NCBI GenBank assembly: GCA_944321505.1
Contig: CALULN010000019.1
Location: 1-57,377 of the forward strand
From: Candidatus Methanomethylophilaceae archaeon
Lineage (GTDB): Archaea > Thermoplasmatota > Thermoplasmata > Methanomassiliicoccales > Methanomethylophilaceae
Length of the DNA stretch: 57,377 nucleotides
Direction: 5' to 3'
The position numbers were made by a program, and so were the translations under genes. Below are positions 1 through 57,377 of this stretch, one piece after another; position 1 is the stretch's first letter; the number at the start of each line of letters is the position of its first letter. Under the pieces are notes generated by a model. It did no database searches and was not told the DNA's origin. It was given only the letters and a program-made list of their open reading frames with translations.

Positions 1-134
1 CCATGCAGAAGTTGACACTTACGGTGGTGCGCAGGAAGGACGGCGAGAGGAGGTTCGTCCTGTCCAATTTCACGCCTCTGAACGAGTCCGTTCTGAGATG
101 CTACGGCCTCTTTTCGGAGGCTCCGACCATGTGA
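1..134 (+). pseudogene. Transposase C-terminal fragment (IS4-like), cut by the window edge
   Basis: An open frame enters from the left edge and stops at TGA 132-134, with an internal ATG at 3. The 43 visible residues run through RRKDGERRFVLSNF to a Leu-rich stretch with a Tyr near the end. This resembles the region before the last acidic residue of IS4-type DDE transposases, where a 'fvlsn...l..Y..r..IE' pattern is usual, but the expected IE is absent. I infer the truncated tail of a transposase in the mobile-element-rich left end. The visible part is too short to exclude another protein. Confidence 0.3.
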
Positions 135-225
135 ATCCGGTCTTTTCGGGGATTTCGGAAGACAGTTGGAAGGTCCCGCGCAGAGGGACCGGGCAACTGT
201 CAAAAACAGTACGTTCAGAATCTCT

Positions 226-424
226 AAGCGGACGCTTCTGTCAAAGTCAGGCTGGATGCGGATAAGATACGCTACGAGTACGGGAAGATCCTCGCCGTGA
301 GGATGCGTGAGGAGTACAACGTGCCGAGGGAGGCCGTGGCGGCCTTGTTCGGTGTATCCGAGAACACGATCACCAATTGGGTGAACGCCTGGAAGAAATC
401 CCGTCCTTCGGACGAAACCTCTTG
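226..424 (+). pseudogene. HTH fragment of an IS630-like transposase, copy 1
   Basis: After a TAA at 223-225 the frame reads about 65 residues to TGA 422-424. It includes VPREAVAALFGVSENTITNW, a clear helix-turn-helix of the kind found at the start of IS630/ISxO-type transposases. No catalytic domain follows. There is no good start codon upstream except internal GTG and ATG codons. A diverged copy lies at 1857-2021, on the other side of the accessory ATPase gene. Probably a dead fragment, though a free HTH peptide from a downstream start is conceivable. Confidence 0.5.
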
Positions 425-485
425 ATTTTCGCACGTCACCCCGTACCTTTCCGTGAAGGATCGGACGGGGCGGTGTGTCCTTTTC
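291..485 (+). repeat. Imperfect direct repeat of about 195 bp, copy 1
   Basis: From CTCGCCGTGAGGATG to a TGTGTCCTTTT end, this segment matches 1857-2050 base by base with scattered, mostly silent differences and nearly no indels. It covers the C-terminal part of the HTH fragment plus about 60 non-coding bases. The two copies flank the ATPase gene at 673-1866. Confidence 0.8.
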
Positions 486-672
486 CCCGGGTGCACGAAA
501 GGCACCCCCATATGTCCCTGTTTGTCGGATCGTGTGCATATCCGTTCCATAACCTTCTGTGACCAAATCAGAGACCCTTTGATGACGGGTGATGCTGCAA
601 CGTATGATTTTTGAATATTTGTGAAAATCTATTATCGCAACATATAAATTATCCGATTACATCAAAAATATC

Positions 673-1866
673 ATGTTGGACTATGTAAAAAGAACAGGAT
701 ACCTCGAACGGCTACGCGAATCCAAGGATGCGCCCGGGGTCATCAAGGTCATCACGGGTATGAGACGCTGCGGGAAATCCACCCTCATGGACCAGTTCGC
801 CGAGGAACTCAGGAACGACGGCGTCGCCGAGGACCACATCTTCCATGTAAACTTCGAATCGTTCGAAGGACAGGATGCCGTCTCCCCCGATGATCTGAAG
901 AAGTCTCTGAGGGACCTCCCGCGGCACGGCATGGTGTACATCATGCTGGACGAGATACAGGAGGTGGACGGATGGGAGATGATAGTGGCCGCCCTGGAGA
1001 CCGTGAAGAACTACGACGTCTACATCACGGGTTCCAACTCGAACATGCTGTCCACGGACCTTGCGACCCATCTTTCGGGGAGATACATCGAGATATGCAT
1101 GTTCCCGCTGTCGTTCAGGGAGTATCTGGAACTGCACCCCGGGGACAGGGAGGGGAGATTCCTCCAGTACCTCAGATACGGCGGTCTTCCCGATGCCGAC
1201 CCCGACAAAGGGGACAGGTTCTGCAGAGGGTATCTGGAGGGGGTGTTCAGCACCGTCCTCGTGAAGGACGTGCTGGCGAGACTGAAGACCGACGACATCG
1301 GGAAGATAAAATCCATCGCGAGGTTCCTGTATTCCAACATAGGCAACATCACCAACAGATCCGCCATATCGAGGGGTACGGGCCTCAACCAGGCGACGGT
1401 GGACAGATACGTCGATGCGATGGAGAAGGCTCTGCTGTTCCATCACGCCGACAAGTACGACATCGCTGGCAAGAAGCTTCTCTCGACCAACGGGAAGTAC
1501 TACGCATCGGACATAGGCATGAGGAACACCGCCCTATCCGGAAGCGGGACTCCCGATACGGGCAGGTGTATGGAGAACGTCGTGTTCCTGGAACTGCTCA
1601 GGCGCGGTTACGACGTGAGAGTGGGTTCCTACAGGGACAAGGAGATCGATTTCACAGCGGTCAGAGGCGACGAGACTGAGTACTATCAGGTGTCCGATAC
1701 CATGCTGGCCCCGGAGACCAGGGAGAGGGAGATGGATCCGCTGAGATCCGTCAGGGACAACTATTCGAAGACCGTCCTCACATTGGACAGGTACGGATTG
1801 GGTACCTATGGCGGGATAAGGGCCGTGAACATCATTGATTGGCTGCTGGATGTTCCCTCGCCGTGA
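673..1866 (+). CDS. Accessory AAA ATPase, AAA_14/DUF4143 type (copy A)
   Basis: A 397-residue protein with Walker A in TGMRRCGKST (residues 28-37), Walker B in MLDEIQEVDGWE and a sensor-like TGSNSNML. A winged-helix-like middle follows, and then a C-terminal PD-(D/E)XK-like stretch (KEIDFTAVRG...EYYQVS), the layout of the AAA_14 plus DUF4143 family. Function is not established for the family; many members sit alone in archaeal and gut bacterial genomes. ATG 673 lies about 27 nt after an A/T-rich box (acatataaattat, 638-650), so the transcript may be leaderless. The stop codon lies ten bases inside the downstream HTH repeat (from 1857). The closest relative in the window is the ATPase at 30734-31948, with the same RRCGKST loop. 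Confidence 0.85.
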   Translation: MLDYVKRTGYLERLRESKDAPGVIKVITGMRRCGKSTLMDQFAEELRNDGVAEDHIFHVNFESFEGQDAVSPDDLKKSLRDLPRHGMVYIMLDEIQEVDGWEMIVAALETVKNYDVYITGSNSNMLSTDLATHLSGRYIEICMFPLSFREYLELHPGDREGRFLQYLRYGGLPDADPDKGDRFCRGYLEGVFSTVLVKDVLARLKTDDIGKIKSIARFLYSNIGNITNRSAISRGTGLNQATVDRYVDAMEKALLFHHADKYDIAGKKLLSTNGKYYASDIGMRNTALSGSGTPDTGRCMENVVFLELLRRGYDVRVGSYRDKEIDFTAVRGDETEYYQVSDTMLAPETREREMDPLRSVRDNYSKTVLTLDRYGLGTYGGIRAVNIIDWLLDVPSP

Positions 1867-2050
1867 GGATGAGGGTGGAATACGACGTGCCGAGGGAGAC
1901 GGTGGCATCATTGTTTGATGTATCCGAGAACACGATAACCAACTGGGTGAACGCTTGGAATAAATCCCATCCTTCTGACGAAACATCTGATTTTCGCACG
2001 CCGCCCCGTACCCTTCCGTGAAGGATTGGACGGGGCAGCGTGTCCTTTTT
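1857..2050 (+). repeat. Imperfect direct repeat copy 2, coding an HTH fragment
   Basis: Second copy of the 195-bp repeat at 291-485. It encodes VPRETVASLFDVSENTITNW in the same relative frame, again ending in a short tail without a catalytic domain. The copy fuses directly onto the last codons of the ATPase gene and supplies its stop. Differences from copy 1 are mostly third-position changes, which suggests the HTH was under selection after duplication, or that two related elements inserted independently. Confidence 0.8.
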
Positions 2051-2195
2051 CTTAGGTCAAACGGGGTCCGTCGGGGGCCTCGGAAACCCCTCGGAAAGCG
2101 GGGGGCATAAGATAGATATATACGCGCCGCGCAAGGCAACCGATTTGTTTGCTGTACCTGTGTCTGGCCTATGATGAAAAAACAAGAATCCGCGA

Positions 2196-2543
2196 TTACT
2201 TTTCTTCGGATTGTTTGTTGAATATGCCGACCTCACAGACACCAGAGCATTCGTCCATGTACCCGACATTGAAACTGACGATGCAATACTTTCCGCAATC
2301 CTTGTCGAAGAAATAGTCGGGGAGGAACCCTTTAGACTTCGAATAATTGAGAAGTTGCTCGAACGAACAGTCTGTTCCGTTTCTGTGGGCAAAGTGGTAA
2401 AGGTTGAAGAAGTATGACTGGAGTCCGATATTCTTCGATACCGAACGAATTTGATAATCGAACAATTCCGCCTCTTGTTTCCGAAGGACTTTACGATCTA
2501 TCAGATAACACACATAGGTGAGATGGGCCAGAAGACAATCCAT
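2196..2543 (-). pseudogene. Hypothetical remnant, weakly Panacea-like, joined to a transposase start
   Basis: From ATG 2543 the frame gives 115 residues beginning MDCLLAHLTYVCYLID. The opening resembles 'LEKLTYMCYADYL' in the Panacea-type protein at 5113-5859, suggesting a distant or decayed SocA/Panacea relative. The rest is rich in Tyr, Phe, Asn and Lys, and its codons are more A/T-rich than neighbouring core genes, which suggests recent acquisition. The 5' end overlaps a transposase fragment in another frame, so expression is doubtful. Confidence 0.3.
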
Positions 2544-2685
2544 TCTTGGTCTTGAACGCGCGGACGACCTCGTCGAGGCCGAAGCGTTCGAAGAACGCTT
2601 GGGCCCAGACGAGGCTGCCGATGGGAATCGATAAATTGTCGTTGCACCTAATCTGAAACGTCCTGAAATGCGTTTGTTTGGCCAC
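2539..2685 (-). pseudogene. Truncated transposase N-terminus (IS1634/IS4-like)
   Basis: Starting at ATG 2685, about 49 residues (MAKQTHFRTF... FFERFGLDEVV) resemble the N-terminus of IS1634-type transposases, where 'ffe.lGl..v' precedes the catalytic core. After FKTKNG the sequence changes character and the frame ends at about 2491. The junction at about 2540 marks where another gene fragment (2196-2543) begins in a shifted frame. A dead, chimeric fragment. Confidence 0.4.
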
Positions 2686-2865
2686 AAATCATCATTCCAG
2701 GACACCTCTTCATTATTTCGTTCCGATTCGGATCCAGGATCGAAACATACTCATCCTGTCAAAGTCAGGCGTCATCTCCCATAGTATGGATGAGACGAGA
2801 TGTGTTAAATGGTTCCGAACTAGTTCCGAACTAGTTCCGAACCGATCGCGAACCATTCGGATCCT
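2544..2865. other. Mostly non-coding stretch with repeats
   Basis: Apart from the transposase fragment this stretch has no credible gene. It holds one copy of the motif CTGTCAAAGTCAGG (2756-2769), also found at 238-251 and 48698-48711, and the GTTCCGAAC palindrome array at 2812-2842. A/T content is higher than in the core genes that follow. Confidence 0.5.
2812..2842. repeat. Three GTTCCGAAC palindromes at 11-bp spacing
   Basis: GTTCCGAAC occurs at 2812-2820, 2823-2831 and 2834-2842, separated by TA. Each 9-mer is itself palindromic (GTTC-C-GAAC). The 11-bp step places each copy on the same face of the helix, as in an operator array. It lies just beyond the 3' end of the minus-strand kinase gene (stop at 2866). 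Confidence 0.75.
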
Positions 2866-3456
2866 TCAGGAGACGTCCGATGCGTTTATGCCGAGAACCT
2901 TGCGGCGTATCTGCTCCCTCAGGTCCTCGATGCCTGAGTTGTTGTCCACAACGACCCATCCGTCTGCCAGGCCCAGCATCCTGCTGCGGATGGCATCGAG
3001 CCTCTCCTCGGTCTCGAAGTACTCCAGCGCCTCGCCGCGCATACGGATGCGTTGGATGGCAGTGGTCGCTGTCACGTCCACAAAGACCGATGCATCCGGA
3101 TGCGGGAGAAGCGCTTTGACAGCCCTGTCCGCCTTCCTGCATGCGCTGTCTGGCAGGTACGCCACGGCCATGCTGTATCTGACGAACACCACGTCATCGA
3201 CGCTCCTGCCCCTCCTCCCGCGCATCACTGTCAGCGAACGGAGGACGTCGGCTACATACATGATGGAGGAGAGGATGACGCACAGCTTCCCGTCCTTGTG
3301 GAGGAAGGCCTGCTCCATTCTCCCTACGGCAGTGGCGGCGTTGGGGTGCTCGATGGAGAGAACGGTCCTCCCCTCGGACTCCAGCTCCTCTCTGAGGATC
3401 GCCGCCGCGGTGCTCTTTCCGGAGCCGTCCATCCCGTCCACCACGTACCACGTCAT
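2866..3456 (-). CDS. Thymidylate kinase-like P-loop kinase
   Basis: 196 residues. The P-loop GMDGSGKST (residues 8-16) is the thymidylate kinase signature, which normally has E or D after G. The protein aligns over most of the usual length of about 200. The region where dTMP kinases have the DR(Y/H) motif reads VFVRYSMA. It could make dTDP from dTMP, or act on another nucleotide or small molecule. Start ATG 3456 is 5 nt after the stop of the upstream minus-strand gene (3461), so the two are probably co-transcribed. Archaea often carry several Tmk paralogues, so the substrate is uncertain. Confidence 0.7.
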   Translation of the reverse strand: MTWYVVDGMDGSGKSTAAAILREELESEGRTVLSIEHPNAATAVGRMEQAFLHKDGKLCVILSSIMYVADVLRSLTVMRGRRGRSVDDVVFVRYSMAVAYLPDSACRKADRAVKALLPHPDASVFVDVTATTAIQRIRMRGEALEYFETEERLDAIRSRMLGLADGWVVVDNNSGIEDLREQIRRKVLGINASDVS

Positions 3457-3460
3457 TGCA

Positions 3461-4162
3461 TCACAGTCCCAGCAGAATCATCGCCCCGGTCACGGCCAGG
3501 GGTATGACTATGTTGTCGTACTCCCCGGGGCACACGGCCTCCAGCACGGATGCTGCGGCTCCTGCGGCCAGGGACGCCGCCCACACCGGGACGGAGGGCG
3601 TCGCATGGCCGCCGGGATAGTATCCCGATGAGATCAGGAATCCGTAGAACAGCATGATGGCGGCGGCGGAGACCGCCGTGGCGGCGAAAACACCCAGCGA
3701 CCCCTCCAGTGATTTGCCGTTGAGGATCCCGTGCCTCCCGTACCTCCTGCCGATCACGCTTCCGAACCCGTCGCCCCAGGTCATCGCCACCACTCCGACG
3801 GTGGCGGCGGTCCAGTGGTCCCAGAAGAAGGCCACCAGGATGGTTATGCTCACGGCGTAGAGGAAGAGGCCGGTCCTGTGGCCTTTGTTGTTGGCTATGT
3901 CCCCCAGCTTCGAATCGGATACGGCATTGCCCTTCAGCATTCCGAAGAACAGGATGACGGCGAAGGGCACGGTGAAGAAGACGAGCATTATCCAGTTGGC
4001 GGAGAACATCCACCAGACGAGCACGAAGGCTCCGACGCCCATGTGCATGACCTTCCGGACGTCTACCCTGGAGCCGCGCTTCTCGAGTGCCAGAGCGGCA
4101 CCGATCGAGGCGGCGATTATCAGATAGACGAGAACCAGTCCGACGAGGTCCTGTCCTGTCAT
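3461..4162 (-). CDS. Membrane polyprenol/dolichol kinase-like protein (SEC59/VTE5 family)
   Basis: 233 residues with about six or seven hydrophobic segments. The signature is WGDGFGSVIGRRYGRH followed by GKSLEGS, the CTP-binding pattern of dolichol kinase, phytol kinase and CDP-diglyceride synthase-like enzymes. The expected reaction is CTP-dependent phosphorylation of an isoprenoid alcohol in the membrane. It is divergent from a UbiA gene for archaeal ether lipid synthesis (4262-5080), which supports a role in isoprenoid lipid or polyprenol recycling. The kinase-like gene at 2866 follows it. The exact substrate cannot be read from sequence. Confidence 0.7.
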   Translation of the reverse strand: MTGQDLVGLVLVYLIIAASIGAALALEKRGSRVDVRKVMHMGVGAFVLVWWMFSANWIMLVFFTVPFAVILFFGMLKGNAVSDSKLGDIANNKGHRTGLFLYAVSITILVAFFWDHWTAATVGVVAMTWGDGFGSVIGRRYGRHGILNGKSLEGSLGVFAATAVSAAAIMLFYGFLISSGYYPGGHATPSVPVWAASLAAGAAASVLEAVCPGEYDNIVIPLAVTGAMILLGL

Positions 4163-4261
4163 GCGATCACCGTGCGATATCTGGCAATGAGCTATGCCTC
4201 GTCACGGGATAAAACCAGCGGCTGTGTCCATAAATATATATCCGCAAGGTCATGGGTGGCT

Positions 4262-5080
4262 GTGAACGCCTACCTCCAGCTGTTCAGGACCGGCAATGCG
4301 CTGATGGGCATAGTCGGCGTGGCGGTGGCCTCCTTCATGGCGGCCGGATTGGACATCGTGGACAGCTGGCTCAATCTGCTGATATCGGCCGTGGTGGTGT
4401 TCATGTTCATCTGCGGGGGCAACGCCCTCAACGACTACATCGACCACGACATAGACCGCACCGCCCATCCGGAGCGCCCGATCCCCTCGGGGAGGATGGA
4501 GAGGCGCACCGCCCTACATGCGGCGCTGGTGATGCTGTTCGGCTCGGTGGCAGTCTCGCTGCTGACCAGGGATCCCGAATGCATAGTCATCGTGGTGGTG
4601 GCCTGCGCCCTGATGGTCGCCTACGAGGTCATGCTGAAGCAGAGGGGGTTCGTCGGCAACGTAGCCATCGCCGTGCTCACCGGCATGCTGTTCCTGCTGG
4701 GAGGCGCCGTTGCGGGGGATGCGGCCGACAACCTCATCGTGGCGGCCATGGCCCTGCTGGTCTCCGTGGGCAGGGAGATCGCCAAGGATATCGAGGACAT
4801 GGATTCCGACGAGGGGAGGCTCACCCTGCCCATGAGGATCGGAGTGGGGAAGGCCTCCGTGCTTTCCTGTGCGTTCTTCGTCGCCGGCCCCGTTCTGAGC
4901 ATCGTCCCGATGGTGCAGCACACCTATGGCCCGCTGTACTATGCGGTGGCCGCGGCGGATGCCATCTTCCTGTACTGCGCCGTCAAGGTGTTCTCCGACC
5001 CCCACAGGGCGCAGAGGTCGGCCAAGATCGCGATGCTGGTGGCCCTGGCGGCGTTCATACTGGGCGTGTTCAGATTCTGA
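4262..5080 (+). CDS. UbiA prenyltransferase, probable digeranylgeranylglyceryl phosphate synthase
   Basis: 273 codons from GTG 4262. The frame stays open upstream, but the strong TATA box (ataaatatatat, 4230-4241) places transcription at about 4262, and the protein then begins VNAYLQLFRTGNALMG, typical of archaeal DGGGP synthases. Two Asp-rich motifs are visible: NDYIDHDIDR with a following RPIPSG, and KDIEDMDSDEGR. These bind the prenyl diphosphate through Mg2+. The enzyme adds the second geranylgeranyl chain to geranylgeranylglyceryl phosphate, an essential membrane step in ether lipid synthesis. About eight hydrophobic helices are visible. Confidence 0.85.
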   Translation: MNAYLQLFRTGNALMGIVGVAVASFMAAGLDIVDSWLNLLISAVVVFMFICGGNALNDYIDHDIDRTAHPERPIPSGRMERRTALHAALVMLFGSVAVSLLTRDPECIVIVVVACALMVAYEVMLKQRGFVGNVAIAVLTGMLFLLGGAVAGDAADNLIVAAMALLVSVGREIAKDIEDMDSDEGRLTLPMRIGVGKASVLSCAFFVAGPVLSIVPMVQHTYGPLYYAVAAADAIFLYCAVKVFSDPHRAQRSAKIAMLVALAAFILGVFRF

Positions 5081-5112
5081 TATTCCGATCCGCTGTGAAC
5101 CGGCCGCCTCGT

Positions 5113-5859
5113 TCAGAGCGCCTCGTCGGCATGGAGGCGGAGTATGTCCCCGTCATCGATCACCGCGAACCTCTCGCTCCTGTCCGAGACTGACCACGGG
5201 GTATCGGGGCGATGGGTCGCATCTATGAGGTCCTGAGTGGGGATCCCCTCGCATCTTCTGAGGGTTGCATCGATGCTGCCGAGTTTCCGCCATCCGTCCT
5301 CGGAGAAGATGATCCTGCTCATGATCGGAGGCGTCTTGCCTCCCACCAGGTCCACGCTGTCATCCAACGTCATGCCCGGACGGTCATGACTGTCCACTGT
5401 GAACTCCCTGTAGACTGTTCCGACGACCGGCCCGTAGTCGAACGCATAGATCTTGTCTTCGAACAGTCTGCTGCCTTCGGTGCACAGGTAGTCGGCGTAG
5501 CACATGTAGGTGAGCTTCTCAAGACGCGCATGCGTGCATCTCATCCTTGACAGGATGTACTTCGCCACATGCAGTCCTGTCAGGTAGCGTTCTTTTTTCA
5601 CCAGTTCCACGAACTCTGCTACGGTGCCGATCACGGCGACATCGTCGAAGTAGGGATCGGTTTCCACGACGCTCTCCCAGCTCTCGGAGTCTGATATTAT
5701 CGTGTGGGTGCTGAACGGTACGATCTTCCCGTCATAGGCACGGCTGACCTCTCTGACTGCGGCGATGTATTCCTCTTTGGAATCACCTAGGAAATGCAGG
5801 ACTATGCGACGATGCGTCGAATAGGAGCTGCTGAGCAGGATGTAATGTGTGATCATCAT
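5113..5859 (-). CDS. Panacea (SocA-like, DUF4065) domain protein
   Basis: 248 residues. Residues 1-100 are an unrecognised alpha/beta part. Then comes a Panacea core, LEKLTYMCYADYLCTEG and FEDKIYAFDYGPVV, where 'KL.Y..d..' and 'a...GPV' are the family signature. Panacea proteins include the proteolytic adaptor antitoxin SocA, and many are antitoxins in varied toxin-antitoxin pairs. No partner gene is adjacent: the neighbours are UbiA (convergent) and polymerase DP1. The N-terminal extension could be the partner function in a fused form. Start ATG 5859 is followed by a second ATG at 5856. Confidence 0.65.
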   Translation of the reverse strand: MMITHYILLSSSYSTHRRIVLHFLGDSKEEYIAAVREVSRAYDGKIVPFSTHTIISDSESWESVVETDPYFDDVAVIGTVAEFVELVKKERYLTGLHVAKYILSRMRCTHARLEKLTYMCYADYLCTEGSRLFEDKIYAFDYGPVVGTVYREFTVDSHDRPGMTLDDSVDLVGGKTPPIMSRIIFSEDGWRKLGSIDATLRRCEGIPTQDLIDATHRPDTPWSVSDRSERFAVIDDGDILRLHADEAL

Positions 5860-6035
5860 GTCCTCTGAGTTTCTGGCGTGCTATTGTTAGCGGTGTACTC
5901 CGATTTCTGGACACTGTCTCCGGCCGTATCGGTGTCTTTGGTTTCTATGGAATACCCAGGCGTGTCATGGGTGTGATCCGTCCGTGTGCATCCGGATACG
6001 TCACCTGTGACTACGCTTATTATGGCATTGCAGTT

Positions 6036-7511
6036 TCAGTCCTTCATGAAGTCCCTCATCCGCACCTGTCCGCTGCCCAGGTGCACCAGGGGCATGATCC
6101 CCGGCTGGGGGTTGAAGTTGTGCATCTTCTGGTACTCGGTCTGGTCCTGCCAGGTGGATGCGTTGATGAGCTTGATGCCGCGGTAGTCCTCGTATCCGGC
6201 GCCGTGGACGTGGCCGGAGACGAAGATGTCCGGGGCGGTCTCGATGGCCATGTAGTCCTTCCTCTCAGGTGCCAGCGCGGTCTTCATGCCGTACACGGGA
6301 GCCAGATGGCGCATGGTCATCATCTGCCTCATGACGGCGATGGGGTCATCGTAGGTGAGCTGCTGGACGCTGGAGATCCAGTCGTCGATGCTCCTGCCGT
6401 GGTAGCTGAGGATCCTCCTCCCCTCGATCTCCAGGTTGATGGGGTTGCCGGTCATGATTACGTTGGAGTCGAATTTGGACAGGAACCTCTTGTCCAGGGC
6501 CGGCTGCGGCTCAGCTGGCCGGCAGGCGTCGTGGTTCCCGGGATGAATGACCATCTGTATGTGGTCCGGCACCTCCTTCAGGTACTCCGCCAGGGTGTCG
6601 TACTGCTGGAACACCGAGTCTATGTTGAGCTCCTCCTCCTGGCCGGGGAATATGCCGACGCCGTCCACCACGTCCCCGGGGAGGACGATGTACTCCAGGC
6701 CCACGTTCTCGGAGTTCTCCTTGAGCCAGGCGATCATCTTCCTCCAGTTCTTCTCCAGGAAGGTGTAGCTGCCTATGTGCACGTCGGAGAGGAAGCCCAC
6801 CACCGAGCCGGAGTCGCTGCGCTCCCATGCGTGGTTGGCCGGCACGTCGGGGTTGACGATCTCCGTGGCGCTGATCATGCCCTTCTTTTCCCTCCCGTCC
6901 CTCCCCTTCTCGGGGCGCTTTACTGGTTTGCCTATCACGCCGATCACCTGGTCGGTGACGTAGACGCCGTTGACGAAAGGCTTCTCGCTTGTGATGAGGA
7001 CGTTGCAGGACCCGCCCTCGTCGTCCTCGATCTCCAGGATCAGGTGCTTGTTCTCCGTGACCTTCCTGGAGGATATCATGCCGATGACGTGGACCTCCCT
7101 GTCCATGCCCATGGCGCGGTCGATGGGCACCGCCTGCCCGAAACGGCGGTTGCGCTCGATGATGCGCTTGAGGATGGAGTACCTGCTCTGGAAGTACCTG
7201 GCGAAGTCCTCGATGGTGCCCTCGCAGGTGGAGTTGCCGGTGATGTCGGTGCCGTCCACCACCTTGATCTCGCTCCTGCCGCGGCGGACGCTGGGGCGGA
7301 CCTCGGGCGGGGATGCGAATGCCGGGGCATCCCCCTCCAGGCAGGCCAGGACGTCCTCCTTGGTGACGAACATGGGGCTGCCGGCCAGGGATTGGAGGAC
7401 GGTGTTGGTGAATGCGAGGGGCTCCTGCCTGGACATTATTATCTCCAGCGCATCCGGGGAGAGGAACATCCTCCTCCTCGCTGCCTCGCTCAGCACCTCC
7501 CTGCGGCTCAT
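6036..7511 (-). CDS. polB: DNA polymerase D small subunit DP1 (3'-5' exonuclease)
   Basis: Encodes 491 residues from ATG 7511 (a GTG at 7529 is also in frame; a tttttac box at 7535-7541 favours 7511). Calcineurin-like phosphoesterase motifs appear in order: FLSDVHIGS, LPGDVVDGVG, PGNHDACR and SGHVHG, the catalytic core of the proofreading subunit. An OB-like region precedes it (about residues 120-210). DP1 pairs with DP2 to form the replicative polymerase of most euryarchaea; DP2 is not in this window. The N-terminal 100 residues are the variable region that contacts DP2 or PCNA. Confidence 0.93.
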   Translation of the reverse strand: MSRREVLSEAARRRMFLSPDALEIIMSRQEPLAFTNTVLQSLAGSPMFVTKEDVLACLEGDAPAFASPPEVRPSVRRGRSEIKVVDGTDITGNSTCEGTIEDFARYFQSRYSILKRIIERNRRFGQAVPIDRAMGMDREVHVIGMISSRKVTENKHLILEIEDDEGGSCNVLITSEKPFVNGVYVTDQVIGVIGKPVKRPEKGRDGREKKGMISATEIVNPDVPANHAWERSDSGSVVGFLSDVHIGSYTFLEKNWRKMIAWLKENSENVGLEYIVLPGDVVDGVGIFPGQEEELNIDSVFQQYDTLAEYLKEVPDHIQMVIHPGNHDACRPAEPQPALDKRFLSKFDSNVIMTGNPINLEIEGRRILSYHGRSIDDWISSVQQLTYDDPIAVMRQMMTMRHLAPVYGMKTALAPERKDYMAIETAPDIFVSGHVHGAGYEDYRGIKLINASTWQDQTEYQKMHNFNPQPGIMPLVHLGSGQVRMRDFMKD

Positions 7512-7596
7512 GCCCCAAGTGAGCGGCACCGCGGTAAAAACGTTTGCGGGGACGGCAGGTCAAGGCTGTTTTATAGCCGTCCCGAGATATCCACGC

Positions 7597-7989
7597 ATGC
7601 CGACCGTCACCGTATCCTGTCCGGTGAACCCCAGCGAGGACCCGGCCAAGGTGAGGATGGCCGTGGAGAGCATCTTCCCCGATGCGGAGGTCTCCGAGGA
7701 GGAGGGCCTGCTCAGAGGTACCGCGCCGTCGCTGGATCATTTCTCGAAGCAGATCCGCAGGCAGCGCATCCTCGACACCGCCAGGTCCGTCATGCTGAAG
7801 GGCCGCAGGGGCAGGAGCAGGACGGTGTTCCACCTCAGCAAGCAGGTGGCCTTCGTGGGGAAGGTGTCCTTCTCCGGGGAGAGGGCGCTGCTCGGCCCCA
7901 TAAGGGTGGAGGTGGAGGACCCGGAGCTGGACGCCCTCATCGAGACGGTGGCCCCGGAGACGGTGGACGGCGAGGAGGTCAGGATATGA
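7597..7989 (+). CDS. UPF0201 family protein
   Basis: 130 residues. 'NPSEDPAKVRMAVESIFPD' at the start and 'HLSKQVAFVGKVSF...LGPIRV' later match the archaeal UPF0201 family (COG1931), small alpha/beta proteins of unknown role. ATG 7597 is about 26 nt after a ttttata box (7569-7575), so it is likely leaderless; the frame stays open far upstream but has no reason to be used. Its stop overlaps the ATG of the next gene (ATGA), so the two are translationally coupled. Confidence 0.8.
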   Translation: MPTVTVSCPVNPSEDPAKVRMAVESIFPDAEVSEEEGLLRGTAPSLDHFSKQIRRQRILDTARSVMLKGRRGRSRTVFHLSKQVAFVGKVSFSGERALLGPIRVEVEDPELDALIETVAPETVDGEEVRI

Positions 7990-8747
7990 GGATCGGTGTT
8001 TCTTCAACGGATTTCAGCTCTTACAGGTTCGACGACGTGCTCCCCCAGGTTGCCAGGTTCTTCGACCACTGGGAGATCTTCTCGGAGGCGGAGCATCACC
8101 TGCAGGAGGTCTCCGGCGTCTTCTCCATGATGAAGGGCAGCTACGACCTGACTTATTCCGTGCATTCGCCGATATCGGACACCAACCTGGCGGCTCTGAC
8201 GGAGCGCATGAGGGAAGCGTCGGTGCTGGAGGTCCTGAGCCTGATGGAGGAGTGCATCAACCTGGACATCGACACCATCACCATCCATCCGGGCATCTAC
8301 TCCCTTTCCGTCCCCGGCATGCAGGAGAAGTCCGTCGCCGCCGCCAAGAAGTCCATTAGGGGCCTGGACCGCATGGTCTCCCAGTACGGCGTGAGGCTCT
8401 GCCTGGAGAACATGCCCTCCTTCCCGATGATGCTGGGCAGGACTGCCGACGAGATGGCGGAGCTGCTGGACGGCACCGACATGAAGGTCTGCTTCGACAT
8501 CGGGCACGCCAACACCACCGGGCAGATCGACGAGATCATCGACAGGCTCGGGGACAGGATCATCCATATGCATGTGCACGACAACGACGGCACATCGGAC
8601 CAGCACCTGACGGTGGGGGACGGGAGCATCGACTTCGCCGCCCATCTGGGGAAGCTGAGCGGCTACCGCGGCCTGCACATCATCGAGTCCAAGTCGCTGG
8701 AGTCCGCCGTGGACTCCAAGTCCGCGCTGGAAGCCCTGGGCCTCTGA
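7986..8747 (+). CDS. Sugar phosphate isomerase/epimerase-like TIM-barrel protein (AP endonuclease 2 family)
   Basis: 253 residues with the xylose-isomerase-like TIM-barrel pattern: YSVHSPISD, TITIHPGIYS, LCLENMP, VCFDIGHAN, HMHVHDNDG and a final HIIESK. The His, Glu and Asp residues in these strands form the metal site in the family. Members act on sugar phosphates or abasic DNA (endonuclease IV); the HVHDNDG and GHAN motifs fit the sugar isomerase group better. Start ATG 7986 overlaps the UPF0201 stop. Substrate unknown. Confidence 0.75.
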   Translation: MRIGVSSTDFSSYRFDDVLPQVARFFDHWEIFSEAEHHLQEVSGVFSMMKGSYDLTYSVHSPISDTNLAALTERMREASVLEVLSLMEECINLDIDTITIHPGIYSLSVPGMQEKSVAAAKKSIRGLDRMVSQYGVRLCLENMPSFPMMLGRTADEMAELLDGTDMKVCFDIGHANTTGQIDEIIDRLGDRIIHMHVHDNDGTSDQHLTVGDGSIDFAAHLGKLSGYRGLHIIESKSLESAVDSKSALEALGL

Positions 8748-9785
8748 TCAGAGGATCCTGCGCTCCCTCATCGCCGAATCGGCCTCCCTGCCGAACACCA
8801 CGAACGCCGACAGGCCGAAGAACACCGCGCCCAGGAGGGGGAGCGTCGTGAGGACCGATCCGCCCACGCTCCCGGTCAGCCAGGTGCCGGCCAGGGCGAA
8901 GTCGGTGAGGAAGTGCATGGACACCGCCGCGTACAGCCCGTACCTGATGAAGAGGTACGAGAGGAACACGCCCATGACGAAGCTGGGCAGGATCTTCCAC
9001 AGCCCCCATCCGTCGTAATGGGCCATGCCGAAGAGGAGTGAGGACAGCAGCACGAAGGCGAGCATCCACTTCCTGTATCCGAATCCGCCCAGCAGGAACC
9101 GCTTAGCAGGGGTCTCGCGGTCTCCCAGAATGTACGAGACCGCGAGTATGGGCACTCCGAGTGCCAGCACCCTGCAGTACAGCTCCTCGTACACGGAGGC
9201 GTGCATCAGCTGTATCATGGCGCTGCCGGACTCGCCGATGTCAGGGGTGGAGACGTCCCAGCCGGAGAGCGCCAGTATGGCCAGGTTCATCACGTAGATC
9301 ATGCTGTAGATGAGCGGGATGCGGACGGCCGGCGAGTCCACCGGCCTGCCCTCCTTCGATATGCGCAGATGCTCCCGCAGCAGCCTGTAGAGGCAGAACG
9401 TGACGACGGCGGCCTCGGCAACATACAGCAGGATGACCCAGTTCCCTGAGAGCCAGATGATGGATTCCGGTGCCGGGGACAGCCAGTAGACGGCTCCGAA
9501 GGAGACGGATCCCGCGATGCCAACGACGTCGCCGATCCTCGCCCAGGCGGTGACTATCTCCACCAGCAGCACCAAGGCTCCGAACAGGCCGGCTATCAGA
9601 GCCATGGTCTCGACCGCCGATCTGCGCGGCGGCGCCTCAAGACGCCTGCCGCAGGACCTGCAGTACGCGCAGCCCGAGGACGCGTTCCTGCCGCAGTCCG
9701 GGCAGGGGCCCTTCAGGTCTGCGCCGCAGGAGCGGCAGAACCTGCTGCCCGCCTCCCTCTCCGAATCGCAGCGGGGGCAGGTCAT
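8748..9785 (-). CDS. CPBP intramembrane protease with N-terminal double zinc ribbon
   Basis: Encodes 345 residues. The first 50 hold two zinc-ribbon units (CPRC..CRSC, CPDCG..CRSCG). About eight hydrophobic segments follow with the CPBP/Abi motifs: EELYCRVL, GMAHYDG and HFLTDFA, the Glu-Glu, Arg, His and His of the glutamic-type membrane protease related to Rce1. The zinc ribbons probably bind a partner or substrate tail. ATG 9785 overlaps the stop of the upstream gene. The order 11334-10393-9785 gives an operon of regulator, unknown protein and protease, each overlapping by four bases. Confidence 0.8.
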   Translation of the reverse strand: MTCPRCDSEREAGSRFCRSCGADLKGPCPDCGRNASSGCAYCRSCGRRLEAPPRRSAVETMALIAGLFGALVLLVEIVTAWARIGDVVGIAGSVSFGAVYWLSPAPESIIWLSGNWVILLYVAEAAVVTFCLYRLLREHLRISKEGRPVDSPAVRIPLIYSMIYVMNLAILALSGWDVSTPDIGESGSAMIQLMHASVYEELYCRVLALGVPILAVSYILGDRETPAKRFLLGGFGYRKWMLAFVLLSSLLFGMAHYDGWGLWKILPSFVMGVFLSYLFIRYGLYAAVSMHFLTDFALAGTWLTGSVGGSVLTTLPLLGAVFFGLSAFVVFGREADSAMRERRIL

Positions 9786-10393
9786 GCGCCCCTCAGCATC
9801 TTGAGCTCGAAGAGCACGCCGTCCACCCTCTCCGCTTCGATAATGGCGAGGACGTCCCCTTTGGCGCGGAGGAGGGCGTCGATGGATCCGGCTATGCACT
9901 CCTCCCTGCGGAGGGCCAGGGCGCGGAAACCCTTGATGGCGTTGACGTAATCGTCCCATTCCCTGGCGAAGCCCTCCGCGTCCTCGGATGCGAAGGAGTG
10001 CTTCATGGCCTTCTTGGCGATCTTCTTCTCCTTCAGCAGGTCCCCCACGCCGACGCAGTCGCAGTACGCCTCGGTGTACTCAGAGTCGTCCATGTCCAGG
10101 GGCACCAGGTCGTCCCTGAGCTTCGCCGCGGCGAGGAAGGCCGGCACCGGCACGGACACCTCCCCGAACCTCTTGAGATGGTACGCGTAGACGGCCTCCA
10201 GGTCGGAGGGGTCGTACTCCCATTCCTCGGAATCCGCCTTGCGGACGGCATCCAGCTCCTCCGCCCCCAGGGAGACGCCGACGACGCCGCCGTACCCGCG
10301 GAGGGCGTCCTCGACCCTGGCGTACTCGGACTTCAGTCCCTTGACGACGGGGAGTATGCGCAGCCTGGCGCCGGAGGTCTCCATCTCGATCAT
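9782..10393 (-). CDS. Conserved hypothetical protein in regulator-protease operon
   Basis: 203 residues, soluble, mostly helical, with no membrane segment or recognised motif. It has charged stretches and a Leu/Glu-rich C-terminus that may form a coiled coil. ATG 10393 overlaps the stop of the HTH regulator upstream, and its own stop overlaps the CPBP gene, so it is part of a tight three-gene unit. I do not recognise the family. Confidence 0.7.
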   Translation of the reverse strand: MIEMETSGARLRILPVVKGLKSEYARVEDALRGYGGVVGVSLGAEELDAVRKADSEEWEYDPSDLEAVYAYHLKRFGEVSVPVPAFLAAAKLRDDLVPLDMDDSEYTEAYCDCVGVGDLLKEKKIAKKAMKHSFASEDAEGFAREWDDYVNAIKGFRALALRREECIAGSIDALLRAKGDVLAIIEAERVDGVLFELKMLRGA

Positions 10394-11334
10394 ATGTCGC
10401 TTCTGCTCATCACCAGGTCGGTGAGCTCTTCCTTGTCGTCGATCTTCCTGAGTTCGTCCTTGGTGACCACCGCGGTGAACCTGAATCCCTCCAGTCCTCC
10501 GGGGCTGTCCACTATGACGACCGAATGCCTCCCGGTGACCCTGGAGATGTCCGATGCGATCTCCGTCTTCTGGAGCAGGTCCTTCTCGTTGTCCACGGAG
10601 GTCATGATGATGACCCGCCTGTCCCTGCTCAGGGCCTCGAAGGGGCTCTTCGTCACCGGGGTGACGGAGTACCCTATGTCCAGGAGGTGGTTGAGTATGA
10701 TGGAGTTGGTGCGCCTGTCGCCGCCGGTGAGCTCGTAGGAGTCCCCCTTCTTCTCCGGCTTGTACTCGAAGGGGTTCACCGGCTCTATGATCGGAGCGTC
10801 GAGGTACTCCTCCAGCCTGACGGCGGCATCGATCATGGCGCTCATGCCGCCCTCGTACATCTGGATGGTGCGTCTGGACACGCCGGCCACGTCCGCCAGG
10901 GTCCCCAGGCTTATCCCCCTTTCCTCGCGGATGCTCTTGAGCATGTCCTTATCCAGCTTCACATACAGCCCGCCGGGGGCGGCGAAGATGAAGGGCGGGA
11001 CCTCCTCCAGAAGATGGTCCGCCAGGGTCTCGTTGGACATTATGGGTATGCCGAATCTGGAGTACACGATCCCGGGCTCCAGGGGGCCGGAGCTGGACCT
11101 CTCCCCGATCAGCATGGGGCTGGCGCAGAGGGCGTCGGCCAGGACCTTCATCTCGTCGGCGTTGTCCCTGGCGAAGGCGTCCACGTTGCTGAGCACCTTG
11201 ATTATGAGAAGCTGCGAGTCGCGCCTGGCGACCACGTCGAAGCACACGCTGCGCAGCGTCAGCGCTGCCGATATGTCGAAACCCGCCTTAGCCAGTATGG
11301 CTCTTGTGGTGTTGATGAGCGTGTCCCTGGTCAC
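10390..11334 (-). CDS. Putative archaeal HTH regulator (COG1395-like)
   Basis: Starts at GTG 11334 and encodes 314 residues. The middle carries a Cro/C1-type HTH: LKSIREERGISLGTLADVAG VSRRTIQMYE (residues about 132-160). The N-terminal 120 residues resemble a nuclease-fold-like domain (LRSVCFDVVARRDSQLLIIKV) as in archaeal 'putative HTH-type transcriptional regulatory protein' of COG1395. An agttttatc box at about 11360-11370 lies some 26 nt before the GTG, consistent with a leaderless transcript. First gene of an operon with an unknown protein and a CPBP protease. Confidence 0.8.
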   Translation of the reverse strand: MTRDTLINTTRAILAKAGFDISAALTLRSVCFDVVARRDSQLLIIKVLSNVDAFARDNADEMKVLADALCASPMLIGERSSSGPLEPGIVYSRFGIPIMSNETLADHLLEEVPPFIFAAPGGLYVKLDKDMLKSIREERGISLGTLADVAGVSRRTIQMYEGGMSAMIDAAVRLEEYLDAPIIEPVNPFEYKPEKKGDSYELTGGDRRTNSIILNHLLDIGYSVTPVTKSPFEALSRDRRVIIMTSVDNEKDLLQKTEIASDISRVTGRHSVVIVDSPGGLEGFRFTAVVTKDELRKIDDKEELTDLVMSRSDI

Positions 11335-11430
11335 AGCGGTGGCTCTAACCGCCTTGCAATTGATAAAACTGTTTCCCGTAGGCCTCCCCCGGGGGGTTTG
11401 GCGGGGGGACTGGCCCCCCGCGGTCCTTCA

Positions 11431-14698
<3,268 letters not shown>

Positions 14699-14709
14699 GC
14701 TATCACTCG

Positions 14710-14732
14710 GTTGTCAACCGTTGGTTAACAAC
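14710..14732. promoter_or_regulatory. Operator-like inverted repeat and promoter of the ArsR-cdc48-hsp20 operon
   Basis: GTTGTCAACC (14710-14719) and GGTTAACAAC (14723-14732) form a 10-bp inverted repeat with one mismatch around GTT. On the minus strand a tttttata box at about 14755-14763 predicts transcription start near 14733, so the repeat covers the start site and leader. Binding there would block the polymerase. The best ligand is the winged-helix protein encoded 12 nt downstream. Confidence 0.65.
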
Positions 14733-14850
14733 TAAACCACATATTGCCGTTCTTCTATAAAAAGATATGTATTATTGCCCTCAGAGGCCCCATCTTACCG
14801 TTATAAAGCGAGTAGAATGGGAGATCGGAGACGGATATGACGCGCGGGTG

Positions 14851-16005
14851 TCACCGGCGCTTCTTCGCCTCGGCATCCCTGCGGTCTATGAGGTCCTCGT
14901 AGAGGTTCAGCAGCATCTTGGCGCAGCTCTCCTCGGAGTACGATGCCGCGGTAGCCATGCCCGCCCGGGCGACGGTGCCGTCGTCGTTCAGGGCATCGGA
15001 GATCCTGGTGGCCAGGGCCTCCACGCCGCCGTCGAACAGGAAGCCGTCCTTCCCGTCGGTGATGATCTCCGAGAACGCTCTCGCGTCGGGGCAGACCACC
15101 GGCTTCCCGCAGGCCATGGCCTCCATGATGCTGAGGCCCTGCGTCTCGAATCTGGAGCAGGACACGCACACGTCGGCGGATGCGTATATCTCCGGCAGCA
15201 GGCTGCGCTCGATGAACCCGGTGAAGATCACTCTGTGGGTGACGCCGCATTCCTCCGCCGCGTTGACCACGGACTGCTTCGCCGGGCCGTCGCCCACAAC
15301 CACCAGGACGGTGTCGCCGTCCAGCATGGCCATGGCGCGGACGATGTCGTCCACGTGCTTCTCGTAGGAGATGCGCCCGACGTGCATCAGCACCTTCTTG
15401 CCGCGGATGCCGTAGGTGTCCCTGATGTCGAACGGCCCTTCCGTCGGGCGGAACCTGTCCGTGTCGATCCCGGCGGGTATGATGCGGCCGTCCTTCGGCT
15501 TCACGCCGTGGGACCCGAGCTCGTCCATGACGCAGCGGGTGTGGACCACCAGCCCGTCGCAGGAGTTCATGAGCCACCTCATGTACACCCAGGCGGCCTT
15601 CTCCTGTATCTCCGGCAGCGCCTTGAGGGGGGAGTAGTATCCGATGGTGTCCGCCACCATCGTGGTCATGGTGAGGACGAAGGGCACCTTCAGCGCCCTG
15701 GACGCTATGAACCCCTTCAGGGGCATCAGCGCTATGCCGTACCCGTGGACTATGTCGGGGTCGATCTCCCTCAGCACAGACAGCTTGTCCGACGGCAGGA
15801 TGGGGACGTAGTACCCTTCATAGGACTTGAAATCCACAGCGGGGAAGTACCTCACGCCCTCTATGCGCTTCCCCTCGCCAGGGTCGGGGGCGACGATGAA
15901 GACCTTGTGACCCAGCCTCTCAAGGGACGCCTTGATGGTGTCGATGATGGTGACCACTCCGTCGACGGTGGGGCGGTAGCTGTCGGTCACGAAGGCGATC
16001 CTCAT
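14851..16005 (-). CDS. GT4 family glycosyltransferase
   Basis: 384 residues with both Rossmann halves of GT-B enzymes. The N-terminus MRIAFVTDSYRPTVDGVVT has the usual 'f.P..gGv', HVGRISYEKHVDDIV carries the nucleotide-sugar domain start, and SRFETQGLSIMEAMACGKPVV is the E(x7)E signature of GT4. It transfers a sugar from an NDP-sugar to a lipid or glycan acceptor. DG-type diglucosyl lipid synthases have this architecture, so a glycolipid role is plausible. Start ATG 16005 follows a caatata box by about 26 nt. It stands alone, away from the glycan cluster at 38-48 kb. Confidence 0.85.
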   Translation of the reverse strand: MRIAFVTDSYRPTVDGVVTIIDTIKASLERLGHKVFIVAPDPGEGKRIEGVRYFPAVDFKSYEGYYVPILPSDKLSVLREIDPDIVHGYGIALMPLKGFIASRALKVPFVLTMTTMVADTIGYYSPLKALPEIQEKAAWVYMRWLMNSCDGLVVHTRCVMDELGSHGVKPKDGRIIPAGIDTDRFRPTEGPFDIRDTYGIRGKKVLMHVGRISYEKHVDDIVRAMAMLDGDTVLVVVGDGPAKQSVVNAAEECGVTHRVIFTGFIERSLLPEIYASADVCVSCSRFETQGLSIMEAMACGKPVVCPDARAFSEIITDGKDGFLFDGGVEALATRISDALNDDGTVARAGMATAASYSEESCAKMLLNLYEDLIDRRDAEAKKRR

Positions 16006-16181
16006 GCCGCGTCAATCGGCTTATCTCTCTTATATTGCTTTCCCGAAGGTCGGGGATGACGGCGGGAATCGGGAGCGCTGCCCATGTGCCAGCATCCACA
16101 GCCAGTCCATGCGCCCATCGCATCATGGATGATAGGTGCCGGACCGAAAACGAATAATACGGACCGACCATAGGAACGCGC

Positions 16182-17231
16182 ATGGCCGGAGTCCTGTCGG
16201 GCGACACCGTTAGGGTCAGGGATCAGAAGGAGGGCAGCCAGCTCCACAACCGCGGAGCGTACGGCTACACCCTCAGCGGAGGCGGCATAGATCTGGACCT
16301 GGTGGAGGCCACGTATCTGGTGGAGTCCGGCAGGCTGGAGGTCCTGAGGGACGGGGCGCCCATGGACTTCGAGGCCCTGTTCAGATACGCCTCCGGGGCC
16401 TACGGCGAGTTCGACATACGCTACATCGTCTACCGCGACATCCGCCAGAGGGGTTTCATCGTCAAGAACGAGACCGGGGGGCCGGAGATGGCGGTCTATC
16501 CCCGCGGCATGCTCCCCAGCAGGTCCCAGCCGGAGTTCATGGTGGTCCCGGTGTCCGAGAGGGCCCCTTCGGGCATGGACGCATTCGTCGAGGATGCCGA
16601 GGAGGTGTCCAGGCGTAACAGGAGGCGGGTCTACGCCGTGGTGGACGAGGAGGGCGACCTCACCTACTACGACATGTCCCGTGCGGATCCGCAGCCCAGG
16701 ACCGCTCTCGCGCCTTCCGGGCCTATCGCGGGGACGCTGGTCAGGGACAGGGTGTTCGTCTTCGACGCCGACGGCTGCGCGGAGCTGCGGGGCAACGGGT
16801 TCTACGGGAAGATGATCTCCGGCGTGCTGCAGCTCTCGCTGATGGAGGCCTGGTATCTCTCGGAGGAAGGGGTCCTGGAGGTGTCCGCATACGACGGCAC
16901 TCCCGTGGACGCATCTGGCATAAGGCGCCTTGGCGAGGAGACCCAGGAGGGTTTCAGGCTCCGCCGCGAGGCCTATCGGGACCTGAGGCACAGGGGCCTG
17001 ACGGTGAAGACCGGATTCAAGTACGGCACCCATTTCAGGGTGTACGAGGGGTCCCCGGACGACAGCCACGCACGCTATCTGGTGCATGCGGTGTCCGCCT
17101 CGCAGGCCGCGACCTGGCCGGAGATCTCCCGCGCGGTGAGGCTCTCGGGCGGGGTGAAGAAGGAGATCCTCTTCGCCAGGGTGACGCCCTGCGGGGTGGA
17201 GTACTTCTCCTTCAGATGGTTCAGGCCCTGA
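16182..17231 (+). CDS. endA: tRNA-intron endonuclease, double-length (two-repeat) form
   Basis: 349 residues, about twice the length of the alpha4 enzyme, with two EndA-like repeats (1-175 and 176-349). Only the second has the catalytic triad: Tyr288 in HFRVYEG, His296 in DDSHARYLVH, and Lys326/327 in VKKEILFA. This is the alpha2 organisation seen in Archaeoglobus and others. The enzyme cuts bulge-helix-bulge introns from pre-tRNA and pre-rRNA. ATG 16182 lies about 26 nt after aataatac. Its 3' end overlaps the convergent winged-helix gene by 11 bp. Confidence 0.92.
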   Translation: MAGVLSGDTVRVRDQKEGSQLHNRGAYGYTLSGGGIDLDLVEATYLVESGRLEVLRDGAPMDFEALFRYASGAYGEFDIRYIVYRDIRQRGFIVKNETGGPEMAVYPRGMLPSRSQPEFMVVPVSERAPSGMDAFVEDAEEVSRRNRRRVYAVVDEEGDLTYYDMSRADPQPRTALAPSGPIAGTLVRDRVFVFDADGCAELRGNGFYGKMISGVLQLSLMEAWYLSEEGVLEVSAYDGTPVDASGIRRLGEETQEGFRLRREAYRDLRHRGLTVKTGFKYGTHFRVYEGSPDDSHARYLVHAVSASQAATWPEISRAVRLSGGVKKEILFARVTPCGVEYFSFRWFRP

Positions 17232-17550
17232 TCAGGCCCTCCAGGAACGTGATCAGGTACCTTATCCTGCCTTCGTTGAGGAAGTAGACGTGGTCGGGGC
17301 CGTCCCTTCTGGAGGATATGAGCCCTGCCGATTTCATCCTCCGTATCGCTGCATCCGTCCTGCGGCCGTCCATTCCGAACAGCCCGTCGGGGAAGGGCGA
17401 CCTCGCCTCCTGCTCCGACAGCCCCCTGACCATGGTCAGGACGTCAGGGTCCGCCAGAGCCGAGAGTATGTCGCCCTCCGGGTCTTCCGATATGCTCAGC
17501 GCGTGCCTGTTGGTCAGGCAGATGTGCCTGCTGGGTTTCTGATCGCTCAC
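17221..17550 (-). CDS. Small winged-helix protein
   Basis: 109 residues from GTG 17550. Residues about 28-100 look like a winged helix (ILSALADPDVLTMVRGLSEQ, then RRTDAAIRRMKSAGLISSRR and a DHVYFLNEGR wing), as in ArsR-like archaeal regulators. A gtattt box lies about 30 nt upstream. It overlaps the 3' end of endA by 11 bp, tail to tail. Target unknown. Confidence 0.7.
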   Translation of the reverse strand: MSDQKPSRHICLTNRHALSISEDPEGDILSALADPDVLTMVRGLSEQEARSPFPDGLFGMDGRRTDAAIRRMKSAGLISSRRDGPDHVYFLNEGRIRYLITFLEGLIRA

Positions 17551-17620
17551 GAGGATTCGACTGCGTCCTGCGACAAATACGTATCGCGGATCCCGCGGTT
17601 TGTCCCCTGACGCTGAATCT

Positions 17621-17735
17621 CAGGAAATTTGATTTCAGCACCCGAAAAACACTCAGGAAATTTGATTATGACTGCTGAAAATGCTCAGGAAATTTGATTC
17701 AAGTGGCCGAATAATCGTCAGAAAATTTGATATGC
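17621..17735. repeat. Four iteron-like repeats of 32-33 bp
   Basis: TCAGGAAATTTGATT starts at 17621, 17654 and 17686, and a variant TCAGAAAATTTGATA at 17718: steps of 33, 32 and 32 bp. The intervening bases are looser but share a GAAAA/GAATA core at the same place, so this is a degenerate tandem repeat. It ends 22 bp before the ATPase start. The whole of 17551-17756 has no other gene. The array could be a regulator-binding array, a remnant replication-type iteron set, or a decayed coding repeat (several units read LRKFD). Confidence 0.8.
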
Positions 17736-17756
17736 CCATGGCTGCGTACTCATGTC

Positions 17757-19154
17757 GTGCGGCGCAAGATCACAAAGGTCATAGAGGACTGGGACACCTC
17801 CGGGAGGGAGGCGGCCCTCCTCATACTCGGTGCGAGGCAGGTGGGGAAGACGTACGCGGTCACCGAGTACGGCAGACGGGTCTACGGCGACGGCTTCCTG
17901 TGCATCGACTTCTCCGATGCGGCTCTGGAGGTCCTCAGGGCGTTCGAGGGCGATCTCTCCAAGGACAGTCTCATCGAGCGCCTGAGCGCAGTGTACAGGG
18001 GGTTCAGGTTCATTCCCGGGAAGACGCTGATCTTCCTGGACGAGATCCAGCTGTGTCCCAACGCCCGCACGGCCGTCAGACCGCTGGTGAGAGGCGGCGA
18101 GTACAGGGTCATCGCTTCCGGTTCGCTTCTTGGCATCCGCATGAGGGAGGTCAGGCTGAACCCCGTCGGGTACATGGAGCGGGCGGAGATGCACCCCATG
18201 GATTTCGAGGAGTTCCTGTGGGCGTTGGACATGCCGCAGAACGTCATAGACCGGGTCCGCAGAAGCATATCCGATCTGGAGCCGATAGAGGAGCCGTTCT
18301 TCACCACCTTCACTGAGCTGTTCTCCCGGTACATGGTCGTGGGCGGGATGCCCAAGGCGGTGAAGCTCTACACAGAGACCAAGAGGTTCACCGACCTGCA
18401 TCTGGTGTTCGACGAGCTGTTCGGAGCGTACCAGGACGATGTCGACCTCTACGCGGACGCGGAGTCGAAGATCAAGATCAAATCCTGCTTCAGGTCGATC
18501 CCGTCCATGCTCGCCCAGGAGAACAAGAAATTCGTCTTCGGCAGGGTCGGTTCCGATGAGGGTACAGGGTTCCGCTCCACCGGCTTCAGGTACTTCGCTC
18601 CCGCGCTGGAGTGGTTGGAGATGGCCCGCCTCGTCAATGTGTGCAACAACGTCACCGAGCCGAAGAGGCCGTTGGCCGAGCGGGTGAAGCTGAACTCCTT
18701 CAAACTGTACATGTTGGACACAGGCCTCCTCGTCTCCCGTTACGACGATTCTCTGCTGACGGAGGTGCTCTTCGGCAATCCGGATGTGAACGCCGGGGCG
18801 ATCGGGGAGAACGCAGTCGCTCAGGCTTTCACCGCACAGGGCAGGAGGCTCCTCTATTTCTCACACGACGACCCCCGGATGGAGGTGGATTTCCTCACCG
18901 TCATAGGCGGGAGGCTGTGCGGTATCGAGGTGAAGACCGGGTCGAAGAGGAGGTGCAGCTCCCTGAACCGGCTGATGTCCCAGTACAATGCGTCGGGAGT
19001 GATGTTCGAGACCAGGAACGTGTTCGAGGACGAGAAGGGCGTACGCCACTACCCTCTGTTCGCCGCCTCGTTCATGGATGCCATCGACCCGGTCTCGGAA
19101 GCCGAGGACGACCTGTCGTTCCTGGATGCGGTCATCGGGAAGTACGGCGAGTAG
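17757..19154 (+). CDS. Accessory AAA ATPase, AAA_14/DUF4143 type (copy B)
   Basis: 465 residues from GTG 17757, which gives VRRKITKVIEDWDTS, the usual 'RRK' opening of this family; the frame is open further back to a TTG at 17727. Walker A is LGARQVGKTYAV, Walker B is LIFLDEIQLC, followed by ASGSLLGI. The long helical middle and the C-terminal nuclease-like motif (MEVDFLTVIGGRLCGIEVKTG: D, E and K of PD-(D/E)XK) are clear. It belongs to the GARQVGKT subgroup, unlike the RRCGKS copies at 673 and 30734. The iteron-like array lies directly upstream. Confidence 0.85.
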   Translation: MRRKITKVIEDWDTSGREAALLILGARQVGKTYAVTEYGRRVYGDGFLCIDFSDAALEVLRAFEGDLSKDSLIERLSAVYRGFRFIPGKTLIFLDEIQLCPNARTAVRPLVRGGEYRVIASGSLLGIRMREVRLNPVGYMERAEMHPMDFEEFLWALDMPQNVIDRVRRSISDLEPIEEPFFTTFTELFSRYMVVGGMPKAVKLYTETKRFTDLHLVFDELFGAYQDDVDLYADAESKIKIKSCFRSIPSMLAQENKKFVFGRVGSDEGTGFRSTGFRYFAPALEWLEMARLVNVCNNVTEPKRPLAERVKLNSFKLYMLDTGLLVSRYDDSLLTEVLFGNPDVNAGAIGENAVAQAFTAQGRRLLYFSHDDPRMEVDFLTVIGGRLCGIEVKTGSKRRCSSLNRLMSQYNASGVMFETRNVFEDEKGVRHYPLFAASFMDAIDPVSEAEDDLSFLDAVIGKYGE

Positions 19155-19166
19155 TCCCGTCTACGG

Positions 19167-19222
19167 ATCCCGATCGGGATTATGTCTTCGGAAAAGTATC
19201 CGCGGCCCCTGACGGGGCCGCG
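19167..19222. terminator. Palindrome and GC hairpin between convergent genes
   Basis: ATCCCGATCGGGAT (19167-19180) is a perfect palindrome. CGCGGCCCC-TGAC-GGGGCCGCG (19201-19222) is a 9-bp hairpin just past the tfb stop. Both lie between the converging ATPase and tfb genes, so they probably help end transcription or separate the two units. Confidence 0.5.
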
Positions 19223-19228
19223 ATGGTT

Positions 19229-20161
19229 TCAGAGCTGGATCTCGATGCCCAGCTTCTCAGTGAGCTCCTTGTAGCGGTTCCTGATGGTGACCTCGGTGAC
19301 GCCCGCCACATCGGCGACCTCCCTCTGGGTCCTGCGCTCGTTGCACAGAATGGATGAGATGTAGATCGCCGCCGCGGCGACGCCGGTGGGCCCCCTCCCG
19401 GAGGTGAGCTCCTTCTCGGAGGCGTCCTTCAGGATCTCCGCCGCCTTGCTCTGGACCTCTCCGCTCAGCTTCAGCTCGGAGCAGAACCTCTGGACGTAGT
19501 CCTGAGGCTTGGTGGGCATGAGCTTCAGCTTCAGCTCGCGGGTCATGAACCTGTAGGTCCTGCCGATCTCCTTCCTGCCTACGCGGCTGGACCCGGCCAC
19601 CTCGTCGAGGGTCCTGGGCACTCCGCACTGCCTGCAGGCGGCGTACAGGGACGCCGCGACGACGCCCTCGATGGACCTTCCGCGGATGAGGTTCTTGTTG
19701 ACGGCCTTCCTGTAGATCATGGCGGCGGTCTCCCTGACGTTCCTGGGGAGCCCCATGGAGGAGGCCATCCTGTCCAGCTCGGACAGGGCGAATGCGAGGT
19801 TCCTCTCGGTGGCGTTGGAGACACGGATCCTCCTCTGCCATTTCCTCAGCCTGTACAGCTGCGCGCGGTTCCTGGTGGGGATGCTCTTGCCGTAGCTGTC
19901 CTTGTTCTTCCAGGAGATCTCGGTGGAGAGCCCCTTGTCGTGGATGGTGTAGGTCATGGGCGCACCGGTGCGCGCCCTCTTCTCGCCCTGTTCGACGTCG
20001 AATGCCCTCCACTCGGGCCCCTGGTCGATGATAGCGTCCTCGGCCACCATGCCGCAGTCCTCGCAGACGACCTCTCCTCTGTTGTAATCACGGACCAGGT
20101 GCCTGCTGCCGCAGTTGGTGCATATCTGGACCTCCTCGGTCCCTTCTCTTACCTTTGCCAT
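19229..20161 (-). CDS. tfb: Transcription initiation factor TFIIB
   Basis: 310 residues. The N-terminal zinc ribbon is CTNC..C..C (residues 14-35). A B-finger region and two cyclin-fold repeats follow (about 115-205 and 210-300), the second with the [23 protein letters not shown] that reads the BRE. TFB bridges TBP-bound TATA boxes to RNA polymerase. It follows gar1 on the same strand, an order common in euryarchaea, and its first 25 codons overlap the end of gar1 in another frame. Confidence 0.95.
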
Positions 20162-20396
20162 CTCTCTTCTCTCCCTTGAGGAAAACGCGTTTGCCGATCA
20201 GCGACCCGGCCCTTCCTCTGTCTGCCGGGACGACGGTCACGTAGGGTTCGTCGACGGGTCCGAAAATCCTCTTGACCGTTCCGACGCGGGCGTTGCCGCC
20301 GTCGTAAACGGCCGAGTTCACATCAGGGGCGGTGCATGCCCGGACGACCAGGTTGCCAGCGGCCGTCACGGTCTCCACCAATCCCAACAGCTCCAT
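20088..20396 (-). CDS. gar1: Gar1-like H/ACA snoRNP protein
   Basis: 102 residues. The core is a small beta barrel with [34 protein letters not shown] and IGKRVFL, the signature of archaeal Gar1, which helps the Cbf5 pseudouridylation complex release RNA. A ctttaaat box at about 20450-20458 precedes ATG 20396 by a leader of about 30 nt. The reading frame runs 74 bases into tfb; residues after [16 protein letters not shown] are basic and may be tail only. Confidence 0.8.
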
Positions 20397-20592
20397 AAAT
20401 CTCCCCGTTCGGCGCCCAGGGCGCGACAGACGGTAGATGACAGACCCACTATTTAAAGCTATAGGAATATTATATATTGAATGACAAACCGTAGTATATA
20501 AATGGAGCTAGAGCCAGCATCCAGGGCCCATGCCCCCTCCCTCCGAGGTCTGCGGGCCATTGTTGATATGCATCCTCGGTCATGGGGCAGGC

Positions 20593-21579
20593 ATGATACT
20601 CGTCACCGGCGGTGCCGGATACATCGGCAGCCACTGCGCCCTGCGCCTCATGGAGAGCGGCGAGGACGTGATGGTCTTCGACAGCATGGAGCTGGGCACG
20701 CGCCACGCCCTGGACGTCCTCGCGAGGGAGTTCCCCGACAGGTTCAAGGGGTTCGTGCAAGGGGACCTGAAGGACCGCGGCAGCATCGCCTCCGTCTTCC
20801 GGGGCAGGGACATCGAGGCGGTGGTGCACTTCGCCGCCTACTCCCAGGTAGCCGAATCCATGCGCGACCCCCGCAGGTACTACGAGAACAACGTGGGCGG
20901 CACCATGAACCTCCTCGGCGCCATGGCCGACGCCGGGGTGGGGATGATCGTCTTCTCGTCCACCGCGGCCACATACGGCGAGCCGGAGTACACGCCGATA
21001 GACGAGGTCCATCCCCAGCATCCCATAAATCCCTACGGCGCCACCAAGCTGATGGCCGAGAGGATGATGTCCGATTACGGGAGGTACGGCATCCGCAGCG
21101 CCAGGCTGAGGTACTTCAACGTGGCCGGCGCGGACCCGGAGGGCAGGCTGGGGGAGTGCCACGACCCCGAGACCCACCTCATCCCCAACGTCCTCAAGAC
21201 CGCCGGAACCGGCAGGGAGTTCTCCATGTTCGGCACCGACTACGACACCAGGGACGGCACCTGCGTCAGGGATTACATCGACGTCAACGACCTTGCGGAG
21301 GCCCACCTCCTGGCACTCAGGTACCTGAGGGAGGGCGGTGCCTCAGACTGCTTCAACCTGGGCACCAACGGGGGCTCCACCGTGAGGGAGGTGTTCGGGG
21401 TGTGCCAGAAGGTGGTGGGGGAACCCATACCCGTGAGGGAGTGCCCCCGCAGGGAAGGCGACCCCGCCGTCCTGGTGGCGGACAACCGCAAGGCGAAGTC
21501 GGTGCTGGGCTGGTCCCCCCGCAGCACCCTGGAGGACTCCGTCAGTCGCGCGTGGGCGTGGGAGCGCTCGCGCAGGTAG
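20593..21579 (+). CDS. galE: UDP-glucose 4-epimerase
   Basis: 328 residues from ATG 20593. GGAGYIGSH binds [12 protein letters not shown] and YGATKLMAE give the Ser/Thr and Tyr-X3-Lys active site; the closing [15 protein letters not shown]-like end ([11 protein letters not shown]) is typical of GalE. It interconverts UDP-Glc and UDP-Gal for glycan synthesis. An in-frame ATG at 20530 sits close to where the agtatataaat box (20492-20502) would place transcription start, but it adds 21 unlikely residues. Confidence 0.9.
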
Positions 21580-21614
21580 TCGGGTTTATATCCGACCCCT
21601 TCATACATCAGCCG

Positions 21615-22088
21615 ATGGCTCAGGTGCTCATCATAATGGGAAGCAAGAGCGACCTCCCCGTGGCGGAGAAGGCCGCGGCGATCCTCAAGAGATTCGGCAT
21701 AGGTTACGAGGCTGCGGTGGCATCCGCCCACAGGACCCCCTCCAGGGTCGAGAGCCTGGTGAAGGGCAGCGGTGCGGACGTCTTCATCGCCATCGCAGGC
21801 ATGGCTGCCGCGCTCCCCGGCGTGGTGGCCTCGTTCACCGCCAAGCCCGTCATCGGCGTCCCGGTGAGCGGGAAGATGACCCTGGATGCCGTGCTTTCCA
21901 TCGTCCAGATGCCCCCGGGCATACCCGTCGCCGCAGTCGGTTTGGACAGAGGCGACAACGCCGCCATCCTCGCCGCGGAGATGATCTCCCTGGGCGATGC
22001 GCATGTGGCGGCCAAGCTCGCGGACTACAGGCGCGAGATGGCCGATAAGGTGGCAAAGGATTCCGAGGAGGTGTCCCTCAATGTTTGA
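21615..22088 (+). CDS. purE: 5-(carboxyamino)imidazole ribonucleotide mutase / AIR carboxylase
   Basis: 157 residues. [15 protein letters not shown] and [14 protein letters not shown]...PVIGVPVSG are the diagnostic PurE motifs. Length is near the bacterial class I enzyme. It makes CAIR in purine synthesis. ATG 21615 lies about 27 nt after tttatat (21587-21593), so it is probably leaderless. The last eight bases overlap the GMP synthetase gene, so purE and guaAb are coupled, linking early and late purine steps. Confidence 0.92.
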
Positions 22089-23028
22089 TGCGGAGAAGTT
22101 CGTCAATGAGCAGGTCGGCAAGATAGCGGAGAGCGTCAAGGGCAAGGCGATCATCGCCTGCTCCGGAGGCGTGGACAGCATGGTCGCTGCGGTCCTCGCC
22201 AGCCGCGCCATAGGCGACAGGCTGCTGGCGGTCTACGTGGACAGCGGGTTCATGCGCAAGGGCGAGACCGGGGAGGTCCGCGGCATGTTCGAGTCCATGG
22301 GCCTGAACTTCAAGGTCGTGGACGCCCAGGACCTGTTCTTCGGCGCCCTGGAGGGCGTCACCGACCCCGAGCAGAAGAGGAAGATCATCGGCGAGAAGTT
22401 CATCAGGGTCTTCGAGGCGGAGGCCAAGGAGTTCGGTGCGGAATACCTCGTCCAGGGGACCATCGCCCCCGACTGGATCGAGTCCGGCGACGGCGTCAGG
22501 GACACCATCAAGTCCCACCACAACGTGGGCGGCCTGCCCAAGGACATGGGCATGACCCTCTGCGAGCCCCTGTGGGACCTCTACAAGGACGAGGTCAGGC
22601 AGGTGGCCAGGCTCCTGGGCGTGAAGGCGTCGGAGAGGCAGCCCTTCCCCGGCCCCGGACTGGCGGTCAGGTGCCTCGGAGAGGTCACCCGCGAGAACAT
22701 CGAGATCGTCCGCGAGGCATGCTTCATCGTGGAGGACGAGATCAGGAAGGCGGCCGAGGCCGGCAAGATGGACCTGCCCTGGCAGTACTTCGCCGCGCTG
22801 CTCCCCTCCAGGTCCGTCGGCGTCCAGGGAGACAGGCGCGCCTACGGAAGGACCGTCGTGATCCGCGCGGTCAGCTCCACCGACGCCATGACCGCCGAGT
22901 TCTCCAAGATCCCCATCGACATCCTGGACAAGATGTCCAGGAGGATCACCAACACCATGAAGTCGCAGGTGAACAGGGTGGTGTACGACATCACCAACAA
23001 GCCGCCGGCGACCATCGAATGGGAGTGA
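22081..23028 (+). CDS. guaAb: GMP synthetase, ATP pyrophosphatase subunit B
   Basis: 315 residues. The PP-loop CSGGVDS starts the ATP-PPase domain, then the GMPS C-terminal dimerisation domain has [15 protein letters not shown] and ends KPPATIEWE, as in bacterial GuaA. It adenylates XMP and amidates it with ammonia from the separate GuaAa subunit (23620-24195). Split GMPS is normal in archaea; here the two genes are separated by an Imm5-like gene. ATG 22081 overlaps purE. Confidence 0.95.
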
Positions 23029-23573
23029 GCCCGTCATCGGACTGGGCGGACGACGTCCGCGCCCGCCGCTCCAGGGGATGCGCCATACTGTTCACTCCGC
23101 AGTCGGCATGCCTGTCGGAGCTCTGCGCGCTCATAGGCGAGCAGAACCGCCGTACGCTGGCGCTATGGGCGTTGGATCTGGCTTCCGGGACCGCCGATGC
23201 GCTGGCGGAGAGGCATCCCGGCGACCGCCGTCCGCGGGATGCGGTCGACGCTTCTTCCGACTGGGCCTCCGGCAAAGCGAAGATGGATGTCGCCCGCAGA
23301 GCGATCCTGTCCTGCCACGCCATGGCGAGGGAGATGGATGCGGAGGATGCCGCACTGTGCCATGCGGTCGCTCAGGCATGCTCTGTGGTCCATACGCCGC
23401 GCCATGCCCTCGGGTACCCTGTGTACGAGCTGACAGCACGGGTGATCCGCTCAGGCTTCGAGGGTTTCGAGGACGATGTGGAGAGAAGGGTCTCCGAGTA
23501 CGCCGACAGGCTGGCGTACCGGACCTCCCGCGCCGACCAGCCCCGCCAGTGGGCAGGATTCATGCTGAGGTAG
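23019..23573 (+). CDS. Imm5-like putative immunity protein
   Basis: 184 residues from ATG 23019, overlapping the guaAb stop by ten bases. The middle reads [10 protein letters not shown], then W, then [15 protein letters not shown] and an [12 protein letters not shown] segment, matching the helical 'Imm-5' family of putative immunity proteins in polymorphic toxin systems (D-RP-aie...W, Ala/His-rich helices). No toxin gene is adjacent. Members also occur alone in gut microbes, where the role is unknown. The position between the two GMP synthetase subunits is odd. Confidence 0.6.
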
Positions 23574-23619
23574 CGTCGGCGGTGTCATATTATTATATGC
23601 GGACGCAGTGCGAGGGCGC

Positions 23620-24195
23620 ATGAAGGTGTATGTCGTCGACAACGGCGGGCAGTGGACCCACCGCGAGTGGCGCGTGCTCAGGAACCTGGATGTCGATGTC
23701 AAGATCGTGCCGAACACCACCCCGTTCGACGAGCTGCGGGACCTGGACGGGCTGATCCTCTCCGGAGGGTCCCCCAGCGTGGCTACCGACGCGGACGCCA
23801 TGGGCAACAACGGCGTATACCTCGACGAGGCGGATTATCCCATACTGGGGATCTGCGCCGGCATGCAGTTCATGTGCGAGCATTTCGGCGGGAAGCTCGG
23901 TCCGGCGGACGAGCCCGAGTACAGCACAGTGGACCTCCACATCGACGACCACGATGGCATCTTCAAGGGCATCCCGTCAGACATCATCGTCTGGGCGTCC
24001 CACAACGACGAGGTGAAGGTGCCTCCGTCCGGATTCAAGGTGACCGCATCCTCCCCCTCCTGCAAGGTGGAGGCGGTGAGGTGCCTGGACCGCCCCATAT
24101 TCGGGGTGCAGTTCCATCCCGAGGTGGAGAACACCCAGTTCGGGGAGGAGATGTTCAGGAACTTCCTCGACGTGGTCAGAGAGCACAGGGCCTGA
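23620..24195 (+). CDS. guaAa: GMP synthetase glutamine amidotransferase subunit A
   Basis: 191 residues from ATG 23620, about 26 nt after attattatat (23589-23598). Class I amidotransferase triad: Cys in LGICAGMQFM, His in FGVQFHPEVENT with the following Glu. Interface motifs YVVDNGGQWTHREWR and SGGSPS are present. It makes ammonia from glutamine for the subunit encoded at 22081-23028. It has its own promoter and a hairpin terminator. Confidence 0.95.
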   Translation: MKVYVVDNGGQWTHREWRVLRNLDVDVKIVPNTTPFDELRDLDGLILSGGSPSVATDADAMGNNGVYLDEADYPILGICAGMQFMCEHFGGKLGPADEPEYSTVDLHIDDHDGIFKGIPSDIIVWASHNDEVKVPPSGFKVTASSPSCKVEAVRCLDRPIFGVQFHPEVENTQFGEEMFRNFLDVVREHRA

Positions 24196-24210
24196 CTGCG
24201 ATGATTATCC

Positions 24211-24239
24211 GGATGCCCGTCAGGGCATCCGTGCTTTTT
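24211..24239 (+). terminator. Hairpin plus T-run after guaAa
   Basis: GGATGCCC-GTCA-GGGCATCC is a perfect 8-bp stem, followed by GTGCTTTTT. It lies 16 bp after the guaAa stop and before the end of the convergent UPF0147 gene. Confidence 0.65.
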
Positions 24240-24290
24240 CAGAAATCCGCAGAATAGTGGAAGATGTTGGATGACCGGCGTGATGCCGGT

Positions 24291-24560
24291 TCAGAGCTCT
24301 TTGAGCACGACTTCGAGCTCGGAGAGGATCTGCATTATGACGCTCCAGGACTCCATGGGGATGTTGGGGTCGTTGCAGAGGTCCTCCAGCACGCTGAGGG
24401 CGCTGGAGACGCGCAGGTCCATCGCCTTGGAGGTGTCCTGCAGGTGCGCTACAGCCTCGGACGCTCCCTTCCTGATGTTCCTGGGAACGCCGTTGTCCAC
24501 TGCGAGACGGCCCTCCAGTTCGTTCACGATCTGCTTAATCTTCGCGTCCGCTGCTGCCAT
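24291..24560 (-). CDS. UPF0147 family protein
   Basis: 89 residues, all-helical, with AVDNGVPRNIRKGASEAVAHL and LSVLEDLCNDPNIPMESWSVIMQIL, the pattern of the archaeal UPF0147 family, which is nearly always about 90 residues. Role unknown. It lies 11 nt after the stop of the small gene at 24572-24736 on the same strand. Confidence 0.85.
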   Translation of the reverse strand: MAAADAKIKQIVNELEGRLAVDNGVPRNIRKGASEAVAHLQDTSKAMDLRVSSALSVLEDLCNDPNIPMESWSVIMQILSELEVVLKEL

Positions 24561-24571
24561 TTCCTCTCACC

Positions 24572-24736
24572 TCACATCGAATCGAATTCATCTTGGACAT
24601 CCATGACGAACTGCTCGATGACGTCCTCGATGTTGGAGGATGTGTACTCCCTGACGCCGCCGAGGTCGCTCTGGATCCGCGCGATGAAATCGTTGTTCTC
24701 TTTGATAAGTACGATGTTGCAGAGTACTTCTTCCAT
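24572..24736 (-). CDS. Small conserved acidic protein upstream of UPF0147
   Basis: Encodes 54 residues from ATG 24736: an initial hydrophobic strand (EEVLCNIVLI), then KENNDFIARIQ and an acidic helix ending VQDEFDSM. The A/T-rich box (attattaaat, about 24781-24790) fits a short leader. It shares an operon with UPF0147. I do not recognise the family; the compact alpha/beta pattern and operon position support a real gene. Confidence 0.6.
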   Translation of the reverse strand: MEEVLCNIVLIKENNDFIARIQSDLGGVREYTSSNIEDVIEQFVMDVQDEFDSM

Positions 24737-24964
24737 GTGCTCACCCGGTCCGAAGACCGGCCAGAACATCAGAAACCACTATTTAATAATCTCGGGGAGG
24801 GCGCCCCTAGCGGGCCTGCGGGGTCGGCCGGAGGCGCAATCCTTAAATATATGAATACTACCGAAACCTTTATTTTAAAGGTCATGATTGACCGTCATCT
24901 TCATACGCTATTGCTTCAGCGGTAGCGAGGAAGGAGCCGGCATTCCGGCTGGGAAGGGATCTGG

Positions 24965-25186
24965 ATGAGCATCGAGCAGAGAGCTATGGAGACCCAGGAG
25001 GCGCTGGAGTCCAAGTTCGAGAACCTCGGGAAGGGCAAGTACGGCAGGATACTCAAGATGTGCCGCACCCCCACGCCCGAAGAGTACAGGAAGACCCTCG
25101 GCATCGTCGCAGCGGGTCTGCTGGTCCTCGGACTCGCGGGTTTCGTCATCTACTGGCTCATGAGCTACCTTCCCGGATACTTCTGA
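24965..25186 (+). CDS. secE: Protein translocase subunit SecE/Sec61-gamma
   Basis: 73 residues with an amphipathic N-terminal helix (KMCRTPTPEEYRKTLGIVA, the conserved RxxxPxxxEy pattern) and one C-terminal membrane segment (AAGLLVLGLAGFVIYWLM). It clamps the SecY channel. It starts the classical cluster secE-spt5-rpl11, with 9 bp to spt5. Upstream are cttaaatatatgaa (24842-24855) and a second ttattttaaa box; a leader of roughly 80-100 nt with a small GC hairpin follows. Confidence 0.9.
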   Translation: MSIEQRAMETQEALESKFENLGKGKYGRILKMCRTPTPEEYRKTLGIVAAGLLVLGLAGFVIYWLMSYLPGYF

Positions 25187-25195
25187 GGTGCATGG

Positions 25196-25996
25196 ATGAC
25201 AGTCGATTTCACTGGGGATGAAGGTCCGAAGGAGGTCCGCGCCGGAGCCGCCGTCAGGTGGCCGTTCAGGGTCAGCGGCGGCGACGAAGCGCGCTTCACG
25301 GTGGAGATCGCCACCGGTCCGGACGCCGATGACGCGCCCGAGTGGGCAGTCGCCATCTGCGATTCCGCCGGGGAGATCTGGAACAGCTACCTCCACACCA
25401 CCGAGTGCACCGCGGACCTGCCCGCGGCGGGAGCCAGGGAGTTCGTCCTGGAGGTCACCTGCCCCAAGGGCGCCAGGTACGGGGAGTTCGCCGAGGTCAC
25501 CGTCAGGGTCGCCGTCGGCAACGGGGTCGACTCGGTCGTCGTCAAGGCCGTCGCCGTCCAGTCCATCGTGGTGCTCAAGACCCAGATGGACCAGGAGCGC
25601 AGCGTGGCCGACAGCCTGGCCGCCAAAGCGGACCTGGGCGACAAGGACATCTACGCCATCCTCAGCCCCGCGAACCTCAGGGGATACATCTTCGTGGAGG
25701 GCATGAACACCGACCGCATGAGGGAGAAGACCCGCGACATCAGGAAGGCGAGGTCCTTCGTCGAGGGCGAGTCCTCCATAGACGAGATAGGGCACTACCT
25801 GCAGCCCTTGTCCCCGGTGGTCGGTCTCGCGGAGGACGACCTGGTGGAGCTGGTCAGCGGCCCGTTCAAGGGCGAGTGCGCCAAGGTCCAGCAGATCGAA
25901 GCCGGCAAGGAGGAGATCAAGGTGCTGCTGGTCGGCGCAATGGTCCCCATCCCCATCACAGTCAAAGCTGACAGCGTCAGGAAAAAGGAGAACTGA
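25196..25996 (+). CDS. spt5: Transcription elongation factor Spt5/NusG with a long N-terminal extension
   Basis: 266 residues against about 150 for the usual archaeal Spt5. The NGN domain starts near residue 118 (VAVQSIVVLKTQMDQERSVA) and the KOW domain covers about 206-262 (EDDLVELVSGPFKGECAKV). Residues 1-117 are an extra domain with alternating beta strands (VRWPFRVSGG, REFVLEVTCPKGARYGEF) that looks like an immunoglobulin-like sandwich. Spt5-Spt4 locks the polymerase clamp. The extension is continuous in frame and uses the same codon style. Confidence 0.9.
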   Translation: MTVDFTGDEGPKEVRAGAAVRWPFRVSGGDEARFTVEIATGPDADDAPEWAVAICDSAGEIWNSYLHTTECTADLPAAGAREFVLEVTCPKGARYGEFAEVTVRVAVGNGVDSVVVKAVAVQSIVVLKTQMDQERSVADSLAAKADLGDKDIYAILSPANLRGYIFVEGMNTDRMREKTRDIRKARSFVEGESSIDEIGHYLQPLSPVVGLAEDDLVELVSGPFKGECAKVQQIEAGKEEIKVLLVGAMVPIPITVKADSVRKKEN

Positions 25997-26001
25997 ACAC
26001 A

Positions 26002-26472
26002 ATGGTAGATACTGTCGAGGCATTGGTAGACGGAGGCAGGGCCTCCGCAGGGCCTCCCCTCGGACCCGCTCTCGGGCCGAAGGGTGTGAACATCGGTCAG
26101 ATCATCGCGGCCATCAACGACAAGACGAAAGCCTTCGCCGGAATGAAGGTCCCCGTGAAGATCCTGATCGCGGACGACAAGTCCTTCGAGATCAAGGTCG
26201 GCACGCCCCCCATCTCCGCTCTGATCAAGGGAGAGCTCGGCATCGCCTCCGGATCCTCCAACGCCCGCACCACCAAGGTCGGAAACCTCTCTCTCGAGCA
26301 GGCCAAGAAGCTTGCCGACATGAAGAAGGACGACCTCCTCGGAGCGGACATGAAGGCCCGTGTCCTCGAGGTCGCAGGCAACTGCGTGTCCGTCGGAGTC
26401 ACCATCGACGGCAAGAACCCCAAGGACTTCCAGAAGGACGTCAAGGCCGGCCTCTACGACGGCCAGTTCTGA
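26002..26472 (+). CDS. rpl11: Large ribosomal subunit protein L11 (uL11)
   Basis: 156 residues. ALVDGGRASAGPPLGPALGP KGVNIGQ is the conserved N-domain, which binds factors; the C-domain ending GNCVSVGVTIDGKNPKDFQK binds the GTPase-centre RNA. The gap to spt5 is five bases. In most archaea rpl1 follows directly; here two hairpins and a 2.2-kb insertion intervene. Confidence 0.96.
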   Translation: MVDTVEALVDGGRASAGPPLGPALGPKGVNIGQIIAAINDKTKAFAGMKVPVKILIADDKSFEIKVGTPPISALIKGELGIASGSSNARTTKVGNLSLEQAKKLADMKKDDLLGADMKARVLEVAGNCVSVGVTIDGKNPKDFQKDVKAGLYDGQF

Positions 26473-26479
26473 AACCCCC

Positions 26480-26525
26480 CGCGGGCCTTCAGCCCGCGAT
26501 GTTCTCCGGGGGCACCGCCCCCGGA
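26480..26525 (+). terminator. Two GC-rich hairpins after rpl11
   Basis: CGCGGGC-CTTCA-GCCCGCG (26480-26498) and TCCGGGGGC-ACC-GCCCCCGGA (26505-26525) are perfect stems of 7 and 9 bp just after the rpl11 stop. No T-run follows, so they may act as RNA 3'-end stabilisers or separators rather than simple terminators. Confidence 0.5.
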
Positions 26526-26546
26526 CACACCTTCGTTCGAAGGCAT

Positions 26547-27040
26547 CTATTTATACTCCGCAACGAATGGTATGTTTTGCGCGGTGCGGAAGGCGGCGCA
26601 GACCCTGATGTGTTCATGCACGGCTTCGAGGGCGAGGCTTGCCGGCTGTCCGGATCGCGTCGCAGGATCCCCATTCCCGACGGCTCCGCACGAAGCGGAG
26701 GGGAGGAGCGGGGATGGAAGCAGCTGTGACATCCTCGCGATGTGGCGCGCGGTGCCGGGTGACGGCCCCGCGGCGCAGCGGCCGGGACCTGGAATCGAAT
26801 AGAACCCCGTTATACGGGGGCGCCGCGGATGCGGCGACGGTCTACCTCGGTCGTCTTCGGGAGGGTGCGACGGCGCATCCTCGGCCGGTCGGGTCGTGAG
26901 ACACCCGGGCCCGTTGAAGGGCTCCCGGCGCGGAGGGGGGCAGGCGGCCATGCGCTCTCGCGGGCCGCGGTGCCTGAAGCCGCGATCACAGCTGCTTCAA
27001 ACAGTTTGGGATTTTGGTGTCGGCCAGCTCCTCGTTCTGC
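26547..27040 (+). ncRNA. Candidate structured RNA between rpl11 and the Fic gene
   Basis: About 500 bp without a convincing ORF but very GC-rich with many hairpins. CTCCGC-ACGAA-GCGGAG is nested within ATCCCC...GGGGAT near 26670-26720; CCCCG-TTATA-CGGGG and GCCGCGGATGCGGC lie near 26800-26840; more occur later. A box ctatttatac (26547-26556) would start transcription at about 26578, directly at GCGCGGTGCGG. The length fits SRP or RNase P RNA, but I cannot find the GGAAAGUC/ACAGAA boxes of RNase P or a convincing SRP54-binding loop. A 76-residue ORF from ATG 26572 exists but has protein-unlike composition. Confidence 0.4.
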
Positions 27041-27093
27041 TAACTTTGCATAACTTTGCATAACTTTGCATTCTCGTGTAAAGTGTAAAGTTA
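27041..27093. repeat. Direct repeat upstream of the Fic gene (left copy)
   Basis: Three tandem TAACTTTGCA units (27041-27070), then TTCTCGTGTAAAGTGTAAAGTTA. Bases 27052-27093 are identical to 28389-28430. Inside, AACTTT... and ...AAAGTT face each other, so it can also act as an operator-like inverted repeat at the promoter position of the Fic gene. Confidence 0.9.
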
Positions 27094-27125
27094 ATATTCC
27101 TGCTCTTTGTTTTTGTAATGTGAAG

Positions 27126-28400
27126 ATGCCAGAGCAGGCACCGGACCCGAAAGATCTCCTGTCAAGAGGCCGTGTGAATTGGTCTCACAAGACCATGGAG
27201 TTGGCTAAGGAGTACAACGGCAGGTATCTCCACTGGTCAGACCTGGAGTATAGGGATGTAGGTCCGGATTCCAGAGAGATCCTCTGGGCTCTTATGAAGA
27301 TTCTTAGGGAGGGAACCATTAGGGAGGTAGAACTTCGCGATCTGGTCATAAGGTACAATATCACCGACAACGCCCAGCGCATCCTTCATGATTTGGATAT
27401 GCGCATCTTGTCGGGACTCGTTCCTAGCAGTAAGCTGGATGATAATAGACGTCTTTTGCTTACAGTGAGCTCTGTCATGGAAGAGTCCATAGCATCAAGT
27501 CAGTTGGAGGGAGCATCAACCACTACTAAGGCTGCGAAGAAGATGCTCCGCGAGAACACGGCACCGAAAAACAAGTCCGATCTCATGATTATCAACAACT
27601 ACAATGCCATGCGGTTTATTAAGGAACATTCTGGTGATGAACTCTCCCCCGATTTGATAAGGGAGATTCACTCCATTATCTCACGCGGTACACTTGACGA
27701 TGTCAGGTACGAGGGGAGGTTCAGGGACAACAACTCTATTGCTGTGCGCGATACGTTCAGTGGTGAGACGTACCATGATCCGCCAGATTTCGGCAGGATT
27801 CCAGGTTTGGTACAGGCATTGTGTGGGTTCGCGAATGATGACAGCGTCTTTGTTCATCCCATTGTGAAGGGGATCGTGTTGCATTTTGGACTCGCCTACA
27901 TCCATCCGTTCATGGATGGCAACGGGCGCGTGTCGAGATCCCTGTTTTACTGGTACATGCTGCGCAGCGGATATGCGTCGATAGAATACCTATCCATATC
28001 GAAGGTTATGAAGAGTCATCGCAGCAGGTATGACAATGCCTACCTTCTGTCAGAGACTGATGGCAATGACATCACCTACTTCATCAACTTCAATCTGGAT
28101 GCGGTATCTGAGGCCACTGATGTGTTTTTGAAATATGTCAGGTGCAAGATGGAGGAGGATGCCAAGACGTTAGAGGATCCCCGTATGTCCGGCCTCAGCA
28201 TACGTCAGAGAGACGTTCTTTCCGATCTCATGAACAATACCGAACCCATCGACGTTTATGAGTTGGCAGCGAAGTACATGGTCCATCCAGCTAGTATGCG
28301 CAGGGACCTCCAGAAGCTCGACGAGCTCGGAATGGTGAGGTTGGTGCGCATCGGACACAGGAATGCGTACCTTTACAACGACCAAGCCAACTTTGCATAA
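27126..28400 (+). CDS. Fic domain protein with C-terminal winged helix
   Basis: 424 residues from ATG 27126 (GTG 27120 is also possible). The Fic motif HPFMDGNGRVSR (260-271) is complete, so AMP or another NMP transfer to proteins is expected. An inhibitory helix motif SSQLEGA (124-130, Glu128) lies N-terminal, as in class II self-inhibited Fic enzymes. The last 70 residues form a winged helix (VYELAAKYMVHPASMRRDLQ), a common Fic-HTH layout. Codons are more A/T-rich than in the flanking ribosomal genes, pointing to transfer. Its stop TAA lies inside the downstream 42-bp repeat. Confidence 0.9.
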   Translation: MPEQAPDPKDLLSRGRVNWSHKTMELAKEYNGRYLHWSDLEYRDVGPDSREILWALMKILREGTIREVELRDLVIRYNITDNAQRILHDLDMRILSGLVPSSKLDDNRRLLLTVSSVMEESIASSQLEGASTTTKAAKKMLRENTAPKNKSDLMIINNYNAMRFIKEHSGDELSPDLIREIHSIISRGTLDDVRYEGRFRDNNSIAVRDTFSGETYHDPPDFGRIPGLVQALCGFANDDSVFVHPIVKGIVLHFGLAYIHPFMDGNGRVSRSLFYWYMLRSGYASIEYLSISKVMKSHRSRYDNAYLLSETDGNDITYFINFNLDAVSEATDVFLKYVRCKMEEDAKTLEDPRMSGLSIRQRDVLSDLMNNTEPIDVYELAAKYMVHPASMRRDLQKLDELGMVRLVRIGHRNAYLYNDQANFA

Positions 28401-28430
28401 CTTTGCATTCTCGTGTAAAGTGTAAAGTTA
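28389..28430. repeat. Direct repeat downstream of the Fic gene (right copy)
   Basis: 42 bases identical to 27052-27093. It supplies the last codons (ANFA) and stop of the Fic gene. Exact identity over non-coding and coding context suggests a recent cassette insertion or recombination site. Confidence 0.9.
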
Positions 28431-28672
28431 TGCAGGATGACCCGTGTTCGTTGAACGGATTCTCCTCATGAAATGTCTCCATGCGGTGGCGGAGGTCATG
28501 AAGTAATGCGGATGGGTGAGACAGACGCACGTCCCCTGCTCCGGGCAGTCCGGTGCGATCGTCATTTCGCGCCTGTCAGCGAATCGGTTATCTTTAAATA
28601 CAGCCCCTGTATTCGAAGCATCCACTTGTAGGAGAGCCGCAAGGTTCGTTTGCACTACGAGGAGGAATAGAT
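28431..28672 (+). promoter_or_regulatory. Promoter and leader of rpl1-rplP0-rpl12
   Basis: 28431-28585 shows no gene. A box atctttaaatac (28588-28599) predicts transcription near 28622, giving a leader of about 50 nt with GAGGAGGAAT just before the TTG start. This promoter would free rpl1 from the upstream rpl11 unit. L1 binding in the leader is known in other archaea, but I cannot identify the site here. Confidence 0.55.
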
Positions 28673-29311
28673 TTGGCAGATAAGTCAACCGTTATGGCTG
28701 TGCAGAACGCACTCGAGAGTGCGAAGAAGCGCAATTTTGTTGAAACGGTTGAGTTGGCCATCAATCTCAAGGACATCGACCTGACCATACCGAAGAACCG
28801 TATCCAGGATGACATCATCCTGCCCTACGGACGCGGCAGGCCGGTCCACGTCTGCGTGATTGGTGGTGGCGAACTTGCCTTGAAAGCCAAAGACGTTGCC
28901 GACACTGTGATCTCCCCTGAAGAGCTTCAGGCGATTGCAGACGACAAGAAGCAGGCCAAGAAGATCGCGAACGACACCGATTACTTCATCGCCGAAGCCC
29001 CCCTCATGGCGGTCGTCGGTAAGAGGCTCGGTACCGTCCTCGGTCCCCGCGGAAAGATGCCGAAACCCATCCCTCCGGGAGCAGACCCGAAGGGCATGAT
29101 CGACAACCTCCGCAAGACCGTTTCTGTCAGGACTAAAGACAGGATAACCTTCCACGCACCCGTGGGAACCGTCGACATGTCCCCCGAAGAGCTGGCTGAG
29201 AACATCGAGACCGTCATCAAGCGTGTCGAGCTCAAGCTGGAGAAGGGGAGGATGAACATCGCTTCGTCCTACGTGAAGACCACCATGGGCAAGTCCGTGA
29301 GGTTGATCTGA
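28673..29311 (+). CDS. rpl1: Large ribosomal subunit protein L1 (uL1)
   Basis: 212 residues from TTG 28673, with a strong Shine-Dalgarno GAGGAGG eight bases upstream. KRNFVETVELAINLKDIDL at the start and GPRGKMPKPIPPGADPKG in the middle are diagnostic of archaeal L1, which binds the L1 stalk of 23S rRNA and often its own mRNA. Followed after 12 bases by rplP0. Confidence 0.96.
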   Translation: MADKSTVMAVQNALESAKKRNFVETVELAINLKDIDLTIPKNRIQDDIILPYGRGRPVHVCVIGGGELALKAKDVADTVISPEELQAIADDKKQAKKIANDTDYFIAEAPLMAVVGKRLGTVLGPRGKMPKPIPPGADPKGMIDNLRKTVSVRTKDRITFHAPVGTVDMSPEELAENIETVIKRVELKLEKGRMNIASSYVKTTMGKSVRLI

Positions 29312-29323
29312 GGAGGTTCGTAA

Positions 29324-30325
29324 ATGGCACACGTCGCAGCTTGGAAGAAAGATCTGGTGAACGAGCTCGCCCAGGAGATGGTGTCCTCGCCCGTCGTGGC
29401 CGTCGTCGACGTCCATGGCATCGGCGGACAGCAGATCCAGTCGATGAGGGCCGGACTCAGAGGCCACGCTAAGCTCAAGATGACGAAGAACAACCTGATT
29501 CTCCTCGCCATCGAGAAGGCGGCCGAGTCCAAGCCCGAGATCGCAGGGCTCACCGAGGCGGTCTACGGCCAGTGCGCGGTTGTGTCCACCGACATCAACC
29601 CGTTCAAGCTCTTCGCTAAGCTGGAGTCCACCAAGACCCCCGCAGCCGCGAAGCCCGGAGAGATCGCCCCGTTCGACATCGTGGTCCCCAAGGGGCCCAC
29701 CCCGTTCGGACCCGGCCCGATCATCGGAGATCTTCAGAAATTGGGCCTTCCCGCCGCCATCGACGGCGGGAAGATAGTAGTCAAGAAGGATACCACGCTG
29801 GTCAAGGAGGGCGAGCCCGTCCCGGCCAACGTCGCAGCGATGCTCCCGAAGCTGGAGATCCTGCCCATGATCGTGGGAATGGACCTTAGGGCCTGCTACG
29901 AGGATGGCGTGATCTACAAGAAGGACGTCCTGGACATCCCCGAGAACTACTACAGAGACATGTTCGCTACGGCCGCATTCAACGCCCGCGCTCTCGGCGT
30001 CGCGATCGCCTTCCCCGCGAAGGAGACCATCGTGCCGCTGCTGCAGAAGGCGTTCAGGGAGGCTCTGGGTCTCTCGATATCGGCCGCGATACCAACCAAA
30101 GAGAACATAGAGATGCTCCTCGCGAAGGCGGATGCTCAGATGCTCGCCGTCGCATCTGCTTCCGGCTACACCAACGACGCCATCGCCGCCAGGCTCTCCA
30201 ACGCCGCGGCGGCCGCGCCCGTTGCAGCTGCTGAGGCCCCGGCCGCAGCCGCGGAGCCCGAGGAAGAGGAGGAGGAGGTCAGCGAGGAGGAAGCCGCCGC
30301 CGGCCTCTCTGCATTGTTCGGATAA
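29324..30325 (+). CDS. rplP0: Acidic ribosomal protein P0 (uL10)
   Basis: 333 residues. An rRNA-binding N-domain (KMTKNNLILLAIEKA), then helices that bind P1 dimers, an Ala/Glu-rich hinge and the C-terminal [13 protein letters not shown] tail, which it shares with P1 and which recruits translation GTPases. GAGGAGG precedes ATG 29324. Confidence 0.96.
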   Translation: MAHVAAWKKDLVNELAQEMVSSPVVAVVDVHGIGGQQIQSMRAGLRGHAKLKMTKNNLILLAIEKAAESKPEIAGLTEAVYGQCAVVSTDINPFKLFAKLESTKTPAAAKPGEIAPFDIVVPKGPTPFGPGPIIGDLQKLGLPAAIDGGKIVVKKDTTLVKEGEPVPANVAAMLPKLEILPMIVGMDLRACYEDGVIYKKDVLDIPENYYRDMFATAAFNARALGVAIAFPAKETIVPLLQKAFREALGLSISAAIPTKENIEMLLAKADAQMLAVASASGYTNDAIAARLSNAAAAAPVAAAEAPAAAAEPEEEEEEVSEEEAAAGLSALFG

Positions 30326-30341
30326 ATAGGAGTTGAATGAA

Positions 30342-30656
30342 ATGGAGTACATCTACAGCGCAATGGTTCTTTACGCAGCCGGCAAGGACATCACCGAGGA
30401 CGCTATCGCAGCCATCCTCAAGGCCGCCGGTGTCGAGCCTGACGCAGCCAAGATCAAGGCACTGACCGCATCCCTCGAGGGAGTCGACATCGCCGACGCC
30501 ATCGCGTCCGCGTCCGTCATGGCCGCTGCCCCCGCAGCAGCCGGAGCCGCTCCCGCAGCCGCCGCCGACGCTCCCGCAGCCGCCGCTGAGGAGCCCGAGG
30601 AGGAGGCCGTCTCCGAGGAAGAGGCAGCAGCCGGTCTCAGCGCCCTGTTCGGGTGA
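30342..30656 (+). CDS. rpl12: Ribosomal protein P1/L12 (archaeal type)
   Basis: Encodes 104 residues from ATG 30342. The N-domain [20 protein letters not shown] dimerises and binds P0; an Ala/Pro hinge follows and the tail [14 protein letters not shown] matches P0. It ends the stalk operon. Confidence 0.95.
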
Positions 30657-30733
30657 AACGGCTGTCCGTCTGACGACTCTAAACCACTTACCTTCACTTT
30701 CCATTTTGGATCGATTCCGGATCCGGGTTGCAT

Positions 30734-31948
30734 TCAGTTCTCGAGGAGCCAGTCGGCGATCCTCACGACCCTGATTCCGTCGATGTTGTCTGCGGGATAC
30801 TTATCAAGGGTGATGATCGTCTTCGGGAAGTTGTCGTCGATGGCCCTGAGGGGCCTCAGTTCACGCTTCAGCGTCTCGGGGTCGGCAAGGCTGAGGCACA
30901 CCTGCCAGTACATGATGGCATTAATCGGGCCGGTGACGAAATCCACTTCATACTGTCCGACAGAGCATGTGGATGCCGTCCCGTATCTGACAGACAGCTC
31001 GTTGAATACGATGTTCTCTAGGATGCCGTCCAGATCTGTTTCTGAATACGGTATCATAATGTTCCTGAGTCCGATGTCTGTGGCGTAGAATTTGTCATTG
31101 GTGCGGAGGTAGTCTTTGGATTTGCTGTCTTTTCTCTTCGCCCTTTCGAACAGCATTGCGCCTTCTAGCATGGAGATATACGAGTCTATGGTTTCCGGAC
31201 GTACTTTCAGTCCGCTGCTCGAAAGGTAGTTGGTGGCAGAACGGACGGATGTTCTGTCGCCAATATTCTTCATTAGGAATCTACAGAGGTTGGATATTGC
31301 GGAGGTGTTGCGAATGGAATGTCTGTCTGTAACATCTTTTGTGTATACTGTGTTGTAAATTCCGGACAGCATGTCATTGGTGAGATCTGGAATTGTGTCC
31401 TCCATCCGCGCTACTGCTGGGAATCCGCCACGACGGATGTATTCTGCGAAGAGATCATCACGGCTCTTCCCTGGATTCCTGAATTTAACGTACTCGGAGA
31501 ACGTCAGCGGGCGGACGCGTATTTCCAAACATCTCCCAGATAGACGAGTGGACAATTCCGATGACAGCATCTGTGAGTTTGATCCGGTGACGTAGATGTC
31601 GGCTTTTTTGATGAACAGAGTGGAGACTGCAATCTCCCAGTTGGGAATCGTCTGCACTTCATCTAAGAACACGTAGGATCCTGGAATCGAACTCAGATTC
31701 TTCGACACCAAATCTAGGATGTCGTCGCAGGTCCTGATACCTAGATCACTCTCCTCAAGATTCACGTACAGCATCCTGTCCTCAGGGACGCCTTCGGCTT
31801 TCAGCTCGTCCATGAATGCCAATAAAAGCGTTGATTTCCCACATCTTCTGATTCCTGTCAGACCTTTGATGACATCTGATCCCCTAGCCGCTCTGAGTTT
31901 CGATAAATATGTCTCGCGGGGGATGATGGTGGATGTGGATTCACGCAT
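30734..31948 (-). CDS. Accessory AAA ATPase, AAA_14/DUF4143 type (copy C)
   Basis: 404 residues. Walker A TGIRRCGKST, Walker B VFLDEVQTIPNWE, sensor TGSNSQML, and GRCLEIRVRPLTFSEYVKF; the C-terminal nuclease-like motif is YEVDFVTGP...YWQVCLS. Same subgroup as copy A at 673-1866 (RRCGKST, TGSNS.ML, LSGR..EI). Codons are A/T-richer than the ribosomal genes next to it. ATG 31948 lies about 27 nt after tttaaat (31973-31979), so it is likely leaderless. Confidence 0.85.
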   Translation of the reverse strand: MRESTSTIIPRETYLSKLRAARGSDVIKGLTGIRRCGKSTLLLAFMDELKAEGVPEDRMLYVNLEESDLGIRTCDDILDLVSKNLSSIPGSYVFLDEVQTIPNWEIAVSTLFIKKADIYVTGSNSQMLSSELSTRLSGRCLEIRVRPLTFSEYVKFRNPGKSRDDLFAEYIRRGGFPAVARMEDTIPDLTNDMLSGIYNTVYTKDVTDRHSIRNTSAISNLCRFLMKNIGDRTSVRSATNYLSSSGLKVRPETIDSYISMLEGAMLFERAKRKDSKSKDYLRTNDKFYATDIGLRNIMIPYSETDLDGILENIVFNELSVRYGTASTCSVGQYEVDFVTGPINAIMYWQVCLSLADPETLKRELRPLRAIDDNFPKTIITLDKYPADNIDGIRVVRIADWLLEN

Positions 31949-32032
31949 ACACGTTTATAACAGTACATTCATTTAAATCATTATGATGTTGTACGCTTGT
32001 AAGCGGTTATATTTTTAAATTGATCAATATTT

Positions 32033-32050
32033 GTACGGTTATACCCGTAC
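32033..32050. promoter_or_regulatory. Inverted repeat GTACGG-6-CCGTAC
   Basis: GTACGG (32033-32038) and CCGTAC (32045-32050) form a perfect inverted repeat around TTATAC, in the space between the divergent ATPase and RHH genes. It shares the CCGTA half-site with the palindrome at 32110-32123, so one regulator may bind both. Confidence 0.55.
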
Positions 32051-32109
32051 AGATTCCAAGATAGGTTCCTCGAGTTCCTGCCGTCGGAGAGTTTCTTCTT
32101 CCCTAGTGT

Positions 32110-32123
32110 CCGTATAAATACGG
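32110..32123. promoter_or_regulatory. Palindrome CCGTAT-AA-ATACGG covering the RHH gene TATA box
   Basis: The perfect inverted repeat encloses the likely TATA box (gtataaata) about 26-30 nt before ATG 32145. RHH proteins bind short palindromes as dimers, so autorepression by blocking TBP is the simple reading. Confidence 0.65.
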
Positions 32124-32144
32124 GTGTGACGTTTGTCCGACACG

Positions 32145-32438
32145 ATGCCCGTGACAGACAGGGTGACGGTCCGCCTGACGGCGGAGCAGATCGCCCTGAT
32201 TCAGAACCTTGTGGACTCCGGCGAATTCGAGACCGTGACCGACGTGGTCAGGGCGGCGGTGGACGAGTTCATGTCCAAGCGCTTCACGCCGGACAACATC
32301 CGCAAGGTGACGGTGGACATCCCCAAGGAGAGCGCCATAAGGCTGGAGAGCCTGGTCAGCGACGGCGACGCCGTCTCCTTCGACGACGCCATCCGCAACG
32401 CCGTGCGGGAGTACACCCGCTCCAGGTTCACGGAATGA
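32145..32438 (+). CDS. Tandem ribbon-helix-helix regulator
   Basis: Encodes 97 residues from ATG 32145 (a TTG at 32133 is in frame). Two RHH units are visible: DRVTVRLTAEQIALIQNLVD with a following helix (4-45), and RKVTVDIPKESAIRLESLVS with DDAIRNAVREYTRSRF (55-97). Such double RHH proteins can bind DNA as a pseudo-dimer. A palindrome covers its promoter. The 3' end overlaps the convergent trmJ by 11 bp. Confidence 0.8.
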   Translation: MPVTDRVTVRLTAEQIALIQNLVDSGEFETVTDVVRAAVDEFMSKRFTPDNIRKVTVDIPKESAIRLESLVSDGDAVSFDDAIRNAVREYTRSRFTE

Positions 32439-33129
32439 GCCCTTTGATCTTCTTGACGGCGTCTCCGAAGACGCCCATGATGGTGTTGAACTCGTACTTG
32501 GTGGGGATGGCCCTGCCCATCATCCTGCGGAACATGACGGAGGTCATCTCCCTCCGGTGCTCCGGATACCCTGATGCGGCCATGAGGTCGTCGAAGAAGC
32601 GGAACATCAGCTCCTTCTCCGCCGGGTCGGCGGGAGCGGCCTCGTGGAGGCTGCCGTTGAAGAGCTCGTACATGACTATCGTGGCGGCGTGCGACAGGTT
32701 GAGGATGGGGTAGGTGTCGTCGGTGGGCACGGTCACCAGGATGTCGCACCTCTCCAGCTCGTCCTGCAGGAGGCCCACGTCCTCCCTGCCGAAGAGGATG
32801 GCGATCCTCTCCGGGTAGTCCTTCACCCTCTGGGCGAACTCCCGTGCGGGCAGGGGGATGCGGGTGTAGTTCTTGTCCCCGGCTGTGGTCACACCGCTGG
32901 TGCCGGCGATGAGGAAGCATCCGTCGACGGCTTCCCTGATGGTGTCCACGATCCTTGCGGAATCGAGGAGGTGCGAACCGTGCTTGGCTCTGCGGTACGC
33001 ATCGTCTCCGATGGGGCAGGGGTTGACAAGCACCAGGTCGTCCAGGCCGAAGTTGGCCATGGACCTGCAAACGGCTCCGATGTTGCCCTCGAACTTGGGA
33101 CCCACCAGCACGATCCGCACGTTGGTCAT
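32428..33129 (-). CDS. trmJ: tRNA 2'-O-methyltransferase TrmJ-like (SPOUT)
   Basis: 233 residues with the SPOUT knot: VLVGPKFEGNIGAVCRSMAN FG at the N-terminus, ILFGREDVGLLQDE, and ILNLSHAATIVMYELF. This is the TrmJ family, which methylates C32 (archaea) of several tRNAs using SAM. ATG 33129 follows a tatatcg-type box on the minus strand. Confidence 0.88.
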   Translation of the reverse strand: MTNVRIVLVGPKFEGNIGAVCRSMANFGLDDLVLVNPCPIGDDAYRRAKHGSHLLDSARIVDTIREAVDGCFLIAGTSGVTTAGDKNYTRIPLPAREFAQRVKDYPERIAILFGREDVGLLQDELERCDILVTVPTDDTYPILNLSHAATIVMYELFNGSLHEAAPADPAEKELMFRFFDDLMAASGYPEHRREMTSVMFRRMMGRAIPTKYEFNTIMGVFGDAVKKIKGLIP

Positions 33130-33207
33130 GGTGCGGCGGATGGGGATTCACGATATATGCGTTGCCCGCTGAAATCCGTTTAATATCCTGTCCGCATACA
33201 CGGGGGC

Positions 33208-33948
33208 GTGAGCGTACCCAAGGACCACCCCAGATACAGGTCCCTCATGGTGAGGGAGCGTCTGGCGGAGATGGTCGATCAGGGCCTGGTGACCCCCACC
33301 GGGCTTATTTCACACGGAAGGGGGGAGGCTTTTGACTACCTCATGGGCGAGAGGACCCTGCCACCGTCCCTGGATGCGGAGCGTGCGGCGGCGGCCTACC
33401 TGCTGAGGGCCAGGAACCCCGTGGTCTGCGTCAACGGCAACGCCGCCGGGCTGGATGCGGAGCACCTCCTGGCACTTGCGGACGCCGTACCGGCGAAGGT
33501 GGAGGTGAACATCTTCCACCGCACCGAGGAGAGGATGAGGAAGCTGGTGGCCTACCTGGAGTCGGCGGGCGGGAGGGACGTCCTCGGACTGGAGCCGGAC
33601 GCCCGCATACCCGGTCTGTCCTCCGACAGGGCGCTGTGCACCTCCGAGGGGATCTTCGATTCCGACGTGATACTGGTGCCCATAGAGGACGGTGACCGGG
33701 CGGAGGCCCTGGTGGCCATGGGGAAGGTGGTGATATCCATCGATCTGAACCCCCTCTCGCGCACGTCGAAGAAGGCCACAGTGTCCATCTCCGACGAGAT
33801 GACCCGTGCGCTGGAGAACATCATCCGCTTCGTGGAGGAGATGAGGGGCGACGACGCCCTAATCGATTCGGTGATCGAAGGGTACGACAACGGGGCCATG
33901 CGCCGCGGTTTGATCGACGCTATATGTGAATCTCTGCATCGGGAGTGA
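33208..33948 (+). CDS. 4-phosphopantoate-beta-alanine ligase (archaeal phosphopantothenate synthetase)
   Basis: 246 residues from GTG 33208, about 27 nt after tttaata (33179-33185). HPRYRSLMVRERLAEMVDQG, TPTGLISHGRGEAFDYLMGE, and KVEVNIFHRTEER with SSDRALC are diagnostic of the COG1701 family. It makes 4-phosphopantothenate for coenzyme A in archaea, replacing bacterial PanC. Followed closely by ahcY. Confidence 0.92.
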   Translation: MSVPKDHPRYRSLMVRERLAEMVDQGLVTPTGLISHGRGEAFDYLMGERTLPPSLDAERAAAAYLLRARNPVVCVNGNAAGLDAEHLLALADAVPAKVEVNIFHRTEERMRKLVAYLESAGGRDVLGLEPDARIPGLSSDRALCTSEGIFDSDVILVPIEDGDRAEALVAMGKVVISIDLNPLSRTSKKATVSISDEMTRALENIIRFVEEMRGDDALIDSVIEGYDNGAMRRGLIDAICESLHRE

Positions 33949-33955
33949 TTTCCAC

Positions 33956-35191
33956 ATGGATCTTTTGGAGAAGGGGACCCTCAGGCTGAGGTGGGCGGAG
34001 GCCCACATGCCGGTTCTGGCCGCCGTGAGGGAGCGTTTCAGGAAGGAGAGGCCGCTGGAGGGCCTGAAGGTCGGTATGGCGCTGCACACCGAGGCCAAGA
34101 CCGGGGTGCTTGCGATCACACTTGCGGAAGCCGGTGCGGAGGTGAGGTTGGCCAGCTGCAACCCCCTGTCCACCGACGACTCGGTGGCGCTGGCCCTCAG
34201 GGAGGTCCACGGCCTGGATGTCCGGGCGAAGAAGGGGGAGACCCAGGAGGAGTACTATGCCAACCTGGGGCATGTGCTGGACATGGGTCCGGACTACGTG
34301 ATCGATGACGGCGCGGATCTGATAGCCATGCTGCACACCTCCCGCAGGGAGATGCTGCCCAACGTGAAGGGCGGCAACGAGGAGACCACCACCGGCGTGG
34401 TGAGGCTCAGGGCCATGGCCGCCGACGGGGCGCTGGAGTTCCCGGTGATGGCGGTGAACGACTCCAAGATGAAGTTCCTGTTCGACAACCGCTACGGCAC
34501 CGGGCAGTCCGCCTTCGACGGGTGGATGACCGCCACCAACCTGATGGTCAGCGGCAAGACGCTGGTGGTGGCCGGGTACGGATGGTGCGGGAAAGGCGTC
34601 GCCATGCGCGCCAAGGGCCTCGGCGCTGATGTGATAGTCACGGAGGTGGACCCCGTCAGGGCGATAGAGGCCCGCATGGACGGGTTCCGCGTCATGAGGA
34701 TGGCGGATGCAGCCAGGGAGGCGGAGATAATCATAACCGTCACAGGATGCAAGGACATCGTCCGCAGGGAGCATCTCGAGGTGATGCGCGACGGCTGCGT
34801 CATGGGGAACGTGGGTCATTTTGACAACGAGATCAGCAAGCCCGATCTGGACGCCCTTGCGGAGGAGAGGACAAGGGTCAGGGACTTCGTGGACGAGTAC
34901 CGCATGAAGGACGGCAGGAGGCTGTACCTGATCTCCGACGGCAGGCTCATGAACCTGGCCGCCGGGCAGGGGCATCCCGCCGAGATCATGGACATGAGCT
35001 TCGCCGTCCAGGCCCTGGGACTGGAGCATCTGGTGAGGAACCACGCCTCCATGGAGAGGGGGGTGCACACCGTGCCGGCGTCCATAGACGAGGAGATAGC
35101 CAGGCTGAAGCTGGATGCGATGGGTATAACCATCGACGAGCTCACCGACGTCCAGAAGGCGTACATCACGGGATGGGAGGAGGGGACGTGA
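33956..35191 (+). CDS. ahcY: Adenosylhomocysteinase family (S-adenosyl- or S-inosylhomocysteine hydrolase)
   Basis: 411 residues from ATG 33956. ETTTGVVRL, NDSKMKFLFDNRYGTGQS, the NAD loop GYGWCGKGVA, and GNVGHFDNEI are the family signatures. It removes the SAM by-product after methylation. In Methanocaldococcus the homologue prefers S-inosylhomocysteine, so the substrate is open. It is seven bases after the phosphopantothenate gene and overlaps a PfkB nucleoside-kinase-like gene that could recycle the nucleoside product. Confidence 0.92.
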   Translation: MDLLEKGTLRLRWAEAHMPVLAAVRERFRKERPLEGLKVGMALHTEAKTGVLAITLAEAGAEVRLASCNPLSTDDSVALALREVHGLDVRAKKGETQEEYYANLGHVLDMGPDYVIDDGADLIAMLHTSRREMLPNVKGGNEETTTGVVRLRAMAADGALEFPVMAVNDSKMKFLFDNRYGTGQSAFDGWMTATNLMVSGKTLVVAGYGWCGKGVAMRAKGLGADVIVTEVDPVRAIEARMDGFRVMRMADAAREAEIIITVTGCKDIVRREHLEVMRDGCVMGNVGHFDNEISKPDLDALAEERTRVRDFVDEYRMKDGRRLYLISDGRLMNLAAGQGHPAEIMDMSFAVQALGLEHLVRNHASMERGVHTVPASIDEEIARLKLDAMGITIDELTDVQKAYITGWEEGT

Positions 35192-36099
35192 GCGCCCCCT
35201 TCCTGTCGGTCTACGGTCATGTGGCCATCGACCAGATCCTCACCGTGACAAGGTTCCCGGACCTCAACACATCGGTGGATGTGACGGAGAAGAGCACCCA
35301 CCTCGGGGGAACCGGGGCCAACATCGCGGTGGTTGCGGCGAAGCTGGGGGTGCCCACGGCGCTGTGCGCCTTCGTTGGGGCGGACTTCCCCAAGGCCTTC
35401 GAGGACCTGATTTCCGAGGCGGGCGTGATCACCGACGAGCTGAGGAGGGTGGACGGCTACGACACCTCCCAGGCCATCGTGGTGAGCGACGACGCCATGG
35501 ACCAGAAGGTCCTGTTCTACCAGGGTCCTCAGGGATACGCGTCCCGCATAGGGGAGCGCCTGCTGTCCAATGCGTCGCAGTCGGAGCATGTGCATTTCTG
35601 CACCGGCGATCCGGAGTACTACATCTCCCTGATGCCGGACATCGGCTGCAGTATGGCCCTGGACCCGGCGCAGGAGGTCCACAGGATATGGAACGCCGAC
35701 AGCACCGCAAGGGCGCTGGCTCATTGCGATGCCCTGTTCTGCAACAGGTACGAGGCGGAGTCCGTCATCAAGTACCTGGGCGTAGGGGCCGTCGGCGAGA
35801 TCGACAAGCCGCTGGTGGTCTGCACCAGCGGAGCCAAGGGCAGCGACGCGTACATCGACGGGGAGCATTTCCACATACCCGCGATCCCGGCGGAGAGGGT
35901 GGTGGACGCCACCGGTGCCGGCGACGCCTACCGCGCGGGGTACTACGCCGGCCTGTACCACGGGTTCGACGTCAGGGAGTCGCTGGTGATAGCGGCTACC
36001 GTGTCGTCCTTCGTGGTGGAGGACTACGGCTCCATAACCTCCGCTCCCGACTGGGGCAGCGTGGTGGAGCGTGCGGGGAAGTACCTGAGGGACGTATGA
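35188..36099 (+). CDS. PfkB family kinase, probably a nucleoside kinase
   Basis: 303 residues from GTG 35188, which overlaps the ahcY stop (GTGA) and follows GGGAGGAGGGG; an ATG at 35173 is possible. HLGGTGANIAVVAAKLG and VDATGAGDAYRAGYYAG are the PfkB signatures, with the catalytic Asp in GAGD. Archaeal relatives (MJ0406 type) phosphorylate guanosine, inosine and cytidine. Next to ahcY, phosphorylation of adenosine or inosine is the natural job. Confidence 0.85.
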   Translation: MSAPFLSVYGHVAIDQILTVTRFPDLNTSVDVTEKSTHLGGTGANIAVVAAKLGVPTALCAFVGADFPKAFEDLISEAGVITDELRRVDGYDTSQAIVVSDDAMDQKVLFYQGPQGYASRIGERLLSNASQSEHVHFCTGDPEYYISLMPDIGCSMALDPAQEVHRIWNADSTARALAHCDALFCNRYEAESVIKYLGVGAVGEIDKPLVVCTSGAKGSDAYIDGEHFHIPAIPAERVVDATGAGDAYRAGYYAGLYHGFDVRESLVIAATVSSFVVEDYGSITSAPDWGSVVERAGKYLRDV

Positions 36100-36611
36100 T
36101 CGCCCTCACCGGAACCCCCGGTACGGGCAAGACCTCCGTGGCGGAGGAGCTGAGGCGCAGGGGGCACGACGTCCTGGATCTGAAGAAGCACATCTCGGAC
36201 TCGGGGCTCAGGGGAGAGTACGTCGAGGAGATGGACACCTACGACGTGGACACAGACCTGCTGAGGGAGTCTCTCAGGAACTCGGAGCACGAGATGGCGG
36301 AAGGGCACCTGTCGCACTTCCTGGATACTGGGATGTGCATTGTGATGCGCTGCCACCCGGATGTGCTGGCACAGCGTCTGCGCGACCGCGGGTACGCGGA
36401 GGGCAAGGTCCGCGAGAACGTCGAGGCGGAGCTGCTGGACGTCATACTCTGCGAGGCGGTGGACTCCGGTGTCCCCGTCTTCGCCGTGGACACCACCTCA
36501 TCCAACGCATCCCGGGCAGCCGATGCCGTGGAAGCAATTATGAGAGGGGAGACCGATGGGCATCTGCCCGGAGACGTCTCATGGGCGGAGGAGATGGACA
36601 GATGGTTCTAG
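36096..36611 (+). CDS. AK6/Fap7-like adenylate kinase
   Basis: 171 residues. P-loop GTPGTGKTSV (6-15), MRCHPDVLAQRLRDRGY, and KVRENVEAELLDVI are typical of COG1936 (Fap7/hCINAP). It converts AMP and ATP to ADP and has a role in late small-subunit ribosome maturation. ATG 36096 overlaps the kinase stop. The operon thus has a nucleoside-to-NMP-to-NDP order. Confidence 0.88.
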   Translation: MIALTGTPGTGKTSVAEELRRRGHDVLDLKKHISDSGLRGEYVEEMDTYDVDTDLLRESLRNSEHEMAEGHLSHFLDTGMCIVMRCHPDVLAQRLRDRGYAEGKVRENVEAELLDVILCEAVDSGVPVFAVDTTSSNASRAADAVEAIMRGETDGHLPGDVSWAEEMDRWF

Positions 36612-37240
36612 ATTCCAAGCGCTCCCAGGTGGATTTCGCGCTGACGCCGGTGGCGAAGCGCCTCATCAACGTGAACCCCAACACCCTGTCGTGGATAGGC
36701 CTCATACTGGCTCTGGTGTCCGGGGTGCTGATGTACCTGAGCTACGACACCCACATCCTCCTCATCGTCGGGGCGATCGTCGTCATAGTGTCGGGGTACT
36801 TCGACGCCATCGACGGCAAGGTTGCCAAGCTGTCCGGGAAGGCCTCCAGGAAGGGGGATTATCTTGATCATGTGTTCGACAGGTATGCCGACGTCTTCAT
36901 GATCGGCGGTGTGGCAATCAGCGCCTGGTGCAATCCGTACCTGGGGATGCTGGCTCTCGTAGGTGTCCTGCTCACGTCGTACATGGGCACCCAGGCCCAG
37001 GCCGTAGGGGCCCCCAGGCTGTACGCCGGCCTCTTGGGCCGTGCGGACAGGGTGGTGCTGTCCACGCTGTTCCCCATAATCCAGTACGCCGCCTGCGCGC
37101 TTGGATACGGGTTGATCGAAATCGGCGGATTCTCCATATCGTGGATGGAGATCATGATCGCCTACTTCGCCATCGTAGGAAACCTCACGGCGGTTCAGCG
37201 CGTCATCATCACGTGGAGGAACATGTCGAAGGAGGAGTGA
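36602..37240 (+). CDS. CDP-alcohol phosphatidyltransferase family, archaetidyl lipid synthase
   Basis: Encodes 212 residues from ATG 36602, overlapping the AK6 stop by ten bases. The CDP-alcohol motif reads DAIDGKVAKLSGKASRKGDY LDH...DRYAD (DxxDGxxA...G...D...D with Lys in place of the usual Arg). Five or six membrane helices. It joins CDP-archaeol to a polar alcohol; archaetidylinositol phosphate synthase is the nearest recognised type, but head group is not proven. Confidence 0.82.
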   Translation: MVLDSKRSQVDFALTPVAKRLINVNPNTLSWIGLILALVSGVLMYLSYDTHILLIVGAIVVIVSGYFDAIDGKVAKLSGKASRKGDYLDHVFDRYADVFMIGGVAISAWCNPYLGMLALVGVLLTSYMGTQAQAVGAPRLYAGLLGRADRVVLSTLFPIIQYAACALGYGLIEIGGFSISWMEIMIAYFAIVGNLTAVQRVIITWRNMSKEE

Positions 37241-37242
37241 GA

Positions 37243-38268
37243 TCACTCCCTCTTCGGCCTCCCGCATTTTATCCTGTAGTATGTCAGCGGGTGGTTGACG
37301 GTCTCCCTGGCGCACAGGTCGTCAGGGTCGTAGCAGTTGCCGTTGGTCTTCATGGTGGAGCATTCTGGCGGGGTGTACCCGTCGGTGCCGTTGAGCTCCC
37401 CGGTTATGTGCCTTATCTGGTAGCTGGACTTCGACTCGTCGAAGTCCGGGGACCTGGAGAACACGCTGATGATCTGGTCGTAGCCCATACCTATGGCGTG
37501 CAGGAATGCCACCAGGGCGAACCTTCCGCTGTGGCCCAGGTTCACTCCGTTCTGGGCGTTGGCCATGAGGGTGCGGATGCAGGGCGGGAGGGTCTCCGGC
37601 TTCAGCTCCCCGGAGAACTGGGGGCTGAACCTCGCCTTGGCCGCCGTGAGTATGTTGGACAGTCTTGTGACCCTCTCGGACACCGCGGATGCCACCTCTG
37701 GAGGGACGTCGAGGGGGAGCTCCCCTTCAATCCTGTCCTGCAGGGCGTTCTGCAGCAGCCTGTCGAATTTCTCGTGGGTGAGGAAGACGTACCCCTCCTT
37801 CAGCTCCGTGTTGACCAGCTTCCATTCCGTGCTCTTGATGCGGGTGGAGAACCTGAGGAAATCGCTGAAGTGCATCCTCAGGCCGTCGTCGGAGACCTTC
37901 GATTTGACGTCCAGCTCTCCGGCTATGCGCTGGACCACGGCGTACTCCTCCTCGCCGAGGAGCTTGTTCATGCGGACCGCCTCGGCCAGGGCGTACCTGC
38001 GGGTGAGGAACCTGTCGCCGATGCAGGAGACCAGGATCCTGGCGTAGGGATAGGACATGATCTCCATGACCCTGTCGAAGTCGCTGCGGAGGGGGGCCAT
38101 GGAGACCTCGGAATGCTCGATGGCCGAGAGCACCCTCTCCTCCCCTCTGGCTCTGGCCTCCTCGAACCCCGGGGAGGACAGGAGGTCCTCCAGGCTCGCG
38201 CCGTTCTCGGCGGCCACCTCCTGGGCGGAGGCGAGGAAGGGGTAGCGGGACTCCAGGAAGCCGATCAT
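37243..38268 (-). CDS. priL: DNA primase large subunit PriL
   Basis: 341 residues. The C-terminal Fe-S domain has its four cysteines in PPCIRTL, PECSTM, GNCYDPDDLC and IKCGRP, with the GHSGRFAL motif between. PriL guides primer initiation with PriS, which is not in the window. A taac/taat box lies about 27 nt upstream. It converges on the CDP-alcohol transferase gene with a 2-bp gap. Confidence 0.92.
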   Translation of the reverse strand: MIGFLESRYPFLASAQEVAAENGASLEDLLSSPGFEEARARGEERVLSAIEHSEVSMAPLRSDFDRVMEIMSYPYARILVSCIGDRFLTRRYALAEAVRMNKLLGEEEYAVVQRIAGELDVKSKVSDDGLRMHFSDFLRFSTRIKSTEWKLVNTELKEGYVFLTHEKFDRLLQNALQDRIEGELPLDVPPEVASAVSERVTRLSNILTAAKARFSPQFSGELKPETLPPCIRTLMANAQNGVNLGHSGRFALVAFLHAIGMGYDQIISVFSRSPDFDESKSSYQIRHITGELNGTDGYTPPECSTMKTNGNCYDPDDLCARETVNHPLTYYRIKCGRPKRE

Positions 38269-38642
38269 CGCCGAGGGATTGGGTCCGGATTAGTTAACCG
38301 TGACGCAATCCGCGACGGGTCACGTACGGTCTGCTGAGGAAGGAAGCCGACCGTGCGATCGCAATGTCACGAATTACTAAGTGTTATGAAAATAGTTTTT
38401 CCTTTAAATACTGATTAGTATTTTTCAAGAATTAGTTTTTCTCCGGCAAGGGCCGTGCATCGGTATCCGTGGTCAATCCTTTCGAAGTCTGGCTATGTTC
38501 AATCAGATCCGTGTTCTGTTCTCAATCCATGACGATCTGTTCCGAATCCGGTGCTCCTTCCCGCTGACGGTTGTCCGGTTGGTGGATGTTTAAGACGGCG
38601 GATTGGAAAAACCCAATTTTGTTATACGCCCGAGCCCATGGG
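38269..38642. other. Intergenic region, A/T-rich, before the glycan cluster
   Basis: No gene seen in 374 bp. It contains the priL promoter, a perfect inverted repeat AAATACT-GATT-AGTATTT (38406-38423), an A/T-rich block with several TTAAATA-like boxes, and ttgttatac (38612-38620) ahead of the HAD gene. The base composition changes here from GC-rich core to the mixed style of the glycan cluster. Confidence 0.5.
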
Positions 38643-40340
38643 ATGGCGATGCCAGGCCTGGACGATCTCACCATCGGAGACGGAGTGAAGGTGGTCTCCT
38701 TCGACATCTTCGACACCCTCATCGTCCGTCCGTACATCCGCCCGAAGGACCTGTTCGCCCACATGGAGCAGGCGGAGGGTGCGCCGGGATTCGCCGCCGA
38801 GAGGGTGGATGCCGAAAAGCGCAGCAGCAGGTCGGTGGGAGCCGACGGCTCCAGGGAGACGACCTTCGACGCCATCTACGAGGAGATCGCTCCGCAGTAC
38901 AGGCATCTGAAGGAGGCGGAGCTCCGCTACGAGGCCAACGTCGTCAGGTACCGCCCGGTGGCGGATCTGTTCGACAGGCTGATCGCCGAGGGGAGGGAGG
39001 TGGTCCTGATCTCCGACATGTACCTGCCGTCGGAGCGCATAGCATCCATGCTGGAATCCTGCGGGATACGCGGGTACGGCAGGCTGTACGTGTCCTGCGA
39101 GCACGGCGTCAACAAGCGCCACGGCGGTCTGTTCCGCAGGGTGCTGGAGGACCTCGGGCTGCGCCCGGAGGAGCTGCACCACTTCGGAGACAACGCCCAT
39201 TCCGATCACAGGGTGCCGAAGGGCATGGGCATCCGCGCCACCCGCGTCCCGTCGCTGGCGGAGTCGTATTTCGGTAGGCATCGCAGAGCCGCCCGCTTCC
39301 ATCGCCGCGACGGCTCACTGTCGTCGTCGGTCATCGCCGCAACGGATGCGATCCGCTGGATGGAGCACGGGGATGACTTGTCATGGAGGGAGGTTGCCTA
39401 CCGCTTCGGCGGTCCCGCGGTCTGCGGGTACTGCGCCTTCGTGCACGATTCCGGGGACCGTCCGCTGGCCTTCGTGGCCAGGGACGGATACAACCTGATC
39501 CGGGTGTACCGCGTGCTGTTCGGCGATTCCAGGAGGGCGACGTACCTCTACGCGCCCAGGATAGCGTACATCCTGGCCGGCAGGGACTACGCATCCTACA
39601 GGAACCACAAGGCCATCCTGGCGGACAGGCTGTTCCCGGAGTGCGCCGGGATGGACGACGGGGAGAGGGAGCGGTTCTTCGACGGTCATCTGCAGGAGGT
39701 CGAAGCCCGCAGATCGTCGGTGGCAGCGGGCATACGCGCCAGGATGGAGGAGGCCGCAGGCGGAGGGGACCTGACGGTGGTGGACGTCACCACCCTGAAG
39801 TACACCTCGCAGAGGCTGGTCTCCGAGATGCTTCCAGACCGGGAGGTGGACGGTGTGTACTACTTCGTTTTGGATGATTCCGGCCCCCTGCCCCACAGGG
39901 GATACTGCGTCCGCGGGGTGTTCCCGCAGCCCGGGTCCAACATCAACCTGACGGAGTTCTTCATGACCGCTCCGGAGCCTCCCGTGAGGTCGATAGACGA
40001 TTCGGGGATGCCCGTGTACGAGGAGGTATCCGATCAGGAGCGCAGGCGCCTGGACATCTACGGGGACATCACCGACGGGGAGGTCTCATACGCGGAGGAC
40101 ATGAAGCGCCTGTACGGCGGCAGCATCCCCCGTCTTGAGTACGGGGCGGTCTCCCGCTGGCTGCGGGTGCTCACCGGGGACCGTCTTTACAGACCTATGC
40201 TTGCGGACATGGGCTGGCCGGTGGATCCCGCGAACCGGGTGTACGTGAGCATGGTCCTCCATCCCCGCGACTCGCTGTACTATCTGAAGAAGGCGGTCCT
40301 GGACACGGGGAGCGCCCTTCTCCGTCTGGTCAGGCATTGA
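38643..40340 (+). CDS. HAD-family hydrolase of polysaccharide clusters
   Basis: Encodes 565 residues from ATG 38643; the frame is open upstream but ttgttatac places transcription near here. FDIFDTLIVRP gives HAD motif I (DxxDT), ISDMYLPS motif II, and FGDNAHSD the DD-type motif. Residues 250-565 form a second large domain (FVARDGYNLIRVY, VVDVTTLKYTSQRLV) seen in bacterial 'HAD hydrolase' proteins of capsule and teichoic-type clusters. Likely acts in phosphoglycan assembly or transfer. It opens the glycan cluster. Confidence 0.75.
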   Translation: MAMPGLDDLTIGDGVKVVSFDIFDTLIVRPYIRPKDLFAHMEQAEGAPGFAAERVDAEKRSSRSVGADGSRETTFDAIYEEIAPQYRHLKEAELRYEANVVRYRPVADLFDRLIAEGREVVLISDMYLPSERIASMLESCGIRGYGRLYVSCEHGVNKRHGGLFRRVLEDLGLRPEELHHFGDNAHSDHRVPKGMGIRATRVPSLAESYFGRHRRAARFHRRDGSLSSSVIAATDAIRWMEHGDDLSWREVAYRFGGPAVCGYCAFVHDSGDRPLAFVARDGYNLIRVYRVLFGDSRRATYLYAPRIAYILAGRDYASYRNHKAILADRLFPECAGMDDGERERFFDGHLQEVEARRSSVAAGIRARMEEAAGGGDLTVVDVTTLKYTSQRLVSEMLPDREVDGVYYFVLDDSGPLPHRGYCVRGVFPQPGSNINLTEFFMTAPEPPVRSIDDSGMPVYEEVSDQERRRLDIYGDITDGEVSYAEDMKRLYGGSIPRLEYGAVSRWLRVLTGDRLYRPMLADMGWPVDPANRVYVSMVLHPRDSLYYLKKAVLDTGSALLRLVRH

Positions 40341-40385
40341 GGGTTGCGACACCTATATACAAGGGTTGCATTTGACGAAACGGAG

Positions 40386-41375
40386 ATGCATCCGAAGGTG
40401 AGCGTGGTGGTGCCGATACTGAACGGCGCCGAGTACGTCCCGGAGATACTTTCGTACCTGGACGATCAGACCTACCGCGATTTCGAGGCGGTGATGGTAG
40501 TGGACGTCTCGTCCACCGACGGCTCTCTGGATGCCGCACTGTCCGCAGGGAGGGATTGGCTGAGGGTGATCCAATCGGGCACCGAGGACGCCATCTCCGG
40601 GCCCAGGAACCTTGGCATGGATCATGCCGAAGGGGAGTTCGTATGGTTCTTGGACGCCGACGACCGTCCGCTGCCGGAGTTCCTGGAGCGGATGATGTCC
40701 ATACAGCAGGAGCATGATGCGGACATCGTGGCCTGCAACTTCGTCTACTCTTCCGATAAACACGTTGATCTGCGCAAGGGCAGGTATGCCTTCAGGACGG
40801 AGGTCATGGGGTCCGAGGACGCCATCCGCGCCAGAGCGGAGGAGAGGCTCCCGGTCACCAGCTGGAGCAAGGTGTTCAGACTGTCCCTCCTCAGGGACAA
40901 CGGCATAAGGTTCAGGAGGGGCTGGTGCGAGGACATAGGGCACACGTACCGCGCGCTGTCCTGCGCCCGCACGGTGTGCTACACCGACGAGCCGTTGTAC
41001 ATCTACTACCAGCATCCGAGATCCTTCACCAACGACCCCGCCAACATGGACAGCCGCGGCGGGGCGGAGCAGGAGGCCTATTCCCGTCTTCCCGAGGATG
41101 TGATGGACGTGGACGGCATGGGTTCCAAGGTGGCGCTGGTGCGTATACGGTCCAGCGGCCACATGACTTACCGTTCCTTCATGGGATACGCTCGCAGCGA
41201 CGGATGCAGGGGGATGCTGAAGCGCGAGTGCTCGGAACCGCTGGTCCCGGAGGCCATGTGGTATTACTTCTCTCCCACCACGTACTATATAGCCATCCGC
41301 CTGTTCCTGAGGTTCTGGTACTACAGGGACGGCAGGATGTTCACCAAACCGGCGGTCAGGAGGGGACGGAGATGA
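40386..41375 (+). CDS. GT2 family glycosyltransferase
   Basis: 329 residues. VSVVVPILNGAEYVPEILSYLDDQ is the GT-A start, FLDADDRPLPEFL the DxD motif, and SWSKVFRL with WCEDIGHTYRAL the acceptor side (ED). Cytoplasmic, with a basic C-terminus that may touch the membrane. ATG 40386 follows ctatatac (40354-40361) by about 27 nt. The next gene overlaps it by four bases. Confidence 0.88.
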   Translation: MHPKVSVVVPILNGAEYVPEILSYLDDQTYRDFEAVMVVDVSSTDGSLDAALSAGRDWLRVIQSGTEDAISGPRNLGMDHAEGEFVWFLDADDRPLPEFLERMMSIQQEHDADIVACNFVYSSDKHVDLRKGRYAFRTEVMGSEDAIRARAEERLPVTSWSKVFRLSLLRDNGIRFRRGWCEDIGHTYRALSCARTVCYTDEPLYIYYQHPRSFTNDPANMDSRGGAEQEAYSRLPEDVMDVDGMGSKVALVRIRSSGHMTYRSFMGYARSDGCRGMLKRECSEPLVPEAMWYYFSPTTYYIAIRLFLRFWYYRDGRMFTKPAVRRGRR

Positions 41376-42253
41376 TCCCGATAACGGTCGGGATATGCGC
41401 CTACAACGAGGAGGCCAACATCGAGCGCACGCTCCGTTCCCTGTTCTCCCAGGAGCGCGGCGTGTACAGTGTGGATTCGGTCATAGTGGTCTCCTCCGGA
41501 AGCACCGACCGCACCGATTCGATCGTGGAGTCCATGATCCCGGAGTTCCCCCGCATCCGCCTGATCCGTCAGGAGAAGCGGGAGGGGAAGAACTCCGCTA
41601 TCAACCTGATCCTGAAGGAGAAGGGGACGGAGATCGTGGTGCTCCTCAACGCCGACAACATCCTGGGCTCGCCGGATTCCTTGAACCGTCTGATCGAGCC
41701 CTTCTCGGATCCGAAGGTGGGGATGGTCGGCGGGCATCCTGTGCCGGTCAACGACACGGATACCGTCGCCGGTTTCACATCCCATCTGGTCTGGACCATG
41801 CATCATCATGTGTCGCAGATGAGCCCCAAGATCGGCGAGTTGATGGCATTCAGGGACATCGGCAAGGGTCTGCCCACAGATATGCAGTCCGATGAGGACA
41901 TCCTCAGAATGGATCTCGAGCAGGCGGGATACAGATCCGTTTACGCCAAAGGCGCATTGGTCCTCAACCGCGGTCCCGAGAATCTGAGGGATTTCTTCAA
42001 GCAGCGCGTCCGGGTGAACATCGGCGAGCTCTACATGAAGAAATGCTTCCGCTATCAGATCCCCACTCACGACTATAGGAAGCTGTATGCTGCGATACTC
42101 CAATCGATAAAGGACGTCGGCTTCCATCCGTTCAAGCTGACAATAGCTGTCCTCATGGAGCTGGTCACCCGGCTGTACGCTCTTGCCTATGTGAAAGCGG
42201 ACAAGGGCGACATGAGCGTCTGGGACAGGGTGGACAGCACCAAGATAGTGTGA
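41372..42253 (+). CDS. GT2 family glycosyltransferase
   Basis: 293 residues. ITVGICAYNEEANIERTLRSLF, SSGSTDRTDSIVE, LLNADNILG (N-A-D in place of DxD) and SDEDILRMDLEQAG are GT2 landmarks. The C-terminal 60 residues are hydrophobic-helical, suggesting membrane association, as in dolichol-linked sugar transferases. Coupled to the GT2 gene upstream. Confidence 0.85.
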   Translation: MIPITVGICAYNEEANIERTLRSLFSQERGVYSVDSVIVVSSGSTDRTDSIVESMIPEFPRIRLIRQEKREGKNSAINLILKEKGTEIVVLLNADNILGSPDSLNRLIEPFSDPKVGMVGGHPVPVNDTDTVAGFTSHLVWTMHHHVSQMSPKIGELMAFRDIGKGLPTDMQSDEDILRMDLEQAGYRSVYAKGALVLNRGPENLRDFFKQRVRVNIGELYMKKCFRYQIPTHDYRKLYAAILQSIKDVGFHPFKLTIAVLMELVTRLYALAYVKADKGDMSVWDRVDSTKIV

Positions 42254-43285
42254 TCATTCAGACAGAATCGAATCCACGGCATCCGCGAATGTCGTTCCGT
42301 CACCGACCCTGATGCATCTGCAGCCGAGACGTCTTCCGAACTCCATGTCGCAGTCCCCGTTGCCGATCATGTACGATCTCTTCACATCGATGTGGTGCTT
42401 CCTGACCGCCGCGACGCCCATGCCCGTCTCGGGCTTCCTGCATCCGCATTTATCGTCCGGATGGTGGGGGCATACGAAGATATCGTCGATCCTGCCTCCT
42501 TTTGCGGTCACTTCGTCCACCATCTTCCGGTGGATGCTGTTCAGGGTCTCTTCGGAGAACTTCCCCCTGGCGATGCCGGACTGGTTGGTGACGACGATGA
42601 CCAGGTATCCAGCGTCGTTCAATCTTCTTATGGATTCGGGCACGCCGTCGAAGAGGCGGAACTTGTCGGGGCTGTCGCAGTAGGGGACGTCCTCGGCGAT
42701 GGTGTCGTCCCTGTCGACGAAGACCGCTCTGCGACCGTACATCATCCTCTCCACCAGGCAGCAGACCATGTGTCCCGCTGCCAGGTACCCTTCCTGTATA
42801 TGCGGCGTGTCCTCAGACGGGACGGTGAGGGCGAAATCCGCGATCTCCCTCATCCTGCCCTTCATGCCGGTGAAGGAGACGGTAACGCAGCCGATCTCCT
42901 TCCCCTTCTCCATCGCAAGGATGACGTTCTTCGAGTTCCCGGAGGTTGACAGTCCCACGATGACATCCCCCGGGCGTGCGATGGCCTCCACCTGCCTGGA
43001 GAACACGATGTCGTAGCTGTAGTCGTTGCCCACAGCGGTCACGGGGGCGATGTTGGACAGGCAGACCCCCGCCATCGCCGGGCGGTCGAAGAGGTATCTG
43101 CCGGAGAGCTCCGCTGCGAGGTGCTGGGCGTCGGCGGAGGACCCGCCGTTGCCCATGAATATGACCTGGCTGCCGTTGCGGAGAGCCTCGACCATCGCGT
43201 CGGCGATCGCCGATATCTGCTCCGGGTCGATGTTCGATATGGTCTCCGCCGACTTCCTCAGCTCGTATGAGATGGTGTCGTTCAT
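42254..43285 (-). CDS. Fused sedoheptulose-7-phosphate isomerase and heptose-1,7-bisphosphate phosphatase (GmhA-GmhB)
   Basis: 343 residues from ATG 43285. Residues 1-183 are a SIS-domain GmhA (FMGNGGSSADAQHLAAELSG, GLSTSGNSKN, HMVCCLVE). Residues 187-343 are a GmhB HAD phosphatase (VFVDRDDTI, TNQSGIARG, zinc site CPHHPDDKCGCRKP, MIGNGDCDMEFG). Separate proteins in most bacteria, here in one frame. Together with HddA they build D-glycero-D-manno-heptose phosphates for surface glycans. ATG overlaps the HddA stop (ATGA). Confidence 0.9.
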   Translation of the reverse strand: MNDTISYELRKSAETISNIDPEQISAIADAMVEALRNGSQVIFMGNGGSSADAQHLAAELSGRYLFDRPAMAGVCLSNIAPVTAVGNDYSYDIVFSRQVEAIARPGDVIVGLSTSGNSKNVILAMEKGKEIGCVTVSFTGMKGRMREIADFALTVPSEDTPHIQEGYLAAGHMVCCLVERMMYGRRAVFVDRDDTIAEDVPYCDSPDKFRLFDGVPESIRRLNDAGYLVIVVTNQSGIARGKFSEETLNSIHRKMVDEVTAKGGRIDDIFVCPHHPDDKCGCRKPETGMGVAAVRKHHIDVKRSYMIGNGDCDMEFGRRLGCRCIRVGDGTTFADAVDSILSE

Positions 43286-44295
43286 ATTGTGGCCCTCCAG
43301 CTCCTGGCGCCGAGAGGCTCGAATGCGAAGTCGACGACCTTCGCTCCGAGCTTCTGAACCTCTTTCGCAACCAGATGTTTCTTGTCGTATTGGCAGACGA
43401 AGAACATGAATCCGCCGCCTCCGGCTCCGGAGACCTTGCCTCCGTATGCTCCGGAGTCCATGGCGGCCTTGTATATCGCATCGATGCGGGGGTTGGTAAT
43501 GCTGTCGGAGAACCTCTTCTTCTGGGCCCAGGATTCCTTGAGGAGTGTGCCTGCTTCCACCACATCCCCCTTCCTGAGTGCGGTGGCGATCTCGTCGGCC
43601 AGGGCCTTGGTGGCGTCCAGGGCATCTTCGTTGGTGCCTTTCCTGAAGGACTTCACCTGCGACTCTATGATCCCGGCGGATTCCCTCGAACGGCCGGTGT
43701 AGCACAGCAGGGAACAGTACTGCAGCTCGTTCACGGTATCGTTGGAGATGTTCAGGGGGTTGACCCTCACTCCGTCGGCTGTGAACTCCATGAGGTTGAA
43801 TCCGCCGAATGCCGCCGCGTACTGGTCCTGTTTGCCTCCCTTGAGGCCAAGCTCCTCCCTCTCCAGGTGATATGCCAGGGATGCCAGGTCAGAGTTGGAC
43901 ATCCCGATGTTCTTCCACTCGGCGACGGCTTTGAGAATCGCCACGATGACCGTTGAGGATCCGCCGAGTCCCGATCCCGGGGGAGCCTCCGAATGGATGA
44001 ACATGTCGAATCCGTCTGTTATGCCGAAGTGGTTGGTGACGACCTTCACCAGATCCATGTTCCCGTCGTAGTCCAGGGGGCCGTCCGAGAGGTCTGCCTC
44101 GAATGTGCCGTAGTCCAGGGAGTTGATGGACATGCGGTCGCTGTTGTTGGGGGATATGGAGCAGTATGCGTGCTTCCCGATGGTGGCGTTGAGCACCAGG
44201 CCGCCCTTCATCGATGCATAGGGCTCGACGTCGGTGCCGCCGCCGGCGATGCCTATGCGGAGGGGTGCGCAGGAACGGATAATCTCATTCGGCAA
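43282..44295 (-). CDS. hddA: D-glycero-D-manno-heptose 7-phosphate kinase (HddA-like GHMP kinase)
   Basis: 337 residues. PLRIGIAGGGTDVEPYA, PPGSGLGGSSTVIVAILKA and VSGAGGGGFMFF are GHMP kinase motifs in the HddA form (GGGTDV..Y). Expected product is heptose 1,7-bisphosphate, the substrate of the GmhB half encoded next. Start TTG 44295 is the only plausible one; aatataaac (44327-44335) lies about 30 nt upstream. Confidence 0.88.
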   Translation of the reverse strand: MPNEIIRSCAPLRIGIAGGGTDVEPYASMKGGLVLNATIGKHAYCSISPNNSDRMSINSLDYGTFEADLSDGPLDYDGNMDLVKVVTNHFGITDGFDMFIHSEAPPGSGLGGSSTVIVAILKAVAEWKNIGMSNSDLASLAYHLEREELGLKGGKQDQYAAAFGGFNLMEFTADGVRVNPLNISNDTVNELQYCSLLCYTGRSRESAGIIESQVKSFRKGTNEDALDATKALADEIATALRKGDVVEAGTLLKESWAQKKRFSDSITNPRIDAIYKAAMDSGAYGGKVSGAGGGGFMFFVCQYDKKHLVAKEVQKLGAKVVDFAFEPLGARSWRATI

Positions 44296-44473
44296 TGTGA
44301 TCTACCTTGCCCTTACATACATCTGTGGTTTATATTGAGTGTGTATATTGGTGCAGTAGAAAACACGGAGTGTTGCGTCCTTTCTTCGTCTGTTGAGGAT
44401 GTGGTCTAAGAAACAGATATGTATGATGTCCGTTTGATTCCAGGCAGATTGTTTTTTTTGAGTGTGTGGTTTC

Positions 44474-45883
44474 ATGTCCGAAGGTTCAGATTATCAGAAC
44501 GCCGTTGCGGTGCTGGATGACATCCTGGATTCAAAGTGCCCCGGGGGAGAAGAGGCAGAATTCAAGTTCCGCGCTTACACTGAGAAAAAGTCGTCTTCGG
44601 AGCACATTAAGCTGGTGTATGCAGCGGTAAATGCGGTACGTCAGGCAGGGCCGATCTCCGTCATCAAATCATTATTCGTCAGGTTTCGGGGTTTCGTCGA
44701 CAAGTATGGTCTGCCGACGGTCGTGAGAGCGGGGATAGGCGTTCTGTCAGGTAATTTCCGGCTGGAAGATACGCCTTCGGAAGATGACTGTCCCTACTCT
44801 GCAGAGCCGCTATCAGAGCCGTGTTCCTCATTCCCTGGTGATGTGTTTGTTGTTGTTATGAACGTAGGCGGTGATGCGGAAGGTTGCATACGCCAACTTC
44901 GTTCCATCGGATTCAATGGGAAGTCGACAGTCATCAACCCATCCAATCCAGTCAGCGATAATGGCTGTGGCATTGCCAATGGGGGTGTGTGGACGGGTGG
45001 TTTGAACACAGCCATAGCATCATCTCCTGTCGAGAAGATCCTAGTCATGAAGGATACCTGCAGAGCAGAGTTGAAAGCTGTCGCATCACTGGTCGGACTG
45101 CTCGATCGTGCCAGCGCCGGGATGGCCGGTTGCAACATTATCAGGTCAAAAGATGAGACGGTGTGCTGTGGTGGGATGCTTCTGAAAGACGGAACGATGC
45201 TGTCAAACGATCTGTCTTCACAGAGATTCATGCTGCCAGGCTCCACCGTAGAAGTGGATTTCATCAACAACGGAGTGATTGCGTTCAGGAAGTCGGTCAT
45301 CGAGTCGTGTGGTCTCTTTGACAGCACATTCGGCAGTCTCAATGCCGCATTGACTGACATGTCTCTCCGCCTGAGAATGCGTGGGTTCTCCCAATTGGTC
45401 TCGCCGTTCCCTATGCTCATGTGCTTAGGCGTGGACTCCGACGTTTCGATCTCCGAATCGGACGCCTCTGTCCTTGCGAGCAGGTGGAGGGCATTCGTTT
45501 CATCGAATTACAGGGCTATGCGCCCCGAGGAGGCCGATGAGCTCCTGGCAAGGGACAGGAGAAACATCCTTGTGGTCATCGACAGCTGTGATGGCCTTCC
45601 GGTTGCAAACAGCGCGGAGGTTCTGGCCATAGGTCCGATTGCGCGCCCATCCGATCCAGCTCTGGAGCTCATACGCAGAGGCGGGATGAGATACACAGGT
45701 GTTTTTTCCAAGAAAGAGAGCGGAGAATCGTGGATGAAGAGCAATGCGATACTCTTTGACGAAATCCACCTGGTCGGAAAGAAGGCGGGGGAGTATCTGG
45801 CGTCTGCCAAATCCAATGGCAATGCCAGAGTCCTCTGTTACGATGATGCAGAGGCATTTGTTGAAGGGAGGCGTGTGCAATGA
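44474..45883 (+). CDS. Divergent GT2-like protein of the glycan cluster
   Basis: Encodes 469 residues from ATG 44474. The middle (about 115-330) resembles a rhamnosyl-type GT2: FVVVMNVGGDAEGCIRQL, NGGVWTGGLNTAI, ILVMKDTC (where the DxD should be), FINNGVIAFRKSVIESCGLF DS (two blocks). The metal-binding Asp pair is not evident, so activity may be changed or lost. The last 100 residues are another alpha/beta unit. No close family recognised. Codons are less GC-rich than the core. It overlaps the following GT4 gene. Confidence 0.6.
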   Translation: MSEGSDYQNAVAVLDDILDSKCPGGEEAEFKFRAYTEKKSSSEHIKLVYAAVNAVRQAGPISVIKSLFVRFRGFVDKYGLPTVVRAGIGVLSGNFRLEDTPSEDDCPYSAEPLSEPCSSFPGDVFVVVMNVGGDAEGCIRQLRSIGFNGKSTVINPSNPVSDNGCGIANGGVWTGGLNTAIASSPVEKILVMKDTCRAELKAVASLVGLLDRASAGMAGCNIIRSKDETVCCGGMLLKDGTMLSNDLSSQRFMLPGSTVEVDFINNGVIAFRKSVIESCGLFDSTFGSLNAALTDMSLRLRMRGFSQLVSPFPMLMCLGVDSDVSISESDASVLASRWRAFVSSNYRAMRPEEADELLARDRRNILVVIDSCDGLPVANSAEVLAIGPIARPSDPALELIRRGGMRYTGVFSKKESGESWMKSNAILFDEIHLVGKKAGEYLASAKSNGNARVLCYDDAEAFVEGRRVQ

Positions 45884-47088
45884 GGCCGATAAAGGTGCTG
45901 GACATCGCACATTACATGATGTGCCCGCCCAAATCTGGTGGGGTCCAGCGTATGCTTTCGCCTTTATCACATATGTCCGAGTCGGAGATAGAGTTCGATT
46001 TCCTTTTCGCGACATACGATCCATTGGCAGGGTGCAAGTGCTCAATGTACATCGAGCGCATTCCGGTGGTCGGTTGTGCGGAATTCGTGGTGTACGAGGA
46101 GAACAAACTCTTCGCCGATCTCCTTCCGGGCAGAATGCCAGAGGATGTCTGGAACACAATCTCTCGTCGTCTTCTGGATAAGGCCGTTGAGATGGTTTCA
46201 ACAAAAGAGTACGACATCGTTCAGATCGAGCATTCGTTCCTCTCATGGCTGGTGCCGTATATCCGTGCAGCATCGCCGAACGTCAGAATCGTGTTGGATG
46301 CCCACAATGCAGAGTACCGCATCATCGAGCTGTGGGATAAGTATGATCCTTCCAAGGCAATGCATGCCCGTGCCGCCGCTTTGAAGGAATGGGAATTCAG
46401 GACGTGGGCCTGGTTCGATGCTATAGTGACAGTTTCTTCGTACGAGAGGGATCTTGTCCGCGAGGTCAGCGGCGTAGACAAGGTGTATGAGGTTCCTACG
46501 GGCGGCGGCATAGACGTGATCAAGTATGAACCGGAACCTGATGTGGAGAAGACATACGATATCCTATACATCGGGACCATGGACTGGTATCCAAATGCGC
46601 AGGGTCTGGTCTGGTTCATGGAGCAGGTACTGCCGATAATCCAACAGAAACGTCCAGGGACCAGGTTCCACATCATCGGATCCGGCTCTCCGAACCAGGC
46701 GATGCTGGCTGTCGCGAATAGGATCCCGGGTGTGGAATTCCTGGGGTTCCAGGCAGATGATGTGTATTTCTTCCATAGGGCCAGGGTTTTCGTGGTCCCT
46801 CTCTGGATCGGCGGCGGCGCCAGGGTCAAAATACCGACGGCCTGGGCTGCGGGGATCCCTGTGGTTTCGACGACATTCGGTGCTGAAGGCAATGGGGCGC
46901 AGGATTCGTACAACATCCTGCTGGCAGATACTCCGGAAGATTTCGCGGAAGCTGTCTTGAAGATACTCGCCTCCGCCGAGTTGTCCGGCACTCTGTCGAA
47001 GAATGCCCTGGATCAGGTCCGCAGCAGATTCACCACCGAGTATTGTGCGAAGAAACTGGTGGAGATCTACAGGGACATCCTCAGCTGA
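45880..47088 (+). CDS. GT4 family glycosyltransferase
   Basis: 402 residues of GT-B fold. 'PPKSGGVQRM' near the start, LDAHNAEYRI, ILYIGTMDWYPNAQGLVWFM and WIGGGARVKIPTAWAAGIPV VSTT match the PEP-CTERM/exopolysaccharide type GT4, which uses GGGaRlK in place of the E(x7)E. ATG 45880 overlaps the preceding stop. Convergent with the ABC ATPase gene, overlapping by eight bases. Confidence 0.85.
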   Translation: MRPIKVLDIAHYMMCPPKSGGVQRMLSPLSHMSESEIEFDFLFATYDPLAGCKCSMYIERIPVVGCAEFVVYEENKLFADLLPGRMPEDVWNTISRRLLDKAVEMVSTKEYDIVQIEHSFLSWLVPYIRAASPNVRIVLDAHNAEYRIIELWDKYDPSKAMHARAAALKEWEFRTWAWFDAIVTVSSYERDLVREVSGVDKVYEVPTGGGIDVIKYEPEPDVEKTYDILYIGTMDWYPNAQGLVWFMEQVLPIIQQKRPGTRFHIIGSGSPNQAMLAVANRIPGVEFLGFQADDVYFFHRARVFVVPLWIGGGARVKIPTAWAAGIPVVSTTFGAEGNGAQDSYNILLADTPEDFAEAVLKILASAELSGTLSKNALDQVRSRFTTEYCAKKLVEIYRDILS

Positions 47089-47836
47089 GCCTGTCCTCCT
47101 TGGGGCCGAGCATGTACTGCTCATATGCTTCGCACACGGTCTCTGCCGGTCCGTCCATGCGGATTGTTCCATCATCGATCCAAATGGCACGGCTGCATAT
47201 CTTCAGCACCTGCTCCGGGCTCTGGGACACGAACACCAACGTCATCCCGTTGTCAATGAGGTGACGGAATCTTCTGAGGCATTTGTCCTGGAAGCCGATG
47301 TCGCCCACTGCCAGGATCTCGTCGACTATCATGACATCGGCGTCGACGCTGGTGGCTATCGCGAAGGCCAATCTGAGATACATCCCTGAGGAGTAGTTGC
47401 GCACTCTCTGGTCTATGAACGGGCGGATCTCGGAGAATTCGATGATGTCCTCTATGCGCTTCTCGGTCTCCTTCCTGTCCAGTCCGAATATGGATGCATT
47501 GACGTAGATGTTCTCGCGCCCGGACATATCTGGGTGGAACCCGGCACCCAGCTCGATGAGGCAAGAGACTCTCCCCTCAACTTCCACATTGCCGCTGTTC
47601 GGGTGGAGGATCTTGGTCAGAAGTTTGAGTGTGGTGGATTTTCCGGAGCCGTTGCGTCCGATTATCCCGACCGCTTCCCCTTTTTTAACATCGAAGGATA
47701 TCCCATGCAGGATCTCCCTCGATTCCTTCTTGTGTTTGTTGTGATAGACAATCAGGTCTTTGACGGACATGGCATCATCGCGGACACGGAATGATTTGCG
47801 TACATCCTTGACCTCGATGGCATTCTCCGGCCTCAT
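47081..47836 (-). CDS. Polysaccharide/teichoic-type ABC exporter ATPase (Wzt/TagH-like)
   Basis: 251 residues from ATG 47836. Walker A GRNGSGKST, signature YSSGMYLRLAFA (in place of LSGGQ), Walker B DVMIVDEILAVGD, all typical of Wzt/TagH. The N-terminus EVKDVRKSFRVRDDAMSVKD is the usual long lead. No C-terminal glycan-binding domain, so export does not depend on a cap. Start overlaps the permease stop (TGATG). Confidence 0.92.
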   Translation of the reverse strand: MRPENAIEVKDVRKSFRVRDDAMSVKDLIVYHNKHKKESREILHGISFDVKKGEAVGIIGRNGSGKSTTLKLLTKILHPNSGNVEVEGRVSCLIELGAGFHPDMSGRENIYVNASIFGLDRKETEKRIEDIIEFSEIRPFIDQRVRNYSSGMYLRLAFAIATSVDADVMIVDEILAVGDIGFQDKCLRRFRHLIDNGMTLVFVSQSPEQVLKICSRAIWIDDGTIRMDGPAETVCEAYEQYMLGPKEDRLS

Positions 47837-48630
47837 CACAGCACCTCCGCGAAGTCGCGTTCCAGTTTGTTGAAGGCCATCCATCCGACAACAATCGAAG
47901 CCACAGACAATCCGGACGTGACGACCCACGTCATCAGATCTGGGACGATCTTCGAATAGAGTATGCCGTGGAATATGTCGCAGAAGTACGTGAACGGATT
48001 CAGTGTCAGTATGAGGTTGAAGAACTGATTGTCGAACTGCTCGTGGGTGTACATCAGTGGGGCCATCCAGATCAGCAGCATCATCAGGACGTTCACGATG
48101 TACTGTATGTCCCTCAGATACGGGTCCAATCCCGCCAGGATGTATGCGAGTCCCATGGTGAAGAAGAACAGCAGTATTGTCGCCGGAACCAATGTGAGCA
48201 GCGCGGTCCAGGACACTCCGTACCCGGTGACGGCTATTATAACAAAGGTGAATCCGAACGAGATCAGCATGTTCACCAGCTTGGATAGCACTACCGACAA
48301 CGGAAGTACGGACCTTGGGAAGTAGATCTTGTTGACCAGCTGGTAGTTGTCGACGATGGACCCCGAACCGTATATCAGGGAGTCGCTGAAGAAGATCCAG
48401 GGGACCATCCCTGTTATGATGTACATATAGTAATTGTCGATATCCACCCGGAAGACGATGCTAAAAACAAGGATGTACACGACGATCTGCATTATCGGGG
48501 TGATGAAGTTCCAGAGGAATCCGAGGGCGGATCCCTTGTACCTTCCGCGAATCTCCCTTTTCACCATGTTGTGAATCATCGGTGAGTGGTCTAGGAGTTC
48601 GCGTATCGATTCGAACATCTTCGCAACCAT
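47836..48630 (-). CDS. Polysaccharide ABC exporter permease (Wzm/TagG-like)
   Basis: 264 residues with six hydrophobic segments. VKREIRGRYKGSALGFLWNF ITP is the conserved amphipathic start; NPFTYFCDIFHGILY is the periplasmic-side helix pair. It pairs with the ATPase to flip lipid-linked glycan. It gives the cluster a secretion step. ATG 48630, alternative ATG 48618. Confidence 0.92.
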   Translation of the reverse strand: MVAKMFESIRELLDHSPMIHNMVKREIRGRYKGSALGFLWNFITPIMQIVVYILVFSIVFRVDIDNYYMYIITGMVPWIFFSDSLIYGSGSIVDNYQLVNKIYFPRSVLPLSVVLSKLVNMLISFGFTFVIIAVTGYGVSWTALLTLVPATILLFFFTMGLAYILAGLDPYLRDIQYIVNVLMMLLIWMAPLMYTHEQFDNQFFNLILTLNPFTYFCDIFHGILYSKIVPDLMTWVVTSGLSVASIVVGWMAFNKLERDFAEVL

Positions 48631-48665
48631 TCGTAAGGTGACATAAAACCGTTTTTGTCGTGAAA

Positions 48666-48711
48666 CCTGACTTTGACTGAAGTCTCAGCGGAGGCTTCTG
48701 TCAAAGTCAGG
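48666..48711. repeat. 46-bp inverted repeat, mobile-element remnant
   Basis: CCTGACTTTGAC (48666-48677) faces GTCAAAGTCAGG (48700-48711) exactly, and most of the next 13 bases also pair (about 21 of 25). The right half AGCGGAGGCTTCTGTCAAAG is nearly repeated at 227-246, next to the HTH fragment; the 14-base core also occurs at 2756-2769. 48631-48852 otherwise has no gene. Confidence 0.75.
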
Positions 48712-48852
48712 TTCGTACATAAAACCGCTAGGGGCGTTATGAAGAGACGAATCTTATGTAACTTTCAGGTGAGAGGGCAACAATTGTGTAGTGGGAAACA
48801 GCAACGTTACATTCCTTCCCGCTTATATATGATGAACGTAATCGGCCCCACC

Positions 48853-49017
48853 ATGGCAGACAAGATATGTTCCTCATGCGGAGTCAGGCTGCAGGGACGC
48901 GCCAACACCACCTTCAAGTGCCCCAAGTGCGGGAAGGAGGAGATCGGCAGATGCGCCCAGTGCCGCGACCAGGGTGTCAAGTACGAGTGCAAGAGCTGCG
49001 GCTTCGTGGGTCCGTGA
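48853..49017 (+). CDS. Zinc-ribbon RNA-binding protein (COG2888-like)
   Basis: 54 residues with four C-x2-C pairs: CSSC, CPKC, CAQC and CKSC, forming two zinc ribbons. This is the small archaeal protein found beside aEF-1beta genes. cttatatat (48822-48830) lies about 26 nt before ATG 48853. Four bases separate it from the next gene. Probably works near the ribosome or elongation factor. Confidence 0.85.
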   Translation: MADKICSSCGVRLQGRANTTFKCPKCGKEEIGRCAQCRDQGVKYECKSCGFVGP

Positions 49018-49021
49018 TTAT

Positions 49022-49297
49022 ATGGGACAGATCTACGCCCAGTACGAGCTGATGCCCGGGGACACCGAGGTGGACCTGGACGCCATCGTCGCCAAGCTCC
49101 CCTCTCTGTGCCCCGCCGGCGTCAAGTACAACGAGCCGGACACCAAGATCGAGCCCGTCGCCTTCGGTCTGAAGAAGATTGTGGCCGCCTTCATCATCGA
49201 CGACGCCGACGACACCGTCGGCGGCAAGCTGGAGGAGGCCCTCAGGGGAGTCGACGGCATCGAGAACGTGGAGTGCGTCAACAGCACCGTTCTCTGA
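49022..49297 (+). CDS. ef1b: Elongation factor 1-beta (aEF-1beta)
   Basis: 91 residues, the normal archaeal length. YELMPGDTEVDLDAIVAKL, IEPVAFGLKKIVAAFIIDDA and VDGIENVECVNSTVL are the family marks. It exchanges GDP for GTP on aEF-1A. Co-transcribed with the zinc-ribbon gene. Confidence 0.93.
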   Translation: MGQIYAQYELMPGDTEVDLDAIVAKLPSLCPAGVKYNEPDTKIEPVAFGLKKIVAAFIIDDADDTVGGKLEEALRGVDGIENVECVNSTVL

Positions 49298-49401
49298 AGG
49301 CGCAAGCCTTCATCCAAACCCTAACCGTCCTTACGGACTCGTTTCTAGAATGAATCAAATGAACCAGCTTGATACTTGCTGACTTGATGATATCAATGTT
49401 C

Positions 49402-49421
49402 GGGCGGGCTTGCGCCCGCCC
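49402..49421. terminator. GC hairpin between ef1b and malic enzyme
   Basis: GGGCGGGC-TTGC-GCCCGCCC is a perfect 8-bp stem just past the stop of the minus-strand malic enzyme gene, between convergent genes. 49298-49401 shows only a short GTCC-TTAC-GGAC stem. Confidence 0.55.
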
Positions 49422-49429
49422 TAAAGGGT

Positions 49430-50791
49430 TCACTCGTAGGCCTTCTGGGCGTCGATGATATATCCGTCGTCCATCATCTTCGCCGTCAGTCCGCGGGACC
49501 TCTTGATCATGTACTCGGCGCGGTCGTGCAGCTCCTGCCTGCTGAGCTTGAGTCTGGCCACACCCTGGGACATGGCCTTCTCCGCCACTGCGACGGCCTC
49601 GCTGATGAATACGTCGGTCTCGGACATGGTGGGGATGATGTAGTCCTCGCTGATTCCCTTCTCCTCCGCGCATCTGGCCAGCTCCCTTGCCGCTGCGATG
49701 CACATCTCGTCGGTGATGGTCTTCGCTCTCACGTCCAGCACGCCTCTGAAGATGGCAGGGAATCCCATGGAGTTGTTCACCTGGTTGGGGAAGTCGGACC
49801 TTCCGGTGGCGAACACCTTGACACCGGCCTCCTTCGCCTCCCAGGGCCAGATCTCCGGCACGGGGTTGGCGGTGGCGAAAACCACGGGGTCGTCCGCCAT
49901 GAGCTTGATGTACTCCTTGGGGATGGTGCCGGGTCCGGGCTTGGATGCGGCGATGACGATATCGGAGCCCACCATGGCCTCCTTCAGTCCGCCGGTCTTG
50001 CCTGCGCCGTTGGTCTTCTGGCACAGCTCCCACTTCTGCTTGAACTGTTCCTGGACGTCGGTCCTCTCCAGGTTCAGGATTCCCTTGGAATCGACGACGC
50101 ACATGTTCTGGGGCTTGAATCCGGTGGCCAGCAGCAGCCTGGCGATGGCGATGGATGCGGCTCCCGCTCCCACGACGGTGATCTGCGCCTCCTCCAGCTT
50201 CTTGCCCACCAGCTTCATGGCGTTGATGGCTCCGGCCACCTCCACGGTGGCGGTACCCTGCTGGTCGTCGTGCCAGACGGGGATCTTGCAGTCCCTTCTC
50301 AGCTCGTCCAGGATGTCGAAGCACTTGGGGTTGGAGATGTCCTCCAGGTTGATGCCCCCGAAGGAGGGGGCGATGAGCCTGACGGTCTCGATGATCTTCT
50401 CGGGGTCCTTGGTGTCCAGGCAGATGGGGACGCAGTCCACTCCTCCCAGGTACTTGAACAGCATGGCCTTGCCCTCCATGACGGGCATGGCTGCCTCGGG
50501 TCCGATGTCCCCCAGGCCCAGGACGCGGGTCCCGTCGGAAACGACGGCGACGGTGTTCCACTTCCAGGTGTAGTCGTAGACGGCCTCCACGTCCTTGGCG
50601 ATGGCCTTGCAGGGCTCCGCCACTCCGGGGGAGTACCATATGGCGAAGTCGTCGAAGGACCTGACGCACGCCTTGGGCACGACCTCGACCTTCCCTCCGT
50701 AGTACTTATGCAGGACCATGGCGTCCTTGCCGGGCTGAGCCGCCTTCGCGATGCGCTCCTCCTCTGTCATCTCTTCGTAGCTCTTGCTCAT
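49430..50791 (-). CDS. NAD(P)-dependent malic enzyme
   Basis: 453 residues, the short bacterial/archaeal form. WYSPGVAEPC, VWHDDQQGTATVEVAGAINA, VVGAGAASIAIARLLL (dinucleotide loop) and TANPVPEIWPWEA are present. It converts malate to pyruvate and CO2 and so can supply NAD(P)H. The transcript has a leader of about 54 nt (gatataaata box near 50866-50875) with a 15-base palindrome, then AAGGAGAG before ATG 50791. Confidence 0.95.
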   Translation of the reverse strand: MSKSYEEMTEEERIAKAAQPGKDAMVLHKYYGGKVEVVPKACVRSFDDFAIWYSPGVAEPCKAIAKDVEAVYDYTWKWNTVAVVSDGTRVLGLGDIGPEAAMPVMEGKAMLFKYLGGVDCVPICLDTKDPEKIIETVRLIAPSFGGINLEDISNPKCFDILDELRRDCKIPVWHDDQQGTATVEVAGAINAMKLVGKKLEEAQITVVGAGAASIAIARLLLATGFKPQNMCVVDSKGILNLERTDVQEQFKQKWELCQKTNGAGKTGGLKEAMVGSDIVIAASKPGPGTIPKEYIKLMADDPVVFATANPVPEIWPWEAKEAGVKVFATGRSDFPNQVNNSMGFPAIFRGVLDVRAKTITDEMCIAAARELARCAEEKGISEDYIIPTMSETDVFISEAVAVAEKAMSQGVARLKLSRQELHDRAEYMIKRSRGLTAKMMDDGYIIDAQKAYE

Positions 50792-50809
50792 TCTGTATCT
50801 CTCCTTTTT

Positions 50810-50824
50810 CTACGAAATTCGTAG
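50810..50824. promoter_or_regulatory. Palindrome CTACGAA-A-TTCGTAG in the malic enzyme leader
   Basis: Perfect 7-bp arms with a single central base. On the minus strand it lies just upstream of the ribosome binding site and downstream of the TATA box at about 50866-50875. It could be a repressor site. Further out, TGCGCG-TG-CGCGCA (50905-50918) plus another TGCGCG (50921-50926) lies between the two divergent promoters. Confidence 0.5.
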
Positions 50825-50968
50825 ATATAGTTCGAATTGCAAAGCTGAATAACTGATTCTCCTTATTTATATCTAACCTGTGCGGCGTGATTCGGAGAAT
50901 ATGATGCGCGTGCGCGCACATGCGCGTACGGACATCCTGTATTATCAACCCAACAGGATACGGGTGGC

Positions 50969-52570
50969 ATGACCAGGGTGCTGGTGGTGGACGGGTACAT
51001 CGACGACCCGGCGGCGCTGGGTGTACCTCCGTACATATCGCCGATGATCCGTGCGGTGGCGGGTGCAGCCATGGATGCGGGAGCGGAGGTGGAGTACCTC
51101 ACCGTGGACATGGTCCGCGGAGGGGCCGATGTGCCGGATGCTGATGTGTCCGTCGTGCTGTCCGGGAGCACCGTCCCGGGGAAGTACATCCGCTCCATGC
51201 CCATGTCCCTGAAGGAGTTGAGGGCGCTGGTGCCGAGGCTGAAGGGCTGGCGGATGCTGGGGGGCTCGGCCTCCGGCATGCCGGAGGCGGAGCTCTTCGA
51301 CTTCTCCGTGAGGAAGGACCTGGCAGCATCGCTGTACGACGGCCTCATCGGCAGGGAGGTGGGCGAGAGGCTCCGCACCCTGGACGAGTGGAACAGGTGG
51401 ATGCTCCTCGGTGCGGACATAGTGCGGATGCATCAGGATTTCCCGGTGCCGCTGGTGGCGGAGATCGAATCCTACAGGGGATGCCACCGCTACGCCTCCG
51501 GAGGATGCTCGTACTGCGTGGAGCCGCTGAAGGGGAAGCCTCTGATGCGCAAGCCAGATGATATCATCGCGGAGGCCGCCAGGCTCAGGGGGCTGGGGGT
51601 CAGGAACGTCAGAGTGGGAGGGCAGACATGCATAGTGTCCTACGGTTCGGAGGATCCGGGCGATCCGCCGCGCCCCAACCCGGATGCGGTCAGGGAGCTG
51701 TTCGAGGGGCTCAGGGACCTCGGCTTCGACGTCCTGCATACCGACAACGCCAACCCGGCGGCCATCGCCCGCTATCCCGAGGAATCCGAAGATGTTCTTC
51801 GTACACTGACGGAATGCTGCACTCCCGGCAACGTGCTGGCACTCGGCATGGAATCCGCCGATCCCAGGGTGATAGGGGAGAACAACCTCAACAGCACCCC
51901 TGAGGATGTGCTGACGGCGGTGAGGACAATAAACCGCATCGGCGGCGCCAGAGGGGGCAACGGCATGCCGATGCTGCTGCCCGGGCTGAACATCATCGCC
52001 GGTCTGGACGGGGAGACACCCGGCACCTACGATATGGACATCGGCTTCCTCAGAGGGCTGCTGGACGAGGGTCTTCTCGTCCGCAGGATAAACATCCGGC
52101 AGGTGCTGCCGGTCCGCAGGGAGTTCGATACGAGGATAGACCAGCGCAGGTTCCGCAGGTTCAAGGAGGAGGTGCGGGAGTCGGTGGACTCGGAGATGCT
52201 CCGCAGGCTGGTGCCGGAGGGCACCGTGCTGAGGGGCGTGTACACGGAGCTCCGCGACGGGAACGTGACTTTCGGCAGGCAGATCGGATCGTATCCGCTG
52301 CTTGTCGGCATACCGTACCCAGTGGAGGTCGGGAGGTTCGTGGATGTCGTCATCACGGGGTGGGGCCAGAGGTCCGTCACCGGCATAGAGCATCCGTTCC
52401 CGATCAACACAGCTCCGCTGGCTGCGCTGGCGTCGCTTCCCGGTGTCGGCAAGAAGAGGGCGGCGAGGATCGCCGCCGCCAGGCCGTTCTCCGGATCGGA
52501 GGGGCTGGCGGAGGCTCTGGACGATGCGGCGCTGGCGGAATCGCTGGCGGGACTGTGCGTGTTCGACTGA
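50969..52570 (+). CDS. Radical SAM protein with C-terminal helix-hairpin-helix (COG1031-like)
   Basis: 533 residues. A B12-binding-like alpha/beta N-domain (1-140). The cluster motif is CHRYASGGCSYC with seven residues between the first two cysteines, not the usual three. LGMESADPRVIGENNLN is the SAM-side strand and a TRAM-like region is near 445-490. The C-terminus has a helix-hairpin-helix (LASLPGVGKKRAARIAAA). Related to the MiaB/B12-radical SAM group of tRNA modification enzymes; substrate unknown. ATG 50969 lies about 28 nt after tgtattatc. Confidence 0.82.
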   Translation: MTRVLVVDGYIDDPAALGVPPYISPMIRAVAGAAMDAGAEVEYLTVDMVRGGADVPDADVSVVLSGSTVPGKYIRSMPMSLKELRALVPRLKGWRMLGGSASGMPEAELFDFSVRKDLAASLYDGLIGREVGERLRTLDEWNRWMLLGADIVRMHQDFPVPLVAEIESYRGCHRYASGGCSYCVEPLKGKPLMRKPDDIIAEAARLRGLGVRNVRVGGQTCIVSYGSEDPGDPPRPNPDAVRELFEGLRDLGFDVLHTDNANPAAIARYPEESEDVLRTLTECCTPGNVLALGMESADPRVIGENNLNSTPEDVLTAVRTINRIGGARGGNGMPMLLPGLNIIAGLDGETPGTYDMDIGFLRGLLDEGLLVRRINIRQVLPVRREFDTRIDQRRFRRFKEEVRESVDSEMLRRLVPEGTVLRGVYTELRDGNVTFGRQIGSYPLLVGIPYPVEVGRFVDVVITGWGQRSVTGIEHPFPINTAPLAALASLPGVGKKRAARIAAARPFSGSEGLAEALDDAALAESLAGLCVFD

Positions 52571-52577
52571 GTGACAT

Positions 52578-52637
52578 CCGAATCTACCACAGAACCATCG
52601 CCGAATCTACCACAGAACCATCGCCGAATCTTATCAG
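52578..52637. repeat. Two and a half tandem 23-bp repeats upstream of an ATPase gene
   Basis: CCGAATCTACCACAGAACCATCG occurs exactly at 52578-52600 and 52601-52623, then a partial CCGAATCTtatcag follows. The array ends just before the cagtttatatatt promoter of the ATPase gene, a position like the iteron array at 17621. Confidence 0.85.
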
Positions 52638-52667
52638 TTTATATATTGATAGGAGATATCAGTTGAT

Positions 52668-53945
52668 ATGCCTGCCAAAACGGACAGTGAATACATCCCG
52701 CGTCTCATTGACGGTGTGCTACACGATGAGATGCGTTTGTTCGGAGGGGTTCTAATCACGGGTCCGAAATGGTGTGGCAAGACTACGACTGCAGAGCAGG
52801 TCGCCGAGACCAAGGTGTATCTGCAGGATACAGTTCAATATGCGAGGTACAGGCAGATTGCTGAACTGGATCCGTCCCTCTTGTTGAGAGGGGACCCTCC
52901 TGTCCTCATCGACGAGTGGCAGAGAATCCCAGATGTCTGGGGAGCGGTGAGGTATCAGGTGGATCTTCGCAAAGAAAAAGGCCTTTTCATCCTGACAGGA
53001 TCGAAGCTGGTCGCCGACACGAATCTGGAGCATTCGGGGGCCGGGAGGATCAAGCGTCTGAGGATGAGGACCATGAGCCTGTGGGAATCTGGCAGGTCCA
53101 CGGGGGACGTGAGTCTGAAAAGGCTTTTCGAGGGGGAGGGTTCCATATCCGGGTTGCCGGACTATGGCTATGATACCATGGCCAGGAACCTGGTTCGCGG
53201 AGGTTGGCCGGATACGATGGGGATGAGCGATCTGGATGCTTACCGCAAGGTGGAGGGCTATTGCAATGCTATCGTCGACAGCGGCTTTTCGGCGGATTGG
53301 GAGTCTAATGCGGCGTTGAAGGATGGGCGGACGCTGCGTACCATGTTGCGCTCGCTATCCAGAGCCACCGCTTCGGAGACGTCGTTGGAGGCTATCCGTC
53401 AGGATATGATTGGGAACGGGGGCGTGGATATCGGGGCGAGCACCATGCACAGGTATTTCGCGGCTCTGCGCAACATCTGCATGACCGACGATCTTCCTGC
53501 ATGGGCTCCTGATCTCCGTTCCAAGACAGTCATTCGCACAACAGACACCCGTCACATGACGGACCCTGCGATTGCGGCGTACTTTCTGGATGCAGGCCCC
53601 GATGATCTGATTTCCGACCCTGAGACCTTCGGACTGCTGTTCGAATCCATGGCTGTCAGGGACCTGAGGGTGTACGCCCAGACGCTGGGCGGACATGTCT
53701 GCCATTACCGTGACAAGAACGGCCTCGAGGTGGACGCGATAGTGCATCTGCCGGGCGGTGCATGGGGCGCCGTGGAGGTCAAACTGAACGATGCCCGTGC
53801 GGACCAGGCTGCGCAGAGTCTCATCCGTCTGAAGGAGAAGACGGTGAAGCCTCCGAGATTCCTGGCCGTCGTGACCGCAGACGGGGCTGCGTACACGAGG
53901 GAAGACGGGGTGCATGTGATCCCGCTGTCATGTCTCAGGGAGTGA
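52668..53945 (+). CDS. Accessory AAA ATPase, AAA_14/DUF4143 type (copy D)
   Basis: 425 residues. Walker A ITGPKWCGKTTTAEQ, Walker B PVLIDEWQRIPDVW, LTGSKLV; C-terminal nuclease-like motif NGLEVDAIVHLPGGAWGAVE VKL. This is the GPKWCGKT subgroup, different from copies A/C and B. Codons are less GC-rich than core genes. tttatatattg (52636-52646) lies about 27 nt before ATG 52668. Confidence 0.85.
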   Translation: MPAKTDSEYIPRLIDGVLHDEMRLFGGVLITGPKWCGKTTTAEQVAETKVYLQDTVQYARYRQIAELDPSLLLRGDPPVLIDEWQRIPDVWGAVRYQVDLRKEKGLFILTGSKLVADTNLEHSGAGRIKRLRMRTMSLWESGRSTGDVSLKRLFEGEGSISGLPDYGYDTMARNLVRGGWPDTMGMSDLDAYRKVEGYCNAIVDSGFSADWESNAALKDGRTLRTMLRSLSRATASETSLEAIRQDMIGNGGVDIGASTMHRYFAALRNICMTDDLPAWAPDLRSKTVIRTTDTRHMTDPAIAAYFLDAGPDDLISDPETFGLLFESMAVRDLRVYAQTLGGHVCHYRDKNGLEVDAIVHLPGGAWGAVEVKLNDARADQAAQSLIRLKEKTVKPPRFLAVVTADGAAYTREDGVHVIPLSCLRE

Positions 53946-54091
53946 CGGCGGCATCAGTCCATCATTCACACCGAGACTGCTTCGCTCTCGGATGTGTAAG
54001 CTTCACTTCGGTTCCATCGTTCGACAAGCATCTCGTTCTTCCGTCCGACCCCCTGCGCTAATAGCATTAACCCGTAACCGATTCGCCATCC

Positions 54092-54973
54092 ATGGACCTG
54101 GTGGTGCTGGCTGCCGGCATGGGCAGCCGTTTCGGGGGGCTCAAACAGATGGAGCCCATGGATCCGCAGGGGCGCTTCATCATCGACTACTCCATGTACG
54201 ATGCGGCGAGGGCGGGCTTCGACAGGGCGGTGCTGATCGTCCGCAGGGAGAACGAGCGGGCGTTCAGGGACACCGTCGGCAGAAGATTGGAATCAGTCAT
54301 GGACGTGGAGTACGTGATCCAGGAGAACGATTCCGTCCCTGATGCGAGGATCCCCTCCGGGAGGACCAAGCCCCTGGGCACGGCGCACGCGGTCCTGTGC
54401 TGCAGGGATGTCGTGAAGGATCCGTTCATGATCATCAACGCCGACGACTTCTACGGCCGCGAATCCTATGTCCTGGCACACCGGTTCCTGAACGACGAGT
54501 GCGATGATTCCGTTTACGGATGCATAGCCTACGAGGCCGGCAGGACTATGACCGAGAACGGTTCGGTGAAGAGGGGCATATGCACCGTGGAGGATGGCTG
54601 CGTCACCGGCATCACGGAGTCGTCCATATTGAAATCTGAGGGGAGGATAGCCGCGGAGCCGCTGGACGGCTCGCCCGCGTTCGCCATATCCGAGGATGCC
54701 CCCGTTTCCATGAACATGTTCCTGCTGGCTCCTTCGGTGTTCCCCCACTTGGAGAAAGGTTTCGACGCGTTCCTGGACGGGATGAAGGATCTCATGAAGG
54801 ACGAGTACCTCCTGCCTGATGTGATCTCCGAACTGGTATCAGAGGGGAAGGCCTCGCTCAGGTGCGTCAGATCATCCGAGGATTGGTACGGCGTCACCTA
54901 TCTCCAGGACAAGGAGAGGGTGGTTGATGCCCTGGCGGCCATGAGGGCCGCCGGGGAGTATCCTTCGGACTGA
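54092..54973 (+). CDS. Sugar-phosphate nucleotidyltransferase
   Basis: 293 residues. VVLAAGMGSRFGGLKQMEPM is the Rossmann start with the Gly-rich NTP loop and the Lys; TKPLGTAHAVLCC and INADDFYG (D-D metal site) follow; RVPS-type ending is WYGVTYLQDKE. Similar to gut-bacterial 'nucleotidyltransferase' proteins of about 300 residues. It could supply the NDP-sugar for the glycan cluster and might be the missing nucleotidylyltransferase for heptose-1-phosphate, but this is inference. Confidence 0.8.
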   Translation: MDLVVLAAGMGSRFGGLKQMEPMDPQGRFIIDYSMYDAARAGFDRAVLIVRRENERAFRDTVGRRLESVMDVEYVIQENDSVPDARIPSGRTKPLGTAHAVLCCRDVVKDPFMIINADDFYGRESYVLAHRFLNDECDDSVYGCIAYEAGRTMTENGSVKRGICTVEDGCVTGITESSILKSEGRIAAEPLDGSPAFAISEDAPVSMNMFLLAPSVFPHLEKGFDAFLDGMKDLMKDEYLLPDVISELVSEGKASLRCVRSSEDWYGVTYLQDKERVVDALAAMRAAGEYPSD

Positions 54974-54974
54974 A

Positions 54975-56357
54975 TCAGACGGCGGCGGATGCCGCCGTCT
55001 GGCTCTCCTTATCTCTGGCGAACAGGGACACCGCGGCGGCTATGACCGCCATCACCGCCGCCACTATGAACGCCGGCTCGAAGCCGGGGAGCATGAAGTG
55101 CATTATGGACGTCCCGGTCACGTAGTTGCCGATGGACAGCACCAGCACCGCCTGGAGCACGCACACCCCCATGGAGCTCCCTCCCTGCCTGAACATTATG
55201 ATCAGGCCGGACATCAGCCCCTCCCCGCTCCTCTCGATGTGCCTGTAGGCCAGGTTGGTGCTGGCCACCAGCGCCATGCCCACTCCCAGTCCCATGACGA
55301 ACAGGGATGCCAGCACGTACCACACCTGGGTGTGCAGCCCGAAGAAAGACATCATGACGAATCCGACTGCGCCCACCAGGCATCCGGCGGTGACGAACAT
55401 CCTGTTCTTCCCGGTCCTGTCGGAGGCCTTGCCCACGAAGGGGCCCACCACTATCATGCCAAGGGAGTTGGCGATCATGATCAGGCCCACGTACACTATG
55501 CCGAAGTCCATGTCCCCGAATCCCAGGACGTACTCCAGGTAGTAGGGTATCAGCAGGTAGCTTCCGGCCATGGCGCCGAACAGCAGCAGAGCGGACAGGT
55601 TGGATGCGAGGATGCTCCTCTCTTTTATGAGGCGGAACGAGATGATCGGGTCGGCGGCCCTCTTCTCCGCCTGCCACACCAGCAGCGCTCCGATCACGCC
55701 CATGGCCAGGATGGCCATGGAGTGCAGCGACGTCCATCCGAACTCGCTCCCCCTGTTGAGGAACAGTATGAATCCCGAGACCATGATGAACAGGCACACC
55801 GCGCCGGGGACGTCGATCCTCCTCCTCTCCGAGGGTGCGGCCTTCAGATCCATTGTCCTTAGGCAGATGGCAATACAGGCGATGCCGATGGGGACGTTGA
55901 TCAGGAAGATGTAGGACCAGTCGAACTGGGTCAGCAGTCCTCCCAGGGCGGGTCCGAATGCCGTGCCGGCGGACTGTGCCAGCGTCATGTACCCCATCTT
56001 GGTCCCCTGGGACTCCGGGAAGAAATAGGAGGCCAATGCCATGCTCATGGCCATCACCATGCCGGCCCCCAGGCCCTGGATCATCCTGAGGATGATGACC
56101 ATGGTGAGGGTCAGATGCAGCGATTCTGTGAGGAATATCAGCAGGGATGTGACCGTGAACACCGCTATGCCGGTGACGAACACCTTCGGGTACCCGATGT
56201 TGGTGCCGATCTTGCTCCACAGCAGCACGAAGCAGCAGAGCATCAGAGTGTATCCCAGAAGTATCCACGAGATGTCGGAGGTGTCCCCTCCCTGTCCGAA
56301 GGTCTCGGCCATGCTGGGAAGGGCGACGGACACCACGGTGGCGTCCAGGGCGGTCAT
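54975..56357 (-). CDS. MFS multidrug transporter, DHA2 (EmrB/QacA) type, N-terminus apparently frameshifted
   Basis: 460 residues from internal ATG 56357, with about 13-14 membrane helices. MTALDATVVSVALPSM is the D1 motif region and LRMIQGLGAGMVMA plus GPALGGLLTQFDWSYIFLIN VP are DHA2 signatures. Family members have 10-20 more residues before the first helix. A leaderless-type ATG at 56407 (attatc box near 56432-56438) reads MKKESGLLFT in another frame and stops after 17 codons, while the main frame has IILGGF upstream of its ATG. A single-base indel near 56375 would join them. Confidence 0.8.
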   Translation of the reverse strand: MTALDATVVSVALPSMAETFGQGGDTSDISWILLGYTLMLCCFVLLWSKIGTNIGYPKVFVTGIAVFTVTSLLIFLTESLHLTLTMVIILRMIQGLGAGMVMAMSMALASYFFPESQGTKMGYMTLAQSAGTAFGPALGGLLTQFDWSYIFLINVPIGIACIAICLRTMDLKAAPSERRRIDVPGAVCLFIMVSGFILFLNRGSEFGWTSLHSMAILAMGVIGALLVWQAEKRAADPIISFRLIKERSILASNLSALLLFGAMAGSYLLIPYYLEYVLGFGDMDFGIVYVGLIMIANSLGMIVVGPFVGKASDRTGKNRMFVTAGCLVGAVGFVMMSFFGLHTQVWYVLASLFVMGLGVGMALVASTNLAYRHIERSGEGLMSGLIIMFRQGGSSMGVCVLQAVLVLSIGNYVTGTSIMHFMLPGFEPAFIVAAVMAVIAAAVSLFARDKESQTAASAAV

Positions 56358-56489
56358 GAATCCGCCCAGGATGATCCGGTAAAGAGCAGTCCGCTCTCTT
56401 TCTTCATGGGTGCCGAACGGTCTGGGTGTTGATAATGTGTTGGCATGGGGTGTGTGTATATGCGGGGATGTTTGTTTGCTTCCAAGGAT

Positions 56490-56522
56490 GCTTACTTTGA
56501 ACTTACTAATTTCAATGTAAGC
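56490..56522. promoter_or_regulatory. Inverted repeat between the MFS gene and the IS element
   Basis: GCTTACTTTGAA (from 56490) mirrors TTTCAATGTAAGC (ending 56522) with one offset: 6-bp outer and 5-bp inner arms. It lies about 55 bp upstream of the MFS TATA box. It could be an operator of a TetR-type repressor or part of the target of the IS element that begins about 56529. Confidence 0.45.
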
Positions 56523-56528
56523 AAAATT

Positions 56529-57377
56529 GGTGGTGTAACACTTTTTAGTTGATATTTTGTCTATAAAGATATGCCAGCATCTCGCGGATCGACCATCTGT
56601 GATCTGTCAGGCCCAGTTTCATCGCCGGAGTGATTGGGACGTATGTTCCGCCGTTGTCTCTCCTCCTCACCGAGATCGACGAATGCGGTGTGCAGAGGTT
56701 GTAGACGCCCCTCAGGATGTCCAGCGAGGCCTGGACGGCCTCCCTGGATCTTCCGAAGGTCACGGTTCTGCGTCTGGCGCGGGAGGAGAACAGACGGATC
56801 GTAAGGTTCATCCGCTCCACCGCAGACGTGTTCAGCAGATCGTCTGGCACATGGCCGTGCACCGAATACATCCTCACCTTCTTCAGTTTCATGCCATCTC
56901 TGGTCTTCTCCACAACGCCGTGGTTGAGATCCAGAAGCGCCACTCTGCGCGGACGTCCCGGACGGCCGCGTCCGCGGTTCCCGGGCACGAAACAGCTGAA
57001 TCTGCGGAAGAGGATGGTCAGATACGGACGGTAGCCGTCGGTTACGAAATACGGGATATGCCCGTCCCTCAGCTTGTCCAGCTGGACGTTGACGAAGCGG
57101 GAAGCCACTTTCAGACCGCGTCCGTCAGCTGACATAGCCAGCAGGTATTTCTCTTTGGCACAGAAAGAGGTCCAGATCCAATCCCCGTCCTCTCTGAAAT
57201 GGTCCCCTACCCGGAGGAGTTTTTTTTTAAAGTGTACTGCAGCTCGTCGAACTGCAGGACTTCGGGGGCGACGCCGCCGCCTTCAACCGCCGACGAGACC
57301 TTCGAGATGTGGGATCCAGCCCTCCTGACGACGCTCTGCACGGTCGTCGGGGAGCATTCGGCTATGGCCGCGGTCCT
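56529..57377 (-). mobile_element. IS1-family-like insertion sequence, partial
   Basis: The element enters from the right edge. Its transposase ends at 56545, 16 bases from GGTGGTGTAACAC (56529-56541), which resembles the GGT(G/A)ATG start of IS1-type terminal inverted repeats. The other end lies outside, so the target duplication cannot be checked. Confidence 0.55.
56545..57377 (-). CDS. IS1-like transposase in two frames joined at an A9 run
   Basis: The upstream frame enters at 57377 with an HTH (AAIAECSPTTVQSVVRRAG) and the first catalytic Asp in VLQFDELQY, and ends at TAG 57207-57209. The downstream frame, -1 relative to it, carries GDWIWTSFCAKEKYLLAMSA DG, the second Asp in FVTDGYRPY and the Glu in TSAVERMN, ending at TAA/stop 56545. 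They overlap at nine A residues (minus strand of 57220-57228). In IS1 a -1 ribosomal shift on an A-rich slip site makes the active fusion, so the layout fits programmed frameshifting. A simple indel is the alternative. Confidence 0.75.

What the first reader, a model, noticed from the sequence alone, without database searches (positions are those of the whole stretch)
26473..28672. Stalk ribosomal operon broken by a 2.2-kb insertion with a Fic cassette
The usual archaeal order rpl11-rpl1-rplP0-rpl12 is split between rpl11 and rpl1. The insert holds GC hairpins, a structured segment and a Fic gene between exact 42-bp repeats. rpl1 has its own TATA box and a TTG start. A toxin-like AMP transferase in the middle of a ribosomal operon is unusual.
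Basis: partly seen in the sequence, partly recalled or inferred. Interest (0 to 1): 0.6.

Follow-up and report, generated by a model that had tools for sequence, protein, structure and literature searches.

The report
Fic gene cassette between operator repeats
An archaeon carries, next to its ribosomal-stalk genes, a one-gene toxin-like (probably antiviral) Fic cassette whose own regulatory DNA site is duplicated on both sides; relatives show the same kind of gene present or absent between such sites, with a single copy left where it is absent.

Summary
In detail: rpl11 and rpl1 are 2,200 bp apart, and a Fic gene lies between exact 42-bp direct repeats. The "broken operon" does not. rpl1 has its own TATA-like box and a covarying L1-type leader throughout the order, even where the gap is about 90 bp, and in this family the gap varies freely (157 to 3,708 bp) with unrelated cargo. 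No relative was found with fic at this site.

The repeats are the interesting part. Fic is a class II SoFic-like enzyme with a C-terminal winged helix. The upstream repeat (phased 10-bp half-sites plus inverted half-sites) abuts the fic TATA-like box, as an autorepressor's operator would. Of 42 complete fic-wHTH loci in the order, 14 have matched operator copies on both sides; motifs differ between loci but match within each. Homology between such loci usually ends at the outer repeat edges. Relatives carry solo repeats without fic, two of them at a site where other genomes hold repeat-fic-repeat. Among 289 non-fic control genes one had this layout: a Schlafen/AlbA-wHTH gene beside a solo repeat. 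A gut "Bacteriophage sp." record shows it around a fic gene.

Best reading: a self-repressed, defence-like cassette gained and lost by recombination between duplicated operators. Nearby lies a possibly structured, unmatched RNA (26572-27016).

The parts
26002..26472 (+). rpl11 (ribosomal protein L11), left neighbour
   Evidence: Pfam Ribosomal_L11_N and Ribosomal_L11
26480..26543 (+). GC-rich hairpins just after the rpl11 stop codon (probable 3' end signal; inference)
   Evidence: fold -40.7 kcal/mol for 26473-26545
26550..26557 (+). TATA-like box in front of the structured segment
   Evidence: TTTATACT
26572..27016 (+). candidate structured non-coding RNA, about 445 nt, no Rfam match; shared only with G003 (75% identity), also in its rpl11-rpl1 gap. 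Not part of the Fic cassette
27042..27093 (+). upstream operator-like repeat R1: three AACTTTGCAT units then inverted TGTAAAG half-sites; its last 42 bp (27052-27093) are repeated exactly downstream
27091..27098 (+). TATA-like box of fic, overlapping the end of R1
   Evidence: TTAATATT
27126..28400 (+). fic: class II SoFic-like AMP-transferase, 424 aa; inhibitory motif SSQLEG (residues 124-129), Fic motif HPFMDGNGR (260-268), C-terminal winged helix (359-417)
28389..28430 (+). downstream repeat R2, identical to 27052-27093, contains the fic stop codon
28593..28600 (+). TATA-like box of the rpl1-P0-rpl12 unit
28625..28661 (+). rpl1 mRNA leader hairpin, GTAGGAGAGC...GTTC...GCACTAC; covarying across the order; probable L1 autoregulation site
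28673..29311 (+). rpl1 (ribosomal protein L1), TTG start
   Evidence: Pfam Ribosomal_L1
29324..30325 (+). rplP0 (L10/P0)
30342..30656 (+). rpl12 (P1/P2-type stalk protein)

Best explanation
The 1.39-kb stretch R1-fic-R2 (27042-28430) is a self-contained gene cassette. Fic is a self-inhibited AMP-transferase of the SoFic type (class II), probably used in antiviral defence. Its C-terminal winged helix binds R1, a phased array of half-sites next to the TATA-like box, and represses fic (inferred from position, covariation and the CccR precedent). A second copy of the operator lies at the stop codon. The two direct copies let the cassette be lost by recombination between them, leaving one R, and let it be acquired at a place that already holds R or by exchange of flanking DNA (the comparative pattern is shown for other motif types; the enzyme and direction are inferred). 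In this species the cassette sits in the rpl11|rpl1 spacer. That spacer tolerates insertions because rpl1-P0-rpl12 already has its own promoter and leader.
For: Class II Fic: intact HPFMDGNGR and SSQLEG, AlphaFold model pLDDT 88.6, best PDB match SoFic 3zcn, PADLOC SoFic 1.3e-44. Operator: the upstream copy ends 25-32 bp before the start codon in most of the 14 loci (15-49 over all) and is followed by a TATA-like sequence; operator similarity tracks wHTH identity beyond catalytic-domain identity (partial r 0.30; 0.37 for pairs under 70% identical; permutation p <0.0005 on the full set). The Fic-HTH protein CccR was shown to bind 10-bp repeats in its own promoter and repress itself (PMC9755527). 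Pairing: 14 of 42 loci score above the mismatched-loci 95% level of 10.5, weakest accepted 18; 1 of 289 non-fic genes does so. Boundary: between loci in different genomes, DNA homology runs from about -58/-78 to +18/+60, near the outer R edges. Gain/loss: solo R without fic in several genomes. G111 and G019 have R-fic-R where G101 and G098 have one R. For G111 vs G101 both flanks excluding R are homologous: left score 118 vs null max 27, right p <0.0005. G098 R-fic-R vs G094 solo R have a syntenic left side. L108 and L117 are 98% identical for 2.75 kb up to the downstream R, then unrelated.
Against: No empty site with a solo R of this window's own motif was found; G003's spacer has no R. Most fic-wHTH loci (28 of 42) lack a downstream copy, and none of the eight loci from other families of the order has one. 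No recombinase is linked to the cassette. The right-flank homology at the filled/solo pair is short (about 66 bp). One pair (L091/L092) shares DNA beyond R. Direction (loss or gain) was not established. Binding of R by Fic and defence activity are untested. The genomes are mostly draft assemblies.
Confidence: 0.6

Rival explanations
1. The downstream repeat is purely regulatory. Two operators flank fic so that bound Fic-wHTH loops the DNA or blocks RNA polymerase at the end of the gene. Solo repeats are decayed loci that lost fic by ordinary deletion, not through repeat recombination.
For: A sister clade keeps two operator copies both upstream (L101, L102, L104, L105), so paired operators can serve regulation alone. 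Copies stay alike within a locus while motifs differ between loci. Some solo sites still hold fic remnants (G063, G095 C35).
Against: Solo R at G101 and G098 has neither fic nor remnant, and at G101 both flanks match a filled site. Homology between loci stops near the outer R edges.
Confidence: 0.25
2. The repeats are the terminal or target repeats of an ordinary mobile element that once carried fic (degenerate transposon or integrated plasmid).
For: Direct repeats flank the gene, two genera share a 98% identical copy (L091/L092), and tRNA-like sequences lie next to some fic loci.
Against: No transposase or integrase lies inside. The repeats are operator-like, differ between loci, and keep the same orientation and a similar distance to the fic start codon. 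No fic relative was found in IMG/VR by the peptide-pattern search.
Confidence: 0.08
3. The Fic gene was inserted into, and disrupts, a co-transcribed rpl11-rpl1-P0-rpl12 operon and so affects ribosome stalk supply.
For: In other families of the order the gap is only 88-129 bp, which would allow read-through.
Against: A TATA-like box plus a covarying L1-type leader precede rpl1 across the order, including short-gap genomes. The family already has long gaps with other genes.
Confidence: 0.05

Closest known systems
SoFic / class II Fic AMP-transferases (Shewanella SoFic, PDB 3zcn/3eqx; reported as single-gene anti-phage defence)
   Same: Fic motif, N-terminal inhibitory motif, C-terminal winged helix, overall fold
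   Different: Far below the NCBIfam SoFic equivalog cut-off (49 vs 550 bits); flanked by duplicated operators. Term searches of an archaeal SoFic survey and an E. coli Sofic study found no mention of such repeats
CccR, a Fic-HTH effector of Yersinia pseudotuberculosis that represses its own gene (PMC9755527)
   Same: Fic plus HTH; 10-bp operator half-sites in its own promoter
   Different: The passages read describe one promoter operator; it is a secreted effector
Gene cassettes and excisable loci with flanking repeats (integron cassettes; phase-variable restriction loci such as tvr, PMC6265443, abstract only)
   Same: Presence/absence of genetic material at recombination sites
   Different: Here the repeat is the gene's own operator, the gene has its own promoter, and no integrase or recombinase is linked
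Archaeal L1 (rpl1-P0-rpl12) unit with an L1-binding mRNA site
   Same: rpl1 leader hairpin upstream of the start codon; autoregulation known for archaeal L1 (own knowledge)
   Different: No difference noted; it explains why the spacer can be interrupted

Membership tests
Class II Fic AMP-transferase, SoFic-like | Catalytic motif HPFx(D/E)GN(G/K)R | tested here: met
   HPFMDGNGR, residues 260-268
Class II Fic AMP-transferase, SoFic-like | Inhibitory (S/T)xxxE(G/N) motif N-terminal to the Fic core, same chain | tested here: met
   SSQLEG, residues 124-129; S124, S125, E128 and G129 invariant in 32 homologues
Class II Fic AMP-transferase, SoFic-like | C-terminal winged-helix domain and overall SoFic fold | tested here: met
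   helices 359-370, 377-384, 388-400 and hairpin 404-417; best PDB match 3zcn E 2.9e-11
SoFic in the strict sense (NCBIfam NF046030 equivalog) | Score at or above the curated cut-off | tested here: not met
   49.2 vs 550 bits
SoFic anti-phage system | Protects cells from viruses | not testable with these tools
   needs infection assays
Type II toxin-antitoxin (class I Fic with separate antitoxin) | Small antitoxin gene adjacent to fic | tested here: not met
   No convincing ORF between R1 and fic or R2 and rpl1; inhibitory motif is in the same chain
Insertion sequence / transposon | Transposase gene or terminal inverted repeats | tested here: not met
   Only fic lies between the direct repeats
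Integron gene cassette | attC site and integrase; usually promoterless | tested here: inconclusive
   A TATA-like box lies at 27091 and no integrase was noted nearby, but attC and a distant integrase were not searched
Operator-flanked cassette (class proposed here) | Matched operator copies on both sides, and a solo operator at empty sites | tested here: inconclusive
   Matched copies met in the window; solo sites shown for two other motif types but none found for this window's own motif

The most novel reading that the evidence does not exclude
There is a general class of minimal immune cassettes: one gene encoding an effector with its own C-terminal winged helix, bounded by duplicated copies of its own operator, which serve both as repressor site and as the recombination site for gain and loss, without a dedicated recombinase. 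Fic genes of this archaeal order, a Schlafen/AlbA-wHTH gene and a fic gene of a gut phage record would be members.
Probability: 0.3. Interest if true: 0.75.

Novelty: new variant of a known kind. Interest (0 to 1): 0.55.

Why it matters
Single-gene defence systems come and go quickly between genomes, yet how a lone gene with no transposase moves or is lost is usually unknown. Here the regulatory site itself marks the ends of the unit, and single leftover sites record its absence. If confirmed, searching for matched operator pairs around wHTH-bearing effectors would find such cassettes without knowing the effector family. It also corrects the picture of the stalk operon: in this order rpl1 most likely starts its own unit, and in this family the spacer before it accepts accessory genes (AbiE, ParE, PDC-S01/S27 candidates, transporters, metabolic genes).

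Tried and rejected
(1) Structured segment as RNase P or SRP RNA: rejected, both are elsewhere in the genome; no Rfam family matched it at its gathering score, and at E<=10 only weak, implausible eukaryotic hits appeared. (2) Wider homologues of that RNA: a model of its 3' part found only G000 and G003 among 102 family genomes; an exact 22-base pattern found only G003 in genome contigs and none in IMG/VR; no plasmid match. Compensatory changes did not exceed block shuffles (11 vs mean 8), only the folding energy did (z -3.4), so its structure is moderately supported. (3) Fic in viral contigs: none by peptide patterns. (4) A general scan for flanked genes returned 16 ribosomal-stalk artefacts, because P0 and L12 share C-termini; only the Schlafen/AlbA gene remained. 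(5) Eight fic loci on bacterial plasmids showed no flanking repeat above the shuffle range. (7) A first try of family searches failed from a wrong frame, and one script failed on an import.

Full report
What is there. The window belongs to the order Methanomassiliicoccales (its congener G003 is CASEZY010000002.1, "uncultured Methanomassiliicoccales archaeon"). Between rpl11 (ends 26472) and rpl1 (TTG at 28673) lie 2,200 bp: GC hairpins (26480-26543), a segment that may be a structured RNA (26572-27016), the repeat R1 (27042-27093), fic (27126-28400), the repeat R2 (28389-28430) and the rpl1 promoter and leader.

The operon is not broken. I fetched the rpl1 upstream regions of 40 relatives. In other families of the order the rpl11-rpl1 gap is 88-129 bp. 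In the window's family it runs from 157 to 3,708 bp; for several genomes rpl11 is not within the DNA fetched, in some because the contig ends. Contents differ: AAA_14/DUF4143, an ABC transporter, AbiEi/AbiEii, ParE, SAICAR synthetase, flippases, nucleotide-sugar enzymes. In front of rpl1 the sampled genomes have an A/T-rich TATA-like box and the leader GTAGGAGRG...GCTCG...ACTAC (one contig-edge locus was too short to show the box). Its hairpin covaries: A-U to G-C in 11 of 38 sequences at one pair, U-A to C-G in 9 at another. That resembles the archaeal L1 autoregulation site (own knowledge). So rpl1-P0-rpl12 is most likely its own unit across the order.

The Fic protein. It has the intact Fic motif, a class II inhibitory motif and a C-terminal winged helix; its model (pLDDT 88.6) is closest to SoFic 3zcn. 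PADLOC's SoFic model matches at 1.3e-44, while the NCBIfam SoFic equivalog cut-off is not reached. SoFic-type genes are known in archaea and their phylogeny points to transfers from bacteria (PMC12988326); E. coli Sofic acts as an AMPylating abortive-infection protein (PMC12249575). Defence is therefore a reasonable inference, untested here.

The repeats as operators. R1 consists of AACTTTGCAT units in 10-bp phase followed by inverted TGTAAAG half-sites, its end overlapping the fic TATA-like box. Searches of 102 family and 147 order genomes found many fic relatives. At 42 complete loci I compared upstream and downstream DNA: 14 have matched copies (weakest accepted score 18) against a mismatched-locus 95% level of 10.5. 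The highest mismatched score, 28.5, is best explained by loci that share a motif family. One further locus (L102, 17.5) was not counted because its match is far from the promoter. Motifs fall into types (AACTCTTCA, ACCCTACCAAT, AAAGTCAA, and singletons such as the window's). Operator similarity follows wHTH identity after allowing for the catalytic domain, as expected if the wHTH reads the operator; the catalytic domain also correlates, so shared ancestry contributes. CccR gives an experimental precedent.

The repeats as cassette ends. On the fic tree the flanked state needs 8 changes, clustered but not a single origin. Between flanked loci sharing a motif, nucleotide homology in all but one pair ends near the outer edges of the repeats although genomic contexts differ. 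Searching 102 genomes for two motif types gave the fic flanks plus solo repeats without fic. Inspection showed G101, G098, G095 (C38), G094 and G102 with no fic trace in the stretch around the solo repeat; G063 and G095 (C35) keep fic remnants; G118 lies at a contig end. At one site G111 and G019 hold R-fic-R and G101 and G098 hold one R. Left flanks outside R match strongly (118 for G111/G101, null max 27); right flanks match over about 66 bp (G111-G101 p <0.0005, G098-G101 p 0.001; G111-G098 alone is weak, p 0.12 against random windows). In another case G098 (R-fic-R, followed by a second SoFic gene) and G094 (solo R) share the left side over several kb but not the right.

Beyond Fic. The G094 solo R is next to a SLFN_AlbA_2/HATPase_c_4/wHTH gene that itself has a 50-bp operator-like repeat just before its start and another overlapping its stop codon. 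It was the only one of 289 non-fic genes with this layout. A 5-kb gut record filed as "Bacteriophage sp." (MT840011.1) has a fic gene (38% identity) flanked by matched inverted-repeat operators (score 31, shuffle max 13). Eight plasmid fic loci did not.

Limits. No solo R of the window's own motif is known, so for this species excision is inferred by analogy. I cannot tell loss from gain.

The structured segment. 26572-27016 is 75% identical to G003, begins after a TATA-like box in both, and folds better than block-shuffled alignments (z -3.4), but compensatory changes are not above shuffles. It was not found in the other four sampled congeners and is unmatched in Rfam. It may be a new lineage-specific RNA; it is separate from the Fic cassette because G003 has it without fic there.

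Noticed in passing
window 26572-27016: Candidate large structured non-coding RNA with its own TATA-like box, conserved only in the congener G003 at the same rpl11-rpl1 position, no Rfam match.
   Followed up: partly
window 28625-28661: rpl1 leader hairpin with covariation across the whole order, probably the L1 autoregulation site; no Rfam family reached its gathering score in the window.
   Followed up: partly
window 30734-31948 (-): AAA_14/DUF4143 gene right after rpl12 matching PADLOC candidate PDC-S01 (3e-134); similar genes sit inside the rpl11-rpl1 gap in G003 and G035.
   Followed up: partly
L155 7785-9290 (G094): SLFN_AlbA_2/HATPase_c_4/wHTH gene flanked by its own 50-bp operator-like direct repeats, the downstream one overlapping the stop codon; next to a solo fic repeat.
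   Followed up: partly
L154 11681-12826 (G098): A second, closer SoFic gene (PADLOC 5e-97) directly downstream of the R-fic-R cassette.
   Followed up: no
L161/L162: R-fic-R loci of two different genera are 98% identical over 1.75 kb, suggesting recent transfer or assembly contamination.
   Followed up: no
L101, L104: tRNA-like sequences lie directly downstream of fic in these loci, which have two operator copies upstream instead of one on each side.
   Followed up: no
L198 (MT840011.1): Fic gene in a 5-kb human-gut Bacteriophage sp. record with matched inverted-repeat operators on both sides and a promoter resembling the Bacteroidota type.
   Followed up: partly

Follow-up and report, generated by a model that had tools for sequence, protein, structure and literature searches.

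An insertion sequence at the contig end

The window analysed here, i.e. the whole 57,377-nucleotide stretch from a Candidatus Methanomethylophilaceae archaeon, ends within an IS1-like insertion sequence of 1176 bp, whose right-hand approx. 850 bp occupy positions 56529-57377 on the minus strand. The copy runs off the contig end, and the part encoding the N-terminus of its transposase was found on another contig of the same assembly (C11:30301-30754, corresponding to L004 1802-2255). The last 127 bp of C11 are identical to the first 127 bp of the minus strand of the window (57251-57377; L004 2129-2255), an exact overlap of the type left by an assembler with k=127, and the total length of 1176 bp was obtained by joining both contigs in silico. 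The element is bounded by terminal inverted repeats of 30 bp each, which begin with GGTRGTG and are identical in 28 of 30 positions (GGTRGTGTAACACTTTTTAGTTGATRTTTT); the right arm, GGTGGTGTAACACTTTTTAGTTGATATTTT when read inwards, lies at 56529-56558 (minus strand) and the left arm on C11. No matching target duplication was seen between the left flank on C11 and the right flank in the window; a second copy may therefore have been truncated in the assembly, or two copies merged, and the left end on C11 and the right end on the window contig might belong to different copies. Adjacent to the element, the first listed ATG of a gene for an MFS transporter (54975-56357, minus strand) appears to deprive the protein of its N-terminus, with ERERTALYRIILGGF lying upstream in frame, and translation may begin at a codon other than ATG near the IS end.

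The transposase is distributed over two frames. The 0-frame gene, orfA, contributes its C-terminal 56 residues to the window (57207-57377, minus strand) and after the join with C11 encodes 144 amino acids, with zinc-finger cysteines, a helix-turn-helix (HTH) region and the C-terminal end QFDELQYTLKKNSSG followed by a stop. The first catalytic aspartate (D1), recognised from the sequence and alignments in the motif QFDELQ (QFDE), is encoded by codon 57248-57246. Shortly downstream, nine consecutive A residues (57220-57228, minus strand) form the presumptive slip site, read in the 0 frame as TTA AAA AAA AAC TCC TCC GGG TAG, in which the heptamers A_AAA_AAA (57228-57222) and A_AAA_AAC (57225-57219) are both in phase. 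The 3' portion of the site is indeed AAA AAA AAC, as the initial annotation had stated; the orfA stop, placed there 14 bases past the run, does follow shortly after it, with the TAG (57209-57207) ending at a distance of 13 nt, not 14. The second frame, orfB (56545-57282, minus strand), is the -1 frame and opens upstream of the run, with 245 open codons and 225 residues from the slip site onwards. In agreement with the earlier reading, it carries both the second catalytic aspartate (D2, VTDG, codon 57039-57037) and the catalytic glutamate (VERMNLT, codon 56817-56815). The first ATG in this frame lies 29 codons beyond the run, within the catalytic core.

Such a run is exceptional in this genome: A9 occurs once in the window, against 0.04 occurrences expected from shuffling, and is the longest A/T run of the 1.385 Mb assembly, in which exact runs of 6, 7, 8 and 9 number 64, 9, 4 and 1, respectively. 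The four runs of eight include one on C7 and one in the window, both between ORFs, one on C14 that looks intergenic, and a fourth on C20. The one in the window, a T8 at 44452-44459 (A8 on the minus strand), immediately precedes an ORF at 44462-45883.

The C-terminal half was modelled from its alignment with a mean pLDDT of 71. The predicted order of elements is a beta-strand (residues 15-21), a second strand (26-33), a helix, a strand (58-61) with D2 directly after it, a helix, a strand, an inserted sheet and the helix bearing Glu136. This order is, according to the model, that of an RNase-H core devoid of beta-1, which would begin at beta-2 and leave the D1 strand in orfA; the top PDB matches of the model were retroviral integrases, though weak ones (probability up to 0.91, E 0.16). 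With the core divided in this way, neither half should function as a DDE enzyme by itself, as had been proposed from the sequence.

Conservation, mobility and selection of the two-frame layout

Relatives were gathered by searches at the family, order, class and phylum levels and by one scan of GTDB contigs, with identities ranging from 70% to about 20%. Counting the window copy, 25 distinct copies, all from the same phylum, span the junction with both halves. Of these, 21 have the C-terminal half in the -1 frame, at a run of eight or nine A residues about 7 residues past D1, where, in the joined proteins inspected, the run codes for a pair of lysines; these copies come from the window's own family, from a second family in its order and from further groups within the phylum, and fall into four tree clusters. 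The remaining four (L009, L066, L094 and L103) show a +1 relation. L009 has G4 instead of G5 just 3' of the slip site, L066 and L103 have A7, and L094 has A8-G-A5; L009, L066 and L103 can be accounted for by a single further indel, G5 becoming G4 or A8 becoming A7. A continuous frame at the site of the A run was found in none of the 25 copies. The initial annotation had named sister copies with a continuous frame and eight or ten A residues as the sign of a mutant or a sequencing error; this test did not refute the proposal, the relatives with eight and with nine A residues being all split. The IMG/VR scan revealed no viral carriers, and the long ORFs of L072 and L073, considered as possible single-frame relatives, were discarded, as their sequence resembles a different type of transposase.

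The surroundings of the run vary among lineages. The 0-frame codons are CTA AAA AAA ACA TGA in L007, TTA AAA AAA AGA TGA in L010, CTT AAA AAA AAC TAA in L012, CAA AAA AAA GAT in L016, CAA AAA AAA CAG in L045, GTC AAA AAA AAA CAG in L062 and GTG AAA AAA AAC AAA in L067. The run thus begins on any of the three codon positions depending on the copy, which makes its length, and not its phase, the constant feature: every -1 copy has at least eight A residues and an in-phase A_AAA_AAA or A_AAA_AAC, and most lineages have a C directly 3' of the run, giving AAC as in IS1.

The two-frame form is mobile in a relative. The complete genome G050 contains three copies that differ in their flanks, each with a target duplication of 8-9 bp (attacact, tatgtaaat and aaagtaat); two have identical intact ORFs and the third an indel in orfA, and the differing duplications indicate that the two-frame form transposes. 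The third copy (L026, G050:C1) is otherwise near-identical, has its own 9-bp duplication and carries the indel at about codon 65; it may be a derivative that was mobilised in trans, or the indel may be an error. Duplications of 8-9 bp flank the relatives L007, L026, L034, L008 and L009, with 9 bp in the latter two. It should be noted that L009/L036 (GenBank SUSV01000002), while retaining an intact 9-bp duplication, would need a +1 and not a -1 shift owing to its G4 past the slip site.

Both halves are under purifying selection, as judged from dN/dS ratios of 0.12 (N-terminal half) and 0.13-0.25 (C-terminal half) in comparisons with unsaturated dS. The lysine codons of the slip site are AAA in 24 out of 24 cases (two per copy in 12 copies), versus 139 AAA to 133 AAG in the remainder of these genes. 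The nominal log10 P of about -7.8 ignores shared descent and is too strong for that reason; the bias towards AAA is nevertheless clear.

Relationship to IS1 and to known recoded genes

Members of the IS1 family generate target duplications of 8-10 bp and have terminal inverted repeats of about 20-35 bp, a range that includes the 30 bp of the window element; in IS1 itself, the -1 shift joins the HTH ORF to the DDE ORF at a point upstream of D1. The fused protein matched the NCBIfam model of the IS1 transposase (NF033558) with E=1.3e-14 and 54.6 bits, below the cutoff of 100, over residues 27-211 and thus across the junction, compared with E=0.0019 for the C-terminal half alone. With PF03400, the window protein scored below the cutoff of 24.1, and the divergent relatives L062 (35.3) and L067 (27.9) above it. 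We consider the element, from these matches, to be a distant relative of the IS1 family. It appears to share with the InsA/InsAB' system of IS1 (A6C motif) the combination of zinc finger, HTH and DDE domains; both have two overlapping frames in a -1 relation at A_AAA_AAC and terminal repeats close to 30 bp in length, and target duplications of 8-9 bp occur in relatives of the window element. IS1, in which these repeats are imperfect, uses frameshifting to make InsAB', and InsA represses (PMC12428005), a function that would also be expected of the short product here.

The analogy with IS1 drawn in the initial annotation is upheld by the match of the fused protein to the IS1 model, but does not extend to the position of the shift. 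In E. coli IS1 the site lies approx. 24 residues before D1, and in the Deinococcus element L077 it also precedes D1, whereas in the window element it is about 7 residues downstream of D1, so that, unlike in IS1, the catalytic core itself is split. Further differences are the length of the run (A6 versus A8/A9 in the archaeal group), the size of the element (768 versus 1176 bp), the lack of a detectable downstream structure in the archaeal group and the low identity, IS1 being absent from the matches of the fused protein in the search of plasmid-borne proteins. Natural IS1 copies that have A5 or A7 where A6 is usual, and whose InsA and InsB' share a frame and are annotated as a single ORF, were encountered on enterobacterial plasmids (L080 and L081).

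ISCaa4 of Amoebophilus asiaticus, also of the IS1 family and with a predicted -1 shift, is related to elements of methanogens, but has the heptamer AAAAAAG and a stem-loop predicted downstream (PMC3196728). Among the plasmid-borne protein matches, IS1-like elements of Meiothermus, Acaryochloris, Deinococcus and Gloeothece have the same domain order and length class, but a continuous frame and no A run at the homologous site. An unannotated cyanobacterial IS1-like element on a plasmid of Gloeocapsopsis dulcis (L078) has the post-D1 -1 layout at CAA AAA AAC, which shows that this arrangement is not exclusively archaeal; elements with exactly this layout may already stand in ISfinder. In the tree, the single-frame bacterial elements are placed among the four clusters of post-D1 elements, and the post-D1 shift is therefore either old, with losses, or was gained repeatedly.

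Outside the family, the closest archaeal parallels are fucA1 of Saccharolobus solfataricus and the Mg-chelatase gene of Methanocaldococcus/Methanococcus, both with -1 recoding at A-rich slip sites (PMC8211752, PMC3711429), though these are cellular enzymes and not transposases. A review of 2021 lists fucA1, a cellular gene, as the one reported archaeal case of -1 frameshifting, along with suggestions in haloarchaeal viruses and Mg-chelatase (PMC8211752). The Roseiflexus IS630 and other elements with transcriptional slippage likewise have a transposase across two frames joined by slippage (PMC5009743); IS630 belongs to another transposase family.

Probable recoding at the A run and its significance

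The best explanation of these data, strongly supported by the comparison of sequences, is a programmed -1 recoding of the transposase, and we are confident that the window element, an IS1-like insertion sequence from a Methanomethylophilaceae-type archaeon, is intact and that its transposase would be made only after such an event on the A run. Translation without recoding would yield the 144-residue protein with the zinc finger, the HTH and D1, which, by analogy with InsA, probably binds the element ends and acts as a repressor. In a minority of events, a -1 slip on the run would produce a fusion of approx. 365 residues, uniting beta-1 and D1 with beta-2 to beta-5, D2 and the glutamate into a working DDE transposase. 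The slip would probably be mainly ribosomal, through tandem tRNA re-pairing on A_AAA_AAA or A_AAA_AAC.

A recent mutation, or a homopolymer error of sequencing or assembly, in a normally continuous gene might at first sight explain the split, given that such runs are prone to error, that the window ends near the site, at an assembly edge, and that decayed copies exist (L006, L010 and L026). We consider this reading ruled out by the comparative data, its residual probability being negligible: the -1 split recurs in 21 of the 25 copies, in many genomes and assemblies, including the single-contig G050 and MAG contigs from GenBank, and a continuous sister is lacking among all 25. In another reading, coupled re-initiation at overlaps resembling ATGA would yield two separate polypeptides, one per ORF, that come together as a split enzyme; in its favour, an ATG overlaps the orfA stop in L007, L008, L010 and L006 (ACATGA, AGATGA). 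This start codon is not conserved, however, being absent from the stop in L012 and L017 and first occurring in the window element inside the core, and a separate C-terminal half would be devoid of beta-1 and D1; re-initiation was accordingly rejected as highly improbable.

Within programmed recoding, the slipping agent may be the ribosome or the RNA polymerase. The candidate -1 frameshift of the initial annotation gains support, as far as recoding is concerned, from the copies with the -1 relation (21 of 25), translational slippage being the more probable form. In the latter, the archaeal RNA polymerase would add or drop A residues on A8/A9, placing a fraction of the mRNAs in frame and giving the same fusion. 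This is known for many insertion sequences (PMC5009743; title of PMC1088944) and would agree with the presence of at least eight consecutive A residues in all -1 copies, although A_AAA_AAC needs only six, with the variable codon position at which the run starts and with the lack of a 3' hairpin. Indeed, a stimulatory 3' structure, which is common in programmed -1 ribosomal frameshifting but not required, did not emerge consistently when the 60 and 90 nt after the run were folded in 15 copies and compared with 200 shuffles; the nearest relatives, of the element's own clade, were less stable 3' of the run than the shuffles (z about +1.7), and no Shine-Dalgarno-like element was found beyond that forced by the Asp-Glu codons. 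On the other hand, the C that follows the run in most lineages is not needed for polymerase slippage, L078 shifts at the equivalent position with only A7, and codon phase is uninformative, since any run of eight A automatically holds an in-phase A_AAA_AAN. We favour the ribosome on the basis of the in-phase heptamers, of the X_XXY_YYZ pattern, in all -1 copies, the prevailing C as in IS1 and the A7 of L078, and regard slippage by the polymerase as possible but the less probable of the two.

Recoding by a -1 shift has rarely been reported in archaea, while the device itself is well known from bacterial IS1; what is unusual here is its location inside the catalytic core. With the site between D1 and D2, the truncated product would combine the whole DNA-binding module with the strand that bears D1. 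It can be put forward only tentatively that archaeal IS1-like elements, as a group spanning the phylum, have the recoding site in the RNase-H core and use the archaeal RNA polymerase as the slipping agent; if the polymerase does slip, the elements would represent a natural archaeal system of transcriptional slippage. The survey adds roughly 20 archaeal sites, diverse and conserved and all located in mobile elements, and gene callers will cut such transposases into two pieces. These sites form natural slip cassettes, with A8 or A9 placed in any of three codon phases and C or G as the next base, for probing slippage of the archaeal ribosome or RNA polymerase, and they indicate that IS1-type elements can shift the recoding site across the first catalytic residue.
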